Shown here: positions 1-64,000 of the stretch, piece after piece
Numbering within the stretch: the first letter of the stretch is position 1
How the letters are laid out: each line of letters starts with the position of its first letter
Assembly (NCBI RefSeq): GCF_014199945.1
Contig: NZ_JACHOR010000001.1
Span: forward strand, 806,001 to 870,000
DNA length: 64,000 nt
Direction of reading: 5' to 3'
DNA from: Brevundimonas variabilis
GTDB lineage: Bacteria > Pseudomonadota > Alphaproteobacteria > Caulobacterales > Caulobacteraceae
The notes under the pieces: model-generated
The model's database searches: none
Seen by the model: the letters and a program-made list of their open reading frames with translations, nothing else
Told to the model about the DNA's origin: nothing
Position numbers and translations under genes: made by a program

Positions 1-2
1 CG

Positions 3-587
3 TTTGCCCAGCTACTGCTGGTGCCGCCTTTGAATTGTAGTGCAGGTTTGTTCGGTATCGACAAAAAGTCGGGGATCATCCGTGTCCCGGCGGGCATTCA
101 TTGCGGCGGGATCAAAGTTGGTGGCGATGCGCAGCTGATTCTTGAACCCGGCGAGCACTGGTTTATTGCCGGGGCGCTAGAAGTCAATGAGAACGCCACG
201 CTCAGCGGTGACGACGTGGTGCTGATGTTCGATCTCGCCTCAAAATTCGTGTTCGACGACAACGCAAAAGTCACACTCGACGGCCGCAGGTCGGGACGTT
301 TCGCAGGATTTGTCATGGCCGCGACAAGAAACAATACTCAGGACTTCATCATCTCGTCAGACAATGTCGAAAGCTTGTTGGGTGTAGTTTATGTACCTAA
401 TGCAACGCTCCTAGTTGATGGCACGGACGACGTGGCCCGCGACAGCGCCTGGACTGTGCTTGTGGCCAAGGCAATAGAACTTAAGGGCTCGCCCTCGCTG
501 ATCATCAACGCCAACTACGCGGGTTCGACCGTGCCCGTCCCGCAGGGCGTCGGCCCTCGGGCCGGCGGATCCACGCTGGTCAGGTGA
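3..587 (+). CDS. C-terminal part of a Tad/Flp-pilus-associated (TadG-like) secreted protein
   Basis: The reading frame is open to the left edge, so this is the 3' end of a longer gene; the GTG at 21 is not a reliable start. The visible 188 residues form short beta-rich repeats of the type GIHCGGIKVGGDAQLILEPG, then NATLSGDDVVLMFD, then a GVVYVPNATLLVDG segment. This pattern resembles the C-terminal region of alphaproteobacterial Tad-domain proteins, which follows an N-terminal membrane helix and a von Willebrand-like part. The diagnostic N-terminus lies outside the window, so the family call is inferred from pattern only. A role in pilus assembly or as a surface protein is possible. Base composition is closer to the island genes that follow than to the high-GC core. 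Confidence 0.55.
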   Translation, partial: FAQLLLVPPLNCSAGLFGIDKKSGIIRVPAGIHCGGIKVGGDAQLILEPGEHWFIAGALEVNENATLSGDDVVLMFDLASKFVFDDNAKVTLDGRRSGRFAGFVMAATRNNTQDFIISSDNVESLLGVVYVPNATLLVDGTDDVARDSAWTVLVAKAIELKGSPSLIINANYAGSTVPVPQGVGPRAGGSTLVR

Positions 588-974
588 ACTGCAGTAACTT
601 GATGTGCGGGAAACGAACGCATTGACCTGCAAATGTGACTTGTGTTGGTTTTTGCAATTATTAGATGAGCAGTTCGGCACTGTTGGGTCGGTACCCTCTA
701 CTGAATGTCTTTGCGCTTTCGCGGAACAGAACTGCGCAAAGTCTTCTCAGGGTAAGGGCAGAGCCATGCGATGGCCGAAGCTGGATATGTGCCCACGATA
801 CGAAAGCTGAATTTCTGAGCCGCCGTTGAGGGTGTGAAAGCACTCGCCTTTAATGGCGTATCGATGAAGGCCTTGATGCCAGCGGTCAGCGCTGCCCGTT
901 GCGCTGGAAATGGTCAGAGTGACGCAGCCTGGTGATTGTGCGAGTTAGATTGCTCCAAGTAAGGAGCGTATCTT
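588..974. other. Intergenic stretch without a supported gene
   Basis: Short ORFs exist here on both strands, but none has a convincing ribosome binding site or a recognisable product. The only structure seen is an inverted repeat CTTTGCGC (709-716) / GCGCAAAG (734-741) with a 17-base spacer, of unknown role. The right end holds the leader and AAGGAG site (961-966) of the next gene. Confidence 0.5.
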
Positions 975-1190
975 TTGAACTTCGTCGAATTCGTTGGTGG
1001 GCCGGGCTCACCTCAGGCCGGAAAACCCATCTTTGTTAATCCTGAAATGGTTGGCATCGTAGTCGAAAGCGAGTCGTCTCGGCCGGGGAACGAGACGACC
1101 GCCATTGAATGCGGAGGGTTTCCGGTTCTTGTGGCGGGCTCCGTACAGCAGGTGCTTTTTGCACTGATGACCCACCAAGGTCAGATCTGA
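975..1190 (+). CDS. Small conserved-looking protein, 71 aa
   Basis: The start is a TTG preceded by AAGGAG at 961-966 with a 9-base spacing, a strong initiation signal. The product has a compact beta pattern (KPIFVNPEMVGIVVES ... TTAIECGGFPVLVAGSVQQVLFAL). This recalls small FlbD-like or similar proteins that begin with a 'VNPxxV' strand and end in a short helix, but the match is not close enough to name a family. No signal peptide or membrane segment is seen. A very good intrinsic terminator follows directly, so the gene is probably transcribed as a single unit. Function unknown. Confidence 0.6.
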   Translation: MNFVEFVGGPGSPQAGKPIFVNPEMVGIVVESESSRPGNETTAIECGGFPVLVAGSVQQVLFALMTHQGQI

Positions 1191-1216
1191 CAAGGCCCGG
1201 AATATTCAACACCGCT

Positions 1217-1243
1217 AGGGCGGTTCTTCGGAGCCGCCCTTTT
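1217..1243 (+). terminator. Intrinsic terminator with UUCG tetraloop
   Basis: AGGGCGGTTC (1217-1226) pairs with GAGCCGCCCT (1231-1240) around the loop TTCG, followed by TTT. Ten paired positions, including one G-U pair, and a UUCG loop make this a textbook rho-independent terminator. It lies 27 bases after the stop of the 71-aa gene. Confidence 0.85.
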
Positions 1244-1425
1244 GAGTTCGGAGAGGTCCAGAATGACCGACCTGGCCACTGGAGAAGTTGGATTGCTGAC
1301 CAGTTGCACCCTCAATCGCCAAAAGTAGAACGCAATGTCCCTTGTGGGTCGAGATCGGCCATGACCAGGCGGGCGGAAAGCGGACATTCGTTCCGATGCC
1401 CGGAAGCGGACCTTCCGAAGCGCCG

Positions 1426-2193
1426 CTACGGGTCGTATGCAGACCTTCGTAGCGAACGTTGAAACCGACGCTTCGCAGCGCCTCGGGCAGTAATCAGCCG
1501 ACCAGCCGTCGAAGCGTGCCACTTAGCGCCACGCAGTGTAGCGATACCCTGTCGGTTGAGTTCAGCCGCCACGGCCGAGGCCTTTGTGTGTCCTGCAGAC
1601 ATGATTGCAGCGACGATGGGGGCGAGCTCGCGATACCGAGCAGCAGTTCGGCGTGATCGCGCCCGACGAGCGAGCGTCAAATCTCCAGCATACTTACCGA
1701 GAGCACCCTCTGCGTGAGGATTGCCCAGCGCTTTGACGAGCCGTCCACTTCGGCTGGATATGTGTGTCTCGCCACGAGCAATCTTGTGTTTGATCGCGGC
1801 TAAGGCTTCGGTCGTCCTGCGCGAAATCATTTCCCGCTCGGCTTGGGCAATCACAGCCAGCACGCCAATCGTCAGATCATTCGCGTCCGGAACGTCCGCA
1901 GCCAAAAATCGCGCGCCACTGTCTCTCAGCGTCAGCAAAAAGGCAGCGTTGCGAGACAACCGATTGAGCTTTGCGATCACAAGGGTTGCTTCGGTCAGCT
2001 TCGCTCGCCCTAAAGCCTTCTTGAGCACAGGGCGATCGTCCCGACGGCCTGTCTCGACTTCGGTAAACTCGGCCAAGATCGACAGACCGCGCTGCGCTGC
2101 AAGTTGCTGAACAGCGTGACGTTGAGCGTCTAGCCCTAGACCGCTGCGCCCTTGGGACGCTGTGCTGACCCGGTAATAAGCAATTGCCTTCAT
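1426..2193 (-). CDS. Serine recombinase of the resolvase/invertase family
   Basis: The N-terminal catalytic domain begins MKAIAYYRVSTASQ, with the nucleophile serine at residue 10. The conserved LNRLSRN motif follows, then the long E-helix region (VLAVIAQAEREMISRRTTEAL). A basic C-terminal part of about 60 residues fits a helix-turn-helix DNA-binding domain. The ATG at 2193 is preferred over a longer upstream start because GAGGAAA lies just before it. At 255 aa it is the size of small resolvases, not of large serine integrases, so site-specific resolution, inversion or transposon resolution is more likely than phage-type integration. It sits in the accessory island and may act in that element's mobility. 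No paired transposase is visible. Confidence 0.85.
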   Translation of the reverse strand: MKAIAYYRVSTASQGRSGLGLDAQRHAVQQLAAQRGLSILAEFTEVETGRRDDRPVLKKALGRAKLTEATLVIAKLNRLSRNAAFLLTLRDSGARFLAADVPDANDLTIGVLAVIAQAEREMISRRTTEALAAIKHKIARGETHISSRSGRLVKALGNPHAEGALGKYAGDLTLARRARSRRTAARYRELAPIVAAIMSAGHTKASAVAAELNRQGIATLRGAKWHASTAGRLITARGAAKRRFQRSLRRSAYDP

Positions 2194-2460
2194 TGAGGTT
2201 TCCTCACCAGATCTCACGGCAAATGAACGTTTGCCGAAGTGGTCCAGGCATCGACTGAAATCTTAGTTAGGACAACGAGGCCGCAGCACCGACGTGTAGA
2301 AGGCAAACTCAACTCGAGCTGTCCGAGGCTAGAAGGCGTCTCGTTTTGCGGGCGGCGTCTAAGAGGCTTGGTTGAGCGCCCTTACGCGTTGTCTCCAGGG
2401 AGGGAACACTGTCCCCTGGCGACAATTGACGAAGAGCTCTCGCCGTGGTCGCGCATTTCC

Positions 2461-3330
2461 ATGTCTGCGATTCATCCACCGCCATATTCCTACGTTGCCT
2501 ACATCGATGAGGCAGGCGATCCAGGCCTCCGTCGGGTTAAGCCGGACGACACGCCGGGCTCAAGCGAATGGCTGATGGTGTCGGCAGTCGTGATTAGGGC
2601 CCAACAGGAGCCCCTAGTCTCGGGGTGGATCCAGGAATTGATGGCTTCGATGGGAAGCCATCAAATGCGAGACATTCACTTCGCGAAGTTGAGCCCGACA
2701 AGGAAACTTGCGGCGTGCGCCCGCTTAGCCGGGCTCCCGATCCGGTGCTTTGTCGTATGTTCAAATAAGCGAAACATGCGGGGCCATCGTAACCCGCTGG
2801 CGGAGCAAATTCCGAGCGATAACTGGTTCTATTGCTGGATGACACGGTTGTTGCTTGAGCGGGTCACGCACTTCATCGAGCGACGATCGCAAGTGGACTT
2901 TCAGGAAACGCGTCTTGTGAAAATGATCTTCAGCGAACGCGGCGGCCTCTCGTACTCGCAGATGAATGCATATTTCGACTGGTTGCGGGTAAAGGGTGAC
3001 AACCAAGTTCTGAAAGCCGGGAATCTCTCTTACGGGACGTTCCACCGCCAACTGATGGAGATCAAGAACCACGCCGGTCACGATGGATTAAAGTTGCCAG
3101 ATATCGTCGCCAGCGCTTTCTTCAAGGCAGCGGACATCTACGACACGAGGGCATGCGATCCGCGATTTGCAATCGCTCTGAGGCCACGAATGGCGACAGC
3201 TAACGACAAGGTGGGGGGTGTTATCGCCGGTTACGGAGTGAAGCTCATGCCTGGCTGGAAGGTCAAAGCAGAACCTGAGCAGCTCGAAGTGTTCCGCCAG
3301 TACGGCTATCCCGAACAGTGGTGGGCGTAA
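2461..3330 (+). CDS. DUF3800 domain protein
   Basis: The hallmark N-terminal strand is YVAYIDEAGDPG, with acidic residues D16, E17 and D20. The family's second signature near the C-terminus is the segment LKLPDIVASAFFKAADI. DUF3800 proteins are predicted to have an RNase H-like fold with an acidic active site and are often found in mobile and defence regions; their biochemical role is not settled. The ATG at 2461 is chosen because the family motif starts right after it; the frame is open further upstream to 2239. The product is 289 aa. The helicase-nuclease gene follows 230 bases downstream on the same strand, and a joint function is possible. Confidence 0.8.
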   Translation: MSAIHPPPYSYVAYIDEAGDPGLRRVKPDDTPGSSEWLMVSAVVIRAQQEPLVSGWIQELMASMGSHQMRDIHFAKLSPTRKLAACARLAGLPIRCFVVCSNKRNMRGHRNPLAEQIPSDNWFYCWMTRLLLERVTHFIERRSQVDFQETRLVKMIFSERGGLSYSQMNAYFDWLRVKGDNQVLKAGNLSYGTFHRQLMEIKNHAGHDGLKLPDIVASAFFKAADIYDTRACDPRFAIALRPRMATANDKVGGVIAGYGVKLMPGWKVKAEPEQLEVFRQYGYPEQWWA

Positions 3331-3389
3331 GCCCCCAAGCCCGTCTTCTCCGCCGCCTTGTAGCTCCACTCATGTGAAGCGTGCCGCAC

Positions 3390-3431
3390 GGACGCCACGG
3401 GGATCAAACCCACAGCCCGAGCTTGGGAGCC
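3390..3431 (-). other. tRNA-like fragment (resembles anticodon loop and T-arm of tRNA-Gly(CCC))
   Basis: Read on the minus strand there is CTCCCAA, like a Gly(CCC) anticodon loop. It is followed by GTGGGTTTGATCCCCGT, which is T-arm-like but has T where the invariant C56 should be, and then by GGCGTCC. No complementary 5' acceptor strand or normal D-arm is found upstream, so it is not an intact tRNA. It could be an old attachment-site scar or a chance resemblance. Confidence 0.25.
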
Positions 3432-3560
3432 ACGTGAATCCTGAACCAAGCCGGTTAACCAATCAAGAAAAAACACGATAGATTCCAGCGCCTTCCTAAG
3501 TGACTGTGGAGACTCGAGTTTTGGAACGCCCGAGACGCGAAAAGACGCTAAGGGTTAGGA

Positions 3561-6098
3561 GTGCACTCATCGCGGGCCCTTTTGATGGACTTTTCTAAAC
3601 TAGGCAGCGCCAAAAGGGCCAAGAGACCGACCGACCCGATCCGCATATTCGAAACGCTGCCGAGCCTGTCCGGAACGTTCAACGACCTGTGGCGCGGTCA
3701 AGACAAGGCGCTCACGGAGTGGAATGCCGCCCGCTCACGGCAAGACGTGCTGGTCTCGCTCAACACAGGAGCGGGAAAAACGATTGTTGGCCTGTTGATC
3801 GCACAGAGTCTCGTTAATGAGGGACTTCAGAATGTCCTATATGTCTGTTCGACGATTGATCTAGTGCGTCAGACGGCGGAAGAAGCTGACCGCATCGGCA
3901 TCGATCATTCGACCCGATTCCGGAAGGAGTTTTCGAACGACCTATTTGAGACCGGCAAAGGCTTCTGCATCACAACATATGCGGCGCTTTTCAACGGTCA
4001 TAGCGCACTTCGAAACCGCTTCTTCCCACAGGCGATCATCTTTGATGACGCACATGTCGCTGGTAGCCTGCTGCGTGACGCTTTCACGCTGCGCATCGAC
4101 GTCCATAGCCACGAGGCTCTGTTCAAAGAAATCGCCGAGCTGTTCAAGCCGCATTTTCAAGAACTCGGCATCTCCGGGCAGTTCCGCGATGCACTTGATC
4201 TGTCGCGGCATTCGACAGCGTTCGTAGCGCCAAATGGCCTATACGAACGAAGCGAACGCCTGCTCGAAATCTTGCTGCGCCACGGCATTAAGGATCACGC
4301 CGAGCTAACTTATCCCTTCGCTTGGCTGGAGGACCGACTTGGAGCTTGCGCGGCAGTCTTCACGCGGGGTGCCTTCGAACTGACACCACCGTTTTTGCCG
4401 TCGCTCGCAATCGACATTTTCCAGCAAAAGGTACGACGCGTCTATCTGTCGGCGACGCTCCAGAGCCAGACCGATTTCATCCGAGCGTTCGGCCGCAAGC
4501 CCGATGTAACGGTCACGCCGTCAAACGATGCCGGTAACGGCGAGCGTTTAATAGTCAGCGGTCGCAAGATTAGCGGAGGTTTTGGTCCTGACTTCGCGGA
4601 AAAGCTGGTCAAGAAGCAGAAAGTAGTAATTGCGGTGCCGGACTATGAGAGGGCCAAGGATTGGGCGAAGGTTGCGCAACCGCCATCGCGGACTGAATTT
4701 TCTGAGCAGCTCGATGTATTCCGCAAGGCAGACGCGGGTGCCTTTGCCCTCGTATCGCGGGTAGACGGCATCGACCTGCCCCATGATACCTGCCGGGTTA
4801 TGATTATGGAGGGCCTGCCCTCTGGGTCGTCCCTACTGGAGCGCTACCAGTGGGAATTCCTCAGGATGAACAACGTCCATGCAGTTCGCATAGCCAACCG
4901 ACTTGCGCAGTTATTTGGACGGATCAACCGAGGCCGAAACGATTATGGTGCTTTCCTCGTCCAGGGCGACGATCTCGACAAATGGCTCGCTAACGACCGT
5001 AATCTCGCGTTGCTGCCGCCGCTTCTACAGAAGCAGGTGCTAATCGGCCGCGAGTTGCAAGAAGAGTTTGGCATTGAGACTAGCAAACAGGCGATCGAGC
5101 TAATCGAGCGTGTCATAGGACGCGATGATGGGTGGATCGATTATTATCAGCGCGAAGTTAAACTGGCTGAGCTCGACGAAGACCAGCTTGCCCGTCACAG
5201 CACGGCTGAACCATTTCTTGTCGCGGCTGCGCTAAGCGAAGCCAAATATGCCGAGGCGATGTGGCACGACGATCCGACAAGTGCGCGTCGCGAGTTGGAA
5301 AAGACTGTCGACACGACGGCGCAGCACGACACGCCGCTGGGAGGGTGGCACGCGCTGTGGCTGGGCGCAGCGTTCGAGCGCGAGGGGGACAGGGAGGCGG
5401 CAAGATCCGCTTTTGGGCACGCCATGCGTCGGCTAGGCAACGGCGTAACGCTGCCGCGTCCGGCACCGGTCACCGGTGCGAAGAAGTCCCCAGATATGAA
5501 TGCCTTTGGGCGTTCGCTGCAGGGCCTGCTCAGGTACAGCCACGGTAACAAGTTTGAGGCCGAGTTGGACAAGCTTAGGCAGACGCTTGCGCTAATCGAC
5601 GACGGCGACCCCAGTGAAACGGAAGCCGGCGTGCGTGCCCTCGGCGAAATTCTTGGATTCACCTCAACGCGGCCTGACAATGACGAGGGCACAGGCCCCG
5701 ATGTGCTGTGGCGCGACGACTCGAAACAGCGACAGATCGGCTTCGAGCTTAAGACCGACAAGGACGATCCGGCGACCTATTTTAAAAAGGATATTTCGCA
5801 GGGTCACGACCATCTCGTATGGATGGCGCAGGCCTATCCGGATTATGAAAATCTCGGCTTGGTTTATGTCGGCCCAGCAGGGAGAGCGCACGGCCAAGCC
5901 AATCCTTCGGCGCAAATGAGCCTGTGCCAGCCAACGGCTCTGACGGCATTGCGTGAAGAACTCCTGGCGTTGATTGAGGATTTGCGCAGGCACACGCCTA
6001 TGGAGCGCTTAATTGCCATCGGAAATGAAACGGACAAGGAGCGGTGGGACATTGAGGCGGTATTGAAGCGCATCGATTCCACCCCGTTCAGCAAGTAG
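3561..6098 (+). CDS. Superfamily 2 helicase with C-terminal PD-(D/E)XK-like nuclease domain
   Basis: The 845-residue product has Walker A NTGAGKT (68-74), a DExH-box variant DDAH (162-165), motif III SAT (297-299), a DinG/XPD-like segment VSRVDGIDLPHDTCR (about 399-412) and motif VI QLFGRINRGR (450-459). Residues about 550-625 look like helical TPR-type repeats. The C-terminal region carries GPDVLW (D714) then FELK (E729, K731) and a later QGHDHLVWMAQ helix, which matches a PD-(D/E)XK nuclease core. A translocating nuclease acting on foreign DNA is a reasonable inference. The start is uncertain: GTG at 3561 has an abutting GGAG, and ATG at 3585 is possible. The upstream DUF3800 gene suggests a two-gene module. 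Confidence 0.75.
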   Translation: MHSSRALLMDFSKLGSAKRAKRPTDPIRIFETLPSLSGTFNDLWRGQDKALTEWNAARSRQDVLVSLNTGAGKTIVGLLIAQSLVNEGLQNVLYVCSTIDLVRQTAEEADRIGIDHSTRFRKEFSNDLFETGKGFCITTYAALFNGHSALRNRFFPQAIIFDDAHVAGSLLRDAFTLRIDVHSHEALFKEIAELFKPHFQELGISGQFRDALDLSRHSTAFVAPNGLYERSERLLEILLRHGIKDHAELTYPFAWLEDRLGACAAVFTRGAFELTPPFLPSLAIDIFQQKVRRVYLSATLQSQTDFIRAFGRKPDVTVTPSNDAGNGERLIVSGRKISGGFGPDFAEKLVKKQKVVIAVPDYERAKDWAKVAQPPSRTEFSEQLDVFRKADAGAFALVSRVDGIDLPHDTCRVMIMEGLPSGSSLLERYQWEFLRMNNVHAVRIANRLAQLFGRINRGRNDYGAFLVQGDDLDKWLANDRNLALLPPLLQKQVLIGRELQEEFGIETSKQAIELIERVIGRDDGWIDYYQREVKLAELDEDQLARHSTAEPFLVAAALSEAKYAEAMWHDDPTSARRELEKTVDTTAQHDTPLGGWHALWLGAAFEREGDREAARSAFGHAMRRLGNGVTLPRPAPVTGAKKSPDMNAFGRSLQGLLRYSHGNKFEAELDKLRQTLALIDDGDPSETEAGVRALGEILGFTSTRPDNDEGTGPDVLWRDDSKQRQIGFELKTDKDDPATYFKKDISQGHDHLVWMAQAYPDYENLGLVYVGPAGRAHGQANPSAQMSLCQPTALTALREELLALIEDLRRHTPMERLIAIGNETDKERWDIEAVLKRIDSTPFSK

Positions 6099-6870
6099 CG
6101 ATGAGCAGTGGATGATAACGTCGTGGTATCCGAGGCGGAGCGTTCAACGTCGCCTCCGAGCAGCCGCCGCAGCCAAACATCCTCTTACTGAAGCGCGGGA
6201 CTCGCTCTCTAGGTGCTCTCCCCCCACCTAAGCGCATCAAAAAGGTGCACTTGGAGCCCACTGGAGCCCGTGGTGCAAGTCAGCCGCGCGAGCGTCGTTG
6301 CCCGCGATACACGCTCCAACTTCCAACTGCCTATCTGAGCTCTGCGGTTGGGTCATTTCCGTCATATTTGGTTATCGAGGACACTGGCGGTCAGAGCTGT
6401 CCAAAGACCCGGAGCTAAGTCCGTCCACAAGCAGAAAAATCAAGAAGGCGCCGCCGATCAGCAGCGTCCACATGAAAATGTTGAACCACCACTTTTCGCC
6501 GTGAGAGTATTTTCAAGCGCTCGTGGAACGCCAGAAAGTGACCGCCAGAACGACTAGCCAAATAATCAATGCTTGCATATTCCGACCCAAGAGTTGGCAA
6601 ACAATCCCAGATCCAAACTTCGCGATCTGAGCTTTTCTAAGGATTATGAAGTGGTCTCCTCGCGTCGCTCGTCGACGCTCCTTCGGAGCAGTTGTTGATA
6701 TGTTTTGGAGCCTTTTTCCTTAGCCATCCGGTACGCTCGATGAGCATTAGACAATACTCTAAGATCAAGACAGAACAGGTATTCAGCCAAGCGTAAGTTG
6801 TTGCGAAGTTCCCAAAAGAGCGGCTGCCGCCGAGTTTATGATTTATCCCGGACAATGCCGGGACAGACGC
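6099..6870. other. Long intergenic stretch, no supported gene
   Basis: Several ORFs of 60-72 codons occur, but none combines a plausible start signal with a recognisable or composition-consistent product. The part from about 6,350 to 6,830 is relatively AT-rich. It may contain remnants of older insertions. I see no hairpin or repeat worth naming. Confidence 0.4.
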
Positions 6871-7359
6871 TCACAAGCAGGGAATGATAGTGTTGTGGAC
6901 ATCGAGGTTGTCGCAGTCCGCGTCAGCCCTGATGCCCTTGTATATATAGCGCCGCACGCCCGAAAAATCGTAGACATCGCGGACATCCTGACCATTTGCC
7001 CGCCGGTGCTGAGGGTCACCAGCGACCCATGTGTTGACGATCAGATCGGAAATCGCGATCCGGCATCGGTTAGCCTTCAGAGTCAGCGAACCTTCAGGGA
7101 CACCGACGATCAGATGGGTATGGATGCCCTGGTCATACGTCAGTTCCTGAACGGCTAGCGTCGCGAGCATCGCCTTTCGCCCCCGTTTGTAATGGGTTCC
7201 GAACAGCGCTCCGTTGACCCGGTGAAGGGTCTTTGAAACCTCGCTTGAAAAGGCAAGGGGGTCGAGGCGTCGGCCAGAAGTTAAGCTAACGAAATAGCGA
7301 TCCGGGCAGCCGGCAATGTAACCTTCAACGCTTGGAAGTATAGATAAACGATCAATCAT
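6871..7359 (-). CDS. Small HUH-type Rep-like endonuclease (candidate)
   Basis: Of 162 residues, RYFVSLTSG (21-29) fits Rep motif I, a hydrophobic strand ending in T. GIHTHLIVGVP (79-88) carries a His-x-His pair (H80, H82) as in the metal-binding HUH motif, and RRYIYKG (136-142) supplies Tyr138/Tyr140 and Lys141 as the possible catalytic tyrosine motif. Spacing and length fit single-domain rolling-circle Rep or IS200/ORF2-G2P-like proteins, which nick one DNA strand and remain attached by tyrosine. The start is weakly supported: no clear ribosome binding site precedes 7359. The gene lies downstream of, and in the same direction as, the family B polymerase, so both may serve one replicating element. 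Confidence 0.55.
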   Translation of the reverse strand: MIDRLSILPSVEGYIAGCPDRYFVSLTSGRRLDPLAFSSEVSKTLHRVNGALFGTHYKRGRKAMLATLAVQELTYDQGIHTHLIVGVPEGSLTLKANRCRIAISDLIVNTWVAGDPQHRRANGQDVRDVYDFSGVRRYIYKGIRADADCDNLDVHNTIIPCL

Positions 7360-7454
7360 CTAATATTTAGATGGAATAACGCAAATTTACTCATCACCTC
7401 AAGACATATTTGACCAACAATCTATCAAGCGCTTTAAACATATTTCAAATAGGA
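7360..7454. promoter_or_regulatory. AT-rich leader between the polymerase and Rep-like genes
   Basis: This stretch is strikingly AT-rich compared with everything around it, with several TATTT/AAATA runs. It could hold the Rep-like gene's promoter or an easily melted replication region. No consensus site can be assigned with confidence. Confidence 0.3.
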
Positions 7455-7490
7455 TCGCCCCCTTCTAACAGATCGTTGCTAAAAGGGGGC
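7455..7490 (-). terminator. Stable hairpin just after the polymerase gene
   Basis: CGCCCCCTT (7455-7463) and AAGGGGGCG (7482-7490) form a perfect 9-bp stem seven bases beyond the stop codon of the minus-strand polymerase gene. The U-tract is weak, so it may be a terminator, an attenuator or a structured DNA site. Confidence 0.5.
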
Positions 7491-7496
7491 GGGAAA

Positions 7497-10367
7497 TCAC
7501 GCTGCTTTTGGATACTTCCAGAGTCGCAATCCTATCGTTCGGCCGTCTGAATAAAGTGATCCAAGAGTCTTCAGAAGATCAAGTTTTATATCGGTAAGCA
7601 ACTCTTCAGGGCGTAAGTCCGGCAGATCGGCTTTTAATTTTTCCAACGCCGCCTGAACCGGTTGTGACGCAGTAACGCTGTATGGGGTAAAAGTCACCTT
7701 CTGCCCGTTTTCAACGTCAGTCTGCTTACATGGTATGACACATTTGGTAAGAACCGCGGCAAACTGCCTTGCGGTCAAACCATCAGAGTGTTTACTCAAT
7801 CCCGCCTCAGAGCGATGACGGGCCGCGCAGAGCATTTTACGCAAGAGCTTGATATCTGGGTTTTCCGCATGGACGTAATTAGGGATGCCGTCGCTGGATT
7901 TCAGAGCCACACGCATTGCAAAGTTTATGTAATCCGCCTGTGACATGATGCATCCTCTTAATGGGACCACGTCAGTCGCTGATGCTTTTCCATCATCTTT
8001 TCTCACGTCGCGATAATCATCCAGAACATCTCGAACGATGTTGAACTGTTCCGCCGTTTCCCACGGCACAGTGCTCCACGAAACATGGTGACGATTTCCA
8101 ACTACCTGCGTGCCTATGGCAGCAGGTTGCCGTTTAAAGTCGTACTCCATGCCCAGCCGCCGCGTGATGTCCCGTCGGACAAGATCGTTCTTGTCTAGGA
8201 TTATATCGCGAATGCCAGTTAGCGATTTTATCGTGACCTTGGTTTCGGGGGTTCGATCGAAAAACAGATTAATGATGTAATCGTTCTGTTCCGGGACTGT
8301 CTCACAGTAGACGGGGGCCTTTATACCGGCTTTGGCCAGAACGTAGCTGAAGTTGGGATCATTACTGACAGGTTCGCCAGGCTTCAAAGTAGCCTGTCCT
8401 CGCGTGCGCCAACCCAGCAGCTGGCCAGTTTGGTGCTTACATTCGATGATTTGGTCGGAACCAGCAATTTGCAAGCGCGACTTTCGGAAGGCCGTCGCCA
8501 ACGTCCCTTTCGTTGCAGCGTCAATCTCGGATTGGCTTGCGTTGGACAAGAAACCATCCGTGGTGCAGCTGAAGATTTGGACATGGCGCGGCAGGGCATT
8601 CATGATCTCGGCCAATAGGGCCCGGACATAGCCTGTGACGAAGGCAGCAAAGTAAGCGTTGGTGATTGGACTAGGTCCCAACGGGTCCATAGTCTTGTCA
8701 GCCACGTTGAAAATCCGCCTTTCGCGTAAGCCCTGTGCGAGCTTGCCGTAAAGCGAGTTGACTAGCTCCTTCCAGAACCGGTTTTCTAGGGACTTCGGAG
8801 CGGCTTCGTTCCTGCAGCGGATGGCATCTGTGACGAATGAGCCAAACGGACGGATGGCGTCTGACAACAAGGGGACCGTAGCGCCCTCGATTATGGAAAC
8901 TTTGGCACCTAAACTCATGGCGACAGAAATTTCAGATGCGGCGCAATAGCTACGACCACGTCGCGGGAATATAATCCCTCGGCGCGTTCGGATCGGTAAG
9001 CTTGGGTATCTGACATCGCTAGGAAACTCGAAATCGACCAAAGCCACGCCGAGGGTATCAAAACGGAAGTCAGATAGGTCGGGCCTCAGATTCATGTTGT
9101 CCCAATCAGGATAGCCGATCAGAGACATGGCAGTGGGATAAGCGCTTGATAGATCGAAGTCATTCCAGACCATCGGTAGCCGGAGCGCTTGCGGGGTTGG
9201 TTGGGCGGAGGGTGGGCTGAACCATTGGACAGGTTGGCCCTCGATTGGACCTGGACCGAACCAATACTGCTCGTTTCGCCCCCCATGATAGGCTTCGATT
9301 GCCAAAGACCTACGTAAGTGAACACGTTCCCGATCCACGACGGTCACCCGATCGTAGACTCGCCCAGTTCGATCGTCGAAGACCTTTTCCTTGACTTCCT
9401 CGACGCCGAGCACCTGCAGAGGATCGATTTGCGGATCAGCTTTCCACATCCTTTGGAGGCGTTTGACGCCAATGCCGCTTAGCGTCAGAGGCACTTGTGA
9501 CGACTCAATCGTCTTACGGCAGAGCGTCCGCATTTGTTCATAGTATCGAACGCATATCTCTGCGTCAGCCAGAGCGTACCGTTCGAAAAGGATCGGTTCG
9601 GATTGCAGAAGCAGATCCATCCGAGACTTGATGGCACTCTCCTCTGCCGGCGTGTTGGCCAACCTGATTTTCGGAACGCCTACGAAAGCGCCTAAATCCT
9701 CGAGACGCTTCGCTCCCTCGGCAGTCAAAAGAATGGTGTCACGCACCAACACTTGGAGGTCGATCGGGCCGTCAGCTAGGTCGTAACGCAGCTTGATCGG
9801 CTTCATAGTGACGAACACCCCTCTGATAGCGCTCAAGAAGGGGGTCAGCTGATCGAGGTCCTCAAGAAGAGGCATGTCAGCTCTGCTGAAATGACTAATC
9901 AGTTCCACTCGGCGTGGGACTCTGCCGACGAAGCCCATTTCGACTCCATAGCAGATTGCGAAGCTTATGATTTCGTCTAGGTTAAACCTTTGACTTTCCG
10001 ACGTAGGATAGAAAACCGCACCCCACTCTGCACCGTTGTTAGGGTTTCTGAGGTCGTTTAACTTACAGTACACTTGATATGATACAGGCTTTACCTTGCC
10101 TTTTCCGGCTTTCAGATCATCCTTCGACGCGGGTTCAGTGGGCTGAACATACTCGGTGTCAAACCCAATCGTGATGCAAGAGTCTTCGTCAGGCCCATCA
10201 TTGGATTGACTGACACCTTTCTTGGAGCTTTTACGGAGCTTCGGAGACACAGGATTTAAGTGGTCGCCCGTAAGTTCGATTTGAAATTTCACGAACTCAC
10301 CATCGCTGTTGCGGATGATGACTTCGGACTTCGGGCAGGCGGCAACAATGTATCGGTCTTGGCTCAT
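7497..10367 (-). CDS. Family B DNA polymerase of mobile-element type
   Basis: The 956-residue product has a proofreading exonuclease region: Exo I FDTEY (D70, E72), Exo II-like SHFSRADMPLL (about 158-168) and Exo III YALADAEICVRYY (about 264-276). A YHGG motif (360-363) follows. The polymerase core has motif A DLSSAYP (405-411), motif B KELVNSLYGK (533-542) and motif C CTTDGF (601-606). Together they match the group that includes protein-primed, casposon and pipolin polymerases. Motif C has TTDG in place of DTDS. The ATG at 10367 is chosen because CAGGAG lies 8 bases upstream. No terminal protein gene is visible, so priming could be by an associated Rep or primer-independent. Confidence 0.85.
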   Translation of the reverse strand: MSQDRYIVAACPKSEVIIRNSDGEFVKFQIELTGDHLNPVSPKLRKSSKKGVSQSNDGPDEDSCITIGFDTEYVQPTEPASKDDLKAGKGKVKPVSYQVYCKLNDLRNPNNGAEWGAVFYPTSESQRFNLDEIISFAICYGVEMGFVGRVPRRVELISHFSRADMPLLEDLDQLTPFLSAIRGVFVTMKPIKLRYDLADGPIDLQVLVRDTILLTAEGAKRLEDLGAFVGVPKIRLANTPAEESAIKSRMDLLLQSEPILFERYALADAEICVRYYEQMRTLCRKTIESSQVPLTLSGIGVKRLQRMWKADPQIDPLQVLGVEEVKEKVFDDRTGRVYDRVTVVDRERVHLRRSLAIEAYHGGRNEQYWFGPGPIEGQPVQWFSPPSAQPTPQALRLPMVWNDFDLSSAYPTAMSLIGYPDWDNMNLRPDLSDFRFDTLGVALVDFEFPSDVRYPSLPIRTRRGIIFPRRGRSYCAASEISVAMSLGAKVSIIEGATVPLLSDAIRPFGSFVTDAIRCRNEAAPKSLENRFWKELVNSLYGKLAQGLRERRIFNVADKTMDPLGPSPITNAYFAAFVTGYVRALLAEIMNALPRHVQIFSCTTDGFLSNASQSEIDAATKGTLATAFRKSRLQIAGSDQIIECKHQTGQLLGWRTRGQATLKPGEPVSNDPNFSYVLAKAGIKAPVYCETVPEQNDYIINLFFDRTPETKVTIKSLTGIRDIILDKNDLVRRDITRRLGMEYDFKRQPAAIGTQVVGNRHHVSWSTVPWETAEQFNIVRDVLDDYRDVRKDDGKASATDVVPLRGCIMSQADYINFAMRVALKSSDGIPNYVHAENPDIKLLRKMLCAARHRSEAGLSKHSDGLTARQFAAVLTKCVIPCKQTDVENGQKVTFTPYSVTASQPVQAALEKLKADLPDLRPEELLTDIKLDLLKTLGSLYSDGRTIGLRLWKYPKAA

Positions 10368-10988
10368 GGGGTAGCTCCTGATTTTCGCTGTGAGGGGGTG
10401 GCGCAGTCTCCTGGTTATCGGCACGCAAATTTGGAGGGTCGGCCCAACTCGAAGCCAACTGTTGCCAAATAGAATGGGGGAAGACGCAGTTACCGGACGA
10501 TCAACACTGAAGCGCTGACGGCAAAATCCTTAAGGGATTGCATTTCGGAATATAGTAACTGTAGCACAAAGCGGAGCAATAAGCAACATGCATGTGACCG
10601 GACGGCAGGCGCAGCTTCACAGCGACAGTGCCGACAAGCGCTAATCACCGCCTAGCCTGATCGATCGAACAGGATCAGGGGCAGCAGGAACATCGTCTCC
10701 TAGGCATCAGTAAGTTTTTATACCTCTCTCCCCAATGGGGATTTTACTGAGGCAGATCAGGGTCCGGTGCTGGCTCCGTAAGTTTCTGTACCTCTCTCCC
10801 CAATGGGGATTTTACTGAGGTGGCAGACGGACAGCCGCTCGGCAGAAGCGGGTACTCTTGTACCGCTTCAGAATGCCGGGATTTCTCCGGTCTTATCGGC
10901 CATCCACCGAGGGCGGGCTGACATGCCAAAAATGCCTGACCCTCGGTTTAAATCGCCGGAGTATCGATTTTACGGCCGACCGATCCGC
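10368..10988. other. Non-coding region upstream of the polymerase gene
   Basis: No ORF here is convincing. The stretch contains the polymerase gene's leader and two 42-bp direct repeats described separately. It is a candidate replication-control or recombination region of the element. Confidence 0.5.
10711..10820. repeat. Two 42-bp direct repeats with palindromic core
   Basis: Copy 1 is 10711-10752 and copy 2 is 10779-10820. They start TAAGTTT, differ at only two positions near the 5' end, and share the core TCCCCAATGGGGA followed by TTTTACTGAGG. The repeat period is 68 bp. Each core can form a 5-bp stem with a 3-base loop. Copy 1 is also bounded by TCAGTAA (10707-10713) and its complement TTACTGA (10744-10750). 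Possible roles are binding sites for a Rep, recombinase or XRE protein. Confidence 0.85.
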
Positions 10989-11918
10989 TTAGGAAAAGTC
11001 GGCATCCGATGTGGCTGAGGTTTCGACCTGCACCCGCATGAAGCCGCAATTCGACACATTGACCCGAACGTTCGGCAAGCCGGTTCCACGATAGTCGGTA
11101 CAGTAGCCATCGAACCCCAATGTTCGCAGCCGCACCTGTTGAGGTTCCAGGTTGTCGACCTCATGATTGTCCACGATGGCTTGGGCAAAGTCCTCAATGG
11201 TGATGCGGTCGAGGTTGAAGCCAGCTGGCGTGACGTAGAAGGCCTTCACGACATTGTCCGCATCGTAAAAGACCCGTCCAGCGAGACGGCACCCCACAAG
11301 CAACATACCAGCTAACGAGTTCGCCTCTCCCGGCGTCTGATTTGCTTTTTTCTCGAGAGCTTCTCGGCATTCTGACTCATCGAGATACATTGTGTCAGCG
11401 GCCTCATGGCGAGGGATGGCGAAATGAAGCTCCATCATTGGTGAGCTATCAGGTCCGATCATCCACCCCCGAGAGATTATGGAGGGTGCCACTTCCTCTC
11501 GGTACTGACCGATGTGAAGGCCTCTTACATCCATGTAGGTGGGAGCTTGGACATCTTCGGCGGGCGGCGGCGGTAGGGTTGTGTCGCCGAGCGATGAGGG
11601 CTCCGACGTTGGAATGTTGGCAAAGGCCAACTCACGCTGTTGGCGAGCGTCCTTGGCGTTATCCCAAGCGATCAGGATCCAAGGCGTGCCAGCAACTCCA
11701 ACCGCAGTTATCACAATCAGTGCTCCAACGATCCAGAGGCCACGACGCATTTTGCGAGCGGGCAGCGGTAGATCGTTGGCTAGCCGGTTCAGTTCATCGA
11801 TTTCATCTGCCGTGTAACCATCCGGCCGATCTTCGCTCCGATGATGGATGGTGGCGAACAATGCCGGGATCTGCTGCGGCTCGTTAGTGCTGGCATCGGA
11901 GTTCTTCTCGTCGGTCAT
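10989..11918 (-). CDS. Single-pass membrane protein of unknown function
   Basis: The 309-residue product has a short hydrophilic N-terminus rich in acidic residues and one transmembrane helix (about residues 60-85, GLWIVGALIVITAVGVAGTPWIL). A proline-rich linker (TTLPPPPAEDVQAP) follows, then a roughly 190-residue presumably periplasmic domain with five cysteines that could form disulphides. No family is recognised. The ATG at 11918 is taken as start; a GTG four codons upstream is an alternative. It is transcribed divergently from the XRE regulator with about 150 bases between them, so the regulator may control both. Confidence 0.6.
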   Translation of the reverse strand: MTDEKNSDASTNEPQQIPALFATIHHRSEDRPDGYTADEIDELNRLANDLPLPARKMRRGLWIVGALIVITAVGVAGTPWILIAWDNAKDARQQRELAFANIPTSEPSSLGDTTLPPPPAEDVQAPTYMDVRGLHIGQYREEVAPSIISRGWMIGPDSSPMMELHFAIPRHEAADTMYLDESECREALEKKANQTPGEANSLAGMLLVGCRLAGRVFYDADNVVKAFYVTPAGFNLDRITIEDFAQAIVDNHEVDNLEPQQVRLRTLGFDGYCTDYRGTGLPNVRVNVSNCGFMRVQVETSATSDADFS

Positions 11919-11976
11919 GCAGTGCCCCACCCTATTGATTGCCCGCTTTCCGGCTATCTTGGAGGCAGGACAACGA

Positions 11977-11991
11977 TGCCCAGCCTGGGCA
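11977..11991. promoter_or_regulatory. Palindromic candidate operator between the divergent island genes
   Basis: TGCCCAGCCTGGGCA is a perfect 7-1-7 palindrome. It lies inside a wider pair GACAACG (11969-11975) / CGTTGTC (11999-12005). Its position between the membrane-protein gene and the XRE gene fits a binding site for the XRE dimer. This is inferred from position and symmetry only. Confidence 0.45.
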
Positions 11992-12068
11992 CGACTGCCG
12001 TTGTCCTTATGACGCCAAACGACGACGCCGCCGGTAGGGGCTGATCGACAGCCGGTCGGAGGCTGCCC

Positions 12069-12353
12069 ATGTCAGACGAACCTACAGCGAGCGATTTATT
12101 GAAAGCAGCGATCGGCGAGCGGCTAATGATCTGGCGCCTGGCGCTGCGCATGAGCAGAGAGAGTGTCGCTCGTAAAGCAGACGTGTCGGTGGACTACGTT
12201 TACCGGCTTGAGCAGGGCTGGGAGGACCCCACGGTGACGACCCTTCACGCCTTAGCCTTGGCTTTGGAAACCAATCTGCATGAACTCCTAGAAGTCTCTG
12301 GCGAAGAGCTCGGGCTGGCGGCCGACAATGCCGCAAAAATGCGTCCTGTTTAA
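12069..12353 (+). CDS. XRE-family (Cro/CI-type) transcriptional regulator
   Basis: Residues about 16-75 form a classic five-helix HTH domain: RLMIWRLALRMSRESVARKADVSVDYVYRLEQGWEDPTVTTL, then a hydrophobic helix. The protein is 94 aa with little outside the DNA-binding domain, typical of regulators on islands and phages. The stop lies only about a dozen bases from the comM junction, so this is the last gene of the island on this side. It overlaps the antisense run-on of the broken comM frame. Confidence 0.8.
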   Translation: MSDEPTASDLLKAAIGERLMIWRLALRMSRESVARKADVSVDYVYRLEQGWEDPTVTTLHALALALETNLHELLEVSGEELGLAADNAAKMRPV

Positions 12354-12365
12354 AAAATAACTTCA

Positions 12366-13004
12366 GAAGATTGTGACCGCCGGCGGCTGCGACCTCGAGT
12401 GCGCGCTTGGCGCTTTCCTGTCCCTTGACCTCGCGCAGGTCCGGCCCCGCGCCCGCCGCCGTCACAGGCCCCGGCAGGGGTGCCCGCAGGACCTGGGTTC
12501 CCTTGAAGTGGTTGACGACCGAGATCAGTGACCGCGGGGCCAGAAGGGCCACATCACCAGCCCAGGCCGCCTCGGGTCCGTTGGCCTCGGGACAGATCAG
12601 GCCCAGACCCATGCAGGCCGCAGCAACGGCGGCAGGCAGGGTGCCACCGACGGCGGCGATCCGGCCATCCAGTCCAAGCTCGCCCAGCGCCGCCCAGCCC
12701 TGCAGCACGTCCGGAGGAATGACCCCCATGGACGCCAGAAGGGCGAGAGCGATCGGCAGGTCGAAATGACTGCCCTCCTTGGGCAGGTCCGCCGGAGCCA
12801 GGTTCGCAATGATGCGGCGGGATGGCATGGCCAGACCGATGCCGGCAAAGGCCCCCGGACCCTCTCACGGCTTTCGGCTACAGCCTTGTCGGCCAGTCCC
12901 ACAATGGTGAAGGATGGCGCATCGCTGGACAGTTGCTGCACCTGAACATCGACGCGACGGGCATCGACACCCTCGAAGGCGACCGTTGCGACACTGGCGA
13001 GCAT
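12366..13004 (-). pseudogene. comM: comM (YifB-type Mg-chelatase-like helicase) remnant, frameshifted and truncated
   Basis: The start MLASVATVAFEGVDARRVDVQVQ at 13004 and the following FTIVGLADKAVAESRERVRG are typical of ComM/YifB. After RVRG the frame breaks: a G run read as five bases (12852-12856 on the plus strand) where six would keep frame. The rest continues in another frame as MPSRRIIANLAPADLPKEGSHFDLPIAL, up to KGQESAKRALEVAAAGGHNLL. There the similarity stops exactly before the expected Walker A sequence GPPGSGKS, and island DNA begins near 12365. ComM is a hexameric branch-migration helicase acting in natural transformation. It must be inactive here unless a copy exists elsewhere. 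The missing 3' part is not in the window. Confidence 0.85.
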
Positions 13005-13098
13005 GCGAGGCTCCGACGATCACGCCCGCGAAACCCTTCGTTTCGCTACCATGGCGCGAATGGAACGAACCACGAACCCGCTCCTTTGGCAACCTGCG

Positions 13099-14043
13099 TT
13101 ACGCGGCGCGTCTGGCCTCGATCACGTCCCACATCAGGGCCGACGCATCGACGCCATTGAACGCCTTCAGCTGCTGGGCTCCGGTCGGCGATGTCACATT
13201 GATCTCGGTCAGGTAGTCGCCGATCACGTCGATGCCCACGAACAGCAACCCCCGCGCCCTGAGGGTCGGTCCAATCGCGGCGCAGATCTCGAGATCCCGG
13301 GGCGTCAGATCAACGGCTGCCGCCGTTCCCCCGACCCGCAGGTTAGACCGCACCTGTCCCGATGCCGGGATGCGGTTGATCGCGCCGACAGGCTCGCCGT
13401 CGATCAGGATGATCCGCTTGTCGCCCTTCTCCACCGCCGGAATGAATTTCTGGATGACCAGCGGATCCCGCGAACCCGTCGCATGGATCTCGATCAGGGC
13501 CTCGAGGTTGGGATCTCCAGCCTTCAGCCGGACAACACCCGACCCCGCCGCACCATGCAGCGGCTTAAGCACGACGTCGCCATGCCTTTCATGAAAGGCG
13601 ACCAGAGCGACCGGATCGGAACTGATCAGGGTCGGCGGCTGCAGGCCGGGAAAACGGGTGGCGAGAAGCTTCTCGGGCGCCGAACGGACCTCGGCCGGAT
13701 CGTTGACGACCAGGGTGTGCGGATGGACCGTCTCCAGCAGATAGGTGGCCGTGACATAGGCCATGTCGAAGGGCGGGTCCTGACGCATCAGGATCACGTC
13801 GACATCGGCCCCCAGATCCAGCCGGACCTCCTCACCAAAGGTCACATGATCGCCTCTGACCTGGCGCAGCGTGATCGGCCGGGCGCGACAGGACAGCCGC
13901 CCCTCTTCCAGCGCCAGGGTCCGGAAATCGTAGACCCACTGACGATGTCCACGCGACTGGGCGGTCATCATCATCAGCCAAGTCGTGTCGGATTCGATGT
14001 CGACCGCCTCGAGGGGGTCCATCTGGATGGCGACTCTCAACAT
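13099..14043 (-). CDS. gshB: Glutathione synthetase
   Basis: GshB joins gamma-glutamylcysteine and glycine using ATP in the cytoplasm. The 314-residue length is normal. Diagnostic segments are [11 protein letters not shown] (86-96), the ATP-grasp loop [17 protein letters not shown] (157-173) and EINVTSPTG (280-288), where E280 and N282 fit metal and nucleotide binding. It follows the rsmI-yraN-SirB1 genes on the same strand and precedes the comM remnant, a neighbourhood common in alphaproteobacteria. Confidence 0.95.
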
Positions 14044-14147
14044 GGCGTTCTCGTGCTACCGCTTGCGCCATGGGCGCTGGCCTGGGGACGCGACCGCGCC
14101 CGACCCGCTTCAAGTAGCGTGATGTACGCCCGGTGCAACCGCGGCCG

Positions 14148-14963
14148 TCAATTCAGCCGCATCCTCAGCCGGTCGACCGTCCCGGCATGGACCCGTTCGT
14201 CCTGCCCACCGACCAGCCTTGCGCGTGACAGGGCCTCCAGCGCACCTGACAGCGCTCCCTGCTTTTCCCGGGCTGAGGCGACGTCGAGCCAGGGGCGGTG
14301 ATCGTCCGGGTCGAGCAGGGCCCGCCTGAGGGCGCAACGTTCGGCCCCGCTGAAGTCTGCGGCCCGGATCGAGCGGCTGAACTGCACGTTCTGGAGCCGG
14401 ATCAGGGCCTGGCGGTCGCTGACCGGTGCCATCAGAAGATCCAGACGGTCGGCAACATGCGGCGTCAAACCCGCCCGGAGAGCCCGCCGCGTCAGTTCGG
14501 ACGGCATCACGACCCGCCCCTCACTGAAGGGATCGAGCGCGACCGGCCCACTGGATGTGTCGACCCGCAGCATGAAATGGTTCGGGAAATCCACGCCCTG
14601 GGCGCGAATGCCCACCCGTCGAGCGGCATCCAGATAGAAGACGGACAACGTGGCCGACAGTCCGCGCCGCCGCTCGGCCACATCAATGATGTCCGTGTTC
14701 CCCGGATCGTCATAGGTCAGCAGATCGCCGTTCAGACGGAAGTCGGAGGCGAGGGTTTCTGCAAGTGCCTCGTCCGGTTCCTCGCTGCCCATCCGCTCGG
14801 CGAGGCGTTTCGCGGCCTGACTGGCCAGAAGCCGGACGGGGGCTGGGTCACGCGACGGATAGTCATGGATCGCACAGGCGATCGCTGCTTCCAGAAGCGG
14901 AAAGTCAGCATCTTCGCTCGTTCCGGCCTCGACCAGAGTTTTTTCGGCCTCGTCGCGCGTCAC
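14148..14963 (-). CDS. SirB1/transglutaminase-like protein with TPR tail
   Basis: The central part GLSATLSVFYLDAARRVGIRAQGVDFPNHFMLRVD is the signature of the SirB1 family (transglutaminase-like fold, usually without a proven catalytic role). Residues about 215-270 form helical repeats of TPR type, also usual for the family. The frame is open far upstream, but the product there is the antisense or overlapping yraN region. The GTG at 14963, preceded by GGAAGG, gives a 271-aa protein that fits the family and slightly overlaps the yraN stop. Confidence 0.8.
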   Translation of the reverse strand: MTRDEAEKTLVEAGTSEDADFPLLEAAIACAIHDYPSRDPAPVRLLASQAAKRLAERMGSEEPDEALAETLASDFRLNGDLLTYDDPGNTDIIDVAERRRGLSATLSVFYLDAARRVGIRAQGVDFPNHFMLRVDTSSGPVALDPFSEGRVVMPSELTRRALRAGLTPHVADRLDLLMAPVSDRQALIRLQNVQFSRSIRAADFSGAERCALRRALLDPDDHRPWLDVASAREKQGALSGALEALSRARLVGGQDERVHAGTVDRLRMRLN

Positions 14964-15391
14964 GGAAATCGGCCTTCCTGCGTTCGTCGTCCAGGAAGAT
15001 GACGCGGAACTCGCCCCGGGGCCATAGCTACCACATCGATTCGCAGAGAAAGTCCGGCCAGCCCCGGGCGGCCCTTCAGGATCGCGCGGCCGGCTGCCAG
15101 CAGCCGCCCGTACTGTTCCGGCCCCAGAGCATGGATCGCCGCCTCCATGGTGGCGCGACGCTTGACCTCCACGACCGCCAGAATGCGCCCCCGCCGGGCA
15201 AGGATGTCGATCTCCCCGACCCGGCTGCGCAGGCGAAATCCGAGGATCTGATAGCCGCGCAGCATGAGCCATAGCGCAGCGATCCATTCCGCGCCGTGTC
15301 CCTGGCGGCGGGCCCGGTTGCCAAGCGCCTGTCGCCAGGCCGCCTTGGGCCGGACCAGGGGCTTCGGAGCGCGGACCCGGTCGGGTTTCAT
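14960..15391 (-). CDS. yraN: YraN family (UPF0102) endonuclease-like protein
   Basis: The start MKPDRVRAP at 15391 gives 143 aa. The core GAEWIAALWLMLRGYQILGFRLRSRVGEIDILARR followed by ILAVVEVKRR contains the E, D and ExK residues of a restriction-endonuclease-like fold typical of YraN. The cellular role is unsettled; it is often next to rsmI, as here. It overlaps rsmI by four bases, so translation is coupled. Confidence 0.9.
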   Translation of the reverse strand: MKPDRVRAPKPLVRPKAAWRQALGNRARRQGHGAEWIAALWLMLRGYQILGFRLRSRVGEIDILARRGRILAVVEVKRRATMEAAIHALGPEQYGRLLAAGRAILKGRPGLAGLSLRIDVVAMAPGRVPRHLPGRRTQEGRFP

Positions 15392-16269
15392 CCCCGTCCC
15401 TGAAGCTCCAGGGCGCGGCGATAGAGAGGCTTGCGCGGCAGGTCCAGCGCCTGGGAGACCTCGGAGGCCGCCTCGCCCGGGGCCAGTCGGGCCAGGGCCT
15501 CGATCAGGGCCGCATCGGCGTCTGCGGCACTGGCGACCTCGAGCGCGCCCGGACCGATAACAACCACGATCTCGCCCTTGGGCCCGTCGAGACGCGGGTC
15601 GACGGCGAGTTCGGTCAGAGTCCCGCGAACGCATTCCTCGAACATCTTGGTCAGTTCGCGAGCGACTGCGGCAGGGCGGGGCCCCAGCACCTCGGCCATA
15701 TCGGTCAGGGAGGCCCGCAGCCGTGGCCCGCTCTCGAAGACGACAACGGTCTGTCGACCCGGTTTCAGCTCGGCCAGCATGGTCCTGCGCGCAGCCGATT
15801 TGGCCGGAAGGAAGCCGGCGAAAAGGACCCTGTCAGCGGGCTGCCCGGCAAGCATAAGGGCTGCGAGCAGGCTGGATGCGCCGGGGATCGGATGGACCGG
15901 CAACCCGGCCGCGATCATGGCTCGCGCGACGACGAAACCCGGGTCTGACACCATGGGCGTGCCCGCGTCGGACACCAGGGCGACGACCTCGCCGGCCTGC
16001 ACCCGCTCGATCGCCACTTCGGCGGCGCGGGCCGAGGCATGGTCGTCGCACCGCTCCAGCCGGGCCTTCAGCCCATAGGCCGACAGCAGCTTGGCCGACA
16101 CCCGGGTGTCCTCGGCCAGCACCAGATCGGCAGCGGCCAGAACGTCTAGCGCCCTCAGGGTCATGTCCCGCAGATTCCCGATCGGCGTGGCTACCAGATA
16201 CAGGCCTGCCGACACAGGCCGGGGCGGCGGGGCCGTCGGTGGAAAGGGAGAGGCTGGGAGTTCGGTCAT
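15388..16269 (-). CDS. rsmI: 16S rRNA (cytidine-1402-2'-O)-methyltransferase
   Basis: RsmI methylates the ribose of C1402 in the decoding centre using S-adenosylmethionine. The 293-aa product shows the family segments LYLVATPIGNLRDMTLRAL, LAEDTR, VVALVSDAGTPMVSDPG and PIPGASSLLAALMLAG. It has a short proline-rich N-terminal extension before the tetrapyrrole-methylase fold. It heads a minus-strand run rsmI-yraN-SirB1-gshB. Confidence 0.95.
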   Translation of the reverse strand: MTELPASPFPPTAPPPRPVSAGLYLVATPIGNLRDMTLRALDVLAAADLVLAEDTRVSAKLLSAYGLKARLERCDDHASARAAEVAIERVQAGEVVALVSDAGTPMVSDPGFVVARAMIAAGLPVHPIPGASSLLAALMLAGQPADRVLFAGFLPAKSAARRTMLAELKPGRQTVVVFESGPRLRASLTDMAEVLGPRPAAVARELTKMFEECVRGTLTELAVDPRLDGPKGEIVVVIGPGALEVASAADADAALIEALARLAPGEAASEVSQALDLPRKPLYRRALELQGRG

Positions 16270-16314
16270 CGCGGCGGACCGTGCCAGCGGGGGCCCGCCG
16301 GCTCAAGCACCAAG

Positions 16315-16343
16315 AAAAAGGCCCCGCTGTTTCCAGCGGGGCC
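16315..16343 (-). terminator. Terminator of pnp
   Basis: On the minus strand GGCCCCGCTG and CAGCGGGGCC (plus-strand 16334-16343 and 16320-16329) form a 10-bp stem around GAAA, followed by a run of five T. It lies about 30 bases beyond the pnp stop. Confidence 0.9.
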
Positions 16344-16371
16344 CTTCCTGTCGTCAGCGGTGAGGCTGAAC

Positions 16372-18615
16372 CTAGTCGCGACGCGGGCGGCTGCGGCCGC
16401 GATCGCCACCGCGGTCGCCGCCTTCACGCTTCTTGCCGCCGCCGCCGGTGTCTTCGGTCAGGGGGGCTTCGCCGCGCTCGGCACGTTCCGCATTGATCTT
16501 GTCGGTCAGGTCCTCGCCGGTCGTCTGGTCGACGACCTTCATCGACAGCTTGGTCTTGCCGCGATCGTCAAAGCCGAGGAATTTGACCTTGACCTCCTGG
16601 CCTTCGGACAGGACGTCCGCCGGGTTGGAGACGCGCTCGAGAGCGATCTGCGACACGTGGACCAGGCCGTCCTTGGCCCCGAAGAAGTTCACGAAGGCGC
16701 CGAAATCGACGACCTTCACGACCTTGCCGGAGTAGATCATGCCGGGCTCGGGCTCGGACACGATCGACGAGATCCAGTTCTTGGCGGCGTCGATCTTTTC
16801 CTGGTCGGAGGCTGCGATCTTGACCGTGCCGTCGTCCTCGATGTTGATCTTGGCACCGGTCTTCTCGACGATCTCGCGGATGATCTTGCCGCCCGTGCCG
16901 ATGATGTCGCGGATCTTGTCGACCGGGACCTTGATGGACTCGATCTTGGGCGCGTATTCGCCCAGTTCGGTGCGGGCACCGTCGATGGCCTTGTCCATCT
17001 CGTCGAGGATGTGCAGGCGGCCGGCCGAAGCCTGGGCGATTGCCTTGCGCATGATCTCTTCGGTGATGCCGGCGACCTTGATGTCCATCTGCAGGCTGGT
17101 GATGCCCTCGCGGGTCCCGGCCACCTTGAAGTCCATGTCACCGAGGTGATCTTCATCACCCAGGATGTCGGACAGGATGGCGAACTCGCCGGACGGCTCG
17201 AGGATCAGGCCCATGGCGATGCCCGAGACCGGGCGAACCAGCGGCACGCCCGCATCCATCAGCGCCAGCGACGAACCACAGACCGTGGCCATCGAGGACG
17301 AACCGTTGGACTCGGTGATCTCCGACACCAGACGGATGGTGTAGGGGAAGTCTTCCGAGGTCGGCAGCATGGGACGGATTGCCCGCCAGGCCAGCTTGCC
17401 GTGACCGATTTCCCGACGGCCTGCGCCGCCCATACGACCGGTCTCACCGACCGAATAGGGAGGGAAGTTGTAGTGCAGGAGGAATTTCTCCTTGTACGTC
17501 CCCGACAGGGCGTCGACGTACTGCTCGTCCTCGCCGGTGCCGAGCGTGGCCACGACGATGGCCTGGGTCTCGCCGCGGGTGAACAGGGCCGAGCCATGGG
17601 TGCGCGGGAAGACGCCGACTTCGGAGACGATGTCGCGGACCTTGTCGAGGGCACGGCCGTCGACGCGGTGGCCGTTATCGATGATGTCGCGACGCAGGAC
17701 GTGGGCCTCGCATTCCTTGAAGGCGACGCCGAACCGGGCGGAGTCGACACCGTCCGGGTTTTCGTCAGTCTTCACCAGCTTGGCGGCAGCGGCCTTCTTG
17801 GCGACGTCGACGCCATTGCGGCGCTCGTACTTGCCGGCGTGGGTGTAGGCGGCCTTGATGTCCTCGCCGACCAGCGACTGGATCGAGGTGACGATGTCGG
17901 AGACATCGTCGGCCTGGAAGTCGAACGGTTCCTTGGCGGCATGCTCGGCCAGTTCGATGATGGCGTCGATCACCGGCTGCATGCCGCGATGTGCGAACAT
18001 CAGGGCGTTCAGCATGATCTCTTCCGACAGCTCCTTGGCTTCGGACTCGACCATCATCAGAGCGTCCTGGGTGCCGGCCACGACGAGGTCGAGGTGGCTG
18101 TCCGGCATCTGGTCCAGGGTCGGGTTGAGGACGTATTCGCCCTCGACATAGCCGACGCGCGCAGCGCCGATCGGGCCCTGGAACGGCACGCCCGAGATCG
18201 TCAGGGCGGCAGAAGCGGCGACCAGGCCGACGATGTCCGGGTCATTTTCCAGATCGTGCTGCAGCACGGTGATGACGACCTGGGTCTCGTTCTTGAAGCC
18301 CTTGACGAACAGGGGGCGGATCGGACGGTCGATCAGGCGGGAGACGAGCGTCTCCTTCTCGGTCGGACGGCCTTCACGCTTGAAATAGCCACCCGGGATC
18401 TTGCCGGCGGCGAAGGTCTTTTCCTGGTAGTTGACGGTCAGCGGGAAGAAATCCAGGCCCGGCTTGGGCGCGCGGCCGTAGACGACGGTGGCCAGAACCA
18501 CGGTCTCGCCATAGGTGGCCAGGACAGCGCCATCGGCCTGACGGGCGATGCGGCCCGTTTCCAGCGTCAGCGGGCGGCCGGCCCAGTCGATCGTCTTGCG
18601 TTTGATATCGAACAT
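16372..18615 (-). CDS. pnp: Polynucleotide phosphorylase
   Basis: PNPase is a phosphorolytic 3'-5' exoribonuclease and a component of the RNA degradosome. The 747-residue product has two RNase PH domains (about 10-140 and 310-540) joined by a helical part, a KH domain ([20 protein letters not shown] region) and an S1 domain ([21 protein letters not shown] region). It ends in a Gly/Arg-rich tail ([17 protein letters not shown]). Start [11 protein letters not shown] is the usual one. It lies downstream of rpsO, the classical rpsO-pnp arrangement. Confidence 0.98.
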
Positions 18616-18814
18616 GTTTCGTCTTTCGTGTTCCGGCGGGCGTATTCCCGGCGGAGTCCCATCAGTGGGTGTGGATGCGTCGGGCGTTCAGTCCTTCGAT
18701 CCGTGAACCGCCGCGCCATCGCGATCGGTCCGGGAGTAGAGAGGACCGGTCTGGCCCTCGCGTCATGCGCCGAACGTACTGCGGCGCGCAGCTTGGTCTC
18801 TGGATGCGGAAAGA

Positions 18815-18835
18815 GGCGCGGACATGGCCCGCGCC
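18815..18835 (-). promoter_or_regulatory. Hairpin in the rpsO-pnp intergenic region
   Basis: GGCGCGG (18815-18821) and CCGCGCC (18829-18835) form a 7-bp stem between rpsO and pnp. On the minus strand it is followed by TCTTTCC. In other bacteria this gap holds a leaky terminator and an RNase III-processed structure controlling pnp. A similar role is plausible here. Confidence 0.5.
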
Positions 18836-18860
18836 CCGAAACTGTTCCGCAGAACTGCGA

Positions 18861-19130
18861 CTAGCGGCGCAGGTTCAGCTTGGTGATGAGGGCGGTGTAA
18901 CGCTCCTTATCGACCTTGGTCAGGTGGTCCAGAAGGCGACGACGCTGCGAGACCATCTTGAGCAGGCCGCGACGCGAATGGTTGTCCTTCTTGTGGGTCT
19001 TGAAGTGTTCGGTGAGGTTGGCGATGCGCTCCGAAAGGATCGCGACCTGGACCTCGGCCGAGCCGGTGTCGCCTGCAGTGCGGGCGTTCTCGGCGATGAC
19101 TTCGTTCTTACGCTCTGGCGTAATCGACAT
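18861..19130 (-). CDS. rpsO: 30S ribosomal protein S15
   Basis: The 89-residue product has the full S15 pattern ([44 protein letters not shown]). It binds 16S rRNA helices 20-22 in the central domain. It is cotranscribed or closely associated with truB upstream and pnp downstream. Confidence 0.98.
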
Positions 19131-19219
19131 CGTAAGCTTCCTTTCTGTGGGTCACTGCCCGGCCTGCGAGGCCGTGCGGGTGAGCCCGGAAGTGCCCCTC
19201 CGGTCCCTTTCGGGGTGCG

Positions 19220-20152
19220 TCAGGGCAGGTTGAAAACACGGTCCGGTTCGAGCCGGCCGGCCCGCATCTGACCAAGAGCGACGAGGGTCTGACCCTGAAA
19301 GGCGGAAACGGTGCGCGAGCCGTCCCGGAGGCGGCTCTTGAGCGTCTCGACCTGTCGGGGGAGCAGAACGATCGGTCGTCCCTGACGAAGCGAGAAGGCA
19401 TCCTGATCCGTGACGGCCAGCTCCGGGATGTCGTCCAGGGCGGTCGCCACGGGAAGAAGACCTTCCAAGGCGGCGTCCCTATGCACCAGATCGGTCAGGA
19501 AATCCAGTGTGACAGCGTTCTCGGTCGAAAACGGCCCCACCCGCTCGCGTCGCAGGGCCGAGACATGCCCTTCGGCTCCCAGCATCAGGGCCAGGTCACG
19601 GGCCAGAGAGCGCACATAGACGCCCTTGCCGGTCCAGATGGTCAGCTCGACATGGTCGGCATCCGGCGCGTCGGACACCGTGGCTTCATGGATGGTGACC
19701 TTGCGGCTGGCCAGTTCGAATTCGACCCCGTCACGGGCGAGATCATAGGCGCGCTGGCCGTCGACCTTGATGGCGCTGAACTGGGGGGGCGTCTGGTCGA
19801 TCTCGCCGACGAAGGCCGGCAGGGCGGCCCGGACGGCCTCGACATCCGGCCGGACATCGGAACGACCGATGATCTCGCCCTCGCGATCCAGACTGGCCGT
19901 GGAAATCCCCCAGTGGATGGTGAACCGGTAGACCTTCTGCGCCTCCATCATGAAAGGCACGGTCTTGGTCGCCTCGCCAAGCGCGATCGGCAGGATACCC
20001 GAGGCCAGGGGGTCCAGGGTTCCGGCATGGCCCGCCTTCTGGGCGTTGAACAGCCGTCGCACCGCAGACACGGCATCGGTCGAGCCCATCTCGAACGGCT
20101 TGTCGAGACAGACCCAGCCGTTGACGATCTCGCCCCGCTTGCGACGGGCCAT
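19220..20152 (-). CDS. truB: tRNA pseudouridine-55 synthase
   Basis: TruB makes pseudouridine 55 in the T-loop of tRNAs. The 310-aa product starts [19 protein letters not shown] and has the catalytic-aspartate segment [12 protein letters not shown] (41-52, D47), VYRFTIHWG and the [11 protein letters not shown] motif. The start codon overlaps the rbfA stop, so translation is coupled within the rbfA-truB-rpsO-pnp series. Confidence 0.97.
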
Positions 20153-20637
20153 CAGTTCCGGTTTCCGGCGTCCGGAAGCTCGGGATCGTCATCCTCGTCC
20201 TCGACCGGCGGAACATAGGAATCCGCCCGGACGCGCGGGTCGTCCAGCAGGCGGTTCAGCCGCGCGGCAGCCTCGAAGCTCTCGTCGTGCCGGAAGCGCA
20301 GGTCGGGGGTGAAGCGCATGTCGATGTGCCGGCCCAGCGCCCCGCGCAGGAATTTGGCATGGGCATTGAGGGCCTTGATGATCTCGTCGACATGGCCTGC
20401 CGTATCTGACGTGTCGACGCCCGCGCCGAGCGGTTCGACGAAACAGGTCGCATGCTTCAGGTCCGGCGACAGCCGCACCTCGGCGACCGTGACCGAAACG
20501 CCGACAAGGGCCGGGTCGCGGATCTCGTTCTCGCGCATGACCTCGACCAGGGCGTGGCGGATCATTTCGGCGGCGCGCAGCTGGCGCTGGCTGGCCAGTC
20601 CGGCGGTGGCTTTCGACTTGGGTTTGCGGTTGCTCAT
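20152..20637 (-). CDS. rbfA: Ribosome-binding factor A
   Basis: RbfA is a small KH-fold factor for late 30S maturation. The 161-aa sequence has [20 protein letters not shown] and the [25 protein letters not shown]-terminal motif, followed by an acidic tail. It lies upstream of truB. In this genome about 1.5 kb with two other genes and a repeat separates it from infB. Confidence 0.97.
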
Positions 20638-20748
20638 GTCTGTTGTCCTGTTCGCCCTCCGGGGATCGGACCCGGCTGGAAGCGACTGGGCCGCGTCGGC
20701 TCGAAAGGACTCTGCCTGTCGATCGCGGCCAAAAAGAAGAGGCGCGGT

Positions 20749-21444
20749 CTAGTCTTCCCGGGGCCCGGTGTCCAGTTTTGCCGCGCGGTCGAGGGTCGCG
20801 ACCACCTCGCCGGCCGTGACCGCCCGCAGCGGCCGGACCGGCAGGCCGCCTGCATTCAGCACCCGCGCCGTCCAGCTGTTGCACAGATAGCCGATCCAGA
20901 ACGTCTCGTGGCTGCGAAAGAACCGGGCTCCATCGCCGGGACGGGCCGTGGACACGACCGGTGATCCGTCCTTGAGGATCAGCGAGCCTTCCACTCTGCC
21001 CAGCAGGGCCGACAGAGCCGCTGGCGACAGGCGCAGCGAACGTCTCCGGTCCGGCGGAAAGCGACGGCGGGGGTCTCCTGTTTCCGGATCCAGCATCACG
21101 ACAGAAGCATTGCCCGGCCAGAAGAAGGCCCGCAGTCCGTCAAGGATCCGGGTCTCCATCGGGGTCTGGTCCACGAAGAAGGTCGCGTCCCCCCAACCGA
21201 TCAGGATCCAGTCCCCCTGCCCCAGGGCCCGGCTGGCCTCGGCCAGCGGTCCGCCCTCAGCTTCGAGAGCCTGTCGCGGCACCGCCAGATCGGTGTGAAA
21301 GCCGTTGTTCAGGATGTGGACGGTCACCGCCGCCTGACCGGGACCGGCGGGGAACAGGGCCGGGTCACCCGGCCGGGTCCAGGTCCACAGGGCGACGATC
21401 AGGCCTAGCAGGCCCGCAAGGAGAATCCGGATCAGCCCCCGCAT
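20749..21444 (-). CDS. DUF2459 / TIGR02117 family membrane-anchored protein
   Basis: The 231-aa product has an N-terminal membrane helix (GLIRILLAGLLGLIVALWTWT) followed by HILNNGFHTDLAVPRQAL, DWILIGWGDATFFVD and GYLCNSWTARVLNAGGLPV. This matches the DUF2459 family, which has conserved His, Asp and Cys residues of an NlpC/P60-like or papain-like type; enzymatic activity is unproven. It lies between infB and rbfA together with a small secreted protein gene. Confidence 0.75.
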   Translation of the reverse strand: MRGLIRILLAGLLGLIVALWTWTRPGDPALFPAGPGQAAVTVHILNNGFHTDLAVPRQALEAEGGPLAEASRALGQGDWILIGWGDATFFVDQTPMETRILDGLRAFFWPGNASVVMLDPETGDPRRRFPPDRRRSLRLSPAALSALLGRVEGSLILKDGSPVVSTARPGDGARFFRSHETFWIGYLCNSWTARVLNAGGLPVRPLRAVTAGEVVATLDRAAKLDTGPRED

Positions 21445-21453
21445 GACCCGTCC

Positions 21454-21972
21454 CTATTGCCGGGTGGGCGCGAGCGACCCTTCGGTCCCGCCAACGGTCG
21501 AGCGGGACGGCAGGGCCCATTCGCCGCGATAGTCGTAGCTGAGGGCAACACAGTGCCGGTACTGGTCGCCGGGCCAGCGACCGACCGCGTGCATGGTCAC
21601 GGGCCGCGCGGCCCTGACGCGGCCGAGGACCAGAAACGTCGCATCCGATCCCGGACACAGCGCTCGTGCAAGGCCCCGACCGTCCCCTTCCTGAACGATG
21701 GAATAGACAGTGGATTCGCCGGCCCCCTCGGGCAGGGCGCGCCGGGCCTCGTCCGGTCCGCCCCGCGTGATGCTGGCAGAGCCCCGGGCGCTGGTCGAGA
21801 TGATCCGCCGAACGCTGACCGCACCGAACAGGCCCCGGTCGACCTCGAGCGTGACACCGCGGGTCAGGGCCGTGGTGATCCGGTCTGACGCATCAAAGGC
21901 GAGATAGCGCGTGTCGGCAATCGCCGGTGTGGCGATGAGGATGGCGGCGAGCGGGATCAGAGAGCGGCGCAT
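21454..21972 (-). CDS. Secreted protein of unknown function
   Basis: Starting at the ATG at 21972 the 172-aa product has a good Sec signal peptide (MRRSLIPLAAILIATPAIAD, cleavage after AIA). The mature part is about 150 residues with two cysteines (LCPG, HCVAL). No family is recognised. It ends ten bases before the start of the DUF2459 gene on the same strand and is probably cotranscribed with it. Confidence 0.7.
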   Translation of the reverse strand: MRRSLIPLAAILIATPAIADTRYLAFDASDRITTALTRGVTLEVDRGLFGAVSVRRIISTSARGSASITRGGPDEARRALPEGAGESTVYSIVQEGDGRGLARALCPGSDATFLVLGRVRAARPVTMHAVGRWPGDQYRHCVALSYDYRGEWALPSRSTVGGTEGSLAPTRQ

Positions 21973-22014
21973 GCGGCACTGATACCATGCGGAGTGTCCA
22001 AAACGAGGCCTGTC

Positions 22015-22185
22015 CTCCCCGTCGCATAGCGATGGGGAGGTGGCGCGGCGCGGCTTCGCGCCGTGACGGAGGGGCCGGTTCAGCAGGTCTCGGTCTTGTC
22101 TGGCGGAGACGCGGAAAGAGCCCCTCCACCGCCCTTCGGGCGGTCCCCCTCCCCATCGCTCTGCGATGGGGAGGAAAGGCGCGAG
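22015..22185. repeat. Pair of inverted REP-like palindromic units
   Basis: Left unit: TCCTCCCCGTCGCATAGCGATGGGGAGG with a following GGCGCGGC-TTC-GCGCC hairpin and GGAGGGGCC. Right unit: CCCCTCCACCGCCCTTCGGGCGG followed by CCTCCCCATCGC and GCGATGGGGAGGA. The two are inverted copies that could fold into a long structure. Such intergenic units are common in caulobacters and related genomes. Confidence 0.8.
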
Positions 22186-22199
22186 CGTTAGCGCCCTTC

Positions 22200-25100
22200 T
22201 TACAGGGTGCGCTTGACCTCTTCGACGGTGAAGCACTCGATGTAGTCGCCGACCTTGATGTCCTGGAAGCCCTGGAAATGCATGCCACATTCCTGGCCCG
22301 ACGGGACCTCGTTGACCTCGTCCTTGAAGCGCTTGAGCGTGGCCAGCGTGCCCAGTTCCAGAACCACGACGTCGTCGCGGATGATCCGGACCTTGGCACC
22401 CTTGCGCACGACACCTTCGGACACGCGGCAACCGGCGATCTTGCCGGTCTTGGAGATGTCGAACACCTGCAGCACCGCCGCGTTGCCGAGGAAGGTTTCG
22501 CGTTGCAGCGGGGCCAGCATGCCCGACAGCACGCCCTTCATGTCGTCCAGCAGGTCGTAGATGATCGAATAGTAGCGGATCTCCACACCCTCGCGTTCGG
22601 CCAGGTCGCGCGCCTGTTTCGAGGCACGGACGTTGAAGCCGAGGATCGGGGCACCGGCCGACTTGGCCAGGGTGACATCGCTTTCGGTGATGCCGCCTGC
22701 GCCCGAATACACGACCCGGGCGCGAACCTCGTCGTTGCCCATCTTCTCGAGCGAGCCCTGAATGGCCTCGCCCGAACCCTGGACGTCCGACTTGATGAGG
22801 ACCGGGAGTTCCGAGACCTTCTTGGACGCCAGCTTGGACATCATGTCGACCAGGCTGACCTGGTTGATGCCGCCGGTGGCCTTTTCGCGACGCTGACGCT
22901 CGCGATATTCGGTCAGTTCGCGGGCGCGGGCCTCGTTCTCGACCACGGCGAAGACGTCGCCGGGGGACGGGGTGGAGTCCAGACCCAGGATCTCGACCGG
23001 AACCGAAGGTCCGGCCTCGGTCAGCTGGGCATTGCGCTCGTCGAGCAGGGCACGGACGCGACCGAAGGCCGAGCCGGCCACGACCAGATCACCGCGCTTC
23101 AGCGTGCCGCGCTTGACCAGGACGGTGGCCACGGGGCCACGTCCCTTGTCCAGCTTGGCTTCGATAACGATGCCTTCGGCCGAGTGTTCGGGATCGGCCT
23201 TGAGGTCCATGACCTCGGCCTGCAGCAGGATGGCTTCCAGAAGGCCATCGAGGTTGGTCTTCTCCTTGGCGGAGACCTCGATGATCTGGGTGTCGCCCCC
23301 CAGGCTCTCGGCAATGACTTCGTACTGAAGCAGTTCGTTGACGATCTTGGTGACGTCGGCGCCGGGCTTGTCGACCTTGTTGACGGCCACGATCATCGGC
23401 GCATTGGCCGCACGGGCGTGCTGGATGGCCTCGATGGTCTGGGGCATCACGCCGTCGTCCGCCGCCACCACTAGGATGACGATGTCGGTGACATTGGCAC
23501 CGCGGGCACGCATGGCGCTGAAGGCCGCGTGACCGGGGGTGTCGAGGAAGGTGACCTTCTGATCATCCGGCAGGCGAACCTGGTAGGCCCCTATGTGCTG
23601 GGTGATGCCACCCGCCTCGCCCGAGGCAACGTCGGTCGTGCGAAGGGCGTCCAGCAGCGAGGTCTTGCCGTGGTCGACGTGGCCCATGATGGCCACCACC
23701 GGGGGCCGCGGCGTCGTGGCCTCGGCATCGTCGGCGTCGGACAGGAAGCCGGCCTCGACGTCGGACTCGGACACGCGACGGACGGCCATGCCGAATTCGT
23801 CGGCGACCAGTTCGGCCGTATCGGTGTCGATGACGTCGTTGATCTTCATCATCAGGCCCTGTTTCATCAGGAATTTGATGATGTCGACGCCGCGCACGGC
23901 CATCCGGTTGGACAGCTCCTGCACGGTGATGACGTCGGGGATGACGACCTCGCGCGGACGGTTCGGCGCATCGGTGGACCCACCCTTGCGCTTTTCCTTC
24001 TCGCGTTCGCGCGCCCGGCGGACCGAAGCCAGCGAACGGATACGCTCGGCGGTATCTCCGTCACCGGCCAGGGCCGAGATGGTGAGACGGCCTTCGCGGC
24101 GCTTGGGTTCACCACGTGTGCGGCTGACAGCCTTGCCGGCATCGGAGAAACGCTTGTCGCGATCGTCCTCGGGCTTCAGCGGACGGGCAAAGCCGCCGCC
24201 GGGTGCCCGGCTCGGACGGGCCACTTCGGCAGCGACGGGCGGCGTATTGGGGGTCGCACGACCGCCGGGACCCGTGCGGGGTCCACCCGGACGCGCGGCA
24301 CCGGGAGCCGGACGGGGGTTGAGCGCCGAATAGCGAACGGGCTCGGCCGGCTTGGTCGGCCGGGGCGGAGCGCCCTGCGGACGGTCGGTGTAGGATTTCT
24401 CGCCCCCGCCCATGGCTTCTTCGCGCGCCGAGCGGCCACCGAAGGCCGGGCGATCGATCGGAGCCCGGGCCGGGTTGGGGGCCTTGGGCACGCGTTGTCC
24501 GAAATTGACCACCGGACGGGCGGGCGGGGCCGGACGCGCCGGAGCGGCCGGCGCAGCAGCGACAGGCGCCTGGGCCACGGGTGTCGGTGCCGGCGCGGGT
24601 GCCGCAGCGACCGGAGCGGCGGGCTTTGCGACCGGTTTGGCGACGGGCTTGGCCGGAGCGGCCTCGGCCAGCTTGGAAGCTTCGGCACGGGCCGCTTCAG
24701 CCGCAGCGCGGGCAGCGGCGGCCTCGGCCTGGGCAGCCTGGGCGGCCTGAGCTGTGGCGGCAGCGGCGTCACGGGCGGCCGCATCGCGGCGAGCCTGTTC
24801 GGCCGCCGCAGCCTGGGCGCGCTGGGCCTGGGCCTGGGTCGCCGTCTCGATGGCGCGACGGCGGGCTTCCTGTTCCTCACTGGACAGGCTGCCACCGGCC
24901 GGACGCGGCTGGGGCGGACGCGGCTGGGAGCCCGCCGGGGGTGTATTGTCAGGGCGCGGACGCGCGACATCGAAGCCCTGCGGGCGCTGATGCCCGCCAG
25001 GGGCGCCAACACGGCGCTTGGTCTCGACGACCACGGTCTTGGACCGGCCATGGCTGAAGCTCTGCTTCACCGTACCGGTCGGGACCGATCCGATATTGCG

Positions 25101-25202
25101 GGGCTTCAGGCTCAGCGGCGCGCGCGGCCCCGTCGTGGAAGGGGTACCGGTCGGGGCCGATGGAGTCTGGCCGTCCTGGGTCTTGTCGTTCTCGTCGCTC
25201 AT
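22200..25202 (-). CDS. infB: Translation initiation factor IF-2
   Basis: IF-2 is the GTPase that brings fMet-tRNA to the 30S subunit. The ATG at 25202 ([11 protein letters not shown]) gives 1000 aa; the frame is open further upstream without support. A long low-complexity Ala/Pro/Arg-rich N-terminal region (about residues 60-400) precedes the IF2_N and G domains. The P-loop GHVDHGKTS lies near residue 506, with DTPGHAAF and NKVD following, and then domains II-IV to the C-terminus. It belongs to the rimP-nusA-ylxR-infB operon. Confidence 0.98.
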
Positions 25203-25282
25203 CCGGTCGCTTTTACTCGGGGTGGAGAATTCCACCATCGCCTCGTCAAACACAAAAAGTCGTGCGCCGCTCCGCTCCCCTT

Positions 25283-25990
25283 TCAGGAAACGGAACCCCG
25301 CCCGCCAAAAGCCAAATCTGGGTCCTCGTCCGACCCGCCGCCTGCACCGGAACCGGGATCGCCGGCTGCGGGCCGGTAGTCCTGGTCCCATTCCGGGGGA
25401 CGAAGCGGTCGAAATCCCGCCAGTCGTTCAACCTCGGAGGTCCAGCGATCAGCCCGCCCGCCTTTCAGCAGGACGACGTGTATCGCATTTTCCAGCCCCA
25501 GGGCCAAACTCAAATCGTCGGCGCTGAAAACGCCGCAGACTTTGGTGGTCTGGTGGCGGGCCAACGCCAGCAGCTTCCCGCGCCCATCGGCGGCCCCATC
25601 GGTCGCCTCGACCAGCCAGGCCGCCTTGCCGGAGCGGATCGCCGCTGCCGACTTTTCAAACCCCGAGATAAGCACGCCTTCGCGCCGGGCAAGGCCCAGC
25701 TGATCCAGACAGCGCCGAACAAGCAGATTTTCCACGGTATTTGCCAGATCGGCTGCCGCAGAGAGCTTTGTCTTGGCGGATCGGGAGAACAGTCCCTTGC
25801 GCGCTGCGGTCTCGATAGACTGCCGATCCGCCGCCACCCACATGCCTCGGCCCGGCAGCTTCCTGCCGAGATCGGGCGCGACCGAACCGTCCGGTCCTGC
25901 GACGAAGCGGATCAGACAGGATTCATCCATGACCTGGTGCGTGACCAGGTCGCGGCGCTCCCTATCCGATGTGGCGTCTCGCAGGCTCAT
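25283..25990 (-). CDS. YlxR (DUF448) fused to an L7Ae-like RNA-binding domain
   Basis: Residues about 10-95 are the DUF448/YlxR domain ([28 protein letters not shown]) and about 100-190 an L7Ae/YlxQ-like domain ([36 protein letters not shown]). The two are separate genes in Firmicutes; fusion is usual in alphaproteobacteria. The place between nusA and infB supports a role in transcription-translation coupling or RNA binding. The C-terminal tail is Gly-rich and disordered. Confidence 0.9.
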
Positions 25991-26008
25991 GGACGGTCCC
26001 GGCTTCCA

Positions 26009-27784
26009 TCACGCGTCGCGGGACTGTGCGAGGTCTTCGGCGAAGACCTCCGCGTCGCCGTTCTCGAGGGCGGCTTCTTCGAGCCCCTCGTCACCATCCA
26101 GCGCCACTTCCGGAGCGTCACCAAATACGGCGTCGGCGTCATATTCACCTTCGGCGTAGCCCGTGTCGTCGTAATCTTCCTCAGGGGCCTGCGGCAGTTC
26201 CGAAGCGTCGATCCAGCCAGCCGCAACGCGGGCCTGAAGGATCAGCATCTCGGCGTCTTCCTGGCTGAGGTTGAAGCTTTCCAGCACGCCGGGCACCTTC
26301 ACGCGCTCGCCGTTCTTGACCTCGTAACCGCCCCGGATCTCGTCCGTGGCCAGATCGGCCAGATCCTCGACCGTCTTCACACCGCCTTCGCCCAGGGCGA
26401 CAGCGATCGCGCCGGTCACGCCCGGAACGGCCATGACCTCGTCCAGCACGCCCAGGTCGACGCGCTTGGCATCCAGTTCGGCGGCCTGCTTCTGAAGGAA
26501 GTCACGGGCGCGGGCCTGCAGCTCTTCGGCCGTGTCCTCGTCGAAGCCTTCGATTTCGGCGACTTCATAGGATTCCACGAAGGCCAGATCCTCGACCGTG
26601 GCGAAGCCTTCTGTCACCAGCAGCTGGGCGATGACCTCGTCAACGTCCAGGGCCTCCTGGAACAGGGTCGTGCGCTCGGCGAATTCCTTCTGGCGGCGTT
26701 CGGAGTCCTGCGATTCCGTGATGATGTCGATCTGCCAGCCGGTCAGCTGAGAGGCCAGGCGAACGTTCTGGCCGCGGCGACCGATGGCCAGCGACAGCTG
26801 CTCGTCCGGCACCACGACTTCCACGCGGTCGGCTTCCTCGTCGATGACGACCTTGGAGACCTCGGCAGGAGCCAGGGCGTTGACGATGAAGGTCGGTTCG
26901 TCAGCGTTCCACTGGATGATGTCGATCTTCTCGCCCTGCAGCTCGGCCACGACCGCCTGGACGCGCGAGCCGCGCATGCCGACGCAGGCGCCGACGGGAT
27001 CGATCGAGCTGTCGTTCGAGAGCACGGCCATCTTGGCGCGCGAGCCGGAGTCACGGGCGGCGGCGCGGATCTCGATCACGCCGTCATAGACCTCAGGCAC
27101 CTCCTGAGCGAACAGCTTGGCCATGAAGCCCGGGTGGGCGCGGCTGAGCATGATCTGCGGGCCCTTGGCCTCGGGCCGGACGTCGTAGATGTAGGTGCGG
27201 ATCCGGTCGCCGATGTTGAACACCTCGCGCGGGATCGACTGGTCGCGGCGCATGATGCCCTCGCCCCGGCCCAGATCGACGATGGTGTTGCCGTATTCGA
27301 CGCGCTTGACCGTGCCGTTGACGATCTCGCCGACGCGATCCTTGAACTCTTCATACTGGTTGGCGCGCTCGGCCTCGCGGACCTTTCCGGTCACGACCTG
27401 GCGGGCCATCTGGGTCTGGACGCGACCGAATTCGAACGGCGGCAGGGTCTCGACATACTCCTTGCCGACCGTGGCTTCGGGATCGCGCTTGGAGGCGTCG
27501 GTCAGGCGGACCATGGCCGAGTCATTGAACTCTTCCAGCTCGTCTTCCGGCTGCCAGTCGTCGGCCACGATGGTGACGTGACGGGTCAGGGCCAGTTCGC
27601 CGGTCTTGGGATCCAGCTTGGCGCGGATGTCGTGATGCGCGCCATAGCGCGACTTGGCGCCCTTCTGGATCGCTTCCTCGATCGCCTCGATGACGATCTC
27701 GCGATCGATATTCTTCTCCTGGGCGACCGCATTGGCGATCTGGAGCAGTTCGAGACGGTTGGCGGAAATACCGGTGACGGCCAT
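26009..27784 (-). CDS. nusA: Transcription termination/antitermination factor NusA
   Basis: The 591-aa product has the N-terminal RNA polymerase-binding domain, S1 (about 130-200), and two KH domains with the segment [31 protein letters not shown], followed by helix-hairpin-helix type acidic repeats and a very acidic C-terminus. The ATG overlaps the rimP stop codon. Start and length match alphaproteobacterial NusA. Confidence 0.98.
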
Positions 27785-28374
27785 CAGGCGTTGTCCTCAG
27801 AAGTCGGGGTGGTGTCGGTATCGGGCCCGCCCTCGGGCAGGCCGTCATCTTCGGGTTCGCCCCGCGCGGCGCGAAGCTCGGCGCCCCGCTTCAGCAGGGC
27901 ATCGGTCATGACCAGCTTGGCATCAACCAGCCAGTCGAACGGGATCAGGGCCGTGTCTTCCTCGCCGTCCAGGTCGATGGCGATATTGTCGCCCTCGACC
28001 CCGGCCAGCAGACCCTTGAACCGCTTGCGGCCCTCGATCATGCGGTCGGTCTCGAGCCGGGCCTCATGGCCTTCGAATAGTTCGAAATCGATCTTGCGCG
28101 TCAGGGGCCGATCGATCCCGGGCGACGACACTTCCAGCAGATATTCACCAGCGATCGGGTCCGCGGCGTCCATCACCTCGGAGACGGCGCGGCTCAGACG
28201 CGCGCATTCCTCGACAGCAATGTCGTGATCGCTGGGTCGCTCGGCCATGATCTGCAGCCGCCGACGCAGCGTTCCGCCCATCAGGCGGATTCGCACGATG
28301 TCGAGGCCGACCGACTCCGCAACGGGGTCGAGCAGTTCAAGCAGATCGCGGTCTTCAGGCGTCTTTCCGCGCAA
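27784..28374 (-). CDS. rimP: Ribosome maturation factor RimP
   Basis: The 196-aa product shows [52 protein letters not shown] and the C-terminal SH3-like part ([18 protein letters not shown]), all RimP hallmarks. It acts in 30S assembly. It is the first gene of the rimP-nusA-ylxR-infB operon; the terminator at 28392-28425 insulates it from the gene upstream. Confidence 0.97.
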
Positions 28375-28391
28375 GAGGCGAAAACTCCAAT

Positions 28392-28425
28392 AAAAAAGCG
28401 GCAGGCCATCCGCGGCCGCCGCTTT
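28392..28425 (-). terminator. Terminator upstream of the rimP operon
   Basis: On the minus strand AAAGCGGC and GCCGCTTT (plus-strand 28418-28425 and 28395-28402) form an 8-bp stem followed by a run of six T. It terminates the 194-aa membrane protein gene just before rimP. Confidence 0.85.
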
Positions 28426-28491
28426 GAAACGACGCCGTTGGACGCCGGTCTAACGATGTTGAAGGCGATATAGGGGAAAGGAAGAGGCTTG

Positions 28492-29076
28492 TCAGCCCCG
28501 TTCGTCATTCGCGGGAATCTCTGCCCTTTTTCCAGCGGCAGGTGGTCGCCGCACCGAACGATCATAAATCAAACCAGCGACCACCCCTGCGGCAAGGATA
28601 CAGCCTATGATCCAGAGTAGGGTCCTGCCGCCTGCCAGCGACCTTTCCTGGCTCGCCAGGGCGAAGTCGGCCCAGGGTGCGGTTGAAAACATGAAGCCTG
28701 TCGCTCTGGCCATCTGCCTCCCGGCCAATGCGACGCCGACATAGACCCCAGCCACCCCGGCACCCGACGCAGCAAAAATCCATGGCGCAAAGACCCGTCC
28801 CTTTCGCAATGACTCGAACAGCCAGAGACCGATCGCCCCGAACAGGCATGCCGGAACGATTCCAAAACCCGCGACAACAACGGTGAGAACTAGCGACATG
28901 CCGAGAAAGACCGAAAGATCATTCACTGGGACGCTCTCTCCTTGCACGAGGGCGTAACCCACTCCCGTAACGAGGAAGAACCAGAACGAAATTGGAGACA
29001 CAAAGATCGCAGCCAGCAAAAACCCCCGAATATCGATCCGGGGCTGGCTCGATTGGCGTCTGGCCTTGCGCTTCAT
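28492..29076 (-). CDS. Integral membrane protein, unknown function
   Basis: The 194-aa protein has a basic N-terminus and four predicted membrane helices (around residues 18-42, 56-86, 97-120 and 150-170). No conserved domain is recognised. It sits between trmB and the rimP operon and has its own downstream terminator. Confidence 0.65.
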   Translation of the reverse strand: MKRKARRQSSQPRIDIRGFLLAAIFVSPISFWFFLVTGVGYALVQGESVPVNDLSVFLGMSLVLTVVVAGFGIVPACLFGAIGLWLFESLRKGRVFAPWIFAASGAGVAGVYVGVALAGRQMARATGFMFSTAPWADFALASQERSLAGGRTLLWIIGCILAAGVVAGLIYDRSVRRPPAAGKRAEIPANDERG

Positions 29077-29094
29077 GGCGGGAACGGTAGCGGA

Positions 29095-29784
29095 TTACAC
29101 GCTTGAAGTGAACTCCAGAAAGATCGGCGCGATGTCACCGAGCTTCTTTTCCTCATAGCGGGTGGTCACATGATCGTTCGGCGCGGCGTGCCAGTCGGCG
29201 ACGTTACCCGTGCGGACGAGACCTGGCGTCCGCTCCAGCCGCTCCAGCGCCCAGTCGGCATAGTCCTTCCAGTCGGTGACGAACCGCAGGGTGCCACCCG
29301 GCTTCAGCAGCCGGGCGATCTCGACGGCGACGGCATCGCTCAGCAGGCGGCGCTTGTTGTGTCGCGCCTTGTGCCAGGGGTCGGGGAACAGGATCATGAT
29401 CCGGTCCAGCGAACGATCCGGCAGGGCTGCGATCACGTCGCGCGCATCATCGGCATGAAGCCGTACATTCTCCAGTCCGCCCTCATCAATGTGCCGCAGG
29501 GCCGAGGCTACGCCGTTCAGAAACGGCTCGCAGCCGATCATCAGAATGTCGGAGTGCCGTGCTGCCTGGGCCGCCAGATGTTCACCGCCGCCGAAGCCGA
29601 TCTCCAGCCAGACGCCCCTGGCAGCCGGCATCAGGGCCAGCGGGTCGATTGGCCCCGCCTTCGGATCAGGCAGGGCGATACCGGGCATCAGGGTATCGAA
29701 CAGGACAGCCTGTTTCGCCTTGATCGGCCGCGACTTGATGCGGCCGAAGGTCCGGAGCGGGCGGTGTTGGGTTTCGTCGGACAT
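29095..29784 (-). CDS. trmB: tRNA (guanine-N7-)-methyltransferase
   Basis: TrmB forms m7G46 in tRNA. The start MSDETQHRPLRTFGRIKSRP at 29784 gives 229 aa. The SAM site VWLEIGFGGGEHL, the catalytic-loop motif MILFPDPWHKARHNKRR and TRYEEKKL near the end are family signatures. A longer upstream ORF start lies in repeat DNA and is rejected. Confidence 0.96.
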   Translation of the reverse strand: MSDETQHRPLRTFGRIKSRPIKAKQAVLFDTLMPGIALPDPKAGPIDPLALMPAARGVWLEIGFGGGEHLAAQAARHSDILMIGCEPFLNGVASALRHIDEGGLENVRLHADDARDVIAALPDRSLDRIMILFPDPWHKARHNKRRLLSDAVAVEIARLLKPGGTLRFVTDWKDYADWALERLERTPGLVRTGNVADWHAAPNDHVTTRYEEKKLGDIAPIFLEFTSSV

Positions 29785-29800
29785 GGCTGCAATCCAGGTC

Positions 29801-29945
29801 CTTCTCCCGGTGCGGGAGAAGGTGCCCCGGAGGGGCGGATGAGGGGTCCCACGGGCCTGCGGGGTCGCCGTTGAAATAGAGCGACCGACAAGGGGGCGAC
29901 CCCTCATCGGTCACGCTTTGCGTGCCACCGTATCCCGAAAGGGAA
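29801..29945. repeat. Intergenic palindromic repeat between trmB and metK
   Basis: CTTCTCCCGGTGCGGGAGAAG is a perfect hairpin. It is followed by GATGAGGGGTC (29838-29848), whose complement GACCCCTCATC recurs at 29898-29908. The unit is different in sequence from the one near 22,100 but of the same style. Confidence 0.75.
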
Positions 29946-29960
29946 TAGGGCCACTGATGC

Positions 29961-31148
29961 CTAGGCAAGTGCCTTGAGTTGATCCACCAGATCGGTGCGT
30001 TCCCAGCTGAAGCCGCCATCGGCGTCGGGCTCGCGCCCAAAATGCCCATAGGCCGCCGAGCGGGCATAGATCGGCTTGTTCAGGCCCAGATGCTCGCGGA
30101 TCGCGCGCGGCGTCGCCCCGCCGATCAGGCCCAGGATCTTGTCTTCGAGGACGCTCTCGGAAATCTTGCCGGTGCCATGCAGGTCGACGTGGATCGACTG
30201 GGGCTTGGCCACGCCGATGGCATAGCTGATCTGGATGGTGCAGCGGTCGGCCAGACCGGCGGCCACGACATTCTTGGCCAGGTAGCGGCAGGCATAGGCG
30301 GCCGAACGGTCGACCTTGGTCGGGTCCTTGCCACTGAAGGCACCGCCACCGTGGGGCGAGGCCCCGCCGTAGGTGTCGACGATGATCTTGCGCCCGGTCA
30401 GGCCGGTGTCGCCGTCGGGACCCCCGATCTCGAAGATACCGGTCGGATTGATGTGCCAGACGGTGTCCGCGTCGGTGAAGCCCTCGGGCAGGACCTCGAG
30501 GATCAGGGGTTTGACGAAGTCAGCCACATCGGCGGCGCGGCCTTTGGCATGCTGGGTCGACAGCACGATCGAGGTCGCACGGACGGGCTTGCCATCCTCG
30601 TACTGGATCGTGACCTGACTCTTGGCATCGGGCTCCAGAAGCGTGCCGCCGGCGTGGCGAACCTCGGCAAGCTTCTTCAGGATATTGTGGCTGTACTGAA
30701 GGGTCGCGGGCATCAGCTCCGGCGTCTCGTTCGAGGCATAGCCGAACATGATGCCCTGGTCGCCGGCGCCTTCATCCTTGTCACCGGCTGCGTCGACGCC
30801 GACAGCGATATCCACTGACTGCCCGTGGAGCCGGTTGATGAACTCGAAGGTGTCCCAGTGAAATTGGTCCTGCTCATAGCCAATGTCACGCACCGCGGCG
30901 CGGACCGCGGCCTCGATCTCGGCTTCGATGCCGGGAGCCCAGCCGTCGTTTTCCCAGATGCCCTTGCCGCGGATCTCGCCGGCCAGCACCACCAGATTGG
31001 TCGTCGTCAGCGTTTCGCAGGCCACCCGGGCTTCGGGATCGCGCGCCAGGAACAGATCAACGACCGTGTCCGAGATGCGGTCCGCGACCTTGTCGGGGTG
31101 GCCTTCGGAAACGCTTTCCGAAGTGAAGAGGAACGACGAACGGGACAA
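29961..31148 (-). CDS. metK: S-adenosylmethionine synthetase
   Basis: MetK makes S-adenosylmethionine from methionine and ATP. The 395-residue product begins [24 protein letters not shown] (ATP- and Mg-binding), contains [10 protein letters not shown] and [20 protein letters not shown], all invariant in the family. The upstream region has a palindromic operator overlapping a good promoter. I see no SAM riboswitch in the short leader. Confidence 0.98.
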
Positions 31149-31191
31149 GGGCAGGCTCCAGAGGGAGGATCAGCGGACGTTATGCGCGCAG

Positions 31192-31219
31192 ACATATAAA
31201 GATATGCTTATATGTTCAA
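31192..31219 (-). promoter_or_regulatory. metK promoter with palindromic operator
   Basis: ACATATAA (31192-31199) and TTATATGT (31208-31215) are perfect inverted arms around an 8-base spacer. On the minus strand TTGAAC (-35-like) and TATGTC (-10-like) are 17 bases apart and overlap both arms. A repressor bound here would block metK. Inferred: an ArsR-type methionine-cycle regulator (SahR/SamR-like) as described in Proteobacteria. Confidence 0.55.
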
Positions 31220-31665
31220 CCCGTCTCGGCCCCTCGAGGTTGCAGACCCGGGGAGGCCGCAGGCTCGCCTGCCAGCCAGCGCTCGACCACTCCCCCGGCC
31301 AGGGCGTAGAGCTGGATCAGTCCGAAGAGCCACCGCGTCACCACATTGGACCGGAGGCCGATGTCCGGATTCAGCCACAGGGCCCCGTGAGCAATCATGG
31401 CCAGGACCTGACAGGCGACCGCAACCAGCAGCCACCAGCGATCGTATCGCAGGGCCATCCAGATCAGGGCCAGAAGAAGGACCCCATCGACGATTGCCAC
31501 GGCGATCTGATGGGCGGCGCGGTCGAGATCCTGGACGAACAGGGCCGCGACATAGGCCATGAGCAGGACGAGCACGGCCTGTCGCTCGATATGGCCGCCC
31601 TTCAGCCAGCCGATCGCGAAAATCGCCAGGGTCGAAACGAGAAAGAAGCTCTGAAGAGGCGTCAC
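31216..31665 (-). CDS. Small integral membrane protein, unknown
   Basis: The 149-aa product has four hydrophobic helices (about 5-20, 29-45, 55-70 and 78-100, with a further short one near 112-125). No family is recognised. A second frame over the same DNA (31208-31708) encodes an Arg/Gly-rich peptide and is considered a shadow. Its stop codon overlaps the edge of the metK promoter. Confidence 0.55.
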   Translation of the reverse strand: MTPLQSFFLVSTLAIFAIGWLKGGHIERQAVLVLLMAYVAALFVQDLDRAAHQIAVAIVDGVLLLALIWMALRYDRWWLLVAVACQVLAMIAHGALWLNPDIGLRSNVVTRWLFGLIQLYALAGGVVERWLAGEPAASPGLQPRGAETG

Positions 31666-31714
31666 TGACGACCGTTCGCTTTACGGTGGAGCAGGCCGCA
31701 CCATGCATGGGGCA

Positions 31715-32185
31715 TCAGCGGAAGACCGTAACCGACGGCGAAGGCGAGTCCGGCAGGGTCCCGAGAGCGGCCTCGATCGAGCGGACTTGCCGGTGTTGGC
31801 TGGCAACCAGGCCCGTCAGGGTCGTGACCAGCACGGCACAGACAACTGTCGCCACGGCGATCATGACCGCCCGCACAAGAGGATCTCGCGGAGGCGGTCT
31901 ATAGCCGAGCCGGCCATCCGCGATTGAGGAAAGAGACTCCGTGGACGGATCCAGGGTCCCCGATACGCCCGCAACCGGGTCTGAGACTCGGGCTTCCGCG
32001 TCAAGGTCTTCGAGGATCGCAAGCGCAGCCTTGCGCCGGTTGACGCCGAGCCGCTGGCAGGCCTCGAGCACATGCTTCTTTACCGTCGGCTCGGACACGC
32101 CGAGTTGCGCTGCGATCTCACGGTCGGTCAGTAGCCGCGTCAGACGCAGGCATTCTTCCTGGCGCGGCGTCAGGGCGGTCGGCAT
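31715..32185 (-). CDS. Membrane-anchored LuxR-type HTH regulator
   Basis: Residues 4-60 form a GerE/LuxR HTH (LTPRQEECLRLTRLLTDREIAAQLGVSEPTVKKHVLEACQRLGVNRR). Unusually it is at the N-terminus, with no receiver or ligand domain. A linker and one membrane helix (104-127, VRAVMIAVATVVCAVLVTTLTGLV) follow, with a short tail outside the cytoplasm. Such tethered regulators can be released or respond to membrane signals. It lies 232 bases downstream of the radical SAM cassette on the same strand. Confidence 0.75.
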   Translation of the reverse strand: MPTALTPRQEECLRLTRLLTDREIAAQLGVSEPTVKKHVLEACQRLGVNRRKAALAILEDLDAEARVSDPVAGVSGTLDPSTESLSSIADGRLGYRPPPRDPLVRAVMIAVATVVCAVLVTTLTGLVASQHRQVRSIEAALGTLPDSPSPSVTVFR

Positions 32186-32417
32186 GCAAAAATCCTACAG
32201 GTACAACGCACAGACTATGATGACGCTTGCCGAACGTCCAGCGGAACCCCGCACAGGTGAGTCAAGCGTGGGTCACATCCTATCCACGGAATGGGATGAG
32301 ATGGGTGCAGCTGCTGCACACCCAATATCCGGTGCTCGCACCACCAGGACAGCATCGCCGGCTATCGAGGCGTGAAGCGGTGATCAAGGCCTTGGGCCGG
32401 CCCGCACGAGGCTCGCT

Positions 32418-33359
32418 CTAGAATCCCGTGATTCCCTCCTGCTTCTTGAGACGCGCCGCCGTTTCCTGAAGCCGTGCACGCGCAAAGTTCGAGGACTTTT
32501 CAAGGATGTCCACGATGTCGGCGTCAGATTTCGAGGGCGAACGAAACCGGCGGAGTGTGCCTGAGAGAACCTCCACAGCGACCCCTTGCAACGCGTTCAG
32601 ATGGTCTTCGGGACTGGCCTGCGCCTTCGATCCCAATGCGCGCTGCAGTTCCTCGGAACCCAGTGCACTCGCCCAGTTCTCGAACACAGCGATGGAACGC
32701 ACCTGGCGCATCTGGTCCTCGATCTCGGAAAGCGGAGCCGAAATGAAGATGGCGTTCTCGGACGCCATGTGCTGGCCATCCGTCCCGAGCACGAAGGTCG
32801 CATCCCCCAGAAATTCCGGCAGTATCAGGTCGGGGTATCGCTGGGAGGCGACGGCCATGATGTCCATGTAGCCGCGCATTTCCTCACCGCCCTGGAAGGT
32901 CTCTGCGCCGAGCCCCAGAGTGAGAGCAGCCAGATGACATTGCGGGTAGGCAACCTCGGCAAGCGACGGGGTGCGCGCAAGGCCGAGTTCGGCGCGCTGA
33001 TACGTGGACAGCAGTCCGGCAAAGGACTCCCGGTAGAGGGCCTTGGCCCAGCCAAAATCCATGCCCATGGACAGAAAGAAGGCGGTCTCGTGGGCCTCGG
33101 GAGCCATGGACGTCAGAAGGATGTGATGTTCCCCGCTGAAGTCGATGTTCATGGCCAGGCATTCGCGGACGACGGCCAGGGTGCGTTCCTGGATCGCGTC
33201 GCGCGCTCCGGGGTAAAGGAGCGCCGGAATCAGGTCGTCAATGACCGCGACGATCTGATGGTCCGAGGAGAGCTTTTCCCAGCCGGACAATGTGCTGGCG
33301 TAATGGCCGAGGTGTCGTGGGCCCGTCATCGGATTATGGGCACTAACCAGAAGAGACAT
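32418..33359 (-). CDS. Tryptophanyl-tRNA synthetase-like protein with degenerate KMSKS loop
   Basis: The 313-aa protein follows the TrpRS plan. MTGPRHLGHYASTLSGWEKL (11-30) carries the HIGH-type motif HLGH. AEVAYPQCHLAALTLG followed by GGEEMRGYMDIMAVASQRY corresponds to the tryptophan and tRNA/ATP site region. GTDGQHMASENAIFIS stands where TrpRS has GTDGxKMSKSxxNxIFLS, and a C-terminal helical part remains. The KMSKS lysines are lost (HMASE), so normal tRNA charging is doubtful. The housekeeping TrpRS is not in the window. The start codon follows the 70-aa peptide stop by 3 bases, so it is part of the radical SAM cassette. Possible roles: binding tryptophan, or adenylating an amino acid for peptide modification. 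Confidence 0.7.
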   Translation of the reverse strand: MSLLVSAHNPMTGPRHLGHYASTLSGWEKLSSDHQIVAVIDDLIPALLYPGARDAIQERTLAVVRECLAMNIDFSGEHHILLTSMAPEAHETAFFLSMGMDFGWAKALYRESFAGLLSTYQRAELGLARTPSLAEVAYPQCHLAALTLGLGAETFQGGEEMRGYMDIMAVASQRYPDLILPEFLGDATFVLGTDGQHMASENAIFISAPLSEIEDQMRQVRSIAVFENWASALGSEELQRALGSKAQASPEDHLNALQGVAVEVLSGTLRRFRSPSKSDADIVDILEKSSNFARARLQETAARLKKQEGITGF

Positions 33360-33362
33360 GGT

Positions 33363-33575
33363 CTAGTTCTCCCGGGCTTGTTTTGGAGGGCCCCCGTAGA
33401 CGATGACGGTCTCATCGACCATGCGGAGTCCCCGCAGCATGCCGACAGTGATCTCCATGGGCCGGTCAAAGATCGGTTTAGGCCGCTGGAAAGGGGGCAC
33501 CTTTGAGATCTGTTCCCAGGTCTGACCCTGATTTCCAAGGTCCTGCCTTGAAGATTTACGAATATACTCGCTCAT
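33363..33575 (-). CDS. 70-aa peptide, candidate RiPP precursor
   Basis: AAAAGGAG lies six bases before the ATG, one of the strongest start signals in the window. The start overlaps the last 20 bases of the radical SAM gene, and the stop is 3 bases before the next start. The peptide is hydrophilic, has no cysteine, one tryptophan (W20), two tyrosines (Y4, Y60) and a proline-rich middle (KVPPFQRPKPIFDRP). Its C-terminal half (ETVIVYGGPPKQAREN) includes a GG. No homologous family is recognised. Position between a radical SAM enzyme and a TrpRS-like protein makes it the likely substrate. Confidence 0.65.
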   Translation of the reverse strand: MSEYIRKSSRQDLGNQGQTWEQISKVPPFQRPKPIFDRPMEITVGMLRGLRMVDETVIVYGGPPKQAREN

Positions 33576-34857
33576 TGACGGCTCCTTTTCTGCTCTGAGT
33601 GATCAAGACGTTGCCATAATACTCGTGCTCTGAAGCCTGCTGACGAAGCGCATTCAGAGTGGTCGATTCGTTCCAGATACGGTCGATCGAAGACTCGAGG
33701 ACATTTCCAACATTCACCTCTTCACCGAGCATTTCCTTGGCCTGAATGCCGGCATAGGCCTGGCCATGAGGGGTGATCCTGAGGATGCGATCGGGGCTGC
33801 GGATCAGCCACGGCTGACTTCGCCAGAGCGTCTCACGGGCAGCCGGGCTGGCGCTTTCAGCGATGGCCCGCCATCCCGGGTCCGCCGGTCGGACGAGCCC
33901 GTCCGACACGGCCCGGGCGAACTGTTCGTAGGCTTCCGCAAGATCAGCGTTGGACGGGATGAGCGCTTCAAGCATTCGGCCTCGCCCCGCGCTGTAGAGG
34001 GGCGAGACGCAGTAGCTTACGTCGAAGGGCTGCAAGGCGAGGGCGGTCTCATAGATTCTCGACTTGTTCACAGACGTGAGGACCGTCCCGACCATCACGG
34101 GGACGCCCGATTGCCTCAGCCGTCGAATACCCGAAACCACACAGCGAAAACTGCCATGGCCTCGCTGCATATCGGCTGTTTCAGGGTCCGGGCCGTCCAG
34201 GGTCGTTTGCAGAAAGGTCAGGTTGGGCAGGGCTGCAAGGCCCGTGATCTGGGCATCGGTAATCAGACTGAGGTCGGATGCGACGGCAACCGAGAACCCC
34301 ATGTCACTGGCGAGGGTGATGATCTCGAGGGCATCTGCACGCAGAAGAGGATCGCCGCCCGTGAATCGAAGATAGAAGACACCTGCGGCTCTCGCCGCTC
34401 GAAACGCATCCTCGTATTGGGCCAGGGCCAGTTCGCCCCTGGGGCTCACACCGGGGTGAGAGTCATAGGCGCAGTAGGTGCAGACCCTTCGACATCGAAG
34501 CGTGAGCTCGAACTCGATGGCCAGCGGCGCAACCAGATGCGAGCGGTGAAATCTTGTGCGGTCTGTATAGAATTGCTGGGCTGCAGGATGGGGAGCATTT
34601 CCCTCAACAAACATCCGACTCGCCACGGCACCTTCGACGAAGGTTCTGAGGGCCATGGAATCCTGAAACTGACCCGAAAGCCTTGTGATGGCGACATCCG
34701 GCCGGGTGGGCGAGAACAGGGCTTCGATACAGGTGGCCGCAGCGTGATCGAAGAAGCGCACGCTATGATCACTTGCGCAAAAGACCGAGGCGCCGAACGC
34801 TTCTCGCCGATAGCTGAAGTCCTCGGAGAGCACGAACGGCCCATCGTTCTCTGACAT
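33556..34857 (-). CDS. Radical SAM peptide-modifying enzyme candidate with RRE-like N-terminus
   Basis: The 433-aa product has the [4Fe-4S] motif CRRVCTYC (C122, C126, C129), GGDP (167-170) and a TIM-barrel-like core (VAVASDLSLIT, FLQTTLDGPD). Residues about 8-48 (FVLSEDFSYRREAFGASVFC ... HAAATCIEAL) resemble PqqD-type RRE leader-binding domains. The C-terminal region has the GNVLESSIDRIWNES pattern typical of SPASM-containing enzymes but lacks the cysteine cluster. It is the first gene of a compact three-gene unit and probably acts on the overlapping 70-aa peptide. Confidence 0.75.
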   Translation of the reverse strand: MSENDGPFVLSEDFSYRREAFGASVFCASDHSVRFFDHAAATCIEALFSPTRPDVAITRLSGQFQDSMALRTFVEGAVASRMFVEGNAPHPAAQQFYTDRTRFHRSHLVAPLAIEFELTLRCRRVCTYCAYDSHPGVSPRGELALAQYEDAFRAARAAGVFYLRFTGGDPLLRADALEIITLASDMGFSVAVASDLSLITDAQITGLAALPNLTFLQTTLDGPDPETADMQRGHGSFRCVVSGIRRLRQSGVPVMVGTVLTSVNKSRIYETALALQPFDVSYCVSPLYSAGRGRMLEALIPSNADLAEAYEQFARAVSDGLVRPADPGWRAIAESASPAARETLWRSQPWLIRSPDRILRITPHGQAYAGIQAKEMLGEEVNVGNVLESSIDRIWNESTTLNALRQQASEHEYYGNVLITQSRKGAVNERVYS

Positions 34858-35351
34858 TGGCGCTCACCCATAAGATAAATGACGCTTGCTGACTTCGCGA
34901 ACAACCTGAACGTGCTTACCCTGACAGTCTCCAAGCCAAATGCAAGCCGGAAAATACAATCCAGGGCTTAGAGCTCTGAAGCTGCGCCCTGATCCAATGT
35001 CCCCGGAAAGGCCCCCCACACGTGAACCAACCTCCGTCCAGGGGCACTGGAGATCAATTCTAGGTTGGGTAAAGCCGACCGCTATGGCAAGCCGAACGGC
35101 TGGGCGTTGGCATCGGGCTTCATCCGCATGCTGTGCGCTTCGCACGCGAGGCGAGCGCCATGAGGGGATCGACGCGGTTCTGAACGTTTCGGTCGCGGGT
35201 CTCACAGCTTCGCCGCACTGCTGATCGCGGCGGCCGTCAAGGCGGCCGGAGGTTTTCACTTCCCTGCCGCCGGCTGCACATCGCGGGATCCGCGCGCGTG
35301 AACACGCCCGGGCCTCAGCCTGTTCGTGACCCGTTACCGATGGAACCGAAG
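34858..35351. other. Non-coding region between the radical SAM cassette and tRNA-Thr
   Basis: The 131-codon minus-strand ORF here has no plausible start signal and an unlikely composition. The part next to the radical SAM gene (34858-34960) is less GC-rich and probably holds its promoter. No clear operator is seen. Confidence 0.45.
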
Positions 35352-35427
35352 TGGTGCCGCTTAGGTGACTCGAACACCTGACCCCCGCATTACGAATGCG
35401 ATGCTCTACCGGCTGAGCTAAAGCGGC
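35352..35427 (-). tRNA. tRNA-Thr (anticodon CGU)
   Basis: On the minus strand the acceptor GCCGCTT pairs with AAGCGGC, the D-arm is TAGCTCAGCCGGTAGAGCA, the anticodon loop is TTCGTAA (anticodon CGU, threonine) and the T-arm is AGGTGTTCGAGTCACCT. CCA is encoded. The structure is complete. Confidence 0.95.
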
Positions 35428-35468
35428 CTTGACGTTTCGGGTCTTGGACCCGTCGCGAGAAGGGGTCT

Positions 35469-36155
35469 TTATACGGGCGAGCCGGGCTTGCCAAGCGCCG
35501 CTGTGACCGAAGCTTCATTCGGTTGAGCCGCGACCCTCAGCGACGCCAGCCCCAACGACCGTAGCGCAAGGGCGGCAGCGTCGGAAATCGCGACGGCCAT
35601 GCAGCGACCGGCCAGATCGGGGGTCAGAAGGGTGGCCAGGATCCGGGCGGCCCGGGGCGAATGGACGAGAATGGCCTCGAATGCCTGAGGCGGCGTGCAG
35701 CCGGTCTCAACTGTTTCATAGGCGACCAGAGTCCGCACGGTGACACCGTCGCCGACATGGCTGCCCAGGTCAGCAGCCGCCACCCGTGCCGAGACGTGCA
35801 GGAGCGTGGTTCCCGAGCCGTGTGTCTCGCGGATCAGGGTCGCGAGGTCACCGACCGCGCCCGATGCCGAGGTGACCGTGACGAACCCCGCCTCCCGGGC
35901 CGCGACGGCGGTGGCGTCTCCGACCGTCAGGACGGGCCAGTGGCGATCGGGCGTGAGGGCCGCGAAGGCGGCGACTCCGTTTCGGCTGGTGAAGCCGAGG
36001 GTGTCGACGCCGTCCAGATAGAGCGGCGGCGCCAGGAAGCGGACGGCGAGCAGCGGCTGGACCACCGGCTCGAATCCCAAGGCCGTCAGGGCTTCGGCTG
36101 TCCGGGTCGCGCCCGGTTCAGCGCGGGTCACCCAGACGCGCCGGATCGGCGGCAT
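35469..36155 (-). CDS. hemD: Uroporphyrinogen-III synthase
   Basis: HemD cyclises hydroxymethylbilane to uroporphyrinogen III. The 228-aa protein has the divergent family pattern: VWVTRAEPGATRTAEALTALGFEPVVQPLLAV at the start, LGFTSRNGVAAFA, and AISDAAALALRSLG in the second domain. It starts 2 bases after the hemC stop, so they are cotranscribed. Confidence 0.92.
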   Translation of the reverse strand: MPPIRRVWVTRAEPGATRTAEALTALGFEPVVQPLLAVRFLAPPLYLDGVDTLGFTSRNGVAAFAALTPDRHWPVLTVGDATAVAAREAGFVTVTSASGAVGDLATLIRETHGSGTTLLHVSARVAAADLGSHVGDGVTVRTLVAYETVETGCTPPQAFEAILVHSPRAARILATLLTPDLAGRCMAVAISDAAALALRSLGLASLRVAAQPNEASVTAALGKPGSPV

Positions 36156-36157
36156 GG

Positions 36158-37120
36158 TCAGGCGTCGACACGCTGGTCGCCGGCGACCGCCTGGATCTGC
36201 GAGCCGATCGTCTCGCCCAGAAGGGCCGCAGACGCCTCGGCATCGGCGGCTTCGATGTCCAGCAATTCGCCCGAACGCCGCCAGCGCGCCGATCCGTCCG
36301 GGGCCAGCATCTCGGCCGTCAGCAGCATCCGGCCGTCGGCGATCGTGGCATGGGCCCCCATGGCGGTGTGGCAGGACCCTTCCAGCGCCACCATCGCTCC
36401 GCGCTCAGCCGCAACGGCCAGGGAGGTCAGCGGGTGGTTCAGGGCCGCGACCCAGTCTGCATTGCGGATCCGGTCCGCCTCGCCCTCGCGGGTCTGGATC
36501 GCCAGGGCTCCCTGACCCGGAGCCGGCAGGAAGGTGTCCAGAGACAGACGTTCGCAAATGACCCCGGAGAGGCCCAGCCGGTTCAGGCCGGAGGTCGCCA
36601 GAAGGATGGCGTCGAAATCTCCGTCGGCCAGCCGCTGCAGGCGGGTGTCCACATTGCCCCGCAGCATCTCGATCTGCAGGTCGGGCCGAAGCGCGAGCGC
36701 CTGGGCCCCGCGCCGCAGCGAGGCGGTGCCGAGACGGGCCCCCATCGGCAGGTCGGCGAAGGTTTCGTAGTGGTGGCTGACGAAGGCATCGCGCGCGTCC
36801 TCGCGCTCGGGAATGGCGGCGATCATCAGACCGGGTGGCTGGATGGCCGGGACGTCCTTCATCGAATGGATGGCGACATCCACGCGACCGTCGAGCAGGG
36901 CCTCCTCGATCTCCTTGGTGAACATCGCCTTGCCGCCGATTTCCAGCAGCCGGCGGTCCTGGACCCGGTCACCGGTGGTCACGATATGGACCAGGGGTAC
37001 GGCCGTCTCGACGTCGGCGGGAGTCACGCCCATGGCCGCGGCGATGGCCCGTTGCATCATCCCGGATTGTGTCAGGGCCAGTTTGGAGCGGCGCGTGCCG
37101 ATACGCAGGCGTTCAGTCAT
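36158..37120 (-). CDS. hemC: Hydroxymethylbilane synthase (porphobilinogen deaminase)
   Basis: HemC polymerises four porphobilinogens. The 320-aa product starts MTERLRIGTRRSKLALTQ, has HSMKDVP (85-91), LRGNVDTRLQRL and the cofactor cysteine C250 in ALEGSCHTAMG. It is divergent from tsaD; the two starts are about 60 bases apart and share a promoter region. Confidence 0.97.
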   Translation of the reverse strand: MTERLRIGTRRSKLALTQSGMMQRAIAAAMGVTPADVETAVPLVHIVTTGDRVQDRRLLEIGGKAMFTKEIEEALLDGRVDVAIHSMKDVPAIQPPGLMIAAIPEREDARDAFVSHHYETFADLPMGARLGTASLRRGAQALALRPDLQIEMLRGNVDTRLQRLADGDFDAILLATSGLNRLGLSGVICERLSLDTFLPAPGQGALAIQTREGEADRIRNADWVAALNHPLTSLAVAAERGAMVALEGSCHTAMGAHATIADGRMLLTAEMLAPDGSARWRRSGELLDIEAADAEASAALLGETIGSQIQAVAGDQRVDA

Positions 37121-37182
37121 GGCATTCCGTCATATGGGCCGCGCGTTTGCTTCTGGAGGACAGGGTCGCTACCTCGACCCCG

Positions 37183-38325
37183 ATGGAAATGGTCACCGAC
37201 TATAGCAGCGAGATACAGGCGGGCGGCAAGCCTCCGTTTCTGACCGTGCTCGGTCTGGAGACCAGTTGCGACGAGACGGCGGCCTCGGTCGTGCGGCTGA
37301 CGCCCGATGGTCAGGCAACCGTTCTGTCCAGCGTGATCCATTCCCAGATCGAAGACCATGCAGCCTATGGCGGTGTCGTGCCCGAGATCGCGGCGCGCAG
37401 CCATGTCGAGATGATCGCCGGCGTCACCCGTCGGGCCATGACCGAGGCTGACGTGGGTTACGCTGGTCTCGATGGCGTGGCCGCGACCGCGGGACCGGGG
37501 CTGGTCGGCGGCGTCATGGTCGGGTTGAGCTTCGGCAAGGCCGTCGCCCTGGCGCGGGGCCTGCCGCTGGTGGCCGTCAATCATCTGGAAGGGCACGCGG
37601 TCTCGGCGCGGCTGGGTGCCCGGGTGGCCTATCCCTTTCTGTTGCTGCTGGTCTCTGGCGGCCATTGCCAGTTGCTGGACGTGCGGGGGATCGGCGACAT
37701 GAGCCGGCTCGGCACCACCATCGACGACGCAGCAGGCGAGGCCTTCGACAAGATCGCCAAGGCCATGGGTCTGGGCTATCCCGGCGGGCCGGCGCTGGAG
37801 CGTCTGGCCGCCACCGGAGACGGCGCGAGATTCGACCTGCCCCGTGCCCTGCTGGGCCGCAAGGACTGTGACTTCTCGTTTTCCGGTCTGAAGACGGCGG
37901 CTTCCCGCCTCGCCCAGACCTGCCAGACCGATCAGGACCGCGCAGACCTGGCCGATGCCGTCCAGACCGCGATCGCGCGCCAACTGTCCGATCGATCCGA
38001 GCGCGCCATGATCGCTTATGCCGAAGCCGCACCCCCGGATGACAGGCAGCGACTGTTGGTCGTCGCCGGCGGCGTTGCGGCCAACAGGACCGTGCGATCC
38101 ACACTCGAGGCCACGGCGGCCCGGCACGGATTCGGCTTCCTCGCTCCGCCGATGGCCTATTGCACGGACAATGCGGCGATGATCGCCCTGGCCGGCGCAG
38201 AGCGTCTGCAACGCGGGATGACATCGGATATCGACACGGCAGCCCGACCGCGCTGGCCGCTGGACGAGGCGCGCGCCCTGGCCGATCCTGTTCATCCCGC
38301 GAGTCGCAAGGGCGCGAAGGCCTGA
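37183..38325 (+). CDS. tsaD: tRNA N6-adenosine threonylcarbamoyltransferase
   Basis: TsaD transfers threonylcarbamoyl to A37 of ANN-decoding tRNAs. The 380-aa product has LGLETSCDETAASVV, the metal-binding HLEGHAVSARL, LLVSGGHCQLL and VAGGVAANRTVR. ATG at 37183 is used; a second ATG at 37189 is equally possible. Upstream frame extension overlaps hemC and is rejected. Confidence 0.96.
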   Translation: MEMVTDYSSEIQAGGKPPFLTVLGLETSCDETAASVVRLTPDGQATVLSSVIHSQIEDHAAYGGVVPEIAARSHVEMIAGVTRRAMTEADVGYAGLDGVAATAGPGLVGGVMVGLSFGKAVALARGLPLVAVNHLEGHAVSARLGARVAYPFLLLLVSGGHCQLLDVRGIGDMSRLGTTIDDAAGEAFDKIAKAMGLGYPGGPALERLAATGDGARFDLPRALLGRKDCDFSFSGLKTAASRLAQTCQTDQDRADLADAVQTAIARQLSDRSERAMIAYAEAAPPDDRQRLLVVAGGVAANRTVRSTLEATAARHGFGFLAPPMAYCTDNAAMIALAGAERLQRGMTSDIDTAARPRWPLDEARALADPVHPASRKGAKA

Positions 38326-38334
38326 GAGGGCGAA

Positions 38335-38931
38335 ATGAGCAGAGAGCCCGAAACGGTCAAGGTTCGGTCCCGTGAGGCCTTGCGGGCCTGGCTGATGGCG
38401 AACCATGCCCGAACGGAAAGTATCTGGCTGATCACCTGGAAGGCGCACACGGCGCATCATCTGTCGTGGGACGCGGTTGTCGAGGAAGCCCTGTGTTTTG
38501 GCTGGATCGACAGTCAGCCGCGCAAGCTGGATTCTGACCGGTCGATGATCCGGCTGTCACCCCGCAAGCCCGGCAGCGGCTGGTCCGGCGTCAACAAGGC
38601 ACGGATCGAGCGGTTGATGGCGGCCGGGCAAATGGCCGCGCCGGGGCTGGCGAAGATCGAGGCGGCGCGGCAGGACGGAAGCTGGGCCGCCCTGGACGGG
38701 GCCAGTGATCTGACGGTTCCCGAAGACCTGGCGCAGGCCTTCGATCGCCATCCCGATGCCCGGAACAAATTTCAGGCTTTCCCGCCATCGGCGCGACGCT
38801 CGATCCTCGAATGGATCGCCCTGGCGAAACGTCCAGAGACGCGGGCCGGCCGCGTCAAAGAAACGGCAGAACGCGCAGCGCTTGGCCAGAGGGCCAATCA
38901 GTGGTCCAAGCGACCATCCGGCAAGGAGTGA
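38335..38931 (+). CDS. YdeI/OmpD-associated family protein
   Basis: The 198-aa protein matches the YdeI-type family: [25 protein letters not shown], then [19 protein letters not shown] and [23 protein letters not shown]. The later [26 protein letters not shown] is the family's second block. The molecular function is unknown. It lies between tsaD and gpsA with short gaps, likely one transcript. Confidence 0.85.
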
Positions 38932-38938
38932 GAGGTCG

Positions 38939-39937
38939 ATGGAATTTCGCAAGGCAGGCGTGATCGGGGCAGGAGCCTGGGGTACGGCGCTGGCCCAGGT
39001 CACAGGCTGGGCCGGACTCGAGACCCTGCTGCACGCCCGGGAAGGCGATGTCGTGGACAGCATCCGCGACCACCGGATCAATGCCGCCTTTCTGCCCGAC
39101 GTGGTGCTGGACGATCACGTGCAGGTCACAGCCGATCTGGCCGATCTGGCGGGATGCGACCTGATTCTGGCCGTCCCGCCCGCCCAGTTCATGCGGCCGA
39201 CGCTCGAAGCCTTCGCGCCGTTCTGGCGGCCCGGCGTGCCGGTCGTGTTATGCTCCAAGGGGATCGAGCGCGGGTCCTTGAAGCTGATGACCGAGGTGCT
39301 GTCCGAGACGCTGCCGGACGCACCGCAGGCGGTCCTGTCCGGACCGAGCTTCGCCGCCGAGGTGGCGCGGGGCCTGCCGACGGCCGTGACCCTGGCCTGT
39401 AGCGACCCGGTGCTGGGCGAGGCCTTGATGCGGACGCTGTCGGCCCCCGGTTTCCGGCCCTATCTGGCGACCGACCTGATCGGCGCCGAGGCCGGCGGGG
39501 CGATGAAGAATGTGCTGGCGATCGCCTGCGGCATCGTCGAGGGCCGGGCGCTGGGCCGCAGCGCCCAGGCCGCCATGATCACCCGAGGCTTTGCGGAGAT
39601 GACCCGGTTCGCCGTCGCGCTGGGAGCGGAGGCAACCACGGTGGCCGGCCTGTGCGGGCTGGGCGATCTGGTCCTGACCTGCTCGAGCCCCCAGTCGCGA
39701 AACATGAGCCTGGGTCTGGCGCTCGGCCAGGGCCAGTCCGTCGAACAGGCGCTGGCAGGCAAGCGCTCGGTCGCGGAAGGGTATGAGAGCGCCCCAGCGG
39801 TGCGCGACCTTGCCCGCTCGCTCGGGGTCGAGACGCCCATCTGCGAGGCCGTGGCAGCTGTTCTCAACGGGGAGATCACGGTCGACGTCGCCATCGACGG
39901 CCTGTTGTCGCGCCCGCTCAAGGTCGAACGGCATTGA
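38939..39937 (+). CDS. gpsA: Glycerol-3-phosphate dehydrogenase (NAD(P)+)
   Basis: GpsA makes sn-glycerol 3-phosphate for phospholipids. The 332-aa product has the NAD-binding [43 protein letters not shown] and [19 protein letters not shown] with the catalytic lysine, and [19 protein letters not shown]. Start ATG at 38939 follows AAGGAG/GAGAGG. It overlaps the next gene by four bases. Confidence 0.97.
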
Positions 39938-40314
39938 GCGCGGCCCCGGTATCGACCGAGCGCAAGCGCGTCTGGGCGACCCCGGCGGGGGTGGCCCTCT
40001 GTGCCGAGACCGATCTCGCCGATCCCGGATCGCGCGGCTTCGTGCTCCAGATCGGCGAGGCCTTCTTCCACGGGTTTGTCGTCAGAAAGGGCGGGGTCGT
40101 TGCGGGCTGGGTGGATCGCTGTCCCCACGCCGGGTTTCCGATCGCCATCGAACTGGACCGCTATCTGACGCCGGACGGGTCGCAGATCCTGTGCGGCTGG
40201 CATGGGGCCGTCTTCGAGCCGATCACCGGATCCTGCGTCGGCGGCCCCTGTGCTGGCGGGAAACTGACGCCCTGGCCGGTCACGGTTGCGGACGGGATCG
40301 TGCGGACGGCCTAG
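39934..40314 (+). CDS. Rieske [2Fe-2S] protein
   Basis: The 126-aa protein has the two Rieske boxes CPHAG (C63, H65) and CGWHG (C87, H90). Between them is a typical beta fold, and after them [23 protein letters not shown]. Probably a small soluble ferredoxin-like electron carrier. The TTG start overlaps the gpsA stop, implying coupled translation; an internal start is possible. Confidence 0.88.
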
Positions 40315-40814
40315 CGTTTCAGGCGTTTGGCATTGGCCACGGCGGTGGCGTGGATCGGCTTCATCGCATCGGCCTGGGCCTTCAGCATTTCCGTGTTCAG
40401 GGTCAGCATCTGGCTGGCCGCGCGGCTCCACCAGCCGACCGCATAGTTGAACTGGACCTGGGCCACACCCGCTGGGGTTCCTGCTGTCGCCATCGACGAG
40501 GCCGCGCGCGACGCCAGCGCCAGTTCCTCCATGGCGTTCCGGGACAGTCGTCCGCCCAGTTCGCCCATGTTCGACGAGAGCGTCGCAGCCGAGGCGGACA
40601 GGGCCTCGACCTTTTCCGAGCTCATGAGAGACATTTCGGTGAGGTCTGCCTGACCCGGATTGGCTAGACCGGCCGCCATGATCTCCAGCCGTGCGGCGAT
40701 AACGTCCGAGGCGGCCTTCATCATCTCGCCGCCATTCAAAGCCGAAAGCGCAGCGGAATGAGCGTTGCTGGTCATCTGCTGACTGTCGCGCAGGGCCTTG
40801 GAGAACTGGGTCAT
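40311..40814 (-). CDS. Phasin family protein
   Basis: The 167-aa product is nearly all helical, with repeated Ala/Ser/Met patterns (ALSALNGGEMMKAASDVIAARLEIMAAGL, EKVEALSASAATLSSNMGELGGRLS). It matches the granule-associated phasin family. It would coat polyhydroxyalkanoate granules. The ATG at 40814 is the start; the longer frame upstream is antisense shadow of the creatininase gene. Confidence 0.8.
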   Translation of the reverse strand: MTQFSKALRDSQQMTSNAHSAALSALNGGEMMKAASDVIAARLEIMAAGLANPGQADLTEMSLMSSEKVEALSASAATLSSNMGELGGRLSRNAMEELALASRAASSMATAGTPAGVAQVQFNYAVGWWSRAASQMLTLNTEMLKAQADAMKPIHATAVANAKRLKR

Positions 40815-40834
40815 GGGGCTGCCTTGGGCCGTAT

Positions 40835-41590
40835 TCACCGTCCCGGCAAGACCTCGGCGGCAAAGGCCGCCACATCCTTGAGAAGCGCCGGCACGGCGGC
40901 GTCGATGATTTGCTGGCCCTTTTCCGGACTGGCCTGCCCCGGGTCGGATCCGATCCGCCCATCCGGGAACCGTGCGCGATAGTCGAGCGCATCCCGGATC
41001 GGTCCCGACGGGGCAATCTTCGGGGCATAGTCCGCCGTCTTGATCCGGTCGGGGTAGGCCGCCTGGGTGACGGCGATTTCGGACGGGGTCGCGTGCATGC
41101 CGTGACCCGTCGGGAAGATCGCGTTGCACAGGGCGTTCACGCCCGGCAGGTCCCACCAGTTCTTCAGTTTCAGCACGAAGGGCGGGGCCTCCTCGACGAA
41201 ACTCCATTCCGCATAGATCTCGGCGAACGTCGCCTCGATGGTGGCGACATTGCCACCGTGACCGTTCAGGAAATAGATCCGTTCGAACCCGTGCCGGCTC
41301 AGCGAAGACACCCAGTCGGTGATGGCCGCCATGAAGGTGGAGGGCCGCAGGCTGATGGTCCCCGCAAACGCGAGGTGATGCTGGGCCATACCGATGTTGA
41401 AGGTCGGAGCCACGGTCAGGCTTTCGTCGCGCCGCTCGGCCGCATGGGCGATGATTTCCGGACACAGCCAGTCGGTGCCCAGAAGGCCGGTCGGTCCGTG
41501 CTGTTCGTTAGAGCCGATCGGCACGACGATGGCCTTGTTTGTCTTTATCCGGGCATCGATTTCGGGCCAGGACGCAAAGGGGATCAGCAT
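40835..41590 (-). CDS. Creatininase family amidohydrolase
   Basis: The 251-aa product has VVPIGSNEQHGPTGLLGTDWLCP, with the metal ligands E, H and D of the family, and YFLNGHGGNVATIEATFAEI. Members hydrolyse cyclic amides such as creatinine or formamidopyrimidines; the substrate here is unknown. ATG at 41590 is favoured because GGAG precedes it by about 6 bases. Confidence 0.88.
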   Translation of the reverse strand: MLIPFASWPEIDARIKTNKAIVVPIGSNEQHGPTGLLGTDWLCPEIIAHAAERRDESLTVAPTFNIGMAQHHLAFAGTISLRPSTFMAAITDWVSSLSRHGFERIYFLNGHGGNVATIEATFAEIYAEWSFVEEAPPFVLKLKNWWDLPGVNALCNAIFPTGHGMHATPSEIAVTQAAYPDRIKTADYAPKIAPSGPIRDALDYRARFPDGRIGSDPGQASPEKGQQIIDAAVPALLKDVAAFAAEVLPGR

Positions 41591-41733
41591 GGGAAGCTCC
41601 ATCGGTTTGCGGTGGCAGATAGACCGAATTGCCGCGGCTCGCACCCCGAACCCCGCTGTCTCCTGGAAGCCGGTCGCCAAAACGTCGCAGCAGATCGCCG
41701 CAACGTCACCGCAAGGCGCGGGTTGATGACCCC

Positions 41734-42786
41734 ATGATCCGCGCCCTCTCTCTCACGGCTGTTCTGCTGATGGCAGCCCCGGCCTGTTCCGAAACAAACC
41801 GGGCGGGAAACCCGCCCGTCCAGGCACGATCATCCACGACGGGCCTGGACGCCGGCCTGCTGGCAGAGGCGTTGTCCGAGGCCGAGACCCTGCCGCGTCT
41901 GCACAGCGTCATCGTGGCCCGGGACGGTGAGGTCGTGGCGGAACGGGTCTATCGCGGACCCTCACTGGACACCCCGGTCAACATCAAGTCTGCCTCCAAG
42001 TCCGTGCTCGCGGCCCTGGCCGGAATTGCCATCGGCCAGGGACTGATCGAGGGCCCGGATCAGCCGATCTCGGACTTCCTCGGCGAGCGCTTTCCGACCA
42101 ATCCCGACCCACGACTCGCGACGATCACCGTCGGCCATCTGCTGTCGATGCAGGCCGGGCTGGGGTCAACCTCGGGGGGCAACTACGGGGCCTGGGTCTC
42201 GAGCCCGAACTGGGTCCGGTATGCGCTGGCCCAGCCGTTCGAGGCCGAGCCGGGCGGGCGAATGATCTATTCCAGCGGCACCTCGCACCTGCTGTCGGCG
42301 GTCCTGACCGAGGCCGCGGATCGTTCCACCCACGCCAGCGCCGTGGCATGGCTCGGCCAGCCGCTGGACATCGCCATCCCCCAATGGCCGGCAGACCCCC
42401 AGGGCATCTATTTCGGTGGCAACGACATGCTGATGTCGCCACGCGGCCTGCTGAAGTTCGGCGAACTTTACCGCAACGACGGCGTCCATGAGGGCCAGCG
42501 CGTCTTGCCTGAAGGCTGGGTCGAGGCGTCGTGGAACGGCCGCGGCACCTCGCGCTGGAGTGGCAACCCCTATGGCTATGGCTGGTGGATTAAGACGGTG
42601 GGTGATCGACCGGTCTATTTCGCCTGGGGGTATGGCGGCCAGATGGTCTTCGTCGTGCCGAGCCTGGACATGACCGTGGTCATGACGTCGGACCCGTCAC
42701 CCGTCAGCGAGAGGACCGATCATGTCGACCGGCTGCACCAGTTGCTGGATCGGACCCTGATCCCTGCGGCCGAACGCGGAGCCTAG
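41734..42786 (+). CDS. Serine beta-lactamase-like hydrolase (class C/esterase type)
   Basis: The 350-aa product has an N-terminal export signal ending in a cysteine-containing segment (LLMAAPACSE), so it may be a lipoprotein, though the lipobox is imperfect. SASK (S86-K89) is the catalytic SxxK motif and Y179-S-S the Tyr motif. WGYGGQMVFVVPSLD resembles the third box. The family covers esterases, peptidases and beta-lactamases, so the substrate cannot be told. Confidence 0.85.
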   Translation: MIRALSLTAVLLMAAPACSETNRAGNPPVQARSSTTGLDAGLLAEALSEAETLPRLHSVIVARDGEVVAERVYRGPSLDTPVNIKSASKSVLAALAGIAIGQGLIEGPDQPISDFLGERFPTNPDPRLATITVGHLLSMQAGLGSTSGGNYGAWVSSPNWVRYALAQPFEAEPGGRMIYSSGTSHLLSAVLTEAADRSTHASAVAWLGQPLDIAIPQWPADPQGIYFGGNDMLMSPRGLLKFGELYRNDGVHEGQRVLPEGWVEASWNGRGTSRWSGNPYGYGWWIKTVGDRPVYFAWGYGGQMVFVVPSLDMTVVMTSDPSPVSERTDHVDRLHQLLDRTLIPAAERGA

Positions 42787-43229
42787 TTGCCGCGTCCGGC
42801 TTCCATGAAGGCCTTGATCGACGGGAACACAGGCGGATTGGCACGCTCGCCATCACACGCCACCTGCTTGACGAAGGCATCCAGGGTGTCGGGCCGGACC
42901 GTCTCCCAATCTCCGCCATCCTCGAACCGGCTGGTTTCGGTGCCGTCCTCGCCATACTCGACCGACGCCCCGGGCCGGACCTGATTGGAAGCGCAGCGGT
43001 AGGCGTATTCATCGGCCGTGTAGCTGAAATCGGTTGGCGACGCGGGCCTGCGCGAGACGCGTGCCACCATGATGGTGGTCACATCATCGACCACGCCCAT
43101 CCCCCCGACGTCGGCCAGATAGACCCGCTCGGCATTGCGGGATATGGCATGCCACTCCTGGGCGGCCGCCACTCCGCCGGCTGCCAGGCTTGCCGCGACA
43201 CCCCATAGAATTGCTGATCTGAATTTCAC
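42783..43229 (-). CDS. Exported small protein, possibly surface-adhesin-E-like
   Basis: GTG at 43229, preceded by GGGGAGG 8 bases upstream, starts a 148-aa protein. It has a signal peptide (VKFRSAILWGVAASLAAGGVAAAQ) and a mature part with WHAISRNAERVYLADVGGM and YRCASNQVRPG. The pattern is like small periplasmic proteins of the surface-adhesin E group, but the similarity is weak. Confidence 0.6.
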   Translation of the reverse strand: MKFRSAILWGVAASLAAGGVAAAQEWHAISRNAERVYLADVGGMGVVDDVTTIMVARVSRRPASPTDFSYTADEYAYRCASNQVRPGASVEYGEDGTETSRFEDGGDWETVRPDTLDAFVKQVACDGERANPPVFPSIKAFMEAGRGN

Positions 43230-43351
43230 CCGCCAGTCCTCCCCGGAACAGCCCCATGCACGATGGCGCGATATCATCAGCGACCGGATGGCTTGGCAAG
43301 GGTGTGGAGCACCCTTGTGCGACTTCTGACATGATCATGCATTAGGTACGG

Positions 43352-44233
43352 ATGATGTTGCGCTTTTTCGTTGTTCTGGCGGCGGTGTTCGCCTTCGCTC
43401 CCCTGGCACAAGCCCAGACTCCGACCGCATTCCGATCCGACCGGATCGTGGTCGAGACCCGCGGACGCGGCCCGGATGTGATCCTTATTCCGGGTCTGGC
43501 CTCGACCCCCGAAATCTGGAAACGGACCGCGGACCGGCTGGACGATCGTCACACCGTGCATCTGGTCAGCATTCGCGGGTTCGGAGACGTGCCGGTCGCA
43601 GCCAACGCCCAAGGCGAGATTGCCGGCCCTGCCGCTACGGAGCTGCGGCGCTACATCACCGCACGTCGGTTGTCTGCGCCTGCCGTGATCGGTCATTCGA
43701 TGGGTGGGCTGATCGCCTTGCGCCTGGCAGCCGATGCGGGTTCGCAGGTCGGACGGGTGATGGTGGTCGACGCCTCGCCCTTCTTCCCGGCCCTGGTTTC
43801 GCCCGGGGCCACCGTCGGTGACGTCGAGCCGATCGCGCGCATCGCCTACCAGGCCATACTGTTCCTGGGAGACGAAGCCCTGCGCAGCCAGGGGACGATG
43901 CTGGGCCAGTCATTGGGCGGTGCCGCCGACAGCGTGTTCGGATCGCTGGGCTGGCAGGGCGGGGATCGCGGGACCCTGGCCCAGGGTCTGTACGAGGTCA
44001 TGACGACCGATCTGCGCTGGCGCCTGCCCGAGATCACCGCTCCCGTCACCGTGGTCTATGGCTGGTCCGAAGACGCTGCGTCGCCGCGGGCGCGGATCGA
44101 CCAGCTGTTCCGATCCAGCTTCGCCAGCCTTCGCGAGCCGGCCCGATTCGAGCCGATCGCAGGGGCCGAGCACATGGTCATGATCGATCAGCCCACGCGG
44201 TTCGAAGCCGCCGTGACCCGGTTCCTGTCCTAG
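43352..44233 (+). CDS. Exported alpha/beta hydrolase
   Basis: The 293-aa product begins with a signal peptide (MMLRFFVVLAAVFAFAPLAQAQ). It has the oxyanion segment LIPGLAS, the nucleophile elbow GHSMG (S116) and a C-terminal GAEHMVMIDQP with the catalytic His. The substrate is unknown. It overlaps or abuts the convergent pdeM gene at its 3' end. Confidence 0.88.
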   Translation: MMLRFFVVLAAVFAFAPLAQAQTPTAFRSDRIVVETRGRGPDVILIPGLASTPEIWKRTADRLDDRHTVHLVSIRGFGDVPVAANAQGEIAGPAATELRRYITARRLSAPAVIGHSMGGLIALRLAADAGSQVGRVMVVDASPFFPALVSPGATVGDVEPIARIAYQAILFLGDEALRSQGTMLGQSLGGAADSVFGSLGWQGGDRGTLAQGLYEVMTTDLRWRLPEITAPVTVVYGWSEDAASPRARIDQLFRSSFASLREPARFEPIAGAEHMVMIDQPTRFEAAVTRFLS

Positions 44234-44970
44234 CGCACTGAATTCCAGGCAAGGGCGTGAACCCGGTCCCGGCCCAGCGCTGCCAGCATGGGCGGCTCGG
44301 CAAACAACCCCGAAAACGCCGCGTGCCGCACATCGAGTCCGCCCGTGAAGGCGCCGAAGGCGGGCAGGATGATCCGCCGTCCGTCCGTGACGAAACACGC
44401 CCGCCGGACCCCGCGATTGTGCGCCACGACCGTTGCGCAGGGATGCAGGTGGCCGGCCACCTCGCCCGGACGATCGCCCGCTTCGGGTTCATGAACGAGT
44501 GTCAGCGCACCGATGTCCATCGCCTCGACCACCCTGCCCGGCAGCGGCCAGTCCGGATCAGCGGCCCCGTTGAGGGCTTCATGGTCGTGGTTGCCGGTCA
44601 GCCAGATCCAGTCGCAGGATGCGGTCAATGCCGCGATCTCGAGCCTGTCCGCCTGCGCCAATCGCGCCAGTGATCCCCGGTCATGAAAGCTGTCGCCCAG
44701 CAGAATGACCTGTCGGGGACGCAGATCTTCCACTTCCGCCCGCAGTTTGGCGAGCGTGACGCGGCTGTCGTAGGGGGGCAGCATCTGGCCGCGGCGCGCA
44801 TAGGCAGACCCCTTTTCCAGATGCAGGTCCGCCGCGATCAGGGTTCCTGTCTCGGGCAGCCAGAGGGCCCCGGAGCAGCGCAGGACACAGGCCTCGCCCA
44901 TGATGCGGACATTCAGCGACCCGCAGGCGCGCCGTGTGGGTGAAAGGGTCTGCTGCAACAGGGCATTCAT
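44230..44970 (-). CDS. pdeM: Ligase-associated DNA damage response endonuclease PdeM
   Basis: The 246-aa calcineurin-like metallophosphoesterase has ADLHLEKGSAY, LLGDSFHDR, LTGNHDHEA and AGHLHP, the metal-binding boxes of the fold. PdeM is typically encoded with an Lhr-like helicase, an exonuclease and an ATP-dependent DNA ligase. Here the helicase is immediately upstream, with a four-base overlap, but ligase and exonuclease are not adjacent. Confidence 0.9.
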   Translation of the reverse strand: MNALLQQTLSPTRRACGSLNVRIMGEACVLRCSGALWLPETGTLIAADLHLEKGSAYARRGQMLPPYDSRVTLAKLRAEVEDLRPRQVILLGDSFHDRGSLARLAQADRLEIAALTASCDWIWLTGNHDHEALNGAADPDWPLPGRVVEAMDIGALTLVHEPEAGDRPGEVAGHLHPCATVVAHNRGVRRACFVTDGRRIILPAFGAFTGGLDVRHAAFSGLFAEPPMLAALGRDRVHALAWNSVR

Positions 44971-47483
44971 GCCGCCACGACCCCGGGTTCGGCCTCGTTC
45001 ATGACCTCGGCGATCAGGTCCTCGGCCGCGTTCTCGAGGATCATGTCGGCCGCATCGCCCCCCACGCGCTCCCGCCCGATCTGGACGAGAACCGGCACCG
45101 AGAAGGGAGAGGCCCGGCTCAGGGCAACAGGACGGATCTGGCCGGCGATCCGCGTCAGCAGCTGTCCCAGCCTTGCGACGTCCAGCAGGCCGGCCGCCGC
45201 ATCGGCCCGGGCTGTCCTGAGCAGAAGATGGTCGGGCTGGTGGCGGCGAAGCACGTCGTAGATCAGGTCCGTGGAAAAGGTCACCTGCCGGCCTGACTTC
45301 TCGGCTCCTGGCTGGCGACGTTCGATCAAGCCCGAGATCAGGGCGCAATTGCGGAAGGTCCGCTTCATCATGAAGCTCTCTTCCAGCCAGGCTTCCAGGT
45401 CGTCGCCCAGCATGTCCGGCTGGAAAAGCGCCTCGAAATCCAGCCCGTCCATCGGCTTGATGGACCAGATGGCCAGGGAATAGTCGGTGCAGACGAAGCC
45501 AAGCGGTCCCACGCCCGCCCGGTCCAGCCTTCGGGTCAGCAGCATGCACAGCGTATTGTGCGCCAGCCCGCCCTCGAACGGATAGGCCACGAGGAAATGC
45601 CGGGTGCCGCGCTGGAAGGTCTCGACCAGCATCGAAGCCGCATCCGGTATGGCTGATCGCGCCTCCTGAAGTTCCAGCCATTCCTGGACGTCGGCCGGCA
45701 GAACCCGCCAGTGATCCCGGTCCTGGATCATGTCGCGGACCCGCGTGGCCAGCGACGTCGACATCGGGAATTTCGACCCGCCCCACGATGGGATCTTGGG
45801 ATCCTTGTCCTGGGCATGAGTGACCAGGGCGTCGGTGCCGGTAATGCCCTGGAAGGCCCAGACCTGACCGGCGAAGACGAAGGTATCGCCCGGTGACATC
45901 TGCTCGAAATAGTTTTCCTCGGCCTCGCCCACCTTGCGGCCCGAGACCATCAGCTTGCCGCCGGCGCGACGAGACCCGACGCGCACGTTCAAGGTCGCCG
46001 CCGTGACGATCGTCCCGACATTCATTCGGTGGTGCTGGGCGATCTGCGCCGTGCGCACCTTCCAGCGCCCCTCCTTCGTCCGGACGATCCGGGCGAACCG
46101 GTCGTAGGTGCGGAGCGCATAGCCCCCCGTCGCCACCAGATCGACGACCTCCTCGAACGTCTCCCAGCTCAGGCCCCGATAGGGCGCGCAGCCCCGGATC
46201 TCTTCATAAAGGACCTCCATGTCGAAGGCCTCGGCACAGGCCACGCCCATGATGTGCTGGGCCAGGGTGTCCAGTGTCCCCGCATGATGTGGCTCCCAGT
46301 CGAAGGCATTGTCGGCCACGGCCTCGCGCGCCGCCTGGCATTCCAGCATCTCGAACCGGCTGGCCGGCACCATCAGGGCTCGGGAAGGCTCGTTCAGCCG
46401 GTGATTGGCCCGACCGATCCGCTGCACCAGCCGCGACGCCCCCTTCGGCGCGGCCATCTGGATCACCAAGTCGACATCCCCCCAGTCGATGCCGAGATCC
46501 AAAGTCGAGGTACAGACCACCGCCCGCAGATCGCCGCGCGCCATGGCCGCCTCGACCTTGCGGCGCTGTTCGGCGGCCAGCGACCCGTGATGCAGGGCGA
46601 TCGGCAGGTCATCGTCATTGATGGCCCACAGGGACTGGAACACGAACTCGGCCTGCCAGCGGGTGTTGACGAAGATAAGCGACAGGCCGGCCTTCTTGAT
46701 CGTGGCATAGACCTCGGGGATGGCATGCTGGCCGGTATGCCCGGCCCAGGGTACCTTGCCCTCACTGATCAGGACATCGACGATCGCGGGCGCTCCCGGG
46801 TCCCCCTTCACCAGCCGGACAGCCTCGGGCTCGACCGGGCTCAGCCACCCCCGGATCAGGTCCGGATCGTCGATCGTGGCCGAAAGCCCTACGCGTCTCA
46901 GGCCGGGCGAGAAACTCTGCAGCCGCGCCAGGCCGAGGTTCAGCAGATCGCCGCGCTTGCCGCTCCAGATGGCATGGACCTCGTCCAGGACGATGCATTT
47001 CAGGTCGGAAAAATAGGCCCGCGACCCTTCCCAGGCACAGAACAGGGCCAGCTGCTCCGGCGTGGTCAGCAGGATGTCGGGCGGAAACTCCCGTTGTCTC
47101 TGCTTCTTGGACTGTTTGGTGTCGCCCGTCCGGCTTTCGACATGGATGTTCAGCCCGATCTCGCGGATGGGCGTCATCAGATTGCGCTCGACGTCGGTGG
47201 TCAGGGCTTTCAGCGGCGAGACATAAAGGGTGTGGACCCCGCTGCCGGGTCCGAACTCCGGCCTCGTACCGCGTTCGGCCAGATCAATCAGCGAGGGCAG
47301 GAACCCCGCCAGCGTCTTGCCCCCGCCGGTCGGGGCGACAAGCAGGGCATGCGAGCCGGCTTCTGCCGCAACGATCATCTCGAGTTGATGCCGACGCGGG
47401 GCCCAGCCGCGCGATGCAAACCAGTCGGCAAAGAGGGGCGGCAGGGCGGTCAGGGAAAACTCCGGCACGTCCCCTTCGCACAC
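44967..47483 (-). CDS. Lhr-like ligase-associated DEXH-box helicase
   Basis: The 838-aa product has Walker A APTGGGKT (50-57), VLDEVHAIW, GLSATI, a second RecA-like domain with QRIGRANHR and the C-terminal Lhr winged helix and DUF4 extensions (MSPGDTFVFAGQVWAFQGI). This is the DNA-repair helicase partner of PdeM. Start uncertain: GTG at 47483 or the GTG at 47468, which follows GAAGGGGAC. Confidence 0.93.
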   Translation of the reverse strand: MCEGDVPEFSLTALPPLFADWFASRGWAPRRHQLEMIVAAEAGSHALLVAPTGGGKTLAGFLPSLIDLAERGTRPEFGPGSGVHTLYVSPLKALTTDVERNLMTPIREIGLNIHVESRTGDTKQSKKQRQREFPPDILLTTPEQLALFCAWEGSRAYFSDLKCIVLDEVHAIWSGKRGDLLNLGLARLQSFSPGLRRVGLSATIDDPDLIRGWLSPVEPEAVRLVKGDPGAPAIVDVLISEGKVPWAGHTGQHAIPEVYATIKKAGLSLIFVNTRWQAEFVFQSLWAINDDDLPIALHHGSLAAEQRRKVEAAMARGDLRAVVCTSTLDLGIDWGDVDLVIQMAAPKGASRLVQRIGRANHRLNEPSRALMVPASRFEMLECQAAREAVADNAFDWEPHHAGTLDTLAQHIMGVACAEAFDMEVLYEEIRGCAPYRGLSWETFEEVVDLVATGGYALRTYDRFARIVRTKEGRWKVRTAQIAQHHRMNVGTIVTAATLNVRVGSRRAGGKLMVSGRKVGEAEENYFEQMSPGDTFVFAGQVWAFQGITGTDALVTHAQDKDPKIPSWGGSKFPMSTSLATRVRDMIQDRDHWRVLPADVQEWLELQEARSAIPDAASMLVETFQRGTRHFLVAYPFEGGLAHNTLCMLLTRRLDRAGVGPLGFVCTDYSLAIWSIKPMDGLDFEALFQPDMLGDDLEAWLEESFMMKRTFRNCALISGLIERRQPGAEKSGRQVTFSTDLIYDVLRRHQPDHLLLRTARADAAAGLLDVARLGQLLTRIAGQIRPVALSRASPFSVPVLVQIGRERVGGDAADMILENAAEDLIAEVMNEAEPGVVAA

Positions 47484-47572
47484 AAAGGGGACAGGACAAG
47501 GATAGGGACGCCGGAGCCTGCTGACCAGATGTTCCCGTTCCGTTTCGGACCAGGACCCGCTATCTGTGATCC

Positions 47573-50434
47573 GTGTCCGATGAATCCCTTCTTGTAACGA
47601 CGACGGTCCGGAGTGGTGCCGAGCCCTGGGCGGCCCTCCCGCCGGCCCTGGCCGTGCCGCCGGGCGCGGGCGCCGTGTGCGACGATGAAGGTCCGCGCAA
47701 GATCGGACGCGGTGCGGCGGAAGGAGTCTTCACGACCGGTCCCGTCATGGTGGCCCACGCCTCGCTGACGGCGCGGCGTCTCGGCCTGTCTCCCCCGGCC
47801 CGGTCGCCGGACCTGCTGGATGTGCTGGAACTGCATGCCTTCGTGCGACCCGCCCGGTTCTGCGCACCCTCGCCCAGTGGTCTTGCCCTGGCCCTCGGTC
47901 AGCCGGAGCCCAAGGGGGCGGAGGAACAGGCGGCGGCCCTGCGCCATGCGGCGGAGGCCCTGTTGCGTGAACTGACCGATCCGGCGTGGCCGGGTCGCGA
48001 GGAGGCCTATACCCTGGCGATGACGCTGCAACGCGGGGGCTGGGCCTGGGCCCCGCGCGTGGTCCAGGCCCTGGAGTCGCAACCGCTGAAACCGCGGCGC
48101 GAGCGGGGGTCGGGCCTCGATGCCTGGTCCCGTCTGCCAGAGTGGGAGGACGAGGCGCCGCGCGGTGAGGCCGGGTCATCCCCGGTCGATTCCGAGTCCG
48201 CCCGGATCCGGCTGGCCAAACTCCTGGAGGCCTCGGGCCTCGACGAGACCCGTCCGACCCAGTCGGATTATGCCGCCGAAGTCGCCTTTGCCTTCTCTCC
48301 ACGCAACGAGGAAGGGCGACCGCGCGTCCTGCTGGCCGAGGCCGGCACGGGCACCGGCAAGACTCTGGGGTATCTGGCCCCTGCTTCGGTCTGGGCCGAG
48401 CGCAATCAGGGTGCGGCCTGGGTGTCGACCTACACCCGCGCCCTGCAGCGCCAGATCGACCGCGAGAGTCAGGCTCTTTGGCCCGATCCAGCTGTGCGCA
48501 AGGTCAAGACAGTGGTCCGAAAGGGGCGCGAAAACTACCTGTGCCTTCTGAACCTGCAGGACATGGTCCAGGCGGCACAACTGGGGAATGGCGACCTGAT
48601 CGGCCTGGCCCTGACCAGCCGATGGGCCCTGCATTCGCGCGATGGCGACATGACGGGCGGCGACTTCCCTGGCTGGCTGCCCGGCCTGTTCGCGACCCCC
48701 GCCAGCCAGCAGGCATCGGCTGGCAATCTGGTCGATCGGCGCGGGGAGTGCGTCCATGCGGCCTGTCCCCACTACCGGACCTGTTTCGTCGAAAAGACCA
48801 TTCGCGCCAGTCGTCGGGCCGATCTGGTCGTTGCCAACCATGCCCTGGTCATGACCCAGGCAGCCTTTGACGGGGCCCGCTCGGCGCGAGGGCTGAAACA
48901 GGATGGCGAGACCGCCGCCCTGAAACGGATCGTCTTCGACGAGGGTCACCATCTGTTCGACGCCGCTGACAGTGCCTTTTCGGCCTGTCTGTCGGGTCAG
49001 GAGGCCGCCGAACTGCGGCGCTGGATCCGGGGCCCGGAAGGCCGCGGCCGACGCGGGCGGGGACTGGAACAGAGACTGGGCGACCTGTGCGCCGACAACG
49101 AACCCGCGCAGAAAGCGCTGAACGACGCCATTCGCGCTGCCGCCGCCTTCCCGGGCGAGGGCATATCCGGACGGATCGCGCCGCCCTCGGGCGAGGTCAA
49201 CCCGGTCGGGCCGATCGAACAGTTCCTGATGGCCGCACTGGAGCAGATCCGGGCGCGGACCTCGGAAGCCGCGTCATCGGCCAGTTCGGAATTCGGCACC
49301 GAATGCGCGGTCCGGCCGGCGACCGAGCCGCTGCTGGAGACGGCCCGGGCAGCGGCCCAGGCGATCGCATCGGTCGAGGCTCCGCTGCTGGCGCTCGCCC
49401 GGCATCTGGAAGACATTCTGGACGACGAGGCGTCGGAGCTCGACGGCTCCGCCCGGGCGCGGATTGAAGGCGCGCTCCGGGGCCTCGATCGCCGGGCCCG
49501 AATGACCCTGCCGGGCTGGCGGTCGATGCTGGCGGCGCTGCAGGACGGCGGCGACCAGCCGGATCCCGATTTCGTCGACTGGCTGTCGGTCGAGACGGCG
49601 TTCGGGCGGATTCACGATGTCGCCCTGCGTCGCCACTGGATCGACCCCACCGTGCCGCTGGAGGCCGCCGTCATCCTGCCCGCCCATGGCGTGCTGGTCA
49701 CCAGCGCGACCCTGTCGGACCCGCTGTCCGAGGATTCCTTCGACATGGCCCGGATGCGGACCGGGTCCAGCCGGTTGATCGAACCGCCGCGCACCCTGAA
49801 GGTCGAGAGCCCCTTCGACTATGCCAACCACAGCCGGGTCATCGTGGTCACCGATGTCGGCAAGGACGATCCGCGCCAGACGGCCGCCGCCATGCGCGAG
49901 CTGTTTCTGGCGGCTGGCGGCGGTGGGCTGGGGCTGTTCACGGCCATCCGCAGGCTGAAGGCGGTCTATGAGCGGCTGGGACCGGATCTCGCCAAGGCGG
50001 GGTATCCGCTCTACGCCCAGCACGTCGATCCTCTGGAGGTCGGGGCCCTGGTCGACATCTTCCGGGCCGAACAGGACAGCTGTCTTCTCGGGACGGATGC
50101 GGTCCGCGATGGCGTGGACGTGCCGGGACGGTCCCTGCGGATGCTGGCCTTCGACCGGGTACCCTGGCCGCGACCCGACATCCTGCACCGGGCGCGGCGC
50201 GAGAAATTCGGAGGCACGGCGGCGGCAGGGCGCGGCTATGACGACAGCCTGGCCCGGGCCCGCATCGCACAGGCTTTCGGCCGGCTGATTCGCCGGGCCG
50301 ACGACAAGGGGATTTTCGTGATGCTGGATGCCGCGACGCCAACCCGGCTGTTCGCCAGCCTGCCGCCGGGCGCCGAGGTCCAGCGGATGAGCCTGGTCGA
50401 GGCGATCGACCTGACCCGGGAATTTCTGGCGTAA
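47573..50434 (+). CDS. DinG/XPD-type ATP-dependent helicase with Fe-S cluster
   Basis: The 953-aa product has Walker A AGTGTGKT (about 257-264), DEGH (about 456) and motif VI QAFGRLIRRADDKG. Cysteines C324, C393, C398 and C404 fit the [4Fe-4S] cluster domain of XPD/DinG helicases. About 250 residues precede the helicase core. It acts on 5'-tailed DNA or R-loops by family analogy. It is divergent from the Lhr-type helicase; start codons are about 90 bases apart. Confidence 0.92.
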   Translation: MSDESLLVTTTVRSGAEPWAALPPALAVPPGAGAVCDDEGPRKIGRGAAEGVFTTGPVMVAHASLTARRLGLSPPARSPDLLDVLELHAFVRPARFCAPSPSGLALALGQPEPKGAEEQAAALRHAAEALLRELTDPAWPGREEAYTLAMTLQRGGWAWAPRVVQALESQPLKPRRERGSGLDAWSRLPEWEDEAPRGEAGSSPVDSESARIRLAKLLEASGLDETRPTQSDYAAEVAFAFSPRNEEGRPRVLLAEAGTGTGKTLGYLAPASVWAERNQGAAWVSTYTRALQRQIDRESQALWPDPAVRKVKTVVRKGRENYLCLLNLQDMVQAAQLGNGDLIGLALTSRWALHSRDGDMTGGDFPGWLPGLFATPASQQASAGNLVDRRGECVHAACPHYRTCFVEKTIRASRRADLVVANHALVMTQAAFDGARSARGLKQDGETAALKRIVFDEGHHLFDAADSAFSACLSGQEAAELRRWIRGPEGRGRRGRGLEQRLGDLCADNEPAQKALNDAIRAAAAFPGEGISGRIAPPSGEVNPVGPIEQFLMAALEQIRARTSEAASSASSEFGTECAVRPATEPLLETARAAAQAIASVEAPLLALARHLEDILDDEASELDGSARARIEGALRGLDRRARMTLPGWRSMLAALQDGGDQPDPDFVDWLSVETAFGRIHDVALRRHWIDPTVPLEAAVILPAHGVLVTSATLSDPLSEDSFDMARMRTGSSRLIEPPRTLKVESPFDYANHSRVIVVTDVGKDDPRQTAAAMRELFLAAGGGGLGLFTAIRRLKAVYERLGPDLAKAGYPLYAQHVDPLEVGALVDIFRAEQDSCLLGTDAVRDGVDVPGRSLRMLAFDRVPWPRPDILHRARREKFGGTAAAGRGYDDSLARARIAQAFGRLIRRADDKGIFVMLDAATPTRLFASLPPGAEVQRMSLVEAIDLTREFLA

Positions 50435-50438
50435 AAAA

Positions 50439-50475
50439 GGGGTTCCGGCGACCGTGAACCGGACGCCGGAACCCC
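50439..50475 (-). terminator. Terminator of acnA
   Basis: GGGGTTCCGGCG (50439-50450) and CGCCGGAACCCC (50464-50475) form a perfect 12-bp stem. On the minus strand it is followed by six T, so it terminates acnA; it could also serve the convergent DinG-like gene. Confidence 0.92.
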
Positions 50476-50486
50476 GTCTCGTTGGC

Positions 50487-53180
<2,694 letters not shown>

Positions 53181-53373
53181 GGGAGAGTCTTCCTCTGATG
53201 TACGCCGCCCGACCATCCGGTTGCGCCCTCGCGCGACGAACGCCAGGGCACACAGGTCCATGGCGCGCGCGCAGAGAGCCTGCTGCGGCTGCGGCGTTCA
53301 TAGTGTGCCGCAGCGCTGGCGTCCATGTACCCGCATCGACCGTGGGGACATTGAGAACCGGTCGCATAACCCG

Positions 53374-54009
53374 ATGATCCAGACGCTGGGCATTTCGGGT
53401 CTGAGACTCACCCGCGGGGAGCGCACCCTGTTCCGTGATCTGACGCTGGTGATCGAGGCCGGCGAGGTCCTGGCCCTGACCGGCGCGAACGGATCGGGAA
53501 AGACCAGCCTGCTTCGGGCGATCTCGGGATTTCTGACACCGGCGGCCGGGGACATCGTGTTTCACGACGCCGACGCCAATGTGATCGACCCGGGTCTCGC
53601 CCGCAGTCACCAGCTGCACCATCTCGGCCATCTCGATGCCCTGAAGGGTGCCCGCACCGCCCGAGAGGAACTGATGTTCCAGTCCGACTGGCTCGGCCAT
53701 TCCGGACTCGATTCCGCGTCGGGTATCACCGAAGCGATCGAAACCCTGGGGCTCAAACCCTTGCTGGACCTCGAGGTCCGAAAGCTGTCGGCTGGCCAGC
53801 GCCGCCGCCTGGCCATGGCCCGGCTGATCGGAGCGCCCCGTGCCCTCTGGCTGCTGGACGAGCCGCTCAGCCCGCTGGACTCCCGCTGGCGTGAGGCTGT
53901 CGGCGCGATCATGCAGGCGCATCTGGCCAGTGGCGGACTGATCATTGCGGCCGTGCATGATCCCTTGCCGATCCCGACCCGGTCGCTCGATCTGGGTCTG
54001 GTCGGATGA
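53374..54009 (+). CDS. ccmA: Cytochrome c biogenesis ABC transporter ATP-binding protein
   Basis: The 211-aa ATPase has Walker A GANGSGKTSLLRAISG, signature LSAGQRRRLAMARL and Walker B LWLLDEPLSPLD. With CcmB it forms the CcmABCDE haem-release ABC transporter. ATG at 53374 is used. It overlaps ccmB by four bases. It is divergent from acnA. Confidence 0.95.
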   Translation: MIQTLGISGLRLTRGERTLFRDLTLVIEAGEVLALTGANGSGKTSLLRAISGFLTPAAGDIVFHDADANVIDPGLARSHQLHHLGHLDALKGARTAREELMFQSDWLGHSGLDSASGITEAIETLGLKPLLDLEVRKLSAGQRRRLAMARLIGAPRALWLLDEPLSPLDSRWREAVGAIMQAHLASGGLIIAAVHDPLPIPTRSLDLGLVG

Positions 54010-54671
54010 AGGCTGTTCACATCCTGTTTCGCCGGGAGCTGGCCCTGGCCTGGGGCGGGGGCGGGGGCCCCCTGCTGGCCTGCGGATTTTTCGCCTGTCT
54101 GACGGCCATATTGCCGCTTGCCGCGGGCGGAGATCCGGCCGTGTTGAAGCCTGTGGCTTCAGGGGTGGCCTGGCTGGCCCTGGCCCTCGCCAGCCTGCTC
54201 TCGCTCGAACGGCTCTTCGAGCGTGATCTGGAGGATGGTGCGCTGGATCTGCTGGCGACAGGCCCGTTGCCGCTCGAAGCCGTGTTCGTCGTGAAGGCCA
54301 TGAGCCAGTGGCTGGCAACCGGCCTGCCACTGGCGCTGACAGCCCCTGTTGCCGCCCTTGCGCTCGGACAACCTGTAGCCCTTCTGCCATTGACCACGGC
54401 CGGGGCCCTGATCGGAGGCCTCGGCTTTGCCTTTACCGGAGCGCTGGGCGCGGCTCTCGCCCTGGGCGCCAAGCGCGGCGGCCTGCTGATCGCCGTCGTG
54501 GTCCTGCCGCTGTTCATTCCGCCGGTCGTGTTCGGATCCGGTGCCCTGGACCGCGCCGCGGCCAGTCTGGACCCATTGCCCGCACTTGCGCTGCTCGGGG
54601 CCTATGTCCTGTTCGCCTGTGCCATCGCTCCCATTGCCGGCGCTGCAGCCATCCGCAACGCCCAGGGATGA
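54006..54671 (+). CDS. ccmB: Haem exporter membrane protein CcmB
   Basis: The 221-aa product has six membrane helices and the CcmB pattern (LFRRELALAWGGGGGPLLACGFF, LFERDLEDGALDLLATGPLPLEAVFVVKAMSQW, LPLFIPPVVFGSGAL). It pairs with CcmA. ccmC does not follow here; the next gene is an amidohydrolase, so the rest of the ccm set lies elsewhere. Confidence 0.95.
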   Translation: MKAVHILFRRELALAWGGGGGPLLACGFFACLTAILPLAAGGDPAVLKPVASGVAWLALALASLLSLERLFERDLEDGALDLLATGPLPLEAVFVVKAMSQWLATGLPLALTAPVAALALGQPVALLPLTTAGALIGGLGFAFTGALGAALALGAKRGGLLIAVVVLPLFIPPVVFGSGALDRAAASLDPLPALALLGAYVLFACAIAPIAGAAAIRNAQG

Positions 54672-54773
54672 AACAACGGGGCCGTTCGATGCCGGATGAG
54701 GCCGGTGGGGCGGGAACCGCTTGACGTCGCGGACGGCCCGCTCCAACGCTCAGCTTCGTATCGGAGCCGTTTC

Positions 54774-56453
54774 ATGAAGCCGTCCCTCGCCATCCTGACC
54801 CTGCTACTGAGCAGCACAGCCTCTTTTGCTGTCGCCCAGGACCTCGTCATCCGGGGCGGCAGGATCCACACAGGGGTTGAAACGGCACCGTCGGCGGAGG
54901 TGATCGTCGTCATGGACGGCCGGATTGCCTATGTCGGCGAGGATCGACCTGATCTCGCCGCCCCGGAGATCCCGGTCGTTGATCTCGCCGGTGCCACCCT
55001 GTTCCCGGGGTTTACCGACGGACATGCGCATCTGGACGGAATCGGCCAGCGCGAGCTGACGCTGAACCTGGAAGGCTCGACCTCCGTGGCCGATGCCATG
55101 GCCCGGCTGAAGGCCTGGGCCGAGGCGCATCCAGAGGGCACGATCGTGGGACGGGGCTGGATCGAGACCCAGTGGCCAGAAGCCCGGTTTCTGAATGCCA
55201 CGGATCTGGACACGGCTGCGCCTGGACGGATCGTCATGCTGGGCCGGTCGGATGGACATGCGGTCGTGGTTTCGACCCCGGCCCTGCGGGCTGCAGGCAT
55301 TACGGGTGGTACCGAGGCTCCGTCAGGCGGTGAGATCCTGAAAGGGCCCGACGGTCAGCCAACGGGTCTGCTGGTCGATGCCGCCGAGCAGCTTGTCGCA
55401 ACCCTGATGCCGCAGCAGGACCCGCAGGCCATCTATGATGCCTACCGCGCCGGCTTCCGGGTCGAGGCCGAGTATGGCTGGACGGGCCTGCACTTCATGA
55501 GCGCCCCCTGGTCGCACGTGCCCCTGATGGAGGCGATGGCCGAGGCCGGTCAGGCCCCGATAAGGGTCTACAACTCGATCACGCCGGACGGCGCGGCCCA
55601 GCTGATCGCCGGCGGTCCCCGCAATGCCTCGGACGGGCGGATCATCACCCGGGCCATCAAATACTATGCCGATGGGGCCCTGGGGTCCCGAGGGGCTGCG
55701 CTGTTCGACCCCTATTCCGACCGGCCCGACACGTCAGGCCTGATGCAGATCGACGAGGCGACGATCCTGCCCCTGTATGAAGCGGCCCTGCGGGGCGGGA
55801 TCCAGGTCGCCACCCATGCCATTGGTGATCGCGGCAATGCCTCGGTGGCCCAGTGGTTCGAAAAGGCCTTCGCCGCCATCCCGGCCTCGGAACGTCCAAA
55901 TGGCGAGGACGTGCGCTGGAGGATCGAGCATGCCCAGATCCTGAGGCCATCGGACTACCACTATTTCGAGGACCTGCCGATCATCGCCTCGATGCAGCCC
56001 AGCCATGCCATCGGCGACCTGTATTTCGCACCGGCCAGGCTCGGCGACGCGCGGCTCGACGGGGCGTACGCCTGGAAGAGTCTGGTCGATCGCGGGGTCA
56101 TCGTGGTCGGGGGGTCGGATGCTCCGGTCGAGCGGGGTTCGCCCCTGATCGAATTCTATGCGGCTGTTGCCCGCCGCAGCCTGGACGGGTTCCAGGGCCC
56201 GGACTGGCGGCCTCGGGAGGCGGTCTCGCGGGAGACGGCGCTGAAGATGTTCACCCTCTGGCCCGCCTATGCCAGTTTCCGGGAGTCTGAACTGGGCACG
56301 ATCGAGGTCGGGAAGCGGGCCGATTTCACGGCCTTCGACATCGACCTGATGACCGTCCCCGAGGCCGAGATCCTTGAGGGCAAGGCGGTTCTGACCATCG
56401 TGGATGGCGAGGTCGTTTACCGCGCCTCCGGAGCCTCGACCGAGACGCCATAG
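54774..56453 (+). CDS. Exported YtcJ-type amidohydrolase
   Basis: From ATG 54774 the 559-aa product starts with a signal peptide (MKPSLAILTLLLSSTASFAVAQ). It then shows the amidohydrolase_3 pattern: LFPGFTDGHAHLDGIG, the KYYADGALGSRGAALF lysine segment, ATHAIGDRGN, WRIEHAQIL and VVGGSDAPVE. These supply the metal-binding His, Lys and Asp residues. The substrate is unknown, probably an N-substituted formamide or a dipeptide. Confidence 0.88.
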   Translation: MKPSLAILTLLLSSTASFAVAQDLVIRGGRIHTGVETAPSAEVIVVMDGRIAYVGEDRPDLAAPEIPVVDLAGATLFPGFTDGHAHLDGIGQRELTLNLEGSTSVADAMARLKAWAEAHPEGTIVGRGWIETQWPEARFLNATDLDTAAPGRIVMLGRSDGHAVVVSTPALRAAGITGGTEAPSGGEILKGPDGQPTGLLVDAAEQLVATLMPQQDPQAIYDAYRAGFRVEAEYGWTGLHFMSAPWSHVPLMEAMAEAGQAPIRVYNSITPDGAAQLIAGGPRNASDGRIITRAIKYYADGALGSRGAALFDPYSDRPDTSGLMQIDEATILPLYEAALRGGIQVATHAIGDRGNASVAQWFEKAFAAIPASERPNGEDVRWRIEHAQILRPSDYHYFEDLPIIASMQPSHAIGDLYFAPARLGDARLDGAYAWKSLVDRGVIVVGGSDAPVERGSPLIEFYAAVARRSLDGFQGPDWRPREAVSRETALKMFTLWPAYASFRESELGTIEVGKRADFTAFDIDLMTVPEAEILEGKAVLTIVDGEVVYRASGASTETP

Positions 56454-57142
56454 CCTTCCCAGAGCGACAGGTCCTTCAGCGTCGCCGTCAGGAAGGCCTG
56501 ATGCGCAGCGCGCTCCGCATCGGTGGATCGGGGGGCCAGTGGCCTCGATCGCGGCCGGTGCCCCCCGGTGGCAGCAAAGGCGGCTGCGGCCTCGACACTG
56601 CGGCGGCTGGTCAGGTCCAGGACTCGCTCCTTGCCGCCGCGCAGTTCCAGATAGACTTCGGCCAGCAATCGGGCATCGATCAAGGCCCCGTGCAGACTCC
56701 GCTCGACCAGCGAGACCTTGAATCGCTTGCACAGGGCATCCAGCGAGTTCGGCATCCCCGGAAACCGGGTCTGGGCCAGTTTGAGCGTATCGATCCAGCG
56801 GGTTTCCGCCAGTAGCGGGTGACCACAGCGACCGCATTCGTGATCGATGAAATTGCGGTCGAACTGGGCATTGTGGGCAATCACCGGCGCATCACCGATG
56901 AATTCCATCAGATCGCCGACGATCGCCGAGAACAGCGGCGCATCCTTGACCTTGTCGTCGGTGATCCCGTGCACCCGGATGGCGTCTTCCGGGATCAGCC
57001 GCTCCGGATTGACGAAGCGGTGAAAGGTTCGTCCGGTCGGCAAGAGATCGTTGATCTCGATACAGCCGACTTCGATCAGCCGGTCGCCCGTCCTCGGGTC
57101 AAAGCCGGTGGTCTCAGTATCCAGAACGATTTCGCGAGCCAT
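56417..57142 (-). CDS. dnaQ: DNA polymerase III epsilon subunit (3'-5' proofreading exonuclease)
   Basis: The 241-aa product starts MAREIVLDTETTGFD with D7 and E9 (Exo I), has VIAHNAQFDRNFIDHEC (Exo II) and HGALIDARLLAEVYLEL (Exo III, DEDDh type). It forms the core polymerase with alpha and theta. It follows coaE on the same strand. The C-terminus overlaps antisense with the amidohydrolase 3' end. Confidence 0.96.
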   Translation of the reverse strand: MAREIVLDTETTGFDPRTGDRLIEVGCIEINDLLPTGRTFHRFVNPERLIPEDAIRVHGITDDKVKDAPLFSAIVGDLMEFIGDAPVIAHNAQFDRNFIDHECGRCGHPLLAETRWIDTLKLAQTRFPGMPNSLDALCKRFKVSLVERSLHGALIDARLLAEVYLELRGGKERVLDLTSRRSVEAAAAFAATGGHRPRSRPLAPRSTDAERAAHQAFLTATLKDLSLWEGYGVSVEAPEAR

Positions 57143-57148
57143 CCCGGA

Positions 57149-57790
57149 CTATTGAAGCGCTTCGTCCGGTTGGGAAAGAGGCTTGCGAGGGGATACCCAG
57201 CCGGGTGACAGGACCGTCCGCACGATCTCGGCGACCCTGGACCGCGCCGTGGCGAGCCCATCCCCCGTCTCGACGATGAAGTCCGCCCGGCGGCGCTTCT
57301 CGGCATCGGGCATCTGGCGCGAAAGGATCGCCTCGAACCGCTCCCGGGTCATGCCCGGACGGGCCAGAACGCGCTCTGCCTGAAGGCCGGCAGGGGCACT
57401 GACGACAACAACGGCATCAACGCCCCTGTCTCCGCCCGTTTCAAACAGCAAGGGGACATCCAGAACCGCAAGCCGGGTCCCGGCAGCCTCGGCGCGAGCG
57501 AGGTCTTCGCGACGGCTCTTCGCCACCAGCGGATGAACGATCGCCTCCAGTCGCTGGAAGGCCGTCTCTTCACGGCCCAGAGCCTGCGCCAGACGCTCTC
57601 GGTTCACCGCCCCGTCAACCACGACGCCCGTGAAGGCTTCGCCGACCGGCCCGACGGCCGCGCCTCCATCAGCATACAGGGCATGCACCGCCTCGTCGGC
57701 GTTCCAGACCATCGCCCCGAGATCGGCGAACATCGCCGTCGTGGTGGACTTGCCCATGCCGATCGATCCGGTGAGGCCCAGCAGGATCAT
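57149..57790 (-). CDS. coaE: Dephospho-CoA kinase
   Basis: CoaE performs the last step of coenzyme A synthesis. The 213-aa product has the P-loop [13 protein letters not shown] at residues 5-17, [10 protein letters not shown]-like [14 protein letters not shown], and [12 protein letters not shown]. It overlaps aroE by four bases and lies in the maf-aroE-coaE-dnaQ run. Confidence 0.96.
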
Positions 57791-58584
57791 CCCGCTTCTC
57801 CGAGGCGGGCCAGAGCCAGGGCCCTGACGTCGATCGCGGGCGGGTCGATATCAAAAAAGGCTCTGAACGACGGTCGGGCCTGTCCGATCAGCATCGCCAG
57901 TCCATCGACTCCGATGAGGCCTCTGGCGCGTGCGGCGCGAAGAAACGCGGTTTCCAGGGGTCGGTAGGTCATGTCCATCACCACCGCATCATCGGGCAGT
58001 TGATCGAGATCGAGCGTTGGAGGCACACTGAGCGCATTGACCACCAGACTGGCGGACCTGAGGTCGCGGTCATCCCCCAGCCGCCCGCCAACATCCCTTA
58101 CCAGGGCCTGTGCCCTCTCCCGCGTTCGGTTCAGAACCACGACGTCTGCGCCGCGAGCCAGCAAGGCAGCGACCGCCGCACGGGCAGCACCACCGGCCCC
58201 CAGAACGGCCACGACCCTGTCCGACACAGACATCTGAGGAGCCTGTTCATTGAGCGCACCGATCATGCCGAGACCGTCCGTGCAGTCGGCCATGACCCGG
58301 CCTTGCTGGAACACAATCAGATTCGCCGAGCCAGCCCGGGTCGCGGTTTCCGAAACGGAATCAGACAGTTCGAGGGCCAGTTCCTTGTAGGGCGCCGTGA
58401 CATTGATCCCGCGCAGGCCGCCGCTTCGTCCTTGTTCGATCAGTTTCCGGAAAGCCGCCGGGTCCTCCGGCCCCATGGCTTCATAACGGGCGTCGAGCCC
58501 CAGGGCTTCGATCCAGGCGGTGTGCAGAACCGGACTGAGGGAATGGGCGATCGGCCAGCCGACGACCCCGGCCACCACGGTCAT
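57787..58584 (-). CDS. aroE: Shikimate dehydrogenase
   Basis: AroE reduces 3-dehydroshikimate with NADPH. From ATG 58584 the 265-aa product has [29 protein letters not shown] (shikimate-binding Lys) and [16 protein letters not shown] for NADPH. The upstream longer start is within the maf coding sequence and is rejected. Confidence 0.95.
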
Positions 58585-59222
58585 GTCAGCAGCACGCCTG
58601 CGCGCCTCAGTTCCTCCAGAACCGGCCACAGAGGCAGGCCCAGGACCGTGAAATGATCGCCATCCACCGCTTCGAACAGTTGTGAGCCCATCCCTTCGAT
58701 CCTGTATGAGCCGACACAGGCCAGCAGGCTTTCGCCTTCGGACGCGAGATAGGCGTCGAGGAAGGGGTCGGAGAAATTCCGCATCCGCAGGGTGACACTG
58801 TCGACGCCGGACCAGACGACCTGACCGCGTCTTGCCAGGGCTGCCCCCGAGTGAAGCTGATGGGTCTGACCGCGCATGGACTTCAGCCGGTCCCGCGCCT
58901 CGTCCAGGGTTCGGGCCTTGGAGACGAGTCCACCGTCAAAGGCGAGGGTCTGGTCCGCACCAAGCACCCAGGAATCGTCATGGTGACGGGACACCGCCAA
59001 GGCCTTCATCCGGGCGAGATCCACGGCCAGTTCGGCCGGATTTGCGCCGGGCGTCTTCAGAGAGTCCTCGTCCACATCCGCGACCTGCACCGAAAATGGA
59101 ACGCCGGCATCGGTGAGCATGGCCTGTCGCGCCGCGCTTTTTGACGCGAGAATCAGGATTTCGTCTCCCGGCTGCCCGTGAAGACGGCCGAGCAAAGGGT
59201 CGCCGGAGGCCCGCATCACCAT
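58581..59222 (-). CDS. maf: Maf-type nucleotide pyrophosphatase
   Basis: Maf hydrolyses non-canonical or specific nucleoside triphosphates (dTTP/UTP or m7GTP). The sequence has LILASKSAARQAMLTDAGVPF, VLGADQTLAFDG and SYRIEGMGSQLFEAVDGDHFTVLGLPL. It is adjacent to ppsR as in Caulobacter. Start codon: the M1 at 59222 overlaps the ppsR stop; an internal start near residue 3 is also possible. Confidence 0.93.
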   Translation of the reverse strand: MVMRASGDPLLGRLHGQPGDEILILASKSAARQAMLTDAGVPFSVQVADVDEDSLKTPGANPAELAVDLARMKALAVSRHHDDSWVLGADQTLAFDGGLVSKARTLDEARDRLKSMRGQTHQLHSGAALARRGQVVWSGVDSVTLRMRNFSDPFLDAYLASEGESLLACVGSYRIEGMGSQLFEAVDGDHFTVLGLPLWPVLEELRRAGVLLT

Positions 59223-60082
59223 GGAGCCCCCAGCCGCCGGGTGCGGCGCTCGCTCAGCAGGTTGACGATCGCTGCCGCCGTCTCCTCCACTGACCGGCGC
59301 GTCACATCGATGGTCGGCCAGCCGCGGCGCTCAAAGGCCCGGCGTGCCTTCACCGTCTCGTCGCGGACAGCGTCGTGGTCGACATAGGCCGAGGCCCGAT
59401 CGGCATTCAGTCCATCGAGACGATTGCGCCGAATCTGGATCAAACGGTCCGGCGAGACGGTGAGCCCGACCACCAGCGGATTCTTCAGCGTCACCAGTCG
59501 CTCTCCGTCCTCCTGGCCCGGCACGAGGGGCACGTTGGCCGCCCTGATGCCGCGGTGCGCGAGATAGATGCAGGTCGGCGTCTTTGACGTCCGCGATACG
59601 CCGACCAGAACGACATCCGCCCCTTCCAGCTGCTCGGCCGTACCCTGTCCGTCGTCATGGGCCATGGCATAGTCGAGGGCCCCGATCCGGTTGAAGTAAT
59701 CATGGTCGAGCGTGTGTTGTGCCCCCACACGGGTCGACAGCGCGGCACCCAGATAGCGCGACAAGGCGCCGACCAGAGGATCGAGCGCTCCGATCTGCGG
59801 CATATCCAGCGATCGGCATCCGTCCTCGAGCTGGGCCCGGAGATCGCGGTCGACGAGTGTATGCAGAACCACGCCCGGCGCGACGGCGATCTCCTCCAGA
59901 ACCCGTTCCATCTGTTTCGGCGAGCGGACCAGGGCATAGATATGCTCGATCGGGATCACCCCATCGAACCGGGCGGTCACGGCCTTGGCCATGGCATTCA
60001 GGGTCTCACCGGTCGAGTCCGACACCAGGTGGACATGGAAATAGGTGGCCAGCCTGACTCCGGTAGGACGAGGGGGACTCAT
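59216..60082 (-). CDS. ppsR: Pyruvate, phosphate dikinase regulatory protein (DUF299)
   Basis: This family phosphorylates and dephosphorylates PEP synthase or PPDK. The 288-aa product from ATG 60082 has FHVHLVSDSTGETLNAMAKA at the start, the P-loop-like GVSRTSKTPTCIYLA and FERRGWPTIDVTRRSVEETAAAI at the end. In Caulobacter the homologous gene (RP001) flanks the replication origin. The longer ORF upstream runs into the origin region and is not coding. Confidence 0.93.
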   Translation of the reverse strand: MSPPRPTGVRLATYFHVHLVSDSTGETLNAMAKAVTARFDGVIPIEHIYALVRSPKQMERVLEEIAVAPGVVLHTLVDRDLRAQLEDGCRSLDMPQIGALDPLVGALSRYLGAALSTRVGAQHTLDHDYFNRIGALDYAMAHDDGQGTAEQLEGADVVLVGVSRTSKTPTCIYLAHRGIRAANVPLVPGQEDGERLVTLKNPLVVGLTVSPDRLIQIRRNRLDGLNADRASAYVDHDAVRDETVKARRAFERRGWPTIDVTRRSVEETAAAIVNLLSERRTRRLGAPW

Positions 60083-60285
60083 GGTTGGGAAACTCTCGAT
60101 GACAGACTCATAACGACCGCTCCGCCTGGGGACAGACCTGGGCATCGACCCGGGCTGCTGGGCAGCAAAGGGTATAGCGACCGGTGTGAGCGTCGGCGAG
60201 TGGGGAGACAGAGGGACAATCGGGGCCGTTCGCCGGATGGCTGTCCATCGGTGGAAACGGCTGACTCGCGTGCCTGGGGAAATCC

Positions 60286-60300
60286 TTAACCAAACGTTAA
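60286..60300 (+). promoter_or_regulatory. CtrA-binding site, perfect TTAA-N7-TTAA
   Basis: TTAA (60286-60289), seven bases CCAAACG, TTAA (60297-60300). This is the full consensus of the cell-cycle response regulator CtrA, which in Caulobacter binds the origin and blocks replication in swarmer cells. Confidence 0.8.
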
Positions 60301-60348
60301 CAATCCCTCGGTCAGCCAAGACCATCAAAAGCGACAGAGCCTTGTCCG

Positions 60349-60363
60349 TTAGGGTCTTGTTAA
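60349..60363 (+). promoter_or_regulatory. Second CtrA-like site, TTAG-N7-TTAA
   Basis: TTAG (60349-60352), GGTCTTG, TTAA (60360-60363): one mismatch from consensus. A DnaA-box-like TTATCCCCG starts four bases after it, so CtrA and DnaA binding could compete here. Confidence 0.65.
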
Positions 60364-60574
60364 GACTTATCCCCGGCATCTACAGGCTGTTGTCACCCCG
60401 GCGACACCGACCTGACAGCCCCGTGGAAAAGCCGTTTTTCACGCGGGATGACCGGTAATCTATCCCCGTCGTCCCGGGCCCTACCTGCCTTCTTCCAAAG
60501 ACTTAATTCTTTTGAACAGAACAAGGTTGGATCGTGGGCTTGAGGCGAGACCGGTCCACCCGTAAAGCCAGTCC

Positions 60575-61609
60575 ATGATCGAACCTTTGCTTCTCCAGGC
60601 CCTGAAGGGTCAGACCACAGCCCGCCCCCCTGTCTGGTTCATGCGACAGGCCGGTCGTTATCTGCCGGAGTACCGTGAACTCCGGAGCCGGGCACCGGAC
60701 TTTATCGCCTTCTGCCTCAATCCGGAGATGGCCGCGGAAGCGACCCTTCAGCCCATGCGCCGGTATGGCTTCGATGCAGCCATCGTGTTCGCCGACATTC
60801 TCCTGATCCCCCAGGCCCTGGGACAGAAGGTGTGGTTCGAGACAGGGGAGGGACCACGTCTCGGAGCGCTCCCGTCCGTCGAAAGCATGTCTGCCCTGAC
60901 ATCCAATGCTGGCGACGCGCTCAGACAGGTGGGCGAAACCCTTTCGATCGTGCGCGCCCAACTCGAACCCGAGCGGGCCCTGATCGGGTTTGCCGGTGCT
61001 CCCTGGACGGTGGCAACCTATATGCTGGACGGGGAGGCCCGCACCATTGGAAAAGGCGAGCGTGCAACGGCCCGGACCTATGCCTATGCCGAGCCGGAGA
61101 AGGTCGATGCGGTTCTGGCGGTTCTGGTCGAGGCCACGGCGCATTATCTCAAGATGCAGGCGGATGCGGGTGCGCAGGTACTCAAGATCTTTGAGAGCTG
61201 GGCCGAGGGTCTGCCGGACGATCTGTTCGAACGTCTGGTTCTGAAACCGCATCAGGCCCTGGTCGCCCGCGTAAGGGAACTGGGCGTCACGGTACCCCTG
61301 ATCGGCTTCCCGCGGGGTTCGGCAGCGCTGGCCGAACGCTATGCGGCCGAGTGCGATGTCCAGGGTGTGGCGCTGGATACGGCCTGTCCGCTGGCCGTCG
61401 GTCAGCGTGTGCAGGCGATCAAGCCCATCCAGGGAGCGCTTGACCCGCTTCTGCTCCGAGTTGGCGGTGCGGCGCTGGACCGCAGGGTCGATCAGCTTGT
61501 CGAGGCGTGGGGCAACGGTCCATGGATCTTCAACCTGGGTCACGGCATTCTGCCGGATGTGCCGATGGCGCACGTCGACCAGGTCTTGAAGCGGATCGGA
61601 GCCCAATGA
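60575..61609 (+). CDS. hemE: Uroporphyrinogen decarboxylase
   Basis: HemE makes coproporphyrinogen III. The 344-aa product has RPPVWFMRQAGRYLPEYRELR at residues 17-37 (substrate Arg residues), GFAGAPWTVATYMLDG and ILKIFESWAEGLP, followed by GFPRGSA. It lies right of the origin and overlaps hemH by an ATGA. Confidence 0.97.
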   Translation: MIEPLLLQALKGQTTARPPVWFMRQAGRYLPEYRELRSRAPDFIAFCLNPEMAAEATLQPMRRYGFDAAIVFADILLIPQALGQKVWFETGEGPRLGALPSVESMSALTSNAGDALRQVGETLSIVRAQLEPERALIGFAGAPWTVATYMLDGEARTIGKGERATARTYAYAEPEKVDAVLAVLVEATAHYLKMQADAGAQVLKIFESWAEGLPDDLFERLVLKPHQALVARVRELGVTVPLIGFPRGSAALAERYAAECDVQGVALDTACPLAVGQRVQAIKPIQGALDPLLLRVGGAALDRRVDQLVEAWGNGPWIFNLGHGILPDVPMAHVDQVLKRIGAQ

Positions 61610-62679
61610 GCCATCACGCAGCACCGTCCCCTGTCGGACGCCGGATTGCTGTCGTGCTGTTCAATCTGGGCGGGCCGGACGATCAGGCGACGGTCAAGCC
61701 CTTCCTTTTCAACCTTTTCAACGATCCGGCCATCATCGGTCTGCCGGGTCTGTTCCGGACACCCCTGGCCAATCTGATCTCCTCGCGCCGTGAGGCGAGC
61801 GCTCAGGCCAACTATGCCCTGATGGGAACGGATTATAACGGCGGCTCGCCGCTGCTGCCGGAGACCCGCAAACAGACGGACGCACTGGATGCCCGTCTGG
61901 CCGAGGCCTTGCCCGGAGATACAGTCCGGTCCTTCATTGCCATGCGGTACTGGCACCCCTTGACCGAAGAGGCCGCAACCGATGTCGCGGCCTTCGCGCC
62001 AGACGAGATCGTCGTGCTGCCGCTGTACCCGCAGTTTTCGACCACCACGACCCGCTCGTCCCTTCGGGCCTGGAACAAGGCCTATCGCGGTCCAGGACGG
62101 TCGCGAGTGGTGTGCTGCTATCCCCAGGCGGACGGTTGGGTGGAAGCTCAGGCCCAGCTTATCCGCAAGGGATTGGCGGAAATTGGGGACCACCCTGTTC
62201 GGGTCCTTTTCTCTGCCCACGGCATCCCGGAAAAGCTCGTCACCAAGGACGGCGACCCGTATCAGGAACAGGTCGAGGCCACGGTTGCCGCCGTTGCCGT
62301 TCGTGCGGGTCTGAAGGACCATGCCCTTTGCTATCAGAGCCGCGTCGGGCCGCTGAAATGGCTGGGGCCGTCGACGCCTGAAGCCATCGACCAGGCTGCC
62401 GAGGACAAGGTGGGTGTGCTGATCGTGCCCATCGCCTTTGTTTCGGAACATATCGAAACCCTGGTGGAACTCGACCAGGAGTATGCTGAGCTGGCCGAGG
62501 AGAAGGGTGTCCATCCCTATGTCCGCGTGCCGGCTGTTGGGACAGCGGAACCGTTCATCGCGACCTTGTCCGATGCGGTGGTGGACGCGCTCGGTCGCGA
62601 CGGGATTCGCCCCTACGGCCCCGGCTGCCAGGGTCGCTGGAAAGCCTGTCCCTGCCAGAATCCGCGCATGGCCGCCTAG
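61606..62679 (+). CDS. hemH: Ferrochelatase, [2Fe-2S]-cluster type
   Basis: HemH inserts iron into protoporphyrin IX. The 357-aa product has VVLFNLGGPDDQATVKPFL, YPQFSTTTTRS, FSAHGIPEK with the catalytic His (H205) and FVSEHIETLVELD. The C-terminus has GCQGRWKACPCQNP with C341, C348 and C350, and an internal C170/C171, as in the Fe-S-containing Caulobacter enzyme. Confidence 0.96.
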   Translation: MSHHAAPSPVGRRIAVVLFNLGGPDDQATVKPFLFNLFNDPAIIGLPGLFRTPLANLISSRREASAQANYALMGTDYNGGSPLLPETRKQTDALDARLAEALPGDTVRSFIAMRYWHPLTEEAATDVAAFAPDEIVVLPLYPQFSTTTTRSSLRAWNKAYRGPGRSRVVCCYPQADGWVEAQAQLIRKGLAEIGDHPVRVLFSAHGIPEKLVTKDGDPYQEQVEATVAAVAVRAGLKDHALCYQSRVGPLKWLGPSTPEAIDQAAEDKVGVLIVPIAFVSEHIETLVELDQEYAELAEEKGVHPYVRVPAVGTAEPFIATLSDAVVDALGRDGIRPYGPGCQGRWKACPCQNPRMAA

Positions 62680-62691
62680 GAGGGCAAAGCG

Positions 62692-63156
62692 ATGAACCTT
62701 TATGATCTGGCGCGCGGCCTTCATATCCTGGCCGTCATCGCCTGGATGGCAGGGTTGCTCTTCCTGCCTCGGCTCTATGCCTATGACGCCGAGCAACGCG
62801 ACAAGGCCGAGCCCCTGCGCTCGGAGATGCAGGCGTTGCTGCGTGCCTGGCAGACGCGTCTGGTAAAGATCATCCTCAATCCGGCGATGATCCTGTCCTG
62901 GGTCTTCGGCCTTTGGCTGATCCATATCGACGTGCAGACACGGGGCGCGGCGTTCTTGGGCGAGCCCTGGATGATCGCCAAGCTGGTCGGAATCCTGCTG
63001 TTGAGTGGCTGGCACGGTTATCTGTCCGCAGAAAAAAAGCGGATCGCGGCCGGAGCTTCTGTTCGAACGGGCAAGTTCTGGCGCCTGACCAACGAAGTGC
63101 CGTTCGTGCTGGCGATTGTGATGGTGCTCTCCGTCACGACCGAATGGCAGCTCTAG
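62692..63156 (+). CDS. hemJ: Protoporphyrinogen IX oxidase HemJ
   Basis: The 154-aa membrane protein has four helices and the HemJ pattern: the conserved His in LARGLHILAVIAWMAGLLFLPRLYAY, and later LLSGWHGYLSAEKKR and FWRLTNEVPFVLAIVMVLS. It follows hemH with an AGGAGG ribosome binding site. HemJ completes the haem pathway together with the neighbouring hemE and hemH. Confidence 0.92.
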   Translation: MNLYDLARGLHILAVIAWMAGLLFLPRLYAYDAEQRDKAEPLRSEMQALLRAWQTRLVKIILNPAMILSWVFGLWLIHIDVQTRGAAFLGEPWMIAKLVGILLLSGWHGYLSAEKKRIAAGASVRTGKFWRLTNEVPFVLAIVMVLSVTTEWQL

Positions 63157-63410
63157 GTCCAGAGGCAGGGTTATCCCGCTAGCGGTGGCTGGACAGTCAC
63201 GCTTGACCTGAACTCCCCCATGTGGTTCCGCTGACAGCGAGGCGCGGTTTTTTCGCGCTGCCCTTCTCTCGCGGCGCCGGTCGCTGAGGACGTATCGTCC
63301 CGCACCGGATCCCGTCGCATCTCCATGCCGGTCGAAAGACCAAGACACGACCCATATCCACACGCCCGCGCGATCCACGATCGTGCGGCGATGACGCTGA
63401 TTGTACGCCC

Positions 63411-64000
63411 ATGACCGATCCGATCCACGATGCCGCCGAGGCCGACACTCAGGCACCTGACACCGATACCCATCTTCAGGAGCCGATCGATACCTCGATC
63501 GTCGATCAGGAGGCCGAGGGCGACGATGAAGAGTCGATTGTCCCGTCCGGCCGGATCACCCTGCAGGAACTGAACGACAAGACGCCGGTGGAACTGGTGG
63601 CCTTTGCCGAACAGCTCGAGATCGAGAACGCCTCCAATCTGCGCAAACAGGATCTGCTGTTCGCCATCCTCAAGACCCTGGCGGACGAGGAGGTGGAGAT
63701 CATCGCCTCTGGGACGCTGGAAATGCTGCCCGACGGCTTTGGCTTCCTGCGCAGTCCGGACGCGAATTATCTGCCGGGTCCGGACGATGTTTATGTCTCG
63801 CCGTCACAGATTCGGCGGTTCGGGCTACGGTCCGGGGACACCGTTCACGGGGCTGTCCGGGGTCCTCGCGAAGGCGAGCGCTACTTCGCTTTGCTCAAGG
63901 TCGACACCATCAATTTCGAGGACCCCGAGACGGTCCGCACCAAGGTCAATTTCGACAACCTGACTCCGCTCTATCCCAATGAGCGGCTGATCATGGAGAT
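63411..64000 (+). CDS. rho: Transcription termination factor Rho, N-terminal part
   Basis: The frame from ATG 63411 is open to the right edge (196 codons seen). An acidic N-terminal extension of about 45 residues precedes the Rho N-terminal helical domain ([23 protein letters not shown]) and the cold-shock-like RNA-binding domain ([43 protein letters not shown]). [13 protein letters not shown] leads toward the ATPase part, which is outside the window. Confidence 0.95.

Follow-up and report, generated by a model that had tools for sequence, protein, structure and literature searches.

Why should a relative of tryptophanyl-tRNA synthetase (TrpRS) share a gene unit with a radical SAM enzyme and a short peptide? 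Could the three act together on that peptide, or is the arrangement a chance product of gene import? The locus lies in a 64,000-nucleotide stretch of the Brevundimonas variabilis genome (contig NZ_JACHOR010000001.1, positions 806,001 to 870,000), hereafter the window, to which all coordinates refer. Its three genes form one tight unit on the minus strand, overlapping or abutting at the positions given in the original prediction, and this unit sits in an islet. The radical SAM gene (33556-34857, minus strand) encodes 433 amino acids with a match to PF04055. A 70-amino-acid open reading frame (33363-33575, minus strand), the candidate precursor or carrier, starts after an AGGAG inside the 3' end of that gene, which it overlaps by 20 nt. 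Three bases past its end begins the TrpRS-like gene (32418-33359, minus strand; 313 amino acids, PF00579). The sequences ahead of the starts are GGTGAG for the radical SAM gene, AGGAG for the peptide and GGGAG for the TrpRS-like gene, and both enzyme reading frames are intact. In our preferred reading, to which we give a probability of roughly 0.38, this is a horizontally acquired islet whose co-translated genes produce a modified peptide, or else an amino-acid product carried on a peptide.

Is the unit native to its surroundings? The islet, of about 3 kb (32167..35351), extends from a luxR-type regulator gene to a tRNA-Thr gene. The former (31715..32185, minus strand) is the left border by synteny with relatives and lies outside the islet; the latter (CGT; 35352..35427, minus strand) adjoins it. 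We compared 20 regions from the same genus, each taken from hemC onward. The tRNA-Thr gene adjoins hemD in 19 of them, the remaining region being a contig that ends early. Four regions (L064, L066, L071 and L073) have the order hemC-hemD-tRNA-Thr-luxR-membrane protein-metK without the islet, and in these the distance from tRNA-Thr to luxR is 88-145 bp, compared to 3166 bp in the window, where the trio lies in between. Nucleotide homology to these four ends at 32164-32169 and 35342-35352, and no nucleotide match to them was found inside 32200-35340; the islet likewise has no nucleotide match in the full set of 20. Among the other 16 regions, tRNA-Thr stands directly beside metK with luxR absent in one, luxR is reversed in six, a long insert precedes metK in two, metK is not seen within the stretch in six, and one is incomplete; a search of these 16 for the trio gave no match at E 1e-3. 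Since the islet is absent from relatives and its GC content is lower (windows of 0.54-0.65, against 0.63-0.73 in neighbouring windows), we infer that it was acquired horizontally. No partial copy of tRNA-Thr of at least 9 nt was found in 32100-32420. A 14-nt near-repeat (93%) at 32220-32233 and 34879-34892 brackets the genes and may be due to chance. We recognised neither a transporter nor a protease gene inside the islet, where family searches covered the trio and not the other program-called open reading frames.

Does the TrpRS-like protein still serve translation? The trpS model finds two matches in this genome: an ordinary trpS elsewhere, with 301 bits, above the curated cut-off of 176.75, and the TrpRS-like gene, with 27.7 bits. 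The latter is thus not the organism's sole TrpRS. A third class I gene appears, from reading of its sequence, to encode TyrRS. The TrpRS-like protein and the ordinary TrpRS of the genome share about 20% identity. The AlphaFold model of the TrpRS-like protein (pLDDT 75.5, pTM 0.75) was built on an alignment that included eight ordinary TrpRSs from viral contigs, which favours a TrpRS fold. Foldseek matches it to 7elt at E 8.3e-13, TrpRSs head the lists of PDB structures, and 293 of its 313 residues align to 1i6k with a Z score of 26.3 and an rmsd of 3.1. The predicted structure shows that the TrpRS fold is kept, with both the Rossmann part and the C-terminal helices. The description of this protein as a full-length TrpRS relative therefore stands for the fold. 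It fails in detail: the genome's own TrpRS has 6 residues directly past KMSKS, and 17 ahead of the C-terminal helices, that this protein lacks.

The motifs have fared unevenly. HIGH is kept as HLGH (residues 16-19), AAD has become AAL and GEDQ has become GEEM. The predicted replacement of KMSKS by HMASE holds when the alignment is anchored on the preceding DGQ. Among the residues invariant in 13 ordinary TrpRSs, the TrpRS-like protein keeps 21 of 49 and loses 28, a count that depends on the alignment; the MAFFT register at KMSKS is one residue off the DGQ-anchored one, and the other register also totals 21. In a leave-one-out control, each of the 13 ordinary enzymes keeps 49 of its 49-52 invariant residues. 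HLGH, the YP motif, Asp42 and Gly158 are among the residues kept. Those lost include the KMSKS lysines, the Asp of AAD, which we take to bind the indole nitrogen, two residues of GEDQ (Asp and Gln) and, ahead of that motif, a conserved Lys and Arg. With these losses and the missing stretches, the protein looks remodelled, beyond mere duplication. An ordinary duplicate of trpS is ruled out by the score (27.7 against 176.75 bits) and by the 21 of 49 invariant residues. It had been proposed that the protein activates or binds tryptophan; in the ordinary way this is unlikely, because the invariant Asp of AAD and other invariant residues are replaced, and with neither KMSKS lysine left, even adenylation may no longer work. 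A putative action without tRNA, the second suggestion, is possible; SbzA, a class I precedent, still uses aminoacyl-tRNA.

These losses also bear on the view that the TrpRS relative protects its host against a TrpRS-targeting product of the other two genes. Extra aminoacyl-tRNA synthetase copies confer self-resistance in natural-product clusters, SbzA itself being described as a self-resistance protein in PMC12945691, and the unit is small and acquired. A protecting copy is nonetheless hard to reconcile with a protein that scores 27.7 bits where 176.75 are needed for trpS, and that lacks the lysines of KMSKS, the AAD Asp, the GEDQ Asp and Gln and the conserved Lys and Arg. We regard it as very improbable.

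What does the radical SAM protein contribute? It matches PF04055 with 67.9 bits and carries the cluster motif CRRVCTYC (CxxxCxxC: C122, C126 and C129), with GGDPL in place of GGEP; the SPASM model scores 17.7 bits, under its cut-off of 21.5. Its only cysteines are at positions 27, 43, 122, 126, 129, 239 and 283, so that the SPASM-like tail has none. By comparison, all 13 radical SAM proteins chosen for the count (11 from the loci, one PqqE and one MftC; others that were fetched lay outside the count) have 4 to 10 cysteines in the SPASM region. A relative from Thermus, described below, resembles the islet protein, having the three core cysteines only and a SPASM region devoid of cysteine. The cysteines for auxiliary clusters are absent, and the protein is probably a single-cluster enzyme. 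A viperin-type antiviral enzyme was considered and rejected: the PADLOC pVip match (41.3 bits) is confined to the radical SAM core, as with many radical SAM families.

The original prediction also gave this protein an N-terminus resembling a RiPP recognition element (RRE), which we could not confirm. The N-terminal domain (residues 1-105) is common to the Thermus relative, and no RRE match was obtained with Pfam or NCBIfam, nor did a profile built from both N-termini match anything in the PDB. With hhalign, a PqqD/MftB profile of two members gave a probability of 1.2, although two-sequence profiles are uninformative. With a home-made PqqD profile, built from 25 of 32 matches, the radical SAM protein scored 4.3 bits (1 of 500 shuffles as high) and the Thermus relative -0.8 bits (129 of 500 as high). 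AlphaFold is not confident here either (mean pLDDT 56.9 for the whole protein, below 50 for residues 1-110).

Peptide or small molecule? The two best NCBIfam models are those of the peptide maturases WgkB (96 bits) and MftC (89.4 bits), with cut-offs far above these scores (650 and 265 bits, respectively). The two best matches among solved structures are chains of cytosylglucuronate decarboxylase. The latter, together with the absent SPASM cysteines, favour the main rival to a peptide pathway, in which the radical SAM enzyme acts on a small molecule or nucleotide, the peptide is accessory or spurious, and the TrpRS relative is an SbzA-like transferase of acyl groups or amino acids to small molecules. 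The maturase models, though far under cut-off, count against another proposal, which has the TrpRS relative and the radical SAM enzyme working jointly on tRNA, with the small protein as a subunit. GluQ-RS attaches an activated amino acid to a tRNA base, and a similar base modification could be imagined here: the synthetase fold is kept with its helical C-terminal part, and the islet lies beside a tRNA gene, which is circumstantial only. KMSKS is lost, however, and residues ahead of the C-terminal helices are missing. We consider an action on tRNA improbable, if a shade less so than self-protection.

Is the 70-residue frame a gene at all? The predicted peptide has a mass of 8.1 kDa and a pI of 9.7. 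Its start reads AAAAGGAGCCGTCA-ATG, and neither enzyme gene has as strong a ribosome site; the anti-Shine-Dalgarno energy here is -9.4 kcal/mol. A ribosome site is there, as had been noted, but it is good and not exceptional, 5.6% of 3000 random positions reaching that energy. The gap of 196 nt between the enzymes is open from end to end in 4682 of 20000 Markov sequences, so what speaks for the peptide is its frame-specific codon bias, the ribosome site and the exact fit between two genes. Trained on both enzymes, the codon score of the gap is -0.018 bits per codon in the peptide frame, compared to -0.493 and -0.389 in the others. When one enzyme was used for training and the other for testing, true-frame windows scored -0.163 and up. 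Trained on the TrpRS-like gene, the gap scores -0.126 and off-frame radical SAM windows at most -0.266; trained on the radical SAM gene, the gap scores -0.002 and off-frame TrpRS-like windows at most -0.118. In the non-genic flank (34900-35340), one frame reaches -0.001, level with the peptide frame, so that codon bias is support for the peptide, short of proof. Taken as a real gene, the peptide is plausible.

No homolog of the peptide was found in Pfam, NCBIfam, PHROGs or PADLOC, and its own genome holds a single copy. The best match in the PDB is a sialidase at E 0.24, which we take as chance, and the sole match in plasmid records has an E of 10. Without a conserved peptide family, no core can be named. 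This lack of homologs, the frequency with which such a gap is open by chance and the flank frame that scores as high are all in line with an incidental peptide and two enzymes working on a small molecule, as is the Thermus relative, with its MFS transporter and no evident peptide. Against this stand the codon score of the peptide frame, which exceeds the off-frame windows of both enzymes, and the AGGAG site with the exact fit between them. The small-molecule alternative is possible, but we would not favour it.

How widespread are these genes? Only one full-length relative of the radical SAM protein was found, 34% identical and carried on two Thermus thermophilus plasmids; in 2 of the 243 plasmid records with a match, it covers at least 80% of the query. 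It adjoins an MFS transporter, and neither a peptide nor a TrpRS-like gene could be recognised next to it. Plasmid records gave no match to the TrpRS-like protein at 1e-5. The genome samples, from genus to phylum, overlap and cover a single phylum. Only its own gene matches the radical SAM protein in the genus at 1e-20 (1 of 131) and in the phylum at 1e-18 (1 of 398). In the family, 159 of 199 genomes match at 1e-3 and in the class 7 of 385 at 1e-15, with next-best matches of 5.2e-14 and 9.5e-19, respectively, both to the core only. For the TrpRS-like protein, 22 of 398 genomes of the order match at E 1e-3 (own gene 7.2e-207, next 2.0e-5) and 10 of 398 of the phylum at 1e-6, the next best (4.6e-8) spanning residues 10-108. 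These two TrpRS searches gave 30 non-own loci; all 12 that were aligned carry KMSKS, the other 18 lying outside that count. Scans of genome contigs for close patterns of both enzymes, a method that finds near kin only, gave 14 and 34 pattern matches, none of them confirmed. The genomes searched thus yielded no orthologue of either enzyme and no second copy of the trio, which limits our confidence. Nor did these searches show the peptide conserved beside the radical SAM gene: they gave no orthologous trio, and the sole full-length relative has no recognisable peptide neighbour.

Could the islet then be an imported fragment in decay, or a chance assembly of genes that no longer cooperate? Such a view would account for a radical SAM gene that, among 131 genomes of the genus, occurs in its own only, and for the lack of orthologues of either enzyme in the other samples. 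It sits poorly with three intact frames, coding-like codon use, genes in overlap or near-contact, and ribosome sites, and we hold it to be unlikely. An origin from phage was rejected for both enzymes. At E 0.01, no phage record matches the TrpRS-like protein, and viral contigs gave no confirmed match to it. The radical SAM protein matches 6 phage records, none over 80% of the query, and two viral scans confirmed none; a third, based on a broad alignment of radical SAM proteins, turned up 8 loci, of which most match the core alone.

We therefore return to a pathway carried on the peptide, our best guess from the anatomy of the locus. In this model the 70-residue peptide, made by the ribosome, would serve as substrate or carrier. 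The protein derived from TrpRS would no longer charge tRNA-Trp; its kept HIGH site would transfer or activate an amino acid, taken from aminoacyl-tRNA or activated by ATP, with the peptide or a small molecule as acceptor. The single-cluster radical SAM enzyme might then modify the added residue or the peptide, this order of steps being the one we suppose. We count in its favour the overlapping or abutting genes, the frame-specific codon bias, the intact enzyme frames, the presence of a housekeeping TrpRS, and a TrpRS fold and HLGH that persist beside a replaced KMSKS and a replaced ordinary amino-acid site. Against it we count the want of a peptide family, an undemonstrated RRE, an islet with no recognised transporter or protease, a Thermus relative without the partners, and the loss of the two KMSKS lysines, which may have abolished adenylation.

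How does this locus compare with known systems? Its parts come from known superfamilies and the trio is an orphan; the open-access papers searched, outside which most subscription journals fall, yielded no prior description of a system of radical SAM enzyme, peptide and TrpRS paralogue. The predicted union of these three in one unit is real. Like the PqqE, MftC and WgkB systems, it has a radical SAM core with CxxxCxxC, a SPASM-like C-terminal region and a small peptide gene adjacent. Unlike them, it scores far under the cut-offs, has a SPASM region without cysteine, lacks a separate PqqD or MftB, and adds a TrpRS relative. The latter resembles housekeeping TrpRS in fold along its whole length (Z 26.3 to 1i6k), but differs in its identity of about 20% to the genome's own enzyme and in the 28 of 49 invariant residues lost. 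Cyclodipeptide synthases are a class I synthetase-derived fold turned to peptide chemistry, so named among the references of PMC5816076. In contrast to these, the TrpRS relative keeps HIGH and nearly the full length of TrpRS; it has no Pfam match to their family, PF00579 being its only match at E up to 1, and in the fold lists they are not prominent, with a weak viral fold match only (E 0.79).

SbzA offers a closer parallel. According to PMC12945691, it is a class I, IleRS-like protein that retains HYGH, has AMSKA at the KMSKS position and, in the SB-203208 pathway, takes Ile from Ile-tRNA and passes it to a metabolite. Common to both are the class I synthetase fold, a kept HIGH and an altered KMSKS, a parallel at the level of motifs. 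SbzA, on that account, keeps the canonical IleRS architecture and weak charging, whereas the islet's protein has its amino-acid pocket largely replaced and a peptide gene adjacent. Relatives of aminoacyl-tRNA synthetases outside translation, such as SbzA and the cyclodipeptide synthases, have each revealed other amide-bond chemistry.

The peptide-carried model arises from joining the SbzA precedent to that of the PEARLs. These are LanB-like (PMC12945691) and add Trp and other residues to a scaffold peptide that is modified afterwards (PMC12945691, PMC11117183). Pearlin pathways, such as those to ammosamide and 3-thiaglutamate, resemble the islet by analogy: a short ribosomal peptide and an enzyme that possibly adds an amino acid, followed by tailoring. 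No LanB-like PEARL domain was found in any of the three proteins (Pfam, E up to 1). That a class I synthetase here takes the PEARL-like part, its HIGH site attaching or activating an amino acid on the carrier peptide ahead of radical SAM modification, is doubtful. If true, it would define a new class of pathway, with a class I synthetase in the role of the LanB-like PEARLs of pearlins, and a TrpRS paralogue locked into a unit with a radical SAM enzyme and a peptide would link the departure of aminoacyl-tRNA synthetases from translation to the modification of ribosomal peptides.

Within the genus, the tRNA-Thr gene (CGT anticodon, window 35352-35427) that adjoins the islet carrying the three genes appears to be a hotspot for insertions. 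In one Brevundimonas relative (L080) about 8 kb separates tRNA-Thr (1672-1747) from metK, and a partial second tRNA-Thr copy (9208-9255), corresponding to bases 29-76 of the gene with 98% identity, lies close to the far end of the insert. In another (L083) the distance from tRNA-Thr (1682-1757) to metK is about 7 kb, and no partial second tRNA-Thr copy was seen in this insert. Within the window itself, a 14-nt near-repeat (93% identical; 32220-32233 and 34879-34892) flanks the three genes, perhaps by chance.

Elsewhere in the B. variabilis genome, there is a single PqqD-type match, located on a contig other than that of the window (C3:196474-196671). TrpRS genes of ordinary appearance are found on very large viral contigs from IMG/VR (L086-L091, 415-608 kb), and their products retain both KMSKS and AAD intact.

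A second setting for the window's radical SAM subfamily is provided by Thermus thermophilus plasmids (L026, 6851-9515), where the radical SAM gene overlaps an MFS transporter gene and encodes a protein with only three cysteines.
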